From positions 1 to 33,378 of the forward strand of contig JAICQP010000010.1 in NCBI GenBank assembly GCA_025937815.1: 33,378 nt of DNA, written 5' to 3'. Origin of the DNA: Gemmatimonadota bacterium (GTDB lineage: Bacteria > Gemmatimonadota > Gemmatimonadetes > JACCXV01 > JAHWKZ01). Made by a program: the position numbers and the translations under genes. Below the pieces are notes generated by a model. The model worked only from the letters and a program-made list of their open reading frames with translations. It did not search any database and had not been told where the DNA came from. Shown here one piece after another: positions 1 through 33,378 of this stretch. Numbering within the stretch: the stretch's first letter is position 1; every line of letters starts with the position of its first letter.

Positions 1-393
1 CATGGGCGGCGGACCGGCGATCCGCACGTTGTCCGGCAGGAACACCGCGAAGGGTCCCTCCTCCGTCCAGGCCTCCGCCGCCAGCACCGCGCCCACCACT
101 CCCGTGGGTGGCTCCTGCCGGAACACGAGGATCCGGGCGACTCGCGCGGCGTCCGCGAGGGCCGGAAGCAGGCCGTCCTTCCAGCGCTCCTCCCGCACGT
201 ACGCCTCGAGCGCGGGCTTGGCTTCCGAGGTCACGACCCCGATCTCGTCGAACCCTCCCTCCAGCGCCTCGGTCAGGCACCACTGGAGCATGGGGCGCGT
301 CCCGACTGGAAGGAGCTCCTTCGGAACCGAGCGGGTAACGGGACGGAGCCGGGTGCCGAGCCCGGCCGCGGGGATCAGGCAGCGCGCGCTCAT
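1..393 (-). CDS. Nucleotidyltransferase, UTP-glucose-1-phosphate uridylyltransferase (GalU) type, C-terminus cut by window edge
   Basis: Only the first 131 codons lie in the window; the gene runs off the left edge. The ATG at 391-393 is followed at once by the sugar-nucleotidyltransferase signature IPAAGLGTRLRPVT...PKELLPVGTRPM (about residues 7-34), the nucleotide-binding loop with its conserved Lys. PDNV near residue 121 fits the family's metal/nucleotide-binding Asp. GalU-type enzymes make UDP-glucose from UTP and glucose-1-phosphate for envelope glycans; RmlA/RfbA-like enzymes share the fold but normally have GGxGTRL, so the AAGLGTRL form favours GalU. It begins 34 bp downstream of the prepilin peptidase on the same strand, so they are probably cotranscribed. 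Substrate is inferred. Confidence 0.85.
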   Translation of the reverse strand, partial: MSARCLIPAAGLGTRLRPVTRSVPKELLPVGTRPMLQWCLTEALEGGFDEIGVVTSEAKPALEAYVREERWKDGLLPALADAARVARILVFRQEPPTGVVGAVLAAEAWTEEGPFAVFLPDNVRIAGPPPM

Positions 394-427
394 CCGTGAT
401 CCGAAACGCGCGCCATCTCCGCCGCGC

Positions 428-1186
428 TCACCGCAGGAACCCCAAGTACCACTCGAGCAGCGGTGCGCCGAGATAGAACGCGAGCGCCGCGCCGAGCGCG
501 AGGAAGAGCCCGAAGGGAACCAGCCGATCGGACTTCCACGCCAGCGGAACGAACACTAGCGTCCCCGCCAGCGCGCCGAGGAACACGGTGAGCAGCGCTC
601 CCTTCCAGCCGAGGAAGGCGCCGATCATCGTCATCATCTTGATATCGCCTCCTCCCATCGCCTCCTTCTTGAACGCCAGTGTGCCGAGGATCGCGACGAG
701 CCAGAGCGCCCCACCTCCGATCACGGCGCCGAGCACCGACTCGGTCACGGTCGGCGCGCCCGGCAGGAACGCCAGCGCGACGCCGAGCACCGCACCGCCG
801 AGAGAGAGCCGGTCGGGGATGACGTAGAACCGCGCATCGGTGACCGCGATCGCGAGGAGGATGGTCAGGAACGCCACCGCGCGGTATGCCTGGGGCTCGA
901 GACCGTACGCGGCCACATTCCCCGCCCAGATCGCCGCCGTCGCGACCTCGACCAGCGGATATTGCCAGCCGATCCACGCGCGGCACGACGCGCAGCGTCC
1001 GCGAAGGGCGATCCATGAGGCCAGGGGGATGTTGTGATACCAGCGCAGGGGGGTCTCGCAAGCCGGACAGCGAGAGGGCGGAGAGACGATCGACTCGCCG
1101 CGCGGCCAGCGGAGGATCACGACGTTCAGGAACGAGCCCACCGCCAGGCCCACCAACCCGCTCAGGATGATCGCGAGACCGTCCAC
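428..1186 (-). CDS. pilD: Prepilin peptidase / N-methyltransferase (type IV leader peptidase)
   Basis: A 252-residue polytopic inner-membrane aspartic protease that cleaves prepilin-like leader peptides and, in the full-length form, N-methylates the new first residue. The N-terminal domain carries two CxxC pairs (Cys40/43 and Cys65/68), the zinc-binding hallmark of the bifunctional PilD form. The two catalytic aspartates are in TDARFYVIPD (Asp117) and GGGD (Asp181). Hydrophobic helices fill the rest. The start is GTG at 1184-1186 behind a GGAGGGG Shine-Dalgarno; it reads into a typical first membrane segment and GSFLNV. No pilin or pilus assembly gene is visible nearby, so its substrates (type IV pili or type II secretion pseudopilins) are unknown. 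The adjacent sigma-54 activator could regulate pilus genes; that is inference. Confidence 0.93.
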   Translation of the reverse strand: MDGLAIILSGLVGLAVGSFLNVVILRWPRGESIVSPPSRCPACETPLRWYHNIPLASWIALRGRCASCRAWIGWQYPLVEVATAAIWAGNVAAYGLEPQAYRAVAFLTILLAIAVTDARFYVIPDRLSLGGAVLGVALAFLPGAPTVTESVLGAVIGGGALWLVAILGTLAFKKEAMGGGDIKMMTMIGAFLGWKGALLTVFLGALAGTLVFVPLAWKSDRLVPFGLFLALGAALAFYLGAPLLEWYLGFLR

Positions 1187-1245
1187 AACCCCTCCGATGA
1201 GTTTTCCACAGGATCGGCACAGGATAGAGAGCGGGGGGCGTCAAA

Positions 1246-3345
1246 TCAATGTGGATGGCCGGTGGATTCTTCCGCCACGTGCCGGACCTCGTTCGCCGGC
1301 GCGGCGGAATCGGCGTGGAAACGCGGATCGAAGTCTTCGCGCTCGATCCCGAGGAGGCGCAGCTTGTAGATCAATGTGGTGCGATTGAGGCCCAGGATCC
1401 GCGCCGCCCGCGTGACGTTCCCACGGCAGAGTCCGAGAACCCGCAGAACGTGCTCCCGGCGGACCGCGTGCCACGACAGATCCGCCGGGCCCGATCCATC
1501 GCCCGCGGCGAGCCCCAGCTCCTCGACGCCGATTCTCCTGCCGGCCGCCAGGTGGAACCCGCGGTCGAGCACGGCGTTCAGCTCGCGCACGTTGCCCGGC
1601 CAGTCGTGGCGCGCGAGCGCCTCCCAGGCTTCCAGTCGCAGGGTCTTCGAGCGGCCGTAGCGCTCGTTCAGCGCGTGGAGACGCAATTCCACCAGCGGCA
1701 TGACGTCCTCCCGCCGCTCCCTGAGAGGCGGCAGGTGGACGCGGAACCCAGCGAGGCGGTAGAACAGGTCGCGGCGCAGACCGCCGTCGGCCAGCATCGC
1801 GTCGATGTCGCGGTTGGTGGCGGCCATCACGCGGAAGTCGGAGCGCTTCTCGCTCCGCCCGCCGACCGGTCGATAGCGCTGCTCCTCGATCGTGTACAGG
1901 AGCTTGGCCTGGATCTCGACCGGGAGCTCGCCGATCTCATCCAGGAACAGCGTGCCCCCGTTCGCCTGCTCGACCAGGCCCACAGCGTCGCCGACCGCCC
2001 CGGTGAACGCGCCTCGGACGTGTCCGAAGAGCTTCGACTCGAACAGGTTCTCCTCGAGGTTCGTGCAGTCTACGACGATGAACGGCGCCTCCTTCCGCCG
2101 CGCGTCGGCGTGGAGCTGGCGGGCCAGGAACGTCTTCCCGGTACCCGACTCGCCCTCGATCAGGATCCGGACCTCCGAGCCCGTCAGCCGCTGGAGCCTG
2201 GTCATCGCCGCTCGGATGGACGGGCAGCGGGTCAGAAAGGCCGGGAAGGGCTCGGCTGTACGGCCGCGCACGGGGCGGTCGAGGACCGCCACCACCCGCG
2301 CGTAGTGCGCGCCGAGCGCCCGGATTCCCTCCTCGTCCCCGAAGATCGAGCGCGCGAGTGTCTCGTACCGCTCGTCCGGGAGTCCCCACCGCCGCGCGCA
2401 CGCCGCCGCCATCAGGTACACCATCCCGGCGTCGTAGCGCAGGTCGCGCGCGTGCAGGTCGGCCGCCGCCGCTTCCACGTCCTTGAGCACGCCGCCGTCG
2501 GCGCGCTGGCCCGCGATCGCCTTCCACGCCAGCGCGCGGGCCTGGACCGTGGGGAGGGGAACCTGGCCGGCCAGCCGGGCGGCGGCGTCCAGCCGTCCGA
2601 GCGCGACGAAGACCTCTCCCGTGGCGAGCTCGGCCTCGGCGCTGCCCAGGGCGAGCACGGCGTCGAGACGCAGGCAGGTACCCCCCGGCACCAGCTCGCG
2701 GGCGCGCTCGAACAGGTCGAGCGCCTCGTCGTATCGCGCCTGTAGCATGGCGTGGATCCCCATATTGCAGAGGACGAGCCCCGCGTTCGCGGCTTCCCCG
2801 CGGTCCTCGAGCCGGCTCAGCGCGGTCCGGTTGAGCCGGATCGCCTCCCCCGCCAGCCCCACCTCGAACCGGTGCCGCGCCCGATTCGCCATGACGTAGG
2901 CCGCGAACGGGTCGTCCGGACGCGGGCGCGAGGCGTTCAGCGCGAGACCGAAGTGGCGCTCGGCGGCGTGGAAGCGGCAGAGCTCCATCAGCACCGTGCC
3001 CATCAGGTTGTGGACGCACACGCGGCTGACGGCCTCGTGCTCCAGCTTCTCGAGCGTGCGGATGAGCCTCAAGGACTCGCCCGGCGAGCGATACGTCGTG
3101 ATCCGCGCGAGATCGAGCGTGGTCGTGGCCATCAGCCGCCGGTCCGAAGCGCGCGCCGCCGATCGATGCGCCCCGCGCAGGACCACCTCCGCCTCGGCCA
3201 GGCGACCCTGGCTCGAGAGCCGGAGCCCGATGGATCGCTGCTGCGATGGCGGGGGCAGCGCGGCAGGGTCCGCGCCTCCCCGCGCCAGGGATTCGAGAAG
3301 CTGCTGCGTCTCCGGGTCGTGGTCCGGATCGTCGTGATCGAGCAT
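1246..3345 (-). CDS. Sigma-54-dependent transcriptional activator with N-terminal TPR-like sensory region
   Basis: A 699-residue enhancer-binding protein. Residues about 35-350 are helical TPR-like repeats (for example [14 protein letters not shown]) instead of a receiver, GAF or PAS domain, so the input is probably a protein or peptide partner. The AAA+ domain follows: Walker A GESGTGKT (398-405), the sigma-54 contact loop GAFTGA (445-450), Walker [11 protein letters not shown] (464-473) and WPGNVREL near 582. A Fis-type helix-turn-helix ([19 protein letters not shown], 644-662) binds DNA. ATG at 3343-3345 with GAGGA upstream. A TTGACA-containing promoter candidate precedes it. I found no convincing -24/-12 sigma-54 promoter in the window, so its targets are probably elsewhere. 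It lies 59 bp upstream of the prepilin peptidase start. Confidence 0.92.
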
Positions 3346-3563
3346 GGATCCTCGGAAGGCGGCGGGACGCGACCCGCCGGGCCGGCTGGGGGTGGCGTTA
3401 CGGGTTTTCTTGTCTTACAGCATCCGTGAGGCGCTTGTCAACGCGGCGCCACGCAATCGCCGAGCCACGCCCGGAACGCTGCCCTGTGCGGGCGAGCCGG
3501 GCCCGAGCGGCGCGTCGAATCCCCGACACCTTCGATGTGGAAAACTCGGCGCGTGCGTCGAGG
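3346..3563. other. Intergenic gap between the sigma-54 activator and tsaD
   Basis: 218 bp without a credible gene. It holds the promoter candidate described separately, a short GC hairpin at 3361-3378, and a perfect TTTTCCACA (DnaA-box-like 9-mer) on the minus strand at 3536-3544. Confidence 0.6.
3414..3441 (-). promoter_or_regulatory. Candidate sigma-70 promoter for the sigma-54 activator gene
   Basis: On the minus strand, a perfect -35 TTGACA (plus 3436-3441) is followed after 16 nt by TGTAAG (3414-3419), a 4/6 match to the -10. Transcription would start near 3407, leaving a leader of about 60 nt. In that leader GGCGGG (3361-3366) can pair with CCCGCC (3373-3378) just upstream of the ribosome-binding site. 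Confidence 0.5.
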
Positions 3564-4556
3564 TCAGGGGAACGGCAGGCTCGCGTGAATGTCGAACTCG
3601 CCGGGATGCACGGCCTCGTCGCGCCGGAGCACCGCCGTGCGCGCGATCATGGCTCCGTTGTCCGTGCACAGGACCGGGGCCGGCCACACGACGAGCGCGT
3701 CGTCGACCCGCGCCCGCATCGCCTCCCTGAGCGCGCCGTTACAGGCCACGCCGCCGGCCAGGATCACGGTCGGCACGCGGAGGTCCGCTGCCGCCTGCCC
3801 GCTCTTCTCGACCAACACCTCCACGACCGCCGCCTGGAACGCGGCGCATACGTCGGCCCGACGGGCGGCGACATCGGCGGCGTCGCGGCCTTCGATCCAC
3901 TGGAGCACCGCGGTCTTCAATCCCGAGAACGAGAAATCCAGGTCGCGGCTGGCCAGCATCGGCCGCGGGAAATCGATGGACCGCGGGTTCCCGGCGCGCG
4001 CTTCTCGCTCGATGGCCGGCCCACCGGGAAAGCCCAGGCCGAGGAGCTTCGCCACCTTGTCGAACGCCTCCCCGGCGGCGTCGTCCCGCGTCCGGCCGAT
4101 GACCTCGTACGCCCGCCATTCCCGGACGTGGACCAGCAGCGTGTGCCCCCCGGACACGACCAGGGCGAGCGCCGGCAGCTCCAGATCCGGCCGCTCGAGC
4201 AGGATCGCGACGATGTGCGCCTCGAGGTGGTGGACGGGAACGATCGGACGGTCGAGCGCCAGCGCGAGCCCCTGGGCGAACGCGCCGCCCACGAGGAGCG
4301 AGCCGGCCAGCCCCGGCGCGTGCGTCACCCCGATGAGATCGATTCGCTCGGCATCGACCCCCGCCTCCGCGAGGGCCCGCTCGAAGATCGGCAGGATGTT
4401 GGAGACGTGCGCCCGGCTCGCCAGCTCCGGCACGACTCCCCCGTAGGCCGTGTGCACCGGTTGAGAGCTGACGACATTGGCGAGGAGCGCGGTCTCGTCC
4501 TCGAGCAGCGCGATCGAGGTGTCGTCGCAGGAAGTCTCGATCCCGAGCGTCAGCAC
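3564..4556 (-). CDS. tsaD: tRNA N6-adenosine threonylcarbamoyltransferase
   Basis: 330 residues, standard length for bacterial TsaD (Gcp/YgjD). With TsaB and TsaE it transfers the threonylcarbamoyl group from TC-AMP to A37 of ANN-decoding tRNAs (t6A). It opens with GIETSCDDTSIALL; the iron-binding histidines are in HHLEAH (His110, His114), the third metal ligand is Asp299 in TDNGAM, and VSGGHTLLV (about 133-141) is the ASKHA phosphate-binding signature. The start is GTG at 4554-4556, needed because GIETSCDDT lies at the extreme N-terminus of the family. It begins 11 bp after the YbbR gene on the same strand, consistent with an operon. tsaB and tsaE are not in the window. Confidence 0.97.
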   Translation of the reverse strand: MLTLGIETSCDDTSIALLEDETALLANVVSSQPVHTAYGGVVPELASRAHVSNILPIFERALAEAGVDAERIDLIGVTHAPGLAGSLLVGGAFAQGLALALDRPIVPVHHLEAHIVAILLERPDLELPALALVVSGGHTLLVHVREWRAYEVIGRTRDDAAGEAFDKVAKLLGLGFPGGPAIEREARAGNPRSIDFPRPMLASRDLDFSFSGLKTAVLQWIEGRDAADVAARRADVCAAFQAAVVEVLVEKSGQAAADLRVPTVILAGGVACNGALREAMRARVDDALVVWPAPVLCTDNGAMIARTAVLRRDEAVHPGEFDIHASLPFP

Positions 4557-4566
4557 GGAGACCGAG

Positions 4567-5262
4567 CTATTGGGAGACGGTGGCGGTGTCAGGCACCGCG
4601 CGGCCGCGGATCCGCACGGTGTCCGGGGTGACGGTGACGGTCCTCAGGCTCTCCGGAATCGCGATCTCCATGCGCTCGTCGAACTCGCCGTCGACGTCGT
4701 CGATCTGCGACAGGTCGAGCCCCAGCGAGCCGATCGGTCGCACCTCCGCGGTCACTCCCCGCACGCGCACCGTGCTGGGTGTCACCTGGACGCTTTCGAT
4801 GCGGTAGCCGTCGGCGGGACGCGGGGCGCCGACCGTGGACAGGGGCACCGTGCGCTCCATGAAGCGGTCGGTGACGACGGTGACCTGCCGCGGCGTGATT
4901 CCGATGGGCGTGAGGGCCAGGTCGGCCGGCTTGCGGATGTCACCCAGGTCGAGCGTGACGACGATGGAGTCGTTCTCGCCTCCCTGCACGCGCTCCTGCA
5001 CCGCGAGGTCATCCTTGTCGAGCCGCAGCAGCTCCTTGCCGGTGCCGCTGAACGCCACCTCGACCTCGGGTGGAAGCTGCTGCTGATTCGTGATGATCAT
5101 GTCCGCGCCCTCCACGGCGATCTGGAGCGGCACCGGGTACTCGATGACGGTGGTCTCGTCGGAGGTGACGTCGTACCACAGCAGAAGCGCGAGCACCAGG
5201 GCCACCGCCTTGTAGCCCAGGTTGCGGGTGAAGAAGTCGCGGATCGGAGCGGCGAGGGCCAA
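4567..5262 (-). CDS. YbbR-domain (CdaR-like) membrane-anchored protein
   Basis: 231 residues: a short N-terminus (FFTRNLGYKAVAL), one membrane helix ending in LLLWYDV, then an exported part with YbbR-type beta repeats (for example VTPSTVRVRG and VTPDTVRIRG, each closing a repeat). In Firmicutes CdaR regulates the diadenylate cyclase CdaA; no cyclase is visible here, so that role is not established. The only start that keeps the conserved RNLGYK stretch is TTG at 5260-5262. It lies directly after, and in frame with, the TAA stop of the upstream small membrane protein, so translational coupling is likely. tsaD follows after 11 bp. Confidence 0.82.
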   Translation of the reverse strand: MALAAPIRDFFTRNLGYKAVALVLALLLWYDVTSDETTVIEYPVPLQIAVEGADMIITNQQQLPPEVEVAFSGTGKELLRLDKDDLAVQERVQGGENDSIVVTLDLGDIRKPADLALTPIGITPRQVTVVTDRFMERTVPLSTVGAPRPADGYRIESVQVTPSTVRVRGVTAEVRPIGSLGLDLSQIDDVDGEFDERMEIAIPESLRTVTVTPDTVRIRGRAVPDTATVSQ

Positions 5263-5448
5263 TTACCGCGGCCCGCCGTCCCCGGAGCCCCTGCGCGTGT
5301 GCTTGACGGCGCTCATGACCGCGATTCCGAACAGGCCGAGGCAGACCACGAAGATCCACTGGGCTCCGATCCCGATCATGTTCATTCCCATCCCGACCGC
5401 GGCGATCAGAGCCAGAAACCCGACGAAATACAGGTAGAACCAGTCCAT
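5263..5448 (-). CDS. Small two-helix membrane protein of unknown function
   Basis: 61 residues, unrecognised. Two hydrophobic segments (about 3-20 and 28-46, including FVGFLALIAAVGMGM and IFVVCLGLFGIAVM) are followed by a basic, glycine-rich tail ending HTRRGSGDGGPR. The ATG at 5446-5448 has a strong Shine-Dalgarno (GGGAGGGG) 3 nt upstream and a promoter candidate further up, which supports a real gene despite its size. It shares frame with the YbbR gene, separated only by the TAA at 5263-5265, and is first in the probable small-protein/ybbR/tsaD transcript. Confidence 0.7.
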   Translation of the reverse strand: MDWFYLYFVGFLALIAAVGMGMNMIGIGAQWIFVVCLGLFGIAVMSAVKHTRRGSGDGGPR

Positions 5449-5490
5449 GAACCCCTCCCTCCCCGCGTGGATTACGCCTGCTTCAGACGG

Positions 5491-5520
5491 AAACTAGCTC
5501 GCCGCGCCGACGTCGTTCAA
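5491..5520 (-). promoter_or_regulatory. Candidate promoter for the small membrane protein/ybbR/tsaD operon
   Basis: Minus strand TTGAAC (plus 5515-5520), 18-nt spacer, TAGTTT (5491-5496), about 50 nt upstream of the ATG at 5448. A perfect 7-bp inverted repeat (GGCATCC...GGATGCC, 5521-5536) abuts the -35. Confidence 0.4.
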
Positions 5521-5537
5521 GGCATCCCAGGATGCCG

Positions 5538-5660
5538 CTGGGCGGTCAAAACGGCTCAGATGCAAGGCGCGCGAGGAGGCTCTTCCGAGGCGCGGTGAAT
5601 CCCACGCCGCAGGAAGACCGACGAGCGCAACGCCGCAGATGAGCCGTTTTCACCGCCCAG
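5538..5660 (-). repeat. Intergenic structured repeat, copy 1 of 3
   Basis: 123 bp framed by 21-nt inverted arms: 5538-5558 against 5640-5660, 20 of 21 complementary, with one C-C mismatch next to the AAAAC/GTTTT block. Outer stem GGGCGGT/ACCGCCC, inner stem CGGCTCA/TGAGCCG. Inside, GGCG (5589-5592) can pair with CGCC (5605-5608) in a smaller hairpin. Copies 2 and 3 share the arms' layout and much of the interior (CAAGGCGCGCGA, GCCGCAGG, CGACGAGCG). It begins 1 nt after the ccdA stop codon in the direction of transcription. Confidence 0.85.
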
Positions 5661-5661
5661 C

Positions 5662-6417
5662 TCAGATGTTCTCGGCGATGAAGGGGAAGAGGGGTAGCAA
5701 CCAGCGGTTCAGGTACGCCGCCAGGACGGCAAAGTAGTTCGTGAAGATCAGGAGCCCGACGGCGACGAGAACGATCCCGCTCGCGATCTCGATCGGACGG
5801 AGCCACCCGCGGACGCGGCGGAAGGCGGTCAGGAAGACGTTGAAGCCGAGCGCCGCCACGAAGAACGGCAGCCCGAGCCCGAGACCATAGACGACCAGCA
5901 GCCCCACGCCGGCGCGGAGCTCTCCGCTCGAGCCGGCCATCGTCAGGATCGCGCCCAGGATCGGGCCGATGCAGGGCGTCCACCCGGCGCCGAACGCGAA
6001 TCCGACCACCACCGACCCCAGCATCCCCTCGGGCCGCTCCTGGAGATGGACGCGCCGCTCGCGGCGCAGGAACGCGAAGTTCAGGAGCCCCGTGATGTGA
6101 AGCCCGAAGAGCACGATCACGAGGCCCGCGACGCGCCGGATCCAGACCTGGTTCGACCGCAGGAACTGCCCCAGCGCGGTGGCCGAGGCGCCGAGCGCGA
6201 CGAACACGAGCATGAATCCGAGGATGAACAGGAGCGAGTGCAGGATCGTCAGCCGGCGGACGCGCGCGCGCGCGTCGGGCCCCGGTGCGGAGAGCTCGTC
6301 GAACGTCAGCCCGGTGATGAAGGAGAGGTAGCTCGGGAAGAGCGGAAGGACGCAGGGACTGAGGAACGAGACGACGCCGGCGCCGAAGGCGACCGCCAGC
6401 GACAGCTCACCGCCCAT
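5662..6417 (-). CDS. ccdA: CcdA/DsbD-type transmembrane thiol-disulfide electron transporter
   Basis: 251 residues, six predicted membrane helices, the usual size for stand-alone CcdA. It moves electrons from cytoplasmic thioredoxin across the inner membrane to extracytoplasmic thioredoxin-like proteins, for cytochrome c haem-site reduction or disulfide repair. The redox cysteines sit in the two pseudo-symmetric halves: SFLSPCVLPLFPSY (Cys22) and GWTPCIGPI (Cys149). ATG at 6415-6417 lies inside the end of the TlpA-like gene (11-bp overlap), which supports coupling and a shared pathway. Intergenic repeat copy 1 starts right after the stop. Confidence 0.93.
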   Translation of the reverse strand: MGGELSLAVAFGAGVVSFLSPCVLPLFPSYLSFITGLTFDELSAPGPDARARVRRLTILHSLLFILGFMLVFVALGASATALGQFLRSNQVWIRRVAGLVIVLFGLHITGLLNFAFLRRERRVHLQERPEGMLGSVVVGFAFGAGWTPCIGPILGAILTMAGSSGELRAGVGLLVVYGLGLGLPFFVAALGFNVFLTAFRRVRGWLRPIEIASGIVLVAVGLLIFTNYFAVLAAYLNRWLLPLFPFIAENI

Positions 6418-7027
6418 CCCCGTCCAATGCCGCGGTCTCGTCCGCCATGAGGTCCGCCGCCGCCGGGGCGAGCCCGAGCGCGACCTTGATCCCGTACTCG
6501 AACTCCTCCTTCGGCCGCGGGCCGATCCATTCCTCGACGATCGTGCCGTCCTTGACGAGGAGCGACGTCGGAAGCCAGGGCGAAAGCTCGTAGGACTCGA
6601 GCATGCGCGGCGTCCCGATCACCGAGACGTAGCTCATCCCGACCTCGGCGGCGAAGTCGCGCGAGTCGCGCGGCAGGTCGTTGACCGTCACCCCGAGGAC
6701 CATGAACCCCTTCGGCCCGTAGGTTTCGTCGAGGGCCATGAGATCGGGGATCTCGATCTTGCAGGGACCGCACCACGAGGCCCAGAAGTTCATGAGGATC
6801 ACGGGGATCGAATCGAGCGACGCCAGCGTCAGGGTGTCGCCGTCGAGCGTCTCGAGCTCGAACGCCGGCGCCTCGCGGATGGCCTCGAGCGCGTAGCCAT
6901 CGCCGCCTTCACCGTCGCCCGTGCGCGCGCCGCTCTCGCGGCCGCACGCCGCGGCGAACAGTGCGAAGGCGGGCACGGCGAGCAGGCACCCCGGGGTCCG
7001 CCGGAGCATCGATTGGATTGGCGACAT
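6407..7027 (-). CDS. TlpA/ResA-like thioredoxin-family lipoprotein
   Basis: An exported thiol-disulfide reductase. The signal peptide ends in a lipobox (LFAAAC) followed by GRESG, so the mature protein is probably lipid-anchored. The thioredoxin domain has WASWCGPCK, the CxxC active site, followed by EIPDLMALDETY and a cis-Pro segment SLLVKDGTIVEEW typical of TlpA/ResA. It probably receives electrons from CcdA, whose start codon it overlaps. The start is uncertain: ATG at 7027 is used here; GTG at 7045 and ATG at 7009 (giving MLRRTPGC) are in frame, and none has a clear ribosome-binding site. Confidence 0.9.
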   Translation of the reverse strand: MSPIQSMLRRTPGCLLAVPAFALFAAACGRESGARTGDGEGGDGYALEAIREAPAFELETLDGDTLTLASLDSIPVILMNFWASWCGPCKIEIPDLMALDETYGPKGFMVLGVTVNDLPRDSRDFAAEVGMSYVSVIGTPRMLESYELSPWLPTSLLVKDGTIVEEWIGPRPKEEFEYGIKVALGLAPAAADLMADETAALDGDGR

Positions 7028-7084
7028 GGACGGAAAATGTACCACGCCGTGGGGCGATGCGAAAATCGGGCCTGCGGCGCTCCG

Positions 7085-7804
7085 CTACTCGATCTCGCCC
7101 AGCGCCCAGGCCGCCACGCGGCGGACGCCCGGGTCCTCGTCGCCGCCGAGAACGGGGATCAGGAGGGGTATCGCTCGCGCGTCCTCGATCTCCCCCAGCG
7201 CCCAGGTCGCGGCCGCCCGGACCTCCGGGCTCGCGTCGTCCAGCACGCCCCCGAGCGCGTCGATCGACGCCGGGTCCTCGGAGTATCCCAGCCCCAGCGC
7301 GCCGATCGCCCGCTGGTCCGGGTCCGCCGAGGCGAGCGCCCCACGAAGGGCGTCCATCCCGCGCGGGTCCTGCATGCGGCCGAGCTTGAGGGCCGCGATC
7401 CGACGGACACACGGGTCCGGATCGGCGAGCGCCGTCGCCAGGGGCGCGACCGCCGCTGCCGATACGACAGACCGCTCGTCCTCCCCGTCACCCACCGCCC
7501 ACTGGATCGTAGCCCGCTCGAGCGCGGTCAGCGGCGCCCCGACGCCGGCCAGCTCGTCGGCGGTGGACGACCAGCCGTGGCGCCCGTCCACCGCGCGGAC
7601 TGCGAGCTCGCACACGACGGGATCGGACCCGCGCACGGTCGCGAGAAGCGCGACCGCGAGAGAATCGGCGGGGATCGCCGGGGCCGCCGCCTGGGCCTGG
7701 GCTGCCGGCCCCGCATCGCCGGACCGGCAGACCACGAGGATCGCGGCCGCCAGGACGAACAGGCTCGCTATCCCCGCGGCTCGAACGGGAGTGCCGCGCT
7801 TCAC
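7085..7804 (-). CDS. Exported HEAT-repeat protein
   Basis: 239 residues. A hydrophobic N-terminus (ASLFVLAAAILVVC) suggests export, possibly as a lipoprotein on the Cys of LVVC. From about residue 110 it carries HEAT/PBS-lyase-type repeats of about 31 residues (VRRIAALKLGRM, QRAIGALGLGY, VRAAATWALGEIEDARAI, VRRVAAWALGEIE), nearly the same consensus as the tail of the upstream M56 protein. The start is GTG at 7802-7804, overlapping the TGA of the M56 gene (GTGA), so translation is probably coupled. The chain stops just after a WALGEIE motif, as if ending mid-repeat. Function unknown; a partner or paralogue of the M56-HEAT sensor domain is likely. Confidence 0.82.
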   Translation of the reverse strand: MKRGTPVRAAGIASLFVLAAAILVVCRSGDAGPAAQAQAAAPAIPADSLAVALLATVRGSDPVVCELAVRAVDGRHGWSSTADELAGVGAPLTALERATIQWAVGDGEDERSVVSAAAVAPLATALADPDPCVRRIAALKLGRMQDPRGMDALRGALASADPDQRAIGALGLGYSEDPASIDALGGVLDDASPEVRAAATWALGEIEDARAIPLLIPVLGGDEDPGVRRVAAWALGEIE

Positions 7805-10107
7805 ATGTCCCCCAGCGCCTCGGCGGCCTTCCTGCGGACCTCGGGGTCCTCGTCCTTGAGGAGCTGGACGAGAACGTCGTACACGGACGCGTCGTCCATC
7901 TCGAGGAGCGCCCAGATGGCGGTATCGCGGATCTCCGCGTCCGGATCGTCGAGGAGCGTACGGAGCGCCGGGATCGCCGACGGATCCTGGATCTCGCCGA
8001 GCGCCCAGACGGCGGTCTTTCGCGTCTCCTTGTCGCTGTCGGAGAGCGCCTCGGTCAGCGGGGCGACGCCGCGCGCGTCCTGGATCTCTCCCAGAGCCCA
8101 GACGGCCTTTCGCCGGACCTCGACGTCCGAGTCGCGGATCACGGCCCTGAGCGCATCGACGCCGCTGGGGCTCTGGATCTCGCCGAGCGCCCACGCCGCG
8201 GTCGCGCGGACCTCGGCGTCGGAGTCACGGAGCGCCCCGCCGAGCGCGGAGACCGCCGCCGGGCTTTCGATCTCGCCCAGCGCCCACGCGGCCTTGCGCC
8301 GGATCTCGACGTCGCCGTCGCGAAGCGCGGGCGTCAGCCACTCGACGGCTTCGGCGCTCTCGATCTCGCCCAGCGCCCAGACCGCCATGCGCCGCACCTC
8401 GAGATCGGAGTCGCGCAACGCCGCGCCGAGCGCGGGCACCGCCTCGGGGCTCTCGATCTCGCCCAGCGCCCAGACCGCCATCGCGCGGACGTCGACGGAC
8501 TCGTCGGAGCGCGCGGCCTGCGAGAGCCCGCCTACCGCGGCGGGGCTCTCGATCTCTCCCAGCGCCCAGGCGGCCATCTTGCGGACGCCCGCGTCCGGAT
8601 CCGTGCGGAGGGCCTCCAGCAACGCCTCGACGGCGCGCGGATCGGACAGCGAGCCCAGCGCCTGGGCGGAGCTCAGGCGCACCGCCGCATCCGGATCGTC
8701 GAGCGCGGCGGAGAGCGCCACGATCAGCCGCGCCTCGGCCTCCTTCTGCTCCTTGGTCTTCGTGTAGCTCTGCGATTCGCTCTGGGACGTCGAGACGCTC
8801 GTCTGGTACTGGAACGGCGCCAGCTTCTCGACCGTCACGACACCGTCTCCGATCCCGTTTCCGAGCCCGTTTCCGATCCCCCCGGCCTCGGCCTTCGGGT
8901 CCTTCTTCTCGACTTCCTCGTTCGCGCTCGAGGGATCGAACGCGATCCAGTCGGCGGGGAGATTCTCCGCCTCCCAGGTCTGTTCCTCCGCGGTTACGCC
9001 ATCGGGTCGCATCTGAGCCGGCGCCATCGCGGCCAGCGGCAGGACCACCAGCGCCAGGCCGGCCGCGAGCGCGAGCTTGCGCCGCGCCGTCATCGCGTGC
9101 CGGGCGACGCCGGGCTCGAGGATCGCCAGGAGCCGTCCCTCGAAGCTGGACCGCTGGGCCATCGGGACGGCGGCCGCCGGCGCGTTCGAGCGCCCCGCCG
9201 CGCGCACGATGTCGAGCAGGTGCGCGGCGTACTCGGAGGCGCGCGTTCCGGCGCCTAGCACGAGGTCGTCGCAGGCCCGCTCGCTTTCGTGCCGGAGCCG
9301 CCGTGCGGCGATCCACGCGAGCGGATGGAACCAGTAGAGCGCGCAGGCGACCCAGGCGATGAGGTGGGTGGCGAGGTCGCCGCGGTGGACGTGCGCGAGC
9401 TCGTGGAGGAGCACCGCCTCGCGGCGCTCCTCGCTCCAGCCGTCCGACTCCTCAGGCAGGACGACGGCCGGCCGCAGCACGCCGCACGTCACCGGCATCG
9501 CGGCCGCGTCGCTCCGGACCACGCGGACAGCCGTCCGCAGGTTCAGGCGCTCGGTTACGCGGCCGAGAGGCAACAGCCACTGTGGCCCCGAGAGCGGCTC
9601 CGCGCGGCGCGCCAGGCGCCACATCCACGCCATCCCCGCCAGGATCCGCAGCAGGATCAGGGCGGCGATCGCGAGCCACGCGGAGAGAGCGAGCCGCCAC
9701 GGGTCGCGCGCGAGGCGGCCGAAGAACCCGGACGATTCCGTTCCTCCGGCGCGGTCGGTGATTCCCGCGGATGGACTCCCCGCGGTGCCGGCAGAGCCGC
9801 CGCCGTCGGCGACCTCGTCGTTCCAGGTCGTGGGTGTCGGAGTCGGCATGGGCGTGTCCGCCAGCGCGTCGGCCGAGATCGCGGCCGCGTCCCCGGACGG
9901 TGCCCCCCAGCCCGGCGGCAAGACGTCCATCCGCCACGGGAGGACCATGGTCAGCGCCGGCACGGCGATGACGCCGACCAGGGCGGCGCTCCACACGGCG
10001 TGCCGCGCGGCGGCCGAGGCCCCGCGGAGGAGCGCGGTCAGCCCGAAGGCGGCGAGGAGCACGAGCGTGACCTTGACGATGATCGCTACGACCGCCGATT
10101 CCATCAT
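7801..10107 (-). CDS. BlaR1/MecR1-type M56 membrane metalloprotease fused to a HEAT-repeat array
   Basis: 768 residues. Two N-terminal membrane helices, a Pro/Thr/Gly-rich segment (about 65-125), further helices near 138-160 and 250-265, and the M56 zinc-protease site VLLHELAHVHRGD (His235, Glu236, His239) with ERACDD downstream. A last helix (LALAAGLALVVLPLAAM, 345-361) leads into a Ser/Gln-rich linker and about ten 31-residue HEAT repeats with consensus WALGEIESPxAVxAL...D.D.EVRR.A (about 461-768). In BlaR1 this position holds the extracellular penicillin-binding sensor; here that domain is absent. The ATG at 10105-10107 overlaps the repressor gene stop (ATGA) and has AGGAAGG upstream. It probably inactivates the neighbouring BlaI-type repressor on sensing an extracytoplasmic signal. 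Confidence 0.9.
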   Translation of the reverse strand: MMESAVVAIIVKVTLVLLAAFGLTALLRGASAAARHAVWSAALVGVIAVPALTMVLPWRMDVLPPGWGAPSGDAAAISADALADTPMPTPTPTTWNDEVADGGGSAGTAGSPSAGITDRAGGTESSGFFGRLARDPWRLALSAWLAIAALILLRILAGMAWMWRLARRAEPLSGPQWLLPLGRVTERLNLRTAVRVVRSDAAAMPVTCGVLRPAVVLPEESDGWSEERREAVLLHELAHVHRGDLATHLIAWVACALYWFHPLAWIAARRLRHESERACDDLVLGAGTRASEYAAHLLDIVRAAGRSNAPAAAVPMAQRSSFEGRLLAILEPGVARHAMTARRKLALAAGLALVVLPLAAMAPAQMRPDGVTAEEQTWEAENLPADWIAFDPSSANEEVEKKDPKAEAGGIGNGLGNGIGDGVVTVEKLAPFQYQTSVSTSQSESQSYTKTKEQKEAEARLIVALSAALDDPDAAVRLSSAQALGSLSDPRAVEALLEALRTDPDAGVRKMAAWALGEIESPAAVGGLSQAARSDESVDVRAMAVWALGEIESPEAVPALGAALRDSDLEVRRMAVWALGEIESAEAVEWLTPALRDGDVEIRRKAAWALGEIESPAAVSALGGALRDSDAEVRATAAWALGEIQSPSGVDALRAVIRDSDVEVRRKAVWALGEIQDARGVAPLTEALSDSDKETRKTAVWALGEIQDPSAIPALRTLLDDPDAEIRDTAIWALLEMDDASVYDVLVQLLKDEDPEVRRKAAEALGDM
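7804..8727 (-). repeat. Tandem 93-bp coding repeats (HEAT array)
   Basis: About ten tandem units of 93 nt encode the HEAT repeats of the M56 protein. The DNA is strongly conserved around the ATCTCGCCCAGCGCCCA block (encoding WALGEI), suggesting recent unit duplication or gene conversion. Confidence 0.8.
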
Positions 10108-10493
10108 CTGCCTTCCTTTCGCGCCTCTTCGATCCGGGCCGCGAGCCGATCGAGCTCTTCCGGCGCGAGCGCGGTGTCCGACATCCGGAGTAGCGCGACC
10201 GCCGCCTGCTCGGCGGAGCCGCCGAAGAACGTCTTCACGATGTGCTGGAGCGCGCTCCTGCGGGCTCGCTCGGGGGCCACAGCGGGATGGTAGACGTACT
10301 TGCGGCCTTCCTCCTTGTGGCGCAGACGTCCCTTGTCCTCGAGGACGCGCATGGTGGCTCTGACGGCCGAGTAGCTCGGCGGATCGGGCATCTCTTCCAG
10401 GACTTCCTGGACCGTCGCGCTGCCACGCCGATAGACGACGTCCATGATCTGACGCTCGCGCGGGCTGAGGCCGATGGGGGGCTTCTCGCTCAT
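10104..10493 (-). CDS. BlaI/MecI/CopY-family transcriptional repressor
   Basis: 129 residues, typical for the family. The N-terminal winged helix is LSPRERQIMDVVYRRGSATVQEVLEEM, then SYSAVRATMRVLEDKGRLRH (recognition helix) and the wing EGRKYVYHPAV; the C-terminal helices (from about 80) match the dimerisation region cleaved by BlaR1-type proteases in known systems. ATG at 10491-10493 with GGAGG 5 nt upstream. It is first in an operon with the M56-HEAT protease and an exported HEAT protein. A perfect palindrome over the promoter -10 is its likely operator, giving autoregulation. The inducer is unknown; no beta-lactamase is nearby. Confidence 0.92.
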   Translation of the reverse strand: MSEKPPIGLSPRERQIMDVVYRRGSATVQEVLEEMPDPPSYSAVRATMRVLEDKGRLRHKEEGRKYVYHPAVAPERARRSALQHIVKTFFGGSAEQAAVALLRMSDTALAPEELDRLAARIEEARKEGR

Positions 10494-10530
10494 GCATCCT
10501 CCGGAACGTGGAATCGATCGTGGGTCCCGC

Positions 10531-10552
10531 TTCTGCTAGAATTCTAGCAGAA
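10531..10552. promoter_or_regulatory. 22-bp perfect palindrome, probable BlaI-type operator
   Basis: TTCTGCTAGAA followed immediately by its exact reverse complement, centred on an EcoRI-like AATT. It covers the -10 (TAGAAT) of the repressor promoter, ideal for repression by a dimeric winged-helix protein. I see no second copy in the window. Confidence 0.82.
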
Positions 10553-10569
10553 CAGCGGATTCGCGTCAA
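10541..10569 (-). promoter_or_regulatory. Sigma-70-type promoter of the BlaI/M56-HEAT/HEAT operon
   Basis: Minus strand TTGACG (plus 10564-10569), exactly 17 nt, TAGAAT (10541-10546, 5/6 match). The strongest promoter-like sequence in the window. The -10 lies inside the 22-bp palindrome. Confidence 0.75.
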
Positions 10570-10578
10570 GCCCTTCGC

Positions 10579-10608
10579 TTGACCGCGTAACCGGAGCCGT
10601 GGTAGGCT
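10579..10608 (+). promoter_or_regulatory. Candidate promoter for the small lipoprotein
   Basis: TTGACC (10579-10584), 18-nt spacer, TAGGCT (10603-10608), 29 nt before the GTG start at 10638. It is back to back with the repressor promoter; the two -35 boxes are only 9 bp apart, so the palindrome-bound repressor might affect both. Confidence 0.45.
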
Positions 10609-10637
10609 GACGGCTCTTTTCCACCAGGAGGTTTCTC

Positions 10638-10973
10638 GTGCAGAACGCCCATCGCATGCTCACCGTGCTGCTCCTGCTCGCCGTCGCGTGTCAGCCGCCC
10701 GCCGAAGAGGTCGGCGAGACCACTGCCGTTCCGGACACGACTCCGGCGGTTCGCCCGCGCGTGAGCGCCGCGGACCCCTTCGATGGCTGCTACTACCAGG
10801 GACAGCGGTTCAGCATGGGCGCGGTGAAGATCCAGGACGGGGTGCTGAAGAAGTGCGTCGAGGAGAGGACCTGGCACAACGTGGACGGCTTCGGCAACCT
10901 GATCCCCGAGGATCCCGCGGTGGAGGACACGCTCTCGGCTCCCGCCGCGGAGGCCACGACGGAAACCGGTTAA
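10638..10973 (+). CDS. Small lipoprotein with a DUF1496-like cysteine motif
   Basis: 111 residues. GTG start at 10638 with a strong AGGAGG 7 nt upstream. The signal peptide MLTVLLLLAVAC ends in a lipobox (LAVAC). A Pro/Thr-rich linker leads to CYYQGQRFSMGAVKIQDGVL..C, which resembles the DUF1496 pattern (C-Y-Y-x-G...YS.GA.....G....C); the two cysteines may form a disulfide. The tail is acidic and low complexity. Its stop overlaps the stop of the convergent ada gene by 3 bp through a palindromic TTAA. The function of this domain is not known to me. Confidence 0.75.
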   Translation: MQNAHRMLTVLLLLAVACQPPAEEVGETTAVPDTTPAVRPRVSAADPFDGCYYQGQRFSMGAVKIQDGVLKKCVEERTWHNVDGFGNLIPEDPAVEDTLSAPAAEATTETG

Positions 10974-12088
10974 TCGATCGAGCCGGGCTCCAGCTCGACT
11001 CGTGTGTCGGCGAATAGCGGTCCCAGCGCGCTCCCATGGACGACCGCGCGCTCCAGGTCCAGTAGCCGCCGCTTCCGCCACAGGCCCCCGCCATACCCCG
11101 TCAGCTTGCCGTCGGCCCCGATCACGCGATGGCAGGGGATTACGATCGCGATCCGGTTGTCTCCGTTCGCGCGCCCGACCGCGCGGACCATCACGGGAGG
11201 CTGACCGAGCCGCCTGGCCTGCTCGCCGTAGCTCCGCGTCTCGCCGTAAGGGATTCTGCGGAGCTCCTCCCAGACCGCGCGCTGGAACGCGCCCCCCGGG
11301 GTCTCGAGCGGGACCGTGAACGTCCTCAGCTTCCCCGCGAAGTAGGCGTCCAGCTCCTCGCCGATCCGGAGTATGATCTCGTTGACGCCCGGAACCGCCA
11401 CCCGGCCCGTCTGCGCCCGCACCCGCTCGATCTGGGTCTCCAGCATCCGGCGGTCGGCGAACTCCAGCAGGTAGAGCGCGCGCTCGTCGGCGCCGGCGAT
11501 CATGGGCCCCAGCGGAGTGGTCAGCCGGTGCAGGAGGATCGGCGTCTCCACGACTCCCCGCCCCGGCGTGCTTCCCGTCTCGCGGCGGAAGGCCTCGTGG
11601 AAGCCGCTCAGCGACTCGTAGCCGCTGTCGAACGCCGCGCTCGCCGGGCGCGCGCCGTCCTTGAGCCGGCCGATCGCCTCCCCGAGGCGCCGGGCACGGT
11701 GGTAGGCGTGGAACGTCATCCCGTGGTGGCGCTGGAACCAGCGGCGGACGCGCTCAGGCTCGAGGCCCCGGTCGCGGAGGTCCTGATCCTTCCAACGACG
11801 GCCGGGATCGGCCTCGACGTCCTCGAGGAGCCCCGCGATCCAGTCGGGCGCGGCGCCGTTCTCCATCGGGCGACAGCGCTTGCAGGGGCGATAGCCGGCC
11901 GTGAGCGCCTCGCGGGCGCCCGCGAAGAACTCGACGTTGTCGCGCGCGGGTTTCTTCGCGGGGCAGGTCGGGCGGCAGAAGATCCCCGTCGTCGCGACCC
12001 CGGTGACGAAGATCCCGTCGTACTCCGGGTCGCGTTCCATGAACGCGTCCCACATCTCGTCGGTCGGCGGCAGGGTCGCGCGAATCAT
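10970..12088 (-). CDS. ada: Bifunctional DNA-repair methyltransferase and regulator Ada
   Basis: 372 residues, full-length Ada. The N-terminal zinc domain has Cys38, Cys42, Cys69 and Cys72 (FCRPTCPAKKP...YRPCKRC), the same numbers as the E. coli ligands; Cys38 accepts methyl groups from phosphotriesters and switches Ada to an activator. An AraC-type helix-turn-helix region follows (RRWFQRHHGMTFHAYHRARR, AAFDSGYESLSGFHEAF). The C-terminal O6-methylguanine transferase has IPCHRVIG with acceptor Cys319, the RAVGRANGDN motif, and YGETRSYGEQA. ATG at 12086-12088. Both activities look intact. It stands alone, convergent with the lipoprotein gene; no alkB or alkA adjacent. Confidence 0.96.
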   Translation of the reverse strand: MIRATLPPTDEMWDAFMERDPEYDGIFVTGVATTGIFCRPTCPAKKPARDNVEFFAGAREALTAGYRPCKRCRPMENGAAPDWIAGLLEDVEADPGRRWKDQDLRDRGLEPERVRRWFQRHHGMTFHAYHRARRLGEAIGRLKDGARPASAAFDSGYESLSGFHEAFRRETGSTPGRGVVETPILLHRLTTPLGPMIAGADERALYLLEFADRRMLETQIERVRAQTGRVAVPGVNEIILRIGEELDAYFAGKLRTFTVPLETPGGAFQRAVWEELRRIPYGETRSYGEQARRLGQPPVMVRAVGRANGDNRIAIVIPCHRVIGADGKLTGYGGGLWRKRRLLDLERAVVHGSALGPLFADTRVELEPGSID

Positions 12089-12222
12089 GCCTTCAGCCTA
12101 GCCGATCGGCGCCAGGCATTCCACCGAAAACTAGACGCCGAATTCCCGTCGCCGAACCATGCGCTGCAGGCAGGAGAGGCCCGACTTACGCGCTGAAGGA
12201 AGTTTCCGCGAGCAGTGTGTGC
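12089..12222. other. Intergenic gap between ada and agmatinase
   Basis: 134 bp. It must hold the ada promoter (minus strand) and the agmatinase 3' end. I see no convincing promoter, hairpin or small gene. Confidence 0.4.
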
Positions 12223-13095
12223 CTACCACTCGTGGAACCTGTACCCCAGACAGCGGTGCACCAGGCGCGCGATGACGAAGTCGGGCGCGTGGAGACCCTC
12301 GATCGGCGCCAGCTCGACGACGTCCATGCCGACGACGTTCTTGTCCTGGAACACGTAGCCGAGGAAGCGCATCGTCTCGTGCCAGAAGCCGCCCCCCGGC
12401 TCGGGCGTTCCGGTGGCGGGAATCAGCGCGGGGTCGAAGTAGTCGACGTCGAAGGTGATGTAGACGGTTTCGGACAGCGTGTTGAGCACGGTGTCCATCC
12501 ACTCTTCGCCGTGCGCGATCCGGTGCGACCAGAAGACCGGCATATCCTCATCCTGGAGAAACTCGGCCTCCTCGACGGAGATCGCGCGTATTCCCAGGGG
12601 CACGACGGGGACGCCGAGCTCGTGGACGCGCCGCATGACGCACGCGTGGGACCAGGGAGTCCCCTCGTAGCTCTCCCGCAGATCGGCATGGGCGTCGAGC
12701 TGGAGCACGGACAGGTCTTCGAACGCAGCCTTCGCGGCGCGCACGGGGCCGGTCGTCAGCGAGTGCTCGCCCCCCAGGAACATCGGAAACTTCCCGTCCG
12801 CGAAGAGCCGCGCGGCGACGGATTCCAGCCCGTCCAGGAACGCCACCGGGTCGCCGCCCGAGACGTCGACCGCCGGCGCGGTGTGGATCCCGCCCTTCCT
12901 GTAGGGCTCCTCACGCAGCACCTCGTCGTAGAGCTCGACGTACCGCGAGGCGTCGAGGATCGCCGCCGGACCCTTCGCGGTCCCCGCGCCGTACGACACC
13001 GTCGCCTCCCAGGGCACCGGCACCACGACGCCGCGCGCGTCCTCGTACCGCGCTTCGTCGTCGGGTATTCCCAGAAAGTTCGCAGCTTCTGGCAT
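12223..13095 (-). CDS. speB: Agmatinase-type ureohydrolase
   Basis: 290 residues. Hydrolyses agmatine to putrescine and urea using two Mn2+ ions. The metal ligands are all present: GGEHS (His111), LDAHADLR (Asp134, His136, Asp138) and FDVDYFDP (Asp216, Asp218), followed by ATGTPEPGG, the ureohydrolase signature. Arginase and formiminoglutamase share these motifs; agmatinase is chosen because the next gene upstream is pyruvoyl-dependent arginine decarboxylase, which makes agmatine. ATG at 13093-13095. It is separated from that gene by repeat copy 2, which sits in the intercistronic space. Confidence 0.93.
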   Translation of the reverse strand: MPEAANFLGIPDDEARYEDARGVVVPVPWEATVSYGAGTAKGPAAILDASRYVELYDEVLREEPYRKGGIHTAPAVDVSGGDPVAFLDGLESVAARLFADGKFPMFLGGEHSLTTGPVRAAKAAFEDLSVLQLDAHADLRESYEGTPWSHACVMRRVHELGVPVVPLGIRAISVEEAEFLQDEDMPVFWSHRIAHGEEWMDTVLNTLSETVYITFDVDYFDPALIPATGTPEPGGGFWHETMRFLGYVFQDKNVVGMDVVELAPIEGLHAPDFVIARLVHRCLGYRFHEW

Positions 13096-13121
13096 GATCT
13101 CCAGTAGTGACCGTCAGGAGA

Positions 13122-13242
13122 GGTCGATCAAAACGACCCAGATTCTAGGCGAGCGACGAAGGACTTGCGAGGCGTGGTGAAACCCATGCCGCAGGCAAGG
13201 ACGAGGAAGCTCAACGACGAAGATGGGTCGTTTTCATCGACC
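13122..13242 (-). repeat. Intergenic structured repeat, copy 2 of 3
   Basis: 121 bp with 19-nt inverted arms (13122-13140 against 13224-13242), 18 of 19 complementary and the same C-C mismatch as copies 1 and 3. Outer stem GGTCGAT/ATCGACC and inner stem CGACCCA/TGGGTCG differ from the other copies on both sides, keeping the pairing. Interior hairpin GGCGTGG...CCATGCC (13170-13189). It begins 12 nt after the arginine decarboxylase stop and ends 26 nt before the agmatinase start, so it lies within a probable operon. Confidence 0.85.
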
Positions 13243-13254
13243 GAATCATCGACC

Positions 13255-13809
13255 TCAGTCGGGGTCGATGAGGACCGCCGCCGCAACGACCGTCGTCCAG
13301 AGCCCATTCTTGTCCCCCACCGCCGACTGCACGATGTTGCGCGTGGTTACGATCTCGTCCGAGATCTTCCACTGCTCCTTGCGCGCGTCCCACGCGGCCT
13401 CGGGATCGAAATCGACGCCCATCGCGGTGGCCAGCATCTGCGCCGCAAGATCTTCGGCGTAGTCCCCCGCGATCTTATCGGTCTGCCCGTAGCCGTGATG
13501 CTCCGACAGGTAGCCGTAATGGTCCGCGTCGCGCGGGATCGCCACGCCGATCGACGAGGCGATCAGCCGGTGCGGCTCGTTCGTGGAAGTCTCGGCCACG
13601 ACGGTGAACAGGACTTGACCGGGAAACAGCTTCTTCACACCCTCGTTCCGCGACACCATCCTGCAGCGTGGCGGGAAGATGCTGGAGACCCGCACGATGT
13701 TGTATTCGGCAATGTTCGCATCTCTGAGCGCGAGCTCGAACGACGCCAGCTTTTCGCGGTGACGCCCCACTCCGTGCGTCAGGAACATTTCCTTGGCGAC
13801 GAATGCCAC
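13255..13809 (-). CDS. Pyruvoyl-dependent arginine decarboxylase
   Basis: 184 residues. Decarboxylates arginine to agmatine with a self-made pyruvoyl cofactor. The self-cleavage site is in IVRVSSIFPPRC: cleavage between Ser42 and Ser43 would give beta and alpha chains. Other family features are THGVGRHREKLASFELAL near the N-terminus and the Glu/Asp-rich C-terminal half (EDLAAQMLATAMG). GTG at 13807-13809 with GAGGAGG 9 nt upstream. Such enzymes are best known from archaea and some bacteria; they replace the PLP-dependent SpeA. With agmatinase downstream this forms a two-step putrescine route. It begins 13 bp after the UshA-like gene. Confidence 0.95.
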   Translation of the reverse strand: MAFVAKEMFLTHGVGRHREKLASFELALRDANIAEYNIVRVSSIFPPRCRMVSRNEGVKKLFPGQVLFTVVAETSTNEPHRLIASSIGVAIPRDADHYGYLSEHHGYGQTDKIAGDYAEDLAAQMLATAMGVDFDPEAAWDARKEQWKISDEIVTTRNIVQSAVGDKNGLWTTVVAAAVLIDPD

Positions 13810-13822
13810 CGGTCCGTCCTCC

Positions 13823-14866
13823 TCAGCTCTGTGGATTCTCCAGGCGTATCGACTCGTCGTCTCCGCGCGGGTCGATGGGCGCGCTCGCGCCCGGTGCTTG
13901 CATGGATTCGAGCTCTCTCCTGAGCAGCGACTTGCGCTCTTCCTCGTAGCGCGCGAACAGCGGATCGAGGCGGGGGTCGTTGGGAAGCGCGGGATCCATC
14001 CCTATGAGCTCGCCTCCGACGGCCGCGACCATGGATTCGCCCTCCGGTCCTTTCTCGAACTCCAACTCAGCCCGGCCCAGGAACTGCCCCAGGCTCCCGC
14101 TGGCGACGATCCAGGTCCCGGGCACGACCTCCTCCGGCGCGTTCAGCGTCTTGCCGCCGTGTCCCGATACGATCAGGTCGATCCCCGGAACGTGCTGCGC
14201 GAGGGTGCGGTCGCCCTTGTACGACAGATGGCTGAGGACCACGATCGCGTCGACGCCCTGCTCCTCGAGCTCCGCGATCCCCCGCTTCGTGCTCGCGACG
14301 ACGTCCTCCTCCACCACCACGCTGTCCCGCATGGCGGGGTTCAGCAATATCGTCGGATTGAACAGGCCCAGCAGTCCGATGCGCCGGCCGCCCTTCTCGA
14401 CGACCAGGGTCTCCCGTCCCAGATCCTCCAGGCCGATCACGTCGTAATTCGTGTGGACCCACGCGATCGGGTTCTCTTCGATCAGCGCCCGCAGATACGC
14501 GGGGCCCTGGTTGAAATCCCACTCGCCGAGCGTGAAGGCGTCGTACTCCATGAGCTCCATGGCATCGACCATCACGCGTCCCAGCGCGGCGCCATAGGCG
14601 TTTTCGCCGCCACTGAAATCGCCCGCGTCGACGAGGAGGATCGGCGCGTCGGACGCGCGTCGCAGCGAGTCGACCACCCAAGCGCGCTTGGCGAGCCCGC
14701 CGGTCGAGTCCGCGCGGCAGCCGCAGTCATCGAAGTAGCCGTACCCATCAGCGGTGTGAAGGACCAGCAGCTCGTCGGCGGAACCGCCGCAAGCAAACAG
14801 GCTGAGGGGCAGCACGATGGAGAGTGCGCGGAAAGGAGTACAAAGAAGTCTGCTGCGTGGGTTCAC
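13823..14866 (-). CDS. UshA-like metallophosphoesterase-fold lipoprotein, probably degenerate
   Basis: 347 residues with a signal peptide and lipobox LFAC (Cys26). The body resembles the calcineurin-type phosphoesterase domain of UshA/5'-nucleotidases: LLVLHTADGYGYFDDCGC (33-50), GGLAKRA, ILLVDAGDF (76-84), VVLSHLSYKGD, LIVSGHGG. Key metal residues look altered: the usual GNH[DE] is GEWDF (114-118) and the GHxH motif is GHGG. The CGC at 48-50, followed by GGLAKRA, is shared with an UshA-like group that I recall includes selenoproteins; here it is plain Cys. GTG at 14864-14866 with GAGGGG upstream is preferred; a TTG at 14887 lies inside repeat copy 3. Substrate unknown; perhaps a redox or binding role. 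Confidence 0.78.
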   Translation of the reverse strand: MNPRSRLLCTPFRALSIVLPLSLFACGGSADELLVLHTADGYGYFDDCGCRADSTGGLAKRAWVVDSLRRASDAPILLVDAGDFSGGENAYGAALGRVMVDAMELMEYDAFTLGEWDFNQGPAYLRALIEENPIAWVHTNYDVIGLEDLGRETLVVEKGGRRIGLLGLFNPTILLNPAMRDSVVVEEDVVASTKRGIAELEEQGVDAIVVLSHLSYKGDRTLAQHVPGIDLIVSGHGGKTLNAPEEVVPGTWIVASGSLGQFLGRAELEFEKGPEGESMVAAVGGELIGMDPALPNDPRLDPLFARYEEERKSLLRRELESMQAPGASAPIDPRGDDESIRLENPQS

Positions 14867-14877
14867 TGGCCCCTCAA

Positions 14878-14995
14878 GGTCGCTCAAAACGGCTCAGATT
14901 CAAGGCGCGCGACGAGAGACGACCGAGGCGCACTATCGTGCGCCGCAGGGAGGCACGAGGAGCGGAACGCAGAAGGTGAGCCGTTTTCAGCGACC
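14878..14995 (-). repeat. Intergenic structured repeat, copy 3 of 3
   Basis: 118 bp with 19-nt inverted arms (14878-14896 against 14977-14995), 18 of 19 complementary, again with a single C-C mismatch. Outer stem GGTCGCT/AGCGACC, inner stem CGGCTCA/TGAGCCG. The interior hairpin GGCGCAC-TATC-GTGCGCC (14927-14944) is a perfect 7-bp stem. It begins 7 nt after the stop of the PorV-like gene and ends 11 nt before the start of the UshA-like lipoprotein gene. Confidence 0.85.
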
Positions 14996-15002
14996 GCGAC
15001 CG

Positions 15003-16052
15003 TTAGAAGCGGAAGCCCACGCCGAAATGCGTCTCGTCGCCGAGCTCCGACACCGACACCTCGCGAGCGATGTCGGCCTCGAACCGGTCGTAGCGGATCC
15101 CGACGCCGAACGAGCCCCCGGTCGAGCGGTCGGCGTCGCCGGACTCCACGTAGGGGTTGTCGAGGATCACCACGCCGCCGCGCAGGACGACCACATCGTA
15201 GAGGGTCAGCGAAGCGCCGCCGTGCTGGCTAGAGTTCGACAGCTCGTCGAGATCGCTTTCGATGTCGAACGACAGCGCGACGCGATACTCCGCGGGTGCC
15301 CCGAAGAACCGCTCCGGCGATGCATGCACGCCCACGCGCACGCGGCCCGGCAGGTTGTCGCTCTCGCTCTCCCCCGACCCGTCGATCTCGTCGTACGAGA
15401 AGTCGCCGCCCAGGTTCCTGAGCGAGATACCAAACGAGAGCGGCACCGATCCCGGCCGCGGCAGATACACGAGCCCCACGTCGAAGGCCGCGCCGCTCCC
15501 TGTGGTCACGCCGAGGTCCGAGTTGTACCACTTCGCCGTGACGCCGTACGAGAGGCGGTCGCGCCAGTGATGGGCCCATGTTACGCCCGCGGCCCAGTCG
15601 CTCACCTCGATGGTGCCGTCCGCGTCCGGCGAAGTGTCCGTGAGAATGATTTCGCCGTAGTCCTGGAAGACGAACTGTCCGGCGAAAGTCCCCCAGCGCG
15701 AGACGACCGCGCCGGCGACGTAGTTCCCGCTGATTCCGGCGTCGTCGGCGCCCTCGATGCGGCTGAACGTCAGCGCGCCGCGCTCCAGGCCGTCGGCGGC
15801 AGCCGGATTGTACGGCATGGCCTGAAGCTCCCCGCGCGAGGCGACGACCGCGCGTCCCTGCCCGATAGCGCGCGCGCCGACCGGCAGCACGAGCCCGACC
15901 AGACCTCCGTCGGAGCCATCGCCGTTCGTCTGCGCGCGGGCGGAAGCTCCCGGCAGGACGGCGAGCGCGGCGACGATGAGCGCGGAAACGGCGAGACGGG
16001 CGAGCATGGAGGGCAGAATCTGCCCGGAGAGGGGTGTCGCAGCAAGCTTCAT
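15003..16052 (-). CDS. PorV/UPF0164-like outer-membrane beta-barrel protein
   Basis: 349 residues. Signal peptide (hydrophobic run LAVSALIVAALAVLPG, cleavage near ARAQT), then GARAIGQGRAVVASRGELQAMPYNPAAADGL, the N-terminal pattern of the PorV/PorQ-like family in FCB bacteria (G.RA.G.G.A........YNPAA). The rest is alternating beta-strands ending in a C-terminal aromatic (FGVGFRF), as in outer-membrane barrels. In Bacteroidetes PorV takes part in type IX secretion; that role is not shown here, but the gene just upstream encodes a protein with a FlgD-type C-terminal domain, the sort of cargo tail found in such lineages. ATG at 16050-16052 overlaps the upstream stop (ATGA). Confidence 0.85.
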   Translation of the reverse strand: MKLAATPLSGQILPSMLARLAVSALIVAALAVLPGASARAQTNGDGSDGGLVGLVLPVGARAIGQGRAVVASRGELQAMPYNPAAADGLERGALTFSRIEGADDAGISGNYVAGAVVSRWGTFAGQFVFQDYGEIILTDTSPDADGTIEVSDWAAGVTWAHHWRDRLSYGVTAKWYNSDLGVTTGSGAAFDVGLVYLPRPGSVPLSFGISLRNLGGDFSYDEIDGSGESESDNLPGRVRVGVHASPERFFGAPAEYRVALSFDIESDLDELSNSSQHGGASLTLYDVVVLRGGVVILDNPYVESGDADRSTGGSFGVGIRYDRFEADIAREVSVSELGDETHFGVGFRF

Positions 16053-17533
16053 CGAACCTTGAGCGCCCGCACCGCGGACGTCCCTTGCGGGGTCGTGAGC
16101 CGGATCACGTAGACACCGGACGGTACTTCGCGCCCGTTGGTGGAGCGGCCATTCCAGGCCACCGTGTAGGTGGCCGGTGTGCGGTGACCGGCGGCGAGCG
16201 TGAACACCGGCTGGCCCAGCGCGTCGAACACCTCCAGCGTCACGTCGCCCTCCTCGGCGATCGAGTACTCGATCGTCGTCTCGTCCGTGAACGGGTTGGG
16301 ATAATTCTGGAGCACCACGTCCCGCTCTCCCGGACCCGGCTCCTGGGGCTCCGCCGGGAAGTCCAGCAGCGCCGGGAGATCCTCGAGCCGCTCGCCGTAC
16401 ACTTCGCGGACCGCGCGCACCGCCGCCACGAGGTCGACCAGGAACGGGGCGTCCGGGGTCAGCTCCGGACTGGACGGCAGGAGAACCTCGGGGACGTCCC
16501 CCACCGCCTCCGCCCAGACGAATGCCATCGCGGCGCGCGCGACCGCGCCCTCGGCCAGGTCGACGGGCCCGACTCCGATCAAGGCGCGCAGATCGAAGAA
16601 CGGCGACGCGAAAGTGGGCCCGCGGAGACCCGACAGCGACTCGTACTGGGACCGGTCGGTCTGCGGCACGGGCTGGACGCCGGGCCGGGTGCCATCGCTC
16701 AGCTGGGTCATGTTCACGTCCGTCCCGGGGTTGTCGAGCGGCACCAGGGCCAGGAAGCCCGGCTGCCCCTCGAACCCGGTTTCGACGAAATCCGTGTCCC
16801 ATACGAGTAGCACGGGCGCGCCGTCGATCTCGAGCGGCGCGGCGGTGTCGTCTTCGGGGTCCCCGAGGTCCGGATCCAGCGCGATCCCCGTCCACAAGTC
16901 CTGGATCGTGTATCCCGAGGCGCGGATCTGGTGCGAGATGTTGAGGATGTCCCACTGAAATATCACGGCCGTATCCAGGTCCGCCTCGGTGAAGGCGAAC
17001 GACCGCTGGCGCACCTCGACGCCGAGCGGAATCGACGGCTGCGAGATCGATCCTACGCTGAACCGGTCGTCGTATACGGTGAAGAGCTCCTGCTGCGCGA
17101 CCGGTGTCGCCGGGAACAGCTGCTGATCCGATGGCTCGGTCGAGTCGAGGACGCGGAAGCGAGGGTCATTCGGGTTCTGGCCGACGGCCCCTTCGATCCA
17201 TTCGTTCTCGTTCGTGTCCTGGGGATTGTAGCCGATGGTCGTGATCGTGTCGGGCACGCCGTTGGCGTCCACATCGCCGATTCCCCCGATCCAGATGCCG
17301 GACCCGAACAGGTACGCGTTGGGCGTACTGATCGGGAATAGGTTCCCAGGCGTTTCGGTGTCCCCGCGCCGGAGGCCGTAGGCCCCTCGGTTGGTGACCC
17401 GCAGGAAGACCTCGTTGACGTCGTGCGCCCCGATCGAGACCGCCGAAGGCGCGATGTCGCGCTGCGCCTGTGCCGCGGTCGGCAGCAGCGCCAGCGCGGC
17501 CAAGCCGAGCCCCGTCGGAATCAGTCGTGGCAT
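16049..17533 (-). CDS. Secreted protein with FlgD-type C-terminal Ig-like domain
   Basis: 494 residues. Signal peptide MPRLIPTGLGLAALALL...AQAQ. The long middle (about 30-400) has no recognised domain; it includes GSGIWIGGIGDVDANGVPDT, reminiscent of Ca-binding loops, and many short beta-strands. The last 85 residues are a FlgD Ig-like domain with the usual cadence: VVLQNYPNPFTDETTIEYSI, VTLEVFDALGQPV, TVAWNGRSTNGREVPSGVYVIRL. In FCB lineages these tails are common on secreted surface proteins, where they resemble type IX sorting domains; the sorting role is inference. ATG at 17531-17533 overlaps the fur stop by 13 bp; the PorV-like gene follows with an ATGA overlap. Confidence 0.85.
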   Translation of the reverse strand: MPRLIPTGLGLAALALLPTAAQAQRDIAPSAVSIGAHDVNEVFLRVTNRGAYGLRRGDTETPGNLFPISTPNAYLFGSGIWIGGIGDVDANGVPDTITTIGYNPQDTNENEWIEGAVGQNPNDPRFRVLDSTEPSDQQLFPATPVAQQELFTVYDDRFSVGSISQPSIPLGVEVRQRSFAFTEADLDTAVIFQWDILNISHQIRASGYTIQDLWTGIALDPDLGDPEDDTAAPLEIDGAPVLLVWDTDFVETGFEGQPGFLALVPLDNPGTDVNMTQLSDGTRPGVQPVPQTDRSQYESLSGLRGPTFASPFFDLRALIGVGPVDLAEGAVARAAMAFVWAEAVGDVPEVLLPSSPELTPDAPFLVDLVAAVRAVREVYGERLEDLPALLDFPAEPQEPGPGERDVVLQNYPNPFTDETTIEYSIAEEGDVTLEVFDALGQPVFTLAAGHRTPATYTVAWNGRSTNGREVPSGVYVIRLTTPQGTSAVRALKVR

Positions 17534-17952
17534 TCTTCGCACAGCCCGTAGATCTCCAGCCGGTGACGTGAGGGACGGAATCGGTGGAGCGCCGCGATCT
17601 CCTGCTCGAGGCGATCGACCGCATCGGACTCGAACTCGATCACCTTGCCGCACCGGGTACAGACCAGATGCTCGTGGCGAGGGCGGGAAGGCCGTGCCTC
17701 GTAGCGCCTGAACCCGTCGCCGAAATCGTGCTCCCGGACGAGACCGGCCTTGAGCAGCAGATCCAGCGTGCGGTAGACCGTTGCCTTCCCGATCGATTCC
17801 TTCCGCGCACGGAGCTTCTCGCCGATCTCTTCGGCGGAGACGTGGCGGTGAGTGCCGAACACCTCTTCGGCGACCCGTAAACGTTGCGGGGTCACCGGGT
17901 GGTTGTATGCGCGAAGATATTCCCGGAAGCGCTCGACGCCCTCGAGGGTCAC
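17521..17952 (-). CDS. Fur-family metal/peroxide-responsive repressor
   Basis: 143 residues. Winged-helix DNA-binding domain VTPQRLRVAEEVFGTHRHVSAEEIGEKL with GKATVYRTLDLLLKAGLV (55-72), the Fur signature. The dimerisation domain has RPRHEHLVCTRCGKVIEF (His93 and His95 region) and two CxxC pairs, Cys98/101 and Cys138/141, for structural zinc. Fur, Zur and PerR are hard to tell apart by sequence alone, so no specific symbol is given. GTG at 17950-17952 overlaps the upstream stop (GTGA). It is embedded between an unknown gene and outer-membrane/secreted protein genes, which it may control. No AT-rich Fur box was seen. Confidence 0.93.
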   Translation of the reverse strand: MTLEGVERFREYLRAYNHPVTPQRLRVAEEVFGTHRHVSAEEIGEKLRARKESIGKATVYRTLDLLLKAGLVREHDFGDGFRRYEARPSRPRHEHLVCTRCGKVIEFESDAVDRLEQEIAALHRFRPSRHRLEIYGLCEECHD

Positions 17953-18386
17953 GGCGCGGTCCGACTGGGAGCGAGGAGCTCATCCGCGAGGCGCTCGAAA
18001 GGCGGAACGGCCGCAGCGTCGCGACCGGCCAGCGATATCTCGCGGTAGAGCGCGCCCTCGACTCCGCAGCGGTCGATGAACTCGGCCAGGATCTCAGGCA
18101 GGACCGAATCGGGGAAGCGCGCGCGCCGAACGAAATCGCGCGCCGCCGTGCGCTCCCCCTCGATACGCCCGCCCACAGCGATCATCTCCAGGCGGTCGGG
18201 CCCCAGGCGCTTGGTCACCAGCGCCAGGGTGAAGGAGACATCGCCGCGCTCGACCGGCTCGAACACGTAAGCGCGCTCCAACGACTCGCCGCTCTCCAGG
18301 CGCACGGCCGCCTCTAGCTCCGCGACCAGCGCGTCTCGCGCCGCATCCGCAGCGGGCGCTCGAGAGGAGTCCTGGGCTTCGCTCAT
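17949..18386 (-). CDS. Protein of unknown function
   Basis: 145 residues, unrecognised. Soluble, acidic, no signal peptide or membrane segment. Mixed alpha/beta predicted: ALVAELEAAVRLESGE, YVFEPVERGDVSFTLALVTKRLG, LEMIAVGGRIEG, FPDSVLPEILAEFIDRCG. ATG at 18384-18386. It is first in the run ending with the PorV-like gene, overlapping fur by 4 bp, so it is probably cotranscribed and possibly functionally tied to the Fur-like regulator. Confidence 0.65.
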   Translation of the reverse strand: MSEAQDSSRAPAADAARDALVAELEAAVRLESGESLERAYVFEPVERGDVSFTLALVTKRLGPDRLEMIAVGGRIEGERTAARDFVRRARFPDSVLPEILAEFIDRCGVEGALYREISLAGRDAAAVPPFERLADELLAPSRTAP

Positions 18387-18391
18387 CCGGG

Positions 18392-18420
18392 TTGACAGGG
18401 GGAGGGCGTTCGCCTAGTGT
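18392..18420 (+). promoter_or_regulatory. Candidate promoter for the DUF4870-like gene
   Basis: TTGACA (18392-18397), 17-nt spacer, TAGTGT (18415-18420), 67 nt before the ATG at 18487. Perfect -35, weak -10. Confidence 0.5.
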
Positions 18421-18438
18421 CGGCGTTCATCGCCGGCG

Positions 18439-18467
18439 AATCTCGCGGCGCCTTCGCGAACGGTCAA
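18439..18467 (-). promoter_or_regulatory. Candidate promoter for the unknown-gene/fur/PorV run
   Basis: Minus strand TTGACC (plus 18462-18467), 17-nt spacer, GAGATT (18439-18444), about 50 nt before the ATG at 18386. It lies face to face with the plus-strand promoter in the 100-bp divergent gap. Confidence 0.35.
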
Positions 18468-18486
18468 CCGCATCACCATCCCGCCG

Positions 18487-18831
18487 ATGCCTGCTCAGCG
18501 CTCGGAAAGCGAACGTCGATCGATCGCGGCGCTGGCGTACATCCTCGGCCCACTGACCGGCATCGCCTGCATCCTTCTGTATCGCGACGATCAGTACGTG
18601 GGCTTCCACGCCTGGCAGTCGCTGCTGCTCGGCGCGTTCGTGGCGCTCGCGGTCGTCGCCCTCGATGCGGTGCCGCTTCTCGGACTCGGCATGGTGTTCT
18701 TCCTGTTCTTGGGGGCGGGTCTGCTGAGCCTGCTACTCATGTGGCAGGCCTGGAGCGGGCGCTGGTTCGTCCTGCCGTTGCTCGGCGACGTGGCGCTCGA
18801 GATCGTAAACCGCCACGGCGCGCCGGACTAG
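18487..18831 (+). CDS. DUF4870/Tic20-like small membrane protein
   Basis: 114 residues with three to four membrane helices. ERRSIAALAYILGPLTGIACILLYRDDQYVGFHAWQSLLLG matches the DUF4870-type layout (soluble start, helix, charged loop, FHA/HAxQ motif opening the next helix), followed by LGLGMVFFLFLGAGLLSLLLMWQAW. Function unknown. ATG at 18487-18489, no clear Shine-Dalgarno, with a TTGACA promoter candidate upstream. It is convergent with smc, whose stop lies 29 bp downstream. Confidence 0.7.
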   Translation: MPAQRSESERRSIAALAYILGPLTGIACILLYRDDQYVGFHAWQSLLLGAFVALAVVALDAVPLLGLGMVFFLFLGAGLLSLLLMWQAWSGRWFVLPLLGDVALEIVNRHGAPD

Positions 18832-18860
18832 AGGCCCCGCGTCCGCGGCGTGGCGCCGGT

Positions 18861-22514
<3,654 letters not shown>

Positions 22515-22560
22515 GCCGGATTCCTCCGTCGGTTGGGGTGGGGTATCGAGCGACAGGGTC

Positions 22561-24321
22561 TCATCGCACTCGCCGCGAGAGCGTGGGGATCTCTTCGGTC
22601 GATTCCGCGCCCAGCGCGGACGCCAGGACGCGCGACTCCGACTCGTCCTGGAACGCCCCGGCCCAGACCCGGAACGGCCCCTCGCCTAGCGCGTACGCGG
22701 GGATCCCCCGCGCCGCGAGACCGGAGATCCGCGCCTCGGCCTCTTCGGCGGTCGGGTATTCGCCGAGGAGGAACGAGAGGGGGGTGACGCGGACGGAGCC
22801 TTCCTCCACGACTCCCCCGGAGGTGAGCTCGTCGAGCGCCGCCCGCGCCGAAGCGGAATCGCCGAACGCGCCCACGTAGACGCGCACCCATTCCCCCTTC
22901 TCGGGGAGGACGACCGGCGACAGGAAGGCCTTCATTCCCCTGCCGCCGAGGTCGCGGACGACCCCCCGCGCGGCGTCGGCGGTGCGATACGATCCGACGT
23001 GCAGCGAGTAGGGCGCCGGGCTGCCCGCAGCCGCTACGGCGCCGGTCACGGCGACCGTCGAGTCGGGCGGCCCGCCCGCGTCGGCGGAGTCGAGGACGGC
23101 GTCGGCAGCCCCTGCGACCGGACCGGAGAGCGGGATCACCGTGCCGGGCTCGCCGGCCTGGGAATCCGGATTCCCGGTGCCGTCGTACAGGGCGTCGATC
23201 TCCCTTCCGGACCAGCCGGCGAAGAGCGGGGCGAACAGGCGCGAGCCGAGCGCGAGCGCGGCGATCGCGGCCAGGACCACGGTCGCGAGCGTGAGCGCGC
23301 GCCGGTCGAGCGGCCGGCGTCTCCGCGGCGCGGGCTCGGATCGCCGCCCGCGGCTCTTCGCGCGCGAGGTCTCGACGACATCCTCGATGGAGAGAGCGCG
23401 CGCATCCGGCGCAGACGCCGCGGTCGCGGCCGCCGCCCCCTCGAACGCGCTCAGGAAATCGAGCTCCTCGGACTCGGAGGTGGGCGCGGGCCTCACGGTC
23501 GGCCCGGCCGGCGCGGTCGTCGCCGCGGTCGACCAGAACGGCTCGTCGTGTCGGGGACCGGGCGCAGGGCGCGATGCCGCCCGTGGCGAAGGAGTGGCGG
23601 CCTCGAGAACGGATCCGGTCTCGGCCGCGACGGCCGGCAGCGGCCCCAGGAACCGATGGCACAGCCGGGCCAGCTCGCGCGCGGCGCGCGGATCCCCCGA
23701 CAGGCGCACGATCGCGCGCTCGGTACCCAGCGGTTCGGAGGGCCCCTCGGTGTCCTCGATCGTCACGACCGCGTCGCAGAGCGCGGGGACCCCGGAGCCG
23801 TCGGCGCTATCCGCCGGTGGAGGCAGCGCCACGACCACCGCGTCGCGCCCTTGCTTGAGCGACAGGAGCGCGGCGCGGAACCGAGGCGGGTCGTCGAGCG
23901 GCGAGCCGGCCAGGAACGCGGCCCCGCCGCTCATCACCGCGAGCCCGTCGACGCCGGTCGCCCGCGCGCAGCCCGCGAGCGGGATTCCGAACCGGAGATG
24001 ATCGACCACCCCCTCCTTGAAATCACCACCGAGGAGCTGCTCGAGCCAGCGCACTTCGGGATCCAGGTCGAGAAGCAGGGTTCGCTTGCCGGCACGCGCG
24101 AGGAACGCGGCCGAAAGGAGCGCGAGGAGGCGCGGATTCGCGTCCGCGGCCGCGTGGCGGAAGCCGACCAGCATCGGCTCGCTGCCCGCATCCAGCGCCA
24201 GGTCGGCGATCAGGTCCACGAAGTCCGGATAGCGCCCGGCGAGCGCGTCCGCCCGCCGTCCCGCCTGCAAAGCGGCCAGCGCGTCACGCCAGAACCGGTC
24301 GTCGAGCTCGAAATCCCGCAT
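22561..24321 (-). CDS. ParA/BY-kinase-like pseudo-ATPase fused through one membrane helix to two SPOR domains
   Basis: 586 residues. The N-terminal 235 resemble MinD/ParA/CpsD P-loop proteins: AAFLARAGKRTLLLDLDPEVRWLEQLLGG (71-99), GVDGLAVMSGGAAF, LKQGRDAVVVALPP, CDAVVTIEDT. The Walker A site should fall at 50-65, but the sequence there is MLVGFRHAAADANPRL, with no GK[ST]. A Pro/Ala-rich linker, a basic stretch (323-341) and one helix (342-360) follow, placing the C-terminus outside the inner membrane. SPOR domains at about 437-510 and 515-572 (YSLHVGSYRTADAA, VYVGAF; FRVWAGAF) bind denuded septal peptidoglycan in known proteins. ATG at 24319-24321 is chosen because a promoter candidate overlaps the alternative TTG at 24363. 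A division or polar scaffold role is inferred. Confidence 0.82.
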   Translation of the reverse strand: MRDFELDDRFWRDALAALQAGRRADALAGRYPDFVDLIADLALDAGSEPMLVGFRHAAADANPRLLALLSAAFLARAGKRTLLLDLDPEVRWLEQLLGGDFKEGVVDHLRFGIPLAGCARATGVDGLAVMSGGAAFLAGSPLDDPPRFRAALLSLKQGRDAVVVALPPPADSADGSGVPALCDAVVTIEDTEGPSEPLGTERAIVRLSGDPRAARELARLCHRFLGPLPAVAAETGSVLEAATPSPRAASRPAPGPRHDEPFWSTAATTAPAGPTVRPAPTSESEELDFLSAFEGAAAATAASAPDARALSIEDVVETSRAKSRGRRSEPAPRRRRPLDRRALTLATVVLAAIAALALGSRLFAPLFAGWSGREIDALYDGTGNPDSQAGEPGTVIPLSGPVAGAADAVLDSADAGGPPDSTVAVTGAVAAAGSPAPYSLHVGSYRTADAARGVVRDLGGRGMKAFLSPVVLPEKGEWVRVYVGAFGDSASARAALDELTSGGVVEEGSVRVTPLSFLLGEYPTAEEAEARISGLAARGIPAYALGEGPFRVWAGAFQDESESRVLASALGAESTEEIPTLSRRVR

Positions 24322-24361
24322 GGCCTTCACCGGGCTGGGGTTGGCGCGCCGCGTCGATGGC

Positions 24362-24391
24362 AAGATAGGAGCGGACGCGCGGTACCGTCAA
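24362..24391 (-). promoter_or_regulatory. Candidate promoter for the SPOR-fusion gene (and perhaps smc)
   Basis: Minus strand TTGACG (plus 24386-24391), 18-nt spacer, TATCTT (24362-24367). Start would be near 24355, supporting ATG 24321 as the first codon. Confidence 0.5.
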
Positions 24392-24578
24392 CGATCACAC
24401 CACAAGATATTGGGGTCCGGCCTCTGCTACCCCCCACCCATCGGTCATGGACACAGGACGGCGGTAGGTCGCGGTTCGGACCTCGCGTGATGGCGCAACT
24501 CGGATGGGAGAGCCGGGCCGTGCGGATGGGGGTGGCCGCCGGCGCGAGCGCCGAGCGACGGAAATCAATCTGAACGAA
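24364..24578. other. Intergenic gap between the SPOR-fusion and propeller/barrel genes
   Basis: 215 bp. Contains the promoter candidate above and a short hairpin (CGGCG...CGCCG, 24540-24553) 25 nt past the barrel gene stop, without a T-run. I see no small gene and no copy of the structured repeat. Confidence 0.5.
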
Positions 24579-27500
24579 TCAGAACTCGGGCGCCAGGGTG
24601 AACAGCACCTTGCTTTCCTGTAGCCCGGCCATGTCGGTCTGCTTCGCCCAGTCGAGACGCAGGACCGCGAAGCCGAACAGGTTCATCCGCACGCCCGCGC
24701 CGAACGAGGCGCGACCGTCCACGAGCCGGAACCCCAGCGGGCCCGGGTCCTCGGAGGTGGAGAACCGGAACGGCTCGCCGGGGATCCGCGCGAATCCGGC
24801 GTCGAACCAGACCGCGCCGCGAATCGGCGGTAGCCCCCCCACACCCAGGTTCGGGCGATCGATCAGCGGGAAGCGCACCTCGACGTTCATCAAGCCCAGC
24901 TGGCTCCCGATCAACTCGGGATGCGGGTCCTCGTTGTCGCGCGCATCGTATCCGCGCAACAGCGTGGGTCCGGCGATCGAGCGGAACCTCAGGTTCTCCT
25001 CGCGCTCGCCGAACTCTCCCAGGAACAACAAGCGGGTGGCGAAGGTCAGGTTCTTCCTGAACAGCCAGTACTTGCGCGCGTCGGCGTAGAGCTGGGTGAA
25101 CTGCCGGTCGCCTATCGCGCGCAGCACCTCGAGACGCTGCCGGCTGCCGCCGATCGGGCCCGTCGACCCGTAGAAGGCGGTGTCGAAGACGTAAGCGGCG
25201 GATGGAGCGGCGTACATCTCGTTGGGTAGATCCTCCTCGATGTCGGGGACGGGATCGAAGAAGTCGAAGCGCGCGATCCGGCGATCGACATGCGTGGCGA
25301 CGGCGCCGAGCTCGATCCTGGTGAAGCGGCTGATCGGGTAGGAGCCGAACACCTGGAGGCCGCGCAGCACGTCGCTCCGGTACAGGAACAGATCGTCCGA
25401 GGTCCTGGCCGCGAGCGGCGCGAAGTCGCTGCGCAGCTGGAACACCGCCGCGCCCCAGTTCATGCGCTTCTTCAGGTTCGCGTACGTGAACAGGAGGTCG
25501 CTGTCGCTGAGCGATCCGTAGACCGAGGCGGCGACGTACATGTTGTGATCGCCGAGCAGGTCGCTGAACGCGAGCTGCGAAGCGCCGAACGCGCCGACCC
25601 CGGAGACGAACCCGACCTCGGGCTGTCCGACCAGGTCCGGCTGGAACCGCACCTTGTAGTCGCGCTTCTCGAAGCCTTCGGTGTCGCGCGGAAGACCGAT
25701 GGTCGGATCGGCCAGGAGCGTAGAGATGTCGACCGGCTCTTCGAAGGTCGGCATGTCCCGGCGGACCGCCATGGCCACGCGATCGCGGCGTGGGGGTTCC
25801 CGCTCGCCCAGGTAGTACGACACGGCGTCCGGCTCCTCCGGCGCCTCGGCGACCTCCCCGGTTTCGTCGGGCGTCTCTTCCTCGCCCTCCGGCGGCTCGG
25901 CGGCCGCTCCGCTTCCGGGCTCCACCCCCCGCCGGGAAACCGTCCCGGCCGCGATCCGCCGGGCCGCGGCCACGCCCTCGCCCGCCGCGAGCGGGCGAAC
26001 GAACGCCGCCGCCGCCAGGTCGTACTCCGCCTCTTCGCCGGGCCGCCAGGGCTGCCGCTCGCCGGAGAGCGGGTCGTCGAGCCGGTAGATGTCCCAGCCG
26101 CCGTCGCTGAACGCGCTGAAGACCATGCGGCTGCCGTCCCGCGACCAGGCGAGCGCGGGGCTCGACTCGATGATCCCGCTGACGCCGGTCAGGAGGTCGG
26201 TGATCTGGTACGTCTCGTTCGTACGGAAGTCGTGCAGGAACACGTTCGGGATCCCGGTCCGATCGCTGACGAACGCGATCGTGCCGCCCCCGGGTCCCCA
26301 CTGCGGGTTGATGTTCTTGCCGACCGGGTCCGGCAGATACGTGACCTCCTTCGAGGCGACGTCGTAGAGCCCGATCTGGTAATCGTCGTAGGAGAGGAGC
26401 TGGAAGTCGGTGCCGGCGCCGAAATCGGTGGTGAACGCGATCCGCGAGCCGTCCGGCGACCACACCGGATCCCGCTGGGCGTAACGGTCGTTCGTCAGCC
26501 GCTCGAGGCCGCTCCCGTCGCGGTTGATGACGTAGAGGTCGCTGACGCCTCCCTCGAGACCGGTGAACACGAGCCGCCTGCCGTCGGGAGACCATGACGG
26601 GGTCTCGATCCCCTCCATGCCGAACCGGAGCGAGGCGACGATGTCCTCGTCCTCCACGCGCATGACGTAGATGGCGTCCTGTTCGCCGACCTTGCTCGAG
26701 AACGCCAGGAAGCGGCCGTCGGGAGAGAACGACAGGCCCACCCGCAGGAAGCGTAGGCTCTCGAACGACGACGTGCGCTCGCCCTTGAGGAGCTTGTCCA
26801 CGTGATCGCCGGTCTCGGCATCCGCGATGTAGATGTCGTTGAAGTAGTCGCGGTCGCTGACGAACGCGACCTTGCGCCCATCGGGCGACAGCGCCGGCGC
26901 CAGGTTGATGCTCGCGTCCTCACGAACGTGATCGGTCAGACGATGGGCGAAATCCTCCGCGTGCTCGAACTGCCCGATCTGGGGGAGATACGTGAGCCGG
27001 ATCGCGTCCAGCCATTCCTCGGACAGCTGATCGAGCTCGACGTTGAGCGAAGCGCGGAAGGCCTCCCGCACGCCGATCAGCGGCGCCTTCTGCATGATCT
27101 CGCCGATCTTCTCGTCGCCGTACTTGGTGCCGATGTAGTACCAGAGAGCCTGCCCGAAGCGGTAGACCCGAATGTCGCCGACCCGCGAGAGCTCGTCGAT
27201 CGTCGTCAGGTAGCCGGACAGCGAGCCGTCGCGCAGCCACATCGCGGTCAACGGGTCGATCTCGCCGGTGGTCAGGTACTCGGCCATGCCCTCCATGAAC
27301 CACAGCGGCGGTCGGAACGCGAACGGATTAGAGCCCTGCGACAACGCGCCCTGGCGCATGATGTCGATCTGGAACGCGTGGACCAGCTCATGTGTCAGCG
27401 TGTGCTCGAATTCCGGATAGGCGCTGGGGAAGAACAGAACGATCCGGTCCCGGATACGCTCGGTGATGCCCGCGGTGCCCTCGGAGATCTGGAACTGGAA

Positions 27501-27812
27501 GATGTTCGTCTGCTGGAAGTCTGACTGGGACGCGTAGAGGATCAGGGGCTTGCGGCGCTCCCAGTCGTGCCGGAAGACCTTCGAAAGCCGCGCGTACGCC
27601 CGCTCCGCCATGCGGGCCGCGTCCATGACGGCAGCTTCTTCCTCGGGATAGTAATGGATGTCGAAGTGCTCGGTCTGGAGCACCTTGAAGTCGAAATCGT
27701 CGTACTGGACCTTGTTCTTTCCGAACTGTGCGTGGGCGGGCGCGACGACGAGCAGTCCGACGACGATTGCAGCGGCGAGCGGTGAGAGGCGCGTGGCGAT
27801 CCTCCTGACCAA
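24579..27812 (-). CDS. Gluzincin peptidase-like, TolB-type propeller and Omp85-like barrel fusion protein
   Basis: 1077 residues. Signal peptide (LAAAIVVGLLVVAPAHA-QF). Residues 35-290 match peptidase MA-like domains: TLTHELVHAFQID (zinc HExxH, His141/His145) and WFMEGMAEYL (Glu174/Glu178). Residues about 300-640 are a beta-propeller with TolB/DPP-type blades (ALSPDGRKVAFVSDRD, WSPDGRRLVFTG, WSPDGSRIAFTTD, WGPGGGTIAFVSDRTG, WSRDGSRMVFSAFSDG). After a Pro/Glu-rich linker (640-740) the C-terminus has a beta-barrel with TLLRGYD (RGY box) and LMNVEVRFPLIDRPNLG, ending in Phe, as in BamA/Omp85 and surface-antigen barrels. It probably sits in the outer membrane facing the periplasm. The only usable start is TTG at 27810-27812. 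Confidence 0.87.
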   Translation of the reverse strand: MVRRIATRLSPLAAAIVVGLLVVAPAHAQFGKNKVQYDDFDFKVLQTEHFDIHYYPEEEAAVMDAARMAERAYARLSKVFRHDWERRKPLILYASQSDFQQTNIFQFQISEGTAGITERIRDRIVLFFPSAYPEFEHTLTHELVHAFQIDIMRQGALSQGSNPFAFRPPLWFMEGMAEYLTTGEIDPLTAMWLRDGSLSGYLTTIDELSRVGDIRVYRFGQALWYYIGTKYGDEKIGEIMQKAPLIGVREAFRASLNVELDQLSEEWLDAIRLTYLPQIGQFEHAEDFAHRLTDHVREDASINLAPALSPDGRKVAFVSDRDYFNDIYIADAETGDHVDKLLKGERTSSFESLRFLRVGLSFSPDGRFLAFSSKVGEQDAIYVMRVEDEDIVASLRFGMEGIETPSWSPDGRRLVFTGLEGGVSDLYVINRDGSGLERLTNDRYAQRDPVWSPDGSRIAFTTDFGAGTDFQLLSYDDYQIGLYDVASKEVTYLPDPVGKNINPQWGPGGGTIAFVSDRTGIPNVFLHDFRTNETYQITDLLTGVSGIIESSPALAWSRDGSRMVFSAFSDGGWDIYRLDDPLSGERQPWRPGEEAEYDLAAAAFVRPLAAGEGVAAARRIAAGTVSRRGVEPGSGAAAEPPEGEEETPDETGEVAEAPEEPDAVSYYLGEREPPRRDRVAMAVRRDMPTFEEPVDISTLLADPTIGLPRDTEGFEKRDYKVRFQPDLVGQPEVGFVSGVGAFGASQLAFSDLLGDHNMYVAASVYGSLSDSDLLFTYANLKKRMNWGAAVFQLRSDFAPLAARTSDDLFLYRSDVLRGLQVFGSYPISRFTRIELGAVATHVDRRIARFDFFDPVPDIEEDLPNEMYAAPSAAYVFDTAFYGSTGPIGGSRQRLEVLRAIGDRQFTQLYADARKYWLFRKNLTFATRLLFLGEFGEREENLRFRSIAGPTLLRGYDARDNEDPHPELIGSQLGLMNVEVRFPLIDRPNLGVGGLPPIRGAVWFDAGFARIPGEPFRFSTSEDPGPLGFRLVDGRASFGAGVRMNLFGFAVLRLDWAKQTDMAGLQESKVLFTLAPEF

Positions 27813-27846
27813 ACAGGTCCCGGCGAGGGTCGCCGGGCGTTCGCGA

Positions 27847-27876
27847 AGGGTATCACGGGGATGGGAGCAGGGTCAA
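27847..27876 (-). promoter_or_regulatory. Candidate promoter for the propeller/barrel gene
   Basis: Minus strand TTGACC (plus 27871-27876), 18-nt spacer, TACCCT (27847-27852), 35 nt before the TTG start. Confidence 0.4.
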
Positions 27877-27918
27877 CGGCTCCCCTCGTCGTTTGAAGCA
27901 TCCCCCGTAGACCACGGT

Positions 27919-28335
27919 TTAGTTCCGCGCGCCCCCCCCTTCCGCTTCGGCCCCGAATCGTTGCAGCGGCGCGTCGGCCCACAGGCGGTCGAGATCATAG
28001 AACGCGCGCGCCTCGCGATGAAACACGTGGACCACGAAATCCACGTAGTCGAGCAGCACCCAGCGCGTCTGCTTGAGGCCCTCGACGTGCCAGGGCCGGG
28101 CGTCGAACTCCTTCGCCAGCCGCTCCTCGATCCGCTCGGCGATCGAGCGGACCTGGATGTCGCTCTCGCCGCTGACGAGCACGAACCAGTCCGTAGCGGT
28201 GGTCAGCCCACGCAGGTCGAGCAGTGAGACGTCGCTTCCCTTGCGCTCGACCGCTTCCGCCGCGGCGGTCGTCGCCAGATCGCGGACGTGCTTCGCGTCG
28301 CTCTGCGCGTGTCTGCGCCTCGCCGGCCGGGTCAA
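27919..28335 (-). CDS. rsfS: Ribosomal silencing factor RsfS
   Basis: 138 residues. RsfS (Iojap/DUF143) binds ribosomal protein uL14 and blocks subunit joining when nutrients are scarce. Core motifs: KGSDVSLLDLRGLTTATDWFVLVSG, SDIQVRSIAERIEERL, and WVLLDYVDFVVHVFHREARAFYDLDRLWADAP near the C-terminus. TTG at 28333-28335 overlaps the rplI stop (TTGA); no other start keeps the N-terminal helix. It usually sits with nadD; here it closes the rpsF-rplI cluster. Confidence 0.95.
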   Translation of the reverse strand: MTRPARRRHAQSDAKHVRDLATTAAAEAVERKGSDVSLLDLRGLTTATDWFVLVSGESDIQVRSIAERIEERLAKEFDARPWHVEGLKQTRWVLLDYVDFVVHVFHREARAFYDLDRLWADAPLQRFGAEAEGGGARN

Positions 28336-28793
28336 CCCTCTTCGCGCTCCACGCGCACCGTGATCGACTGGCTCACCTGCGGATGGAGCCGCAGCGGCAC
28401 TTCGAATTCGCCGAGGGACTTGATCGGCTGGTCGAGCTTGATGCGCGTGCGCTCGATCTCGAAGCCCAGAGCCTCGAGCCGCTCGGAGATGTCGGCGATC
28501 GTGACCGAGCCGTACAGCTGATCCTCCTCGCCGGCGTTCTCGCGGAACTCGAGCACCGTTCCCTCGAGGCGGGCGGCCAGAGACTCGGCGTCCACGCGCT
28601 CGCGCTGGAGCTTCTCCTCGTACTTCTTCTTCTCCTGCATCACGCGGTGCTTGTTCGACTCCGTCGCCACGTACGCCAGACCCCTCGGCAGCAGGTAATT
28701 GCGGGCGTACCCCGGGGCGACTTCCACGAGGTCCCCGGCATGGCCGAGCTCCTCGACCTCCGCGCGCAGGATCACTTCGGTGTTCTTGGGCAT
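28332..28793 (-). CDS. rplI: Large-subunit ribosomal protein bL9
   Basis: 153 residues. The N-terminal rRNA-binding domain has VILRAEVEELGHAGDLVEVAPGYARNYLLPRGLA, the bL9 signature; a long connecting helix (HRVMQEKKKYEEKLQRERVDAESLAARL) leads to the C-terminal domain (LYGSVTIADISERL). ATG at 28791-28793 with GAGGAGG 8 nt upstream. It follows the DUF2232-like gene by 13 bp. Confidence 0.98.
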   Translation of the reverse strand: MPKNTEVILRAEVEELGHAGDLVEVAPGYARNYLLPRGLAYVATESNKHRVMQEKKKYEEKLQRERVDAESLAARLEGTVLEFRENAGEEDQLYGSVTIADISERLEALGFEIERTRIKLDQPIKSLGEFEVPLRLHPQVSQSITVRVEREEG

Positions 28794-28806
28794 TGTGCTT
28801 TCCTCC

Positions 28807-29715
28807 TCACGAAGTCTGTTCTTCGCGCTCGCGAAATCCGAGCCATACGTCCGCCAGCCCGATCGCCAGCCACGCGGCGGCGAATGGGGCCAGGACCATT
28901 GCCAATCCGACCAACGCGAGCCGCGCGATGGTTCCCAATCCACGTCGGCCGAGCCACCACCAGGCAAGCGCGAGGCCTGTCATCCAGTAGACGACCCCCA
29001 GCGCGAGGGCGACGTTGCCGGCGGCGCGCTGGACCCAGTAGACATCCGACCACAGGCCGGCGAGCCCGGCGATAAGCGGCCACACCAGGAGCTCCGGCGG
29101 CCGGAACCGCTCGAACGGACGCGGCACGAGCCGGCGGCCCAGGTCCGACCCGACCCGACCCCAGCGGCCGAGGAGCCTCAGCGACAGCCAGACCCCGAGC
29201 CAGATACCCAGCGCGGCGAGGGCCGGCCACACCGCCACCACGCCCCGCGCTATGTCCCCATACAGCGCCTCCATGGCGGCCAGCGTCTCCTGGCGCACCC
29301 CGAAGGCGCGGTACGGCGCGATCGCCTGGCGCCCGCTCTCCAAGATCCCGGCCTCGATCGCCGCCTCCCAGCGGCCGATCACCTGTCCGCCGAGCCAAAT
29401 CATTGCGGCCAGCCCGATTCCGGCGATCCCGATCACGGGAGCGAAGAGCACGTCCATCCCCAGCTGTCGATCCCCACGCGCAACGACGGTGGCGGACGTC
29501 ATGGTCGCGACTCCCGTCACAGCCAGGAGCCCGGCCCCGATCCCCGACCCCACCATCGTCGCCGCGACCAGCGCGACCAGAACTACTCCCGCGACCCGCA
29601 CCGCCACGCGCCGGTCGAAGAGCGCGAACACGAGGCCCGCCGGCAGCCCCAGCGTGAGCCATGGTCCCGGCAGGCTCGCGAACAGGAGCGAGAGCCCGAC
29701 CGTCCATTCGGCCAG
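28807..29715 (-). CDS. DUF2232 (YybS-like) polytopic membrane protein
   Basis: About 302 residues, mostly membrane helices (for example LVFALFDRRVAVRVAGVVLVALVAA, LVWPLIAGLAGLW, IARLALVGLAMVLAPFAAAWLAIGLADVW). The position between rpsR and rplI and the GLSLLFASLPGPWLTLGLPAGLVF start match the DUF2232/YybS family, which occupies this site in many bacteria; its function is unknown. The start is unresolved: no ATG, GTG or TTG lies between the rpsR stop and the first helix. A CTG at 29713-29715 with GAGGA 6 nt upstream is used here; an in-frame GTG inside rpsR (29838) is the main alternative. Confidence 0.78.
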   Translation of the reverse strand: MAEWTVGLSLLFASLPGPWLTLGLPAGLVFALFDRRVAVRVAGVVLVALVAATMVGSGIGAGLLAVTGVATMTSATVVARGDRQLGMDVLFAPVIGIAGIGLAAMIWLGGQVIGRWEAAIEAGILESGRQAIAPYRAFGVRQETLAAMEALYGDIARGVVAVWPALAALGIWLGVWLSLRLLGRWGRVGSDLGRRLVPRPFERFRPPELLVWPLIAGLAGLWSDVYWVQRAAGNVALALGVVYWMTGLALAWWWLGRRGLGTIARLALVGLAMVLAPFAAAWLAIGLADVWLGFREREEQTS

Positions 29716-29747
29716 CCCCCATCCTCGGCTCGTCGACTCGGTCGATG

Positions 29748-29972
29748 CTATCGCTGGTGGTCTGGGATATAGGAGACGAGCGCCAGATACCGGCCGCGCT
29801 TGATCGCCTGCGAAAGCTGGCGCTGATGCCCCGCGCACGTGCCCGAGACCCGGCGCGGCAGGATCTTGCCCCGGTCGTTGGTGAAACGGTCGAGCAGGTG
29901 CTCGTCCTTGTAGTCGATCGCCACCTTGTTCTCGCAGAAGTGGCACGTCTTGCGGCGCGAGTGGTGGTTCAT
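29748..29972 (-). CDS. rpsR: Small-subunit ribosomal protein bS18
   Basis: 74 residues. CHFCENKVAIDYKDEHLLDRFTNDRGKILPRRVSGTCAGHQRQLSQAIKRGRYLALVSYIPDH is diagnostic. The two N-terminal Cys (Cys10, Cys13) and Cys45 suggest the zinc-binding form. ATG at 29970-29972 overlaps the rpsF stop (ATGA). No ssb lies between rpsF and rpsR, unlike many bacteria. Confidence 0.98.
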   Translation of the reverse strand: MNHHSRRKTCHFCENKVAIDYKDEHLLDRFTNDRGKILPRRVSGTCAGHQRQLSQAIKRGRYLALVSYIPDHQR

Positions 29973-30313
29973 GCTTCACTCTCCTCGTCTGGCCGCGGCG
30001 CCCGGACGGGGGCCGGCGTGGGAACGAGCGGATCCACCACGGTCAGCTGCCTGAGGACTTGCTCGTCGAGGCGCATGATGCGCTCGAACTCGGTCAGCGC
30101 CGAGGGCTCGGTCTCGTAGCGCATGACCGCGTAGATCCCCTGCTCTTTCTTGTCGATCGGATAGGCCAGCTTGCGCTTGCCCCAGACGTCGACCTTGACG
30201 GAGTCTCCGCCGTTCGGCGCGACGAGACTGGACAGGCGCTGGATCTTCTCCTGCACCTGGGAATCTTCCAGGGTGGAGTCGAAGATGATCACGGTTTCGT
30301 AGGGTCTTGGCAC
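29969..30313 (-). CDS. rpsF: Small-subunit ribosomal protein bS6
   Basis: 114 residues. YETVIIFDSTLEDSQVQEKIQRL, VDVWGKRKLAYPIDKKEQGIYAVMRYE and LDEQVLRQLTVV are bS6 core elements; the Pro/Glu-rich tail is a common extension. GTG at 30311-30313 with AGGGAG 8 nt upstream. bS6 dimerises with bS18 on 16S rRNA. First gene of the ribosomal cluster. Confidence 0.97.
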   Translation of the reverse strand: MPRPYETVIIFDSTLEDSQVQEKIQRLSSLVAPNGGDSVKVDVWGKRKLAYPIDKKEQGIYAVMRYETEPSALTEFERIMRLDEQVLRQLTVVDPLVPTPAPVRAPRPDEESEA

Positions 30314-30383
30314 TCGGGCGCTCCCTTCGGTCTATGGCGGTCCGCCCCCGCGTGGGACGAACAGGGTGCTGGGAAAGGCCGAG

Positions 30384-30412
30384 AAGCTACCCCGCAACCC
30401 CCGCTACGTCAA
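30384..30412 (-). promoter_or_regulatory. rpsF: Candidate promoter and leader of the rpsF operon
   Basis: Minus strand TTGACG (plus 30407-30412), 17-nt spacer, TAGCTT (30384-30389). The ~60-nt leader contains GGCGG-A-CCGCC and other GC pairing close to the rpsF start. A bS6:bS18 autoregulatory leader is known in other bacteria; I cannot confirm its motif here. Confidence 0.5.
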
Positions 30413-30418
30413 CGCCTT

Positions 30419-30446
30419 TTGCCGCCTTACTGCGCCCGCGTATCTT
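30419..30446 (+). promoter_or_regulatory. Candidate promoter for bolA, implying a leaderless mRNA
   Basis: TTGCCG (30419-30424), 16-nt spacer, TATCTT (30441-30446). Its -10 ends only 7 nt before the ATG at 30454, and no Shine-Dalgarno is visible. Confidence 0.45.
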
Positions 30447-30453
30447 GCTCCGC

Positions 30454-30717
30454 ATGACGGATGGATCGCTGCGAGAACGTGTGCGCGAGCGCCTTGAGCA
30501 GGCGTTCGGGGGGCCGGTCGAGGTGCGCGACCTGACCGGCACCGACAACCACTTCGAGGTGCGGGTCGTGTCGGCGGAGTTCGAAGGGAAGACGCCCGTC
30601 GAGCGCCACAAGCTCGTCTACGCGCCCCTGCGCGACTGGATCGACGACGACACCGTGCACGCGCTGTCGGTGCGCGCATACACGCCCGCGCAGCACCAAT
30701 CCCTCGACCTGCGATGA
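30454..30717 (+). CDS. bolA: BolA-family protein
   Basis: 87 residues. RVRERLEQAFG, DNHFEVRVVSAEFEGKTPVERHKLVYAPLRDWI and VHALSVRAYTP follow the BolA/IbaG fold, with the conserved His in RHKLVY that ligates a shared [2Fe-2S] cluster with monothiol glutaredoxin. The gene is 31 bp upstream of grxD, which supports that partnership. ATG at 30454-30456; the -10-like TATCTT just upstream suggests leaderless translation. Confidence 0.92.
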   Translation: MTDGSLRERVRERLEQAFGGPVEVRDLTGTDNHFEVRVVSAEFEGKTPVERHKLVYAPLRDWIDDDTVHALSVRAYTPAQHQSLDLR

Positions 30718-30748
30718 TGATGCAAACCGAAGCCACGGAGCGATAGCC

Positions 30749-31084
30749 ATGCGACCCGAAATGAAGGAACGGATCGACCGCGAGATCCGCGAGCACCCGA
30801 TCACGATCTACATGAAGGGGACCGAGATGTTTCCGCGGTGCGGCTTCTCGGCCGCCACCGTCGAGGCGCTGCGCCAGGCGGGGGCGGAGGGAAGCATCCA
30901 TTCGATCGACGTCCTGGCGGATCCGGAGATCCGCGAGTCGATCAAGGAGTACAGCGACTGGCCGACGATCCCCCAGGTCTACATCGGCGGCGAGTTCGTC
31001 GGCGGGTGCGACATCACCCGGGAGCTGTACGCGACGGGCGAACTGCAGAGCCGGATCGAGAAGGCGCTCTCGACCGCGGGCTGA
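30749..31084 (+). CDS. grxD: Monothiol glutaredoxin, Grx4 type
   Basis: 111 residues. The CGFS active site (Cys31) lies in YMKGTEMFPRCGFSAATVEAL; WPTIPQVYIGGEFVGGCDI carries the cis-Pro and GG glutathione/[2Fe-2S]-binding elements. Such proteins carry Fe-S clusters and work with BolA. ATG at 30749-30751 with GGAG 9 nt upstream. It is followed by two GC hairpins and then the oxidase gene. Confidence 0.96.
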   Translation: MRPEMKERIDREIREHPITIYMKGTEMFPRCGFSAATVEALRQAGAEGSIHSIDVLADPEIRESIKEYSDWPTIPQVYIGGEFVGGCDITRELYATGELQSRIEKALSTAG

Positions 31085-31085
31085 A

Positions 31086-31125
31086 CCCCGGCCCCGCCGG
31101 GGCCGAGCGCCCGCGTTCCCGCGGG
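31086..31125 (+). terminator. Two GC hairpins downstream of grxD
   Basis: CCCCGGC-CCC-GCCGGGG (31086-31102) and CCCGCG-TTCC-CGCGGG (31110-31125), 2 nt after the grxD stop. No U-run follows, so termination strength is uncertain. Confidence 0.5.
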
Positions 31126-31170
31126 TCGACTTTCTCCAGCGATGTGGTATGCTGGATACAGCCCCCGCCG

Positions 31171-33066
31171 ATGATGCGGTTCTCCGTCAGCCTCCCCGCC
31201 GTGGCGCTCGCCACGTTGCTCCTGCCCGTTGCCATGCACGGACAAGCGAGTCTCGCCGGGTCCGTTCAGCCGCCCAGAATCCTTCCCAACGACAATCGCG
31301 TGCCTGCCGGAGTGCTCGAGGACGGTGTGCTCACCCTGCGGCTCGACGCGCGCGAGGGAATGTGGCACCCGCACGGATTCGACCGCGAGGGAATCCGGAT
31401 CGGCGCCTTCGCGGAGGTGGGCGGACCGCTCCAGATTCCCGGACCCCTGATCCGGGTGCCCATCGGGACCGAGGTGCGGACCAGCGTGCGGAATTCGCTG
31501 GGCAAATCGCTGGCCGTCTTCGGCCTCGGAGCCGAGCGCGGCGCATCCGGAGACAGCGTCCTCGTCGCGAGCGGGGGTGTCGCCGAGTTCGCCTTCGTCG
31601 CGAGCGAGCCGGGTACCTACTACTACCTTGGGAGGACCGAGCAGTCGGGCGTCCCCGATCCCGTATGGACCGGGAGCCTCCACGGCGCGATCGTCGTCGA
31701 CCCTGCCGGCGCCCGTGCCAGGCCGGGCGACCGCGTCTTCGTGCTCTCCTCGTGGTTCACATTCGACACGACGAACTTCAGCGACCTGTCGAGCGACGCG
31801 GTGATCACCGCGAACGGTCTCGCCTGGCCTCATACGGAGGTCGTCGAGGCCACCCAAGGCGACAGCCTGGAGTGGCGCTGGATCAACCTCTCGGCACTGG
31901 ACCATCCCATGCACCTCCACGGCTTCCACTTCCGCGTGGATGCCAGGGGCGACGGTGTGCGCGACACCCTGTATCCCTCGGATCGGCGGCAGCTGGCCGT
32001 GACCGAGCACGTCGGCCCCGGCCATACCGCGACGACCACCTGGTCGCCGGACCGCTCCGGGAACTGGATCTTCCATTGCCACATGCTGAGCCACATGTCG
32101 ACGATCGAGATCGTCAACTCCGCCCTCGTCGATCGCAGCAAGGGCCACGGCCAAGACGCCCAGCACATGATGGGGATGCTGGTAGTGGGAATCCGCGTCA
32201 TGCCCTCCGGTCCATCGGAGGTCAAGCCGGCCGAAGCCCGCCGGCTCCGCCTCCTCATCCGCTCCCGACCGGAGGTGTACGGGAAGTACCCCGGTTATGC
32301 CTACGTCCTCGGCGGCTCGGCGGAAGCGGAGGACCCGGACGCGCTCACCGTGCCCGGCCCGACGCTCGTCCTCGAGAAAGACGAACGGGTGGCGATCACG
32401 CTGGTCAACGAGTCCCACGAGCCCGCCGCCGTCCACTGGCACGGGATCGAGCTCGAGAGCTACCCGGACGGCGTGCCCGGGTGGAGCGGCGAGGAAGAGC
32501 GCGTCCTGCCCCCGATCCCGCCTGGAGACTCGCTCACGGTGCGCTTCACGCCACCCCGCGCGGGCACGTTCATGTACCACTCGCACTTCAACGAAATGCA
32601 GCAGACGAGCTCCGGGCTGTACGGACCGATCGTCGTGCTGGAGCCCGGCCGGACGTTCGATCCGGAGACGGACCGGGTGCTGGTGTTCAGCGACGGCGGA
32701 CCCTGGTCCAGCTTCATCGACGCATCGACGATCCCGCCGACTCTGCTCAACGGGCAGGTCGACCCGGAGGCGCTCGAGCTCCGCGCTGGGACGACCTACC
32801 GCTTCCGACTCATCAACATCCTGACCGAGACGCGCGTCCGCGTGGAGCTCCAGAGGGGAGAGGAGCCGGCCGAATGGCGCGCGATCGCCAAGGATGGCGC
32901 GGACCTGCCGCCGTCCCTGGCGACCGTGCGGCCCGCGCACCTCGGGTTCCTTCCAGGCGAGATCTACGACTTCGAGTTCACTCCCGAGACTCCGGGCGAG
33001 CTCGAGCTCGCGTTCGGCAAGGGGGAGCCGGAGACCTTCACCCGGGTTCCCGTGCGGGTGCGCTGA
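31171..33066 (+). CDS. Multicopper oxidase with permuted copper-motif order
   Basis: 631 residues with a signal peptide (VSLPAVALATLLLPVAMHGQA). Four cupredoxin-like units are visible. Unit 1 (about 90-180) aligns with laccase domain 1 but has VFGLG and YYYLG where copper His should be. Unit 2 (186-318) has HPMHLHG (245-251) and HCHMLSH (302-308), the L3 and L4 motifs usually found last. Unit 3 (395-493) has VHWHG (421-425) and MYHSH (468-472), the L1 and L2 motifs usually found first. Unit 4 (499-620) resembles unit 2 without copper ligands. The position normally holding the type 1 axial ligand after HCHxxxH appears to be Glu313. A periplasmic oxidase of metal ions or phenolics is likely. 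ATG 31171 (or 31174), no Shine-Dalgarno. Confidence 0.9.
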   Translation: MMRFSVSLPAVALATLLLPVAMHGQASLAGSVQPPRILPNDNRVPAGVLEDGVLTLRLDAREGMWHPHGFDREGIRIGAFAEVGGPLQIPGPLIRVPIGTEVRTSVRNSLGKSLAVFGLGAERGASGDSVLVASGGVAEFAFVASEPGTYYYLGRTEQSGVPDPVWTGSLHGAIVVDPAGARARPGDRVFVLSSWFTFDTTNFSDLSSDAVITANGLAWPHTEVVEATQGDSLEWRWINLSALDHPMHLHGFHFRVDARGDGVRDTLYPSDRRQLAVTEHVGPGHTATTTWSPDRSGNWIFHCHMLSHMSTIEIVNSALVDRSKGHGQDAQHMMGMLVVGIRVMPSGPSEVKPAEARRLRLLIRSRPEVYGKYPGYAYVLGGSAEAEDPDALTVPGPTLVLEKDERVAITLVNESHEPAAVHWHGIELESYPDGVPGWSGEEERVLPPIPPGDSLTVRFTPPRAGTFMYHSHFNEMQQTSSGLYGPIVVLEPGRTFDPETDRVLVFSDGGPWSSFIDASTIPPTLLNGQVDPEALELRAGTTYRFRLINILTETRVRVELQRGEEPAEWRAIAKDGADLPPSLATVRPAHLGFLPGEIYDFEFTPETPGELELAFGKGEPETFTRVPVRVR

Positions 33067-33103
33067 ACGGAGCACCCTGCCGGGTGTTGCTGCTCCCGTT
33101 CAG
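33062..33103. terminator. Bidirectional terminator-like hairpin between the oxidase and the AHSA1-like gene
   Basis: CTGAACGG (33062-33069) pairs with CCGTTCAG (33096-33103), with an inner CACCC/GGGTG stem. The arms contain both convergent stop codons, so it serves either direction. No U-run. Confidence 0.6.
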
Positions 33104-33378
33104 CTCTCCGAAGTCCAGTCCTCCCGGCCGTCCACGTACATGAGCGATCCGGGTGTAGTCAGGGTCTCGCCGGTCTCGAGCAGGGTCTTGAGACCCGAGA
33201 GGACCATCGGCCAGCCGCCGTAGAGCTCGTCGTTGGCGCCGTCGCGCAGCTGATCGTGGGTGACTACCAGCCGGCACGAGTCTTCGATCTTCTCGATCTC
33301 CCAGGTCACGCGCGACGTCCCCTCGTCCTTGACGTCGTCGCTCCACAAGGCGCGGAAGCTCTGGACGAGCCGCCGCGG
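33100..33378 (-). CDS. AHSA1/SRPBCC-family protein, N-terminus cut by window edge
   Basis: The last 92 residues before a TGA at 33100-33102; the gene starts beyond the right edge. SRVTWEIEKIEDSCRLVVTHDQLRD and GGWPMVLSGLKTLLETGE match the C-terminal half of AHSA1-type START-fold proteins (beta-strands, then a long helix preceded by GGWP). Such proteins bind hydrophobic ligands or act as Hsp90-activator homologues; often they pair with an ArsR-type regulator, which would be outside the window. Role unknown. Confidence 0.82.
   Translation of the reverse strand, partial: PRRLVQSFRALWSDDVKDEGTSRVTWEIEKIEDSCRLVVTHDQLRDGANDELYGGWPMVLSGLKTLLETGETLTTPGSLMYVDGREDWTSES

Follow-up and report, generated by a model that had tools for sequence, protein, structure and literature searches.

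A predicted BlaR1/BlaI-type proteolytic switch with a HEAT-repeat array in place of the penicillin sensor in Gemmatimonadota

Staphylococci sense penicillin with the BlaR1/BlaI switch, and to our knowledge systems of an M56 protease and a BlaI repressor are known almost solely from beta-lactam resistance. In BlaR1-BlaI and MecR1-MecI (Staphylococcus aureus, Bacillus licheniformis), the BlaI repressor is paired with an M56 gluzincin whose C-terminal ectodomain is class D beta-lactamase-like, the operator covers the promoter, and the repressor also governs an exported output. BlaR1 cleaves itself at Ser283-Phe284, the cut being placed before Phe284 (PMC9834060). The BlaR-BlaI pair of Mycobacterium tuberculosis (Rv1845c-Rv1846c) also combines BlaI with an M56 protein that has no penicillin-binding sensor, this BlaR being without an equivalent sensor domain (PMC9834060). 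The locus described here resembles BlaR1-BlaI and MecR1-MecI in its repressor, in the identity and spacing of its zinc ligands, in having a C-terminal ectodomain, in an operator over the promoter and in a predicted exported output under the same repressor. It differs from them in its ectodomain, which is an array of HEAT repeats, and in its predicted outputs: a HEAT protein, DUF5916 and hydrolases of the PF00144 family.

The locus lies in a stretch of 33,378 nucleotides, hereafter the window, from a soil-type member of the Gemmatimonadota. Its features are as follows:

10541..10569, minus strand: sigma-70-type promoter, TTGACG (10569-10564), 17 bp, TAGAAT (10546-10541), with the -10 box inside the operator
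10531..10552, no strand assigned: predicted BlaI operator, 22-bp perfect palindrome TTCTGCTAGAATTCTAGCAGAA
10534-10549: conserved 16-bp operator core TGCTAGAATTCTAGCA, within the 22-bp palindrome
10104..10493, minus strand: blaI, penicillinase-repressor family (PF03965, Pfam E 4e-26), 129 aa
7801..10107, minus strand: M56 metalloprotease with C-terminal HEAT array (Pfam, AlphaFold2), 768 aa; its ATG start overlaps the blaI stop
9391..9405, minus strand: zinc motif HELAH, residues 235-239, followed by E276 and D280 at BlaR1 spacing (41 residues)
9142..9147, minus strand: S321-F322, candidate self-cleavage site by position and conservation
8755..9012, minus strand: low-confidence, probably flexible linker from the last transmembrane helix to the HEAT array, residues 366-451
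7804..8754, minus strand: HEAT array of about ten 31-residue repeats, residues 452-768, predicted extracytoplasmic
7085..7804, minus strand: exported HEAT protein (Pfam HEAT_2, E 3e-22), 239 aa; its GTG start overlaps the M56 stop (GTGA)
6407-7045, minus strand: TlpA-like thioredoxin, downstream of the exported HEAT gene
5662-6417, minus strand: CcdA-like protein, downstream on the strand of the operon; the pair spans 5662..7045

Open reading frames and Pfam confirm the three genes at 7085-10493, their order and the GTGA overlap as given in the original prediction, which had also placed the repressor gene first and behind a clear operator. The gene for this BlaI-family winged-helix repressor (PF03965) directly adjoins the protease gene, and the operator is the 22-bp perfect palindrome over the -10 box, of which 0 occurrences are expected in the window by chance. 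TTGACG-17-TAGAAT is the sole promoter-like match in 6300-10700 (0.1 expected). Since their linkage is kept in the sister species only, the TlpA-like and CcdA-like genes are no more than possible members of the operon.

The protease contains a Peptidase_M56 domain (PF05569, residues 141-329, Pfam E 2e-32) with the zinc ligands H235, H239 and E276, the last in E276xxxD280, and the 41-residue HExxH-E spacing is identical to that of S. aureus BlaR1. The counterparts in S. aureus BlaR1 are H201/E242/D246, and D244 corresponds to its conserved D210 (PMC9834060). A profile built from ten relatives hits BlaR1 of S. aureus in the structures 8EXP and 8EXS (E 7e-7), and on the level of sequence the zinc ligands, their spacing and this match agree with the BlaR1-type switch that had been proposed for the locus. 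F322 is nearly invariant among relatives, in [SE]-F-EGR[LM]LAIL, and from its position S321-F322 is possibly equivalent to Ser283-Phe284 of BlaR1. Hydropathy, charge bias and AlphaFold2 predict four transmembrane helices in an N-out/C-out arrangement, whose flanks carry 2.2, 3.5 and 4.1 lysines plus arginines per sequence on the inside versus 0.1-1.6 on the outside. Because zinc ligands and topology match BlaR1 and the charges fit N-out/C-out, the HEAT array is predicted to be extracytoplasmic, in the periplasm and not in the cytoplasm.

Within the array, Pfam recognizes HEAT_2 in five stretches (about residues 460-768, E 3e-78), which resolve into units of about 31 residues, nine full and some partial, with a mean inter-unit identity of 35%. 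An AlphaFold2 model made with 20 homologs has a confident M56 core and a solenoid at residues 452-767 with a pLDDT mostly >90. The structures nearest to this array are protein-binding alphaRep scaffolds (TM 0.9, ~40% identity). The artificial HEAT-like alphaRep binders and natural PBS-lyase HEAT proteins have the 31-residue repeat fold in common with the array at ~40% identity, but are soluble binders or lyase subunits, whereas the array is fused to a membrane protease. Pfam finds neither a penicillin-binding nor a transpeptidase domain in the protein, residues 452-768 being HEAT instead, so that the C-terminal class D beta-lactamase-like SxxK penicillin-binding domain characteristic of BlaR1/MecR1 is absent; against the blaR1_generic model the protein scores 81 bits, below the cut-off of 400. 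Pfam and the modelled solenoid thus bear out an M56 protease with about ten 31-residue HEAT repeats instead of a penicillin-binding sensor, as originally described. The linker in front of the array comprises ~80 residues that AlphaFold2 predicts to be disordered (370-447), yet it is short or almost absent in some relatives, which makes a rigid signal transfer in the manner of BlaR1 doubtful.

We surveyed 43 M56-HEAT genes, 38 of them with at least 1.5 kb of downstream flank. A separate HEAT gene on the same strand follows directly downstream in 33 of these 38 (32 triads identified by script and one, L083, by eye), which extends the linkage of a second HEAT gene, first noted in the window, across the phylum. 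Upstream, blaI is present in 37 of the 43 cases, and the remainder are mostly lost to contig ends. Of the 51 named loci nearly all belong to Gemmatimonadota; the few others come from Acidobacteriota or Vicinamibacteria and from Verrucomicrobia. With the exception of a few outliers, the M56-HEAT proteins form one clade (34 rows, SH-aLRT 97%), and the protein of the sister species (G001) is 69% identical to that of the window. Judged by these sequence comparisons, the blaI-M56HEAT-HEAT layout is an old conserved module of Gemmatimonadota. Related M56 proteins carry a DUF4097-like ectodomain, an 'SSDYE' helical repeat or none; those of Gemmatimonadota with DUF4097-like or 'SSDYE' ectodomains are likewise paired with BlaI, several being followed by DUF5916, but differ in their ectodomain and fall outside the main M56-HEAT clade. 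The large HEAT ectodomain equally contrasts with the M. tuberculosis BlaR and its lack of a sensor domain.

The array might also be cytoplasmic or a mere dimerisation scaffold, with sensing in the transmembrane/EL1 region, as may hold for ectodomain-free M56 proteins. The flexible linker would suit such an arrangement, and a second M56 protein of the same genome (C21), linked to blaI and DUF5916, has hardly any ectodomain, so that sensing without one is possible. The four transmembrane helices with their BlaR1-like charge pattern speak against this explanation, and the supported M56-HEAT clade argues for functional retention of the array; we consider it improbable by a wide margin.

The second HEAT protein starts with a hydrophobic N-terminal signal or anchor and comprises an N-terminal module followed by ~4 repeats (window type) or ~9 (Gemmatimonadaceae), often closed by a Pro/Trp-rich tail. 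Cys65, Cys132 and Gly59 are invariant in 22 exported-HEAT sequences, which by sequence are a single orthologous family, and from the invariant cysteine pair and the signal sequence we infer a Cys65-Cys132 disulfide. In 18 of the 33 triads a BlaI-type site of its own (TGYTRNNNNNNYARCA, at most one mismatch) lies in the short interval behind the M56 stop, a rate with p ~1e-18 against the locus background when related loci are counted as independent. Because of this BlaI-like operator, the exported HEAT gene of many relatives looks like an induced output under separate BlaI control, comparable to blaZ. The earlier proposal saw in the exported HEAT protein a partner, decoy or target; its link to the sensor stands, while its own operator points to a regulated output and not to such a role alone.

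Translational coupling of the two HEAT genes, seen in L058, L087, L092 and L101 as well as in the window, which suits a fixed stoichiometry, and the repeat type common to both proteins would fit a constitutive co-receptor or inhibitor that is docked on the array through HEAT-HEAT contacts and displaced by the ligand. We regard such a co-receptor as unlikely, since the Gemmatimonadaceae gene stands under its own BlaI operator, indicating separate output control, and since the similarity between sensor and exported HEAT protein of the same locus is only slightly above that of cross-locus pairs, in a comparison uncontrolled for kinship. Co-variation of the two proteins as a sign of a common ligand was set aside because the signal is weak and kinship uncontrolled.

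The palindromes upstream of blaI in relatives have TGYTRNNNNNNYARCA in common, often in tandem and 17-21 bp apart. A search of the genome with the full 22-mer (up to three mismatches), which had been proposed as a way to further operators, returned the window site only, and it is the 16-bp core derived from relatives that yields a regulon. This core, TGCTANNNNNNTAGCA, has five exact occurrences in the window's own genome:

Site 1 of 5: the blaI operon of the window
Site 2 of 5: C21, upstream of another blaI, whose M56 protein has almost no ectodomain, then DUF5916
Site 3 of 5: C137, upstream of a PF00144-TPR serine hydrolase
Sites 4 and 5 of 5: C264, a tandem pair upstream of a CBM9-DUF5916 protein

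In the sister species the core recurs ahead of blaI and of the PF00144 and DUF5916 orthologs, again in tandem at DUF5916. All six promoters of the two species read TTGAC(A/G), 16-18 bp, TAG(A/T)AT, match the -35 consensus at 5-6 of 6 positions and have the -10 box inside the operator; the palindromic operator is thus predicted to cover the promoter of its own operon as well as those of target genes. With one mismatch allowed, the genome G000 has an extra site (C119) that is syntenic with a site in G001 (C48), and another G001 site (C122) precedes a gene pair for an M61-like peptidase and a PF00144 protein. The C119/C48, C122 and C78 sites were not accepted as firm members, being weak and without a -35 box. 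In G017, a perfect site lies upstream of an exported M1-like peptidase (family assigned by eye from its sequence). Sites in G050 (L153) and G068 (L154) are intragenic and were set aside as chance, and TGTTGANNNNTCAACA was discarded as an operator pattern because it is too strict for Gemmatimonadaceae. A reversed-pattern control gave about equal or more matches; its composition is unmatched for CTAG-containing motifs, and it was not used as a null, for which reason the case for the regulon is built on promoter architecture and on conservation between species and not on raw counts. Judged by these sites, the genes under the switch appear to include those for the exported HEAT protein, for an outer-membrane protein and for exported enzymes, but none for a true beta-lactamase.

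Counted independently of operators, DUF5916 genes adjoin M56 genes in 17 loci, six of which (L040, L042, L047, L052, L066, L067) have the order blaI-M56HEAT-HEAT-DUF5916; the family has only ~3-15 matches per genome. The DUF5916 model has a low pLDDT of 57; its N-terminus matches CBM9 and other parts match outer-membrane beta-barrels, and the CBM9-DUF5916 protein is probably an outer-membrane barrel. Our search found no literature naming DUF5916.

PF00144 hydrolases with an SxxK motif stand under the shared operator in both species, and PF00144 genes adjoin five further triad loci. With these members of the beta-lactamase superfamily in the predicted regulon, the label 'non-antibiotic' initially given to the module goes beyond the evidence. 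A cell-wall or beta-lactam response, in which the PF00144 proteins are beta-lactamases or D,D-peptidases and the array detects antibiotic damage indirectly, by way of a periplasmic protein or fragment bound to it, would account for both observations, and the M. tuberculosis BlaR is beta-lactam-linked despite having no penicillin sensor (PMC9834060). In the curated NCBIfam test for class C beta-lactamases, however, the PF00144 targets score 42-56 bits where the cut-off is 415, the sensor is devoid of a penicillin-binding domain, and the HEAT protein and DUF5916 recur most often as partners, so that we regard such a response as the less likely reading. Neither a true beta-lactamase nor PBP2a, as regulated by BlaR1/MecR1, was found among the targets, and because the PF00144 proteins miss the class C threshold by a wide margin, resistance of the ordinary beta-lactam kind is unlikely.

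The sequence itself shows the architecture, the catalytic residues, the operators and promoters of two species, the conservation throughout the phylum and the operators in front of the exported HEAT gene. Together these make it fairly probable, in our judgement, that the locus encodes a proteolytic switch of the BlaR1/BlaI type that has a periplasmic, macromolecule-binding HEAT array in place of the penicillin sensor and governs an envelope regulon. Topology, repression, proteolysis, ligand type and feedback would then combine as follows. At rest, BlaI would occupy TGCTAGNNNNCTAGCA, covering the -10 boxes, and keep three transcription units repressed, namely blaI-M56HEAT-HEAT, the PF00144 serine hydrolase with TPRs and the CBM9-DUF5916 protein. 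A macromolecular envelope ligand (a protein, a peptide or a cell-wall or outer-membrane fragment) would be bound by the array, and binding would free the cytoplasmic gluzincin site, probably via self-cleavage before Phe322, whereupon BlaI would be cut. The promoters would open, and the exported HEAT protein, envelope enzymes and barrel would be induced. That the exported HEAT protein, whose fold is that of the sensor array, may bind the sensor's ligand and reset the switch is suggested by analogy, because in the bla system sensor and beta-lactamase output have a common fold. More tentatively still, the bla logic may have been rebuilt on HEAT arrays as a whole: a HEAT receptor in the membrane would answer a macromolecular signal from the envelope by inducing a soluble HEAT protein, stabilised by a disulfide, that captures the ligand and turns the system off, together with a dedicated outer-membrane barrel, DUF5916.

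The BlaR1-type switch itself is known; the version with a HEAT-array sensor and a HEAT-type output is provisionally new, as we found no literature pairing 'BlaR1' with 'HEAT repeat' in a search that covered neither subscription papers nor preprints; a broader query brought up irrelevant papers. Since the ectodomain is defined, the operator palindromic, the regulon small and conserved between two species and the exported output conserved as well, sensing by M56/BlaI relatives free of a penicillin sensor becomes testable within one phylum, and the recurrent pairing of M56 with DUF5916 provides a first regulatory context for the DUF5916 family.

Three further features accompany the blaI/M56-HEAT operon in the window:
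5662-7045, minus strand, TlpA-like and CcdA-like thiol-redox genes
10638-10973, plus strand, divergent gene for a putative lipoprotein of 111 aa
12223-13809, minus strand, arginase-family gene and an adjoining gene resembling pyruvoyl-dependent arginine decarboxylase

The thiol-redox genes follow the gene for the exported HEAT protein, which carries two invariant cysteines, and the sister species retains this linkage. A TlpA-CcdA pair also lies close to an M56 gene without HEAT repeats at another locus (L138). The arginase-family gene likely encodes an agmatinase, and together with its decarboxylase-like neighbor it probably constitutes a polyamine pair.

Related M56 proteins possess other ectodomains. 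A different helical repeat with I-S-S-D-Y/H-E motifs is found at loci L049, L050, L051, L091 and L095, and at L050 and L095 the M56 genes encoding it likewise precede DUF5916. A DUF4097-like beta ectodomain is present at L072 (4997-7369), L073, L089 and L098, with the M56 gene standing in tandem with a BlaI/M56-HEAT pair at L072 and L073.

On contig C137 of the window's own genome (L112, 3974-7691), an ECF sigma factor gene is followed by a 306-aa gene without annotation and two genes for exported HEAT proteins, both of a different type, which immediately precede the operator-bearing PF00144 gene; these two HEAT genes are likewise situated ahead of the PF00144 gene in the sister species (L136). 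In genome G054, predicted tandem BlaI-type operators precede an ADOP/MacB-like permease gene (L140, around 6667-6701).

The divergent putative lipoprotein gene starts 86 bp from the BlaI operator, and its ortholog occupies the same position in the sister species (L135, 820-1032). The BlaI operator may act on this gene as well.

Follow-up and report, generated by a model that had tools for sequence, protein, structure and literature searches.

Results

The gene and its product

The window, i.e. the whole stretch of DNA analysed here, is a complete contig of 33,378 nucleotides. It carries a gene which probably encodes a secreted four-domain multicopper oxidase (MCO) with a predicted O2-reducing site between the two middle domains, where copper would be bound. 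Soil bacteria have a large family of such enzymes, apparently not described before, of which this is a member. This explanation is based on the ligand conservation, the unit identities, and on how the domains fold and are arranged in the models reported here. The swapped order of the copper motifs as such is already known from the six-domain proteins MnxG and Fox1, which the earlier note on this DNA had overlooked; new here are the four domains and, at the T1 copper, a long loop rich in His and Met.

The open frame codes for 630 amino acids plus stop, and starts with the ATG at 31174 or the one at 31171. The oxidase gene is complete, with 312 bases between its stop and the end of the contig. 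The interval previously assigned to it, 31438-33030, lies in the right gene, but both of its ends fall inside the protein and it covers aa 89-619 only. The chain consists of four units. The hhalign scores given below were obtained with domains 1 and 2 (D1, D2; reference profiles T1/T2) of type-B two-domain MCOs (2dMCOs), and with the domains of three-domain MCOs (3dMCOs).

31174..33066, +, coding sequence of the four-domain multicopper oxidase (open frame; full-length relatives with 35-56% identity)
31174..31242, +, probable Sec signal peptide, about aa 1-23 (MRFSVSLPAVALATLLLPVAMHG; hydrophobic N-terminus with low pLDDT, presumed cleavage site)
31309..31707, +, unit 1, aa 46-178, D1-type cupredoxin without copper ligands (111.8 to 2dMCO D1, 36 to 3dMCO D2; in the D1 clade of the tree)
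31723..32208, +, unit 2, aa 184-345, D2-type, with the T1 copper and half of the trinuclear site, both predicted (200.9 to 2dMCO D2)
32230..32652, +, unit 3, aa 353-493, D1-type, with the other, predicted half of the trinuclear site (211.5 to 2dMCO D1, 209.7 to 3dMCO D1)
32662..33063, +, unit 4, aa 497-630, D2-type, L3, L4 and T1 ligands lost (99.4 to 2dMCO D2, 84.2 to 3dMCO D2; sister of unit 2, 97/84)

Cupredoxin folds, detected by Pfam as well as by AlphaFold2 (AF2) and Foldseek, place the protein in the multicopper oxidase superfamily. The Pfam domain Cu-oxidase_2 (L3/L4 type, 1.7e-32) precedes Cu-oxidase_3 (L1/L2 type, 2.9e-30), which is the reverse of the order in CueO or laccase. None of the NCBIfam models for CueO, laccase, CopA, ascorbate oxidase and NirK scored over its cut-off (best 106 bits vs 479).

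Copper ligands

The earlier note claimed the motif order L3-L4-L1-L2, and all four motifs were indeed found in this order in one open frame. The counts below refer to 113 aligned family members.

31903..31923, +, L3, HPMHLHG, aa 244; T1 ligand H244, trinuclear ligands H247 and H249 (His invariant, 113/113)
32074..32094, +, L4, HCHMLSH, aa 301; trinuclear ligands H301 and H303, T1 ligands C302 and H307 (invariant, 113/113)
32170..32172, +, Met333, putative axial T1 ligand (Met in 112/113; role suggested by the type-B 2dMCO alignment)
32434..32445, +, L1, HWHG, aa 421; ligands H421 and H423 (invariant, 113/113)
32467..32469, +, Asp432, 11 residues past the first L1 His (113/113; presumed role at the trinuclear site)
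32575..32586, +, L2, YHSH, aa 468; ligands H469 and H471 (His invariant, 113/113)
31513..31524, +, L1 fossil in unit 1, aa 114-117, AVFG for HWHG (His at position 116 in 50/113, G117 in 112/113)
31618..31632, +, L2 fossil in unit 1, aa 149-153, YYYLG for FMYHS (Y151 in 111/113)

The ligand set of the superfamily, eight trinuclear His plus the T1 His-Cys-His in L1-L4, is complete. All 11 T1/T2/T3 ligands are invariant in the family, and because each of them occurs in every one of the 113 sequences, the four-motif pattern cannot be a matter of chance. The T1 ligands are confined to unit 2, as demanded by the definition of type-B 2dMCOs (T1 in the D2-type domain only). Asp432 has the same spacing from the first L1 His as CueO D112, a residue beside the trinuclear site.

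Ligand loss falls on exactly two faces, those of unit 1 (D1) and unit 4 (D2). No copper ligand is left in unit 4 in the 113-member alignment. In unit 1, position 116 corresponds to the second L1 His and Y151 to the Tyr of YHSH, and the last G of GLYG is present in 112/113; such fossils of L1 and L2 are expected if unit 1 once functioned as D1. A search for relatives with all eight motifs intact, a check suggested previously, found none that is complete among the 113 members, although nearly half of them retain one L1 histidine in unit 1.

Identity of the four units

According to the earlier note, unit 1 pairs with unit 3 and unit 2 with unit 4, and the protein reads D1(dead)-D2(active)-D1(active)-D2(dead). 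The pairings are real: the first half of the oxidase aligns in register with the second (25% over 182 aa, E ~1e-3), and the profile-profile scores were 73.0 for units 1-3, 68.0 for units 2-4, 60.6 for units 2-3 and 33-38 for the other pairs. When the units were checked one by one with hhalign, units 1 and 3 were assigned to D1, units 2 and 4 to D2. Moreover, both halves align in register with one single type-B 2dMCO (half 1 with E 2e-16 to 3e-28, half 2 with 2e-16 to 7e-22); the matching two-domain oxidases, from Rhizobium, Chroococcidiopsis, Deinococcus, Simkania and Phycisphaera, contain L1, L2, L3 and L4 once each. These matches, the hhalign scores, the domain tree and the modelled arrangement of the middle pair all support the proposed reading.

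The domain tree (93 rows, 132 columns; MnxG-type six-domain sequences were not among the rows) separated D1-type from D2-type domains with 100/99 support. The phylogenetic pairing expected of the units was obtained for units 2 and 4, which were sisters (97/84), but units 1 and 3 as sisters tied with the best tree (AU p 0.48), thus the sequences allow this relationship without demonstrating it. With 132 columns only, the tree resolves no further.

Part of these data would also fit a three-domain laccase rearranged into D2-D3-D1-D2, either by trimmed tandem duplication or by circular permutation. The score of unit 4 with 3dMCO D2 (84.2) is close to that with 2dMCO D2 (99.4), unit 3 scored 209.7 with 3dMCO D1, and neither the grouping of unit 4 with 3dMCO domain 2 nor that of unit 3 with 3dMCO domain 1 was rejected by the AU test. 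Since units 4 and 3 fit these 3dMCO domains equally or nearly equally well, the second half could derive from a three-domain enzyme. The rearrangement, however, predicts that unit 1 is 3dMCO D2, whereas unit 1 proved to be D1 (111.8 vs 36.0), and its grouping with 3dMCO domain 2 costs 21.5 log-likelihood units. We dropped this identity of unit 1 on the poor profile match; the AU p of 0.107 alone does not reject it. As the full-length model also resembles laccases poorly (TM only ~0.35), we regard such a rearrangement of a three-domain laccase as very improbable.

Predicted structure

AF2 was run from 71 family sequences, and structural matches were searched with Foldseek. The full-length model (pLDDT 89.4, pTM 0.90) matched ceruloplasmin with TM 0.65, MnxG with 0.64, factors V/VIII with 0.5-0.64 and laccases with ~0.35, so that six-domain proteins rank first. 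A separate model of units 2-3 (pLDDT 89.5, pTM 0.87) matched ceruloplasmin with TM 0.65-0.67 and MnxG with 0.66, the matched domains within these proteins not being specified by Foldseek. The similarity of the unit 2-unit 3 pair to the covalent D1-D2 pair of two-domain laccases was low (TM mostly 0.28-0.30, 16 A rmsd). Low TM to the latter and high TM to ceruloplasmin and MnxG indicate that the modelled contact between units 2 and 3 is not the D1-D2 contact found within a chain; it fits the contact between D2 and the next D1, which holds the trinuclear sites in 2dMCO trimers and, as the contact of domains 2 and 3, in bacterial six-domain MCOs. The trinuclear site had been placed between the central units, and the models agree with this location, as the middle pair adopts in them the consecutive-domain arrangement of ceruloplasmin and MnxG. 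From this arrangement we infer that all eight trinuclear His, four from unit 2 and four from unit 3, would meet at one cluster.

Could the protein be a shortened six-domain MCO, i.e. an MnxG/Fox1-like protein minus domains 5 and 6? Ceruloplasmin and MnxG are the closest matches of its AF2 model, and the bacterial and algal six-domain MCOs share its site placement (PMC3600357). Yet the best 60 sequence matches consisted of laccases, 2dMCOs, ceruloplasmin and coagulation factors, with MnxG absent; both halves are also well matched by 2dMCOs, and the loci read yielded no recognisable family member of five or more domains. The matches listed from 229 Gammaproteobacteria, 297 Acidobacteriota and 297 Bacteroidota genomes likewise contained no long MnxG-like frame. 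An origin by loss of two domains from a six-domain protein therefore appears unlikely to us, although less so than rearrangement of a three-domain laccase.

Distribution and genetic context of the family

The sequence scan confirmed 510 relatives, other MCOs included, 80 of which were kept. L3/L4 precede L1 in 78/80 of these (one of the 78 ends early, at ~515 aa), and family members are about 600-700 aa long. The best named matches are Gemmatimonadota, where 118 of the 395 sampled genomes contain relatives (E <= 1e-40), mostly full length and several with two or three copies. A second copy in the genome studied here, on contig C254, has 42-46% identity to the oxidase. Relatives were found in 4/297 sampled genomes of Acidobacteriota and in 4/297 of Bacteroidota, both counts taking in the genome at the centre of the sample; further carriers are scattered among Eremiobacterota, Balneolaceae and a few Proteobacteria. 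A full-length member was found in none of 228 further Gammaproteobacteria genomes.

The source assembly is fragmented (264 contigs), which might raise the suspicion of an assembly or annotation artefact. We see practically no chance of this: dozens of independent assemblies show the same architecture, and its presence in the isolates Gemmatirosa kalamazoonensis (with a copy on plasmid NZ_CP007129) and Flavihumibacter profundi (with two copies) refutes the suspicion.

Clustering of the ORFs around 80 family loci revealed no conserved partner genes that might hint at the function. About 90 bases upstream of the oxidase gene there are genes for a BolA-family protein and a monothiol-type glutaredoxin (30307-31081, +; PF01722, PF00462), an Fe-S/iron-linked pair whose position next to the oxidase was not seen to be conserved elsewhere in the family. 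Downstream lies an AHSA1/SRPBCC-type gene (33100-33348, -; PF08327), apparently cut by the contig end. The diverged four-domain paralogue on C254 (12531-14372) is located downstream of a MATE-like transporter gene, and a copy in the other genome of this genus is arranged likewise.

Some two-domain oxidases were also noted. A distinct two-domain oxidase of the same genome, encoded by contig C166 (minus strand), has a T1-like Cys in its first domain and is followed by a ZIP-like metal transporter sequence. Reading by eye suggested membrane modules in three type-B two-domain oxidases: that of Deinococcus sp. KNUC1210 (L117:1484-3295) has a ZIP-transporter-like N-terminus, the N-terminus of that of Rhizobium phaseoli (L115:1418-3358) may equal the DUF4396 gene adjoining the Chroococcidiopsis oxidase, and the third is at L116:1025-3343. 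The Deinococcus protein has QCH for HCH in L4, so it is one trinuclear ligand short, and it shares with the four-domain family a long T1 loop (~17 aa).

The loop at the T1 copper

32095..32169, +, long His/Met-rich loop of 25 aa from T1 His307 to the putative axial Met333 (pLDDT <50 at aa 313-328)

In the family this loop is 17-49 aa long (median 28), vs ~6 aa in most 2dMCOs and 4 aa in 3dMCOs of Gemmatimonadota. His is 3.1-fold and Met 2.7-fold enriched in it, which suggests that metal is bound where the substrate docks. Our guess from this composition, a rather doubtful one, is that the substrate could be a metal ion, for instance Cu(I) or Fe(II).

Discussion

It is instructive to compare the four-domain oxidase with the known types of MCOs. 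Type-B 2dMCOs, such as SLAC/Ssl1 and Cellvibrio CjMCO (superfamilies K and N), share with it the D1-D2 unit, all motif types, the T1 copper in D2 and the site between D2 and the following D1. They are, however, not fused, whereas the oxidase has two D1-D2 units per chain, thus four domains instead of two, and it has lost two of four motif pairs, which leaves only one trinuclear site. The type-B enzymes are homotrimers with inter-chain sites, while the site of the four-domain oxidase is predicted to lie within one chain.

In the bacterial six-domain MCOs (MnxG) and in algal Fox1 the trinuclear His are in domains 2 and 3 and the T1 copper is in domain 2 (PMC3600357), hence these proteins too have the order L3-L4-L1-L2. 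MnxG (structure 9bxa) and Fox1 resemble the predicted arrangement of the oxidase, but they have six domains and 1,200 aa or more, as compared to four domains and ~600 aa here, with the stop at 33066 following unit 4. Ceruloplasmin, hephaestin and factors V and VIII have similarly arranged consecutive cupredoxin domains. Ceruloplasmin-type proteins have six domains and their trinuclear site is between domains 1 and 6, in contrast to the four-domain oxidase. Three-domain MCOs (CueO, CopA, laccases) use the same four motifs and ligands, in the order L1-L2-L3-L4 and in three domains instead of four units, with the site between domains 1 and 3.

As to its origin, we infer duplication of a two-domain oxidase. 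The ancestor would have been a type-B enzyme, D1 carrying L1/L2, and D2 carrying L3/L4 and the T1 copper. In the type-B trimers the trinuclear site lies between D1 and D2 of neighbouring chains, and the T1 sites are directed towards a closed tunnel in the centre (PMC13151041). Head-to-tail joining of two copies would have made one inter-chain site internal, between units 2 and 3, leaving the D1 of the first copy and the D2 of the second without partners. Because fusion left these two faces without a covalent partner, their ligands would have been free to decay, resulting in the dead-active-active-dead pattern. Tandem duplication followed by ligand loss in the outer units, as put forward in the earlier note, thus largely holds in view of the unit identities and the pairing of units 2 and 4, with the sister relationship of units 1 and 3 only allowed.

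The enzyme would probably be a monomeric open arc working by the ordinary MCO cycle. Electrons of the substrate would pass one at a time to the T1 copper in unit 2 (H244, C302, H307, Met333), then presumably via the L4 His-Cys-His to the trinuclear cluster, whose ligands would be H247, H249, H301 and H303 of unit 2 and H421, H423, H469 and H471 of unit 3. O2 would be reduced to water at the cluster with the assistance of Asp432, and the outer units 1 and 4 would serve as scaffold. In an open four-domain arc the T1 copper would be exposed, as opposed to the tunnel of the type-B trimers.

According to a 2026 paper, the number of cupredoxin domains in MCOs is two, three or six (PMC13151041). Four-domain or permuted MCOs were not mentioned in the literature searched, from which subscription journals were mostly absent, thus priority is uncertain. 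Tentatively, and at somewhat less than even chances, four-domain MCOs may be a fourth class in which the covalent tandem-duplication step between homotrimeric 2dMCOs and six-domain MnxG/Fox1/ceruloplasmin has been preserved: a monomeric open arc filling four of six ring positions, with one internal trinuclear site and with an exposed T1 copper under a His/Met-rich metal-binding loop instead of in a closed tunnel.

A widespread four-domain family with a fixed internal site bears on the evolution leading from trimeric 2dMCOs to single-chain three- and six-domain enzymes, and the four-domain architecture would explain why ligands were lost on exactly the two partnerless faces. Surveys of soil laccases were based on two- and three-domain profiles, and found Gemmatimonadales first among the carriers at the order level (PMC12045287); part of this Gemmatimonadales laccase signal may come from the four-domain family. 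As the oxidase is carried by isolates, the enzyme is open to testing now.
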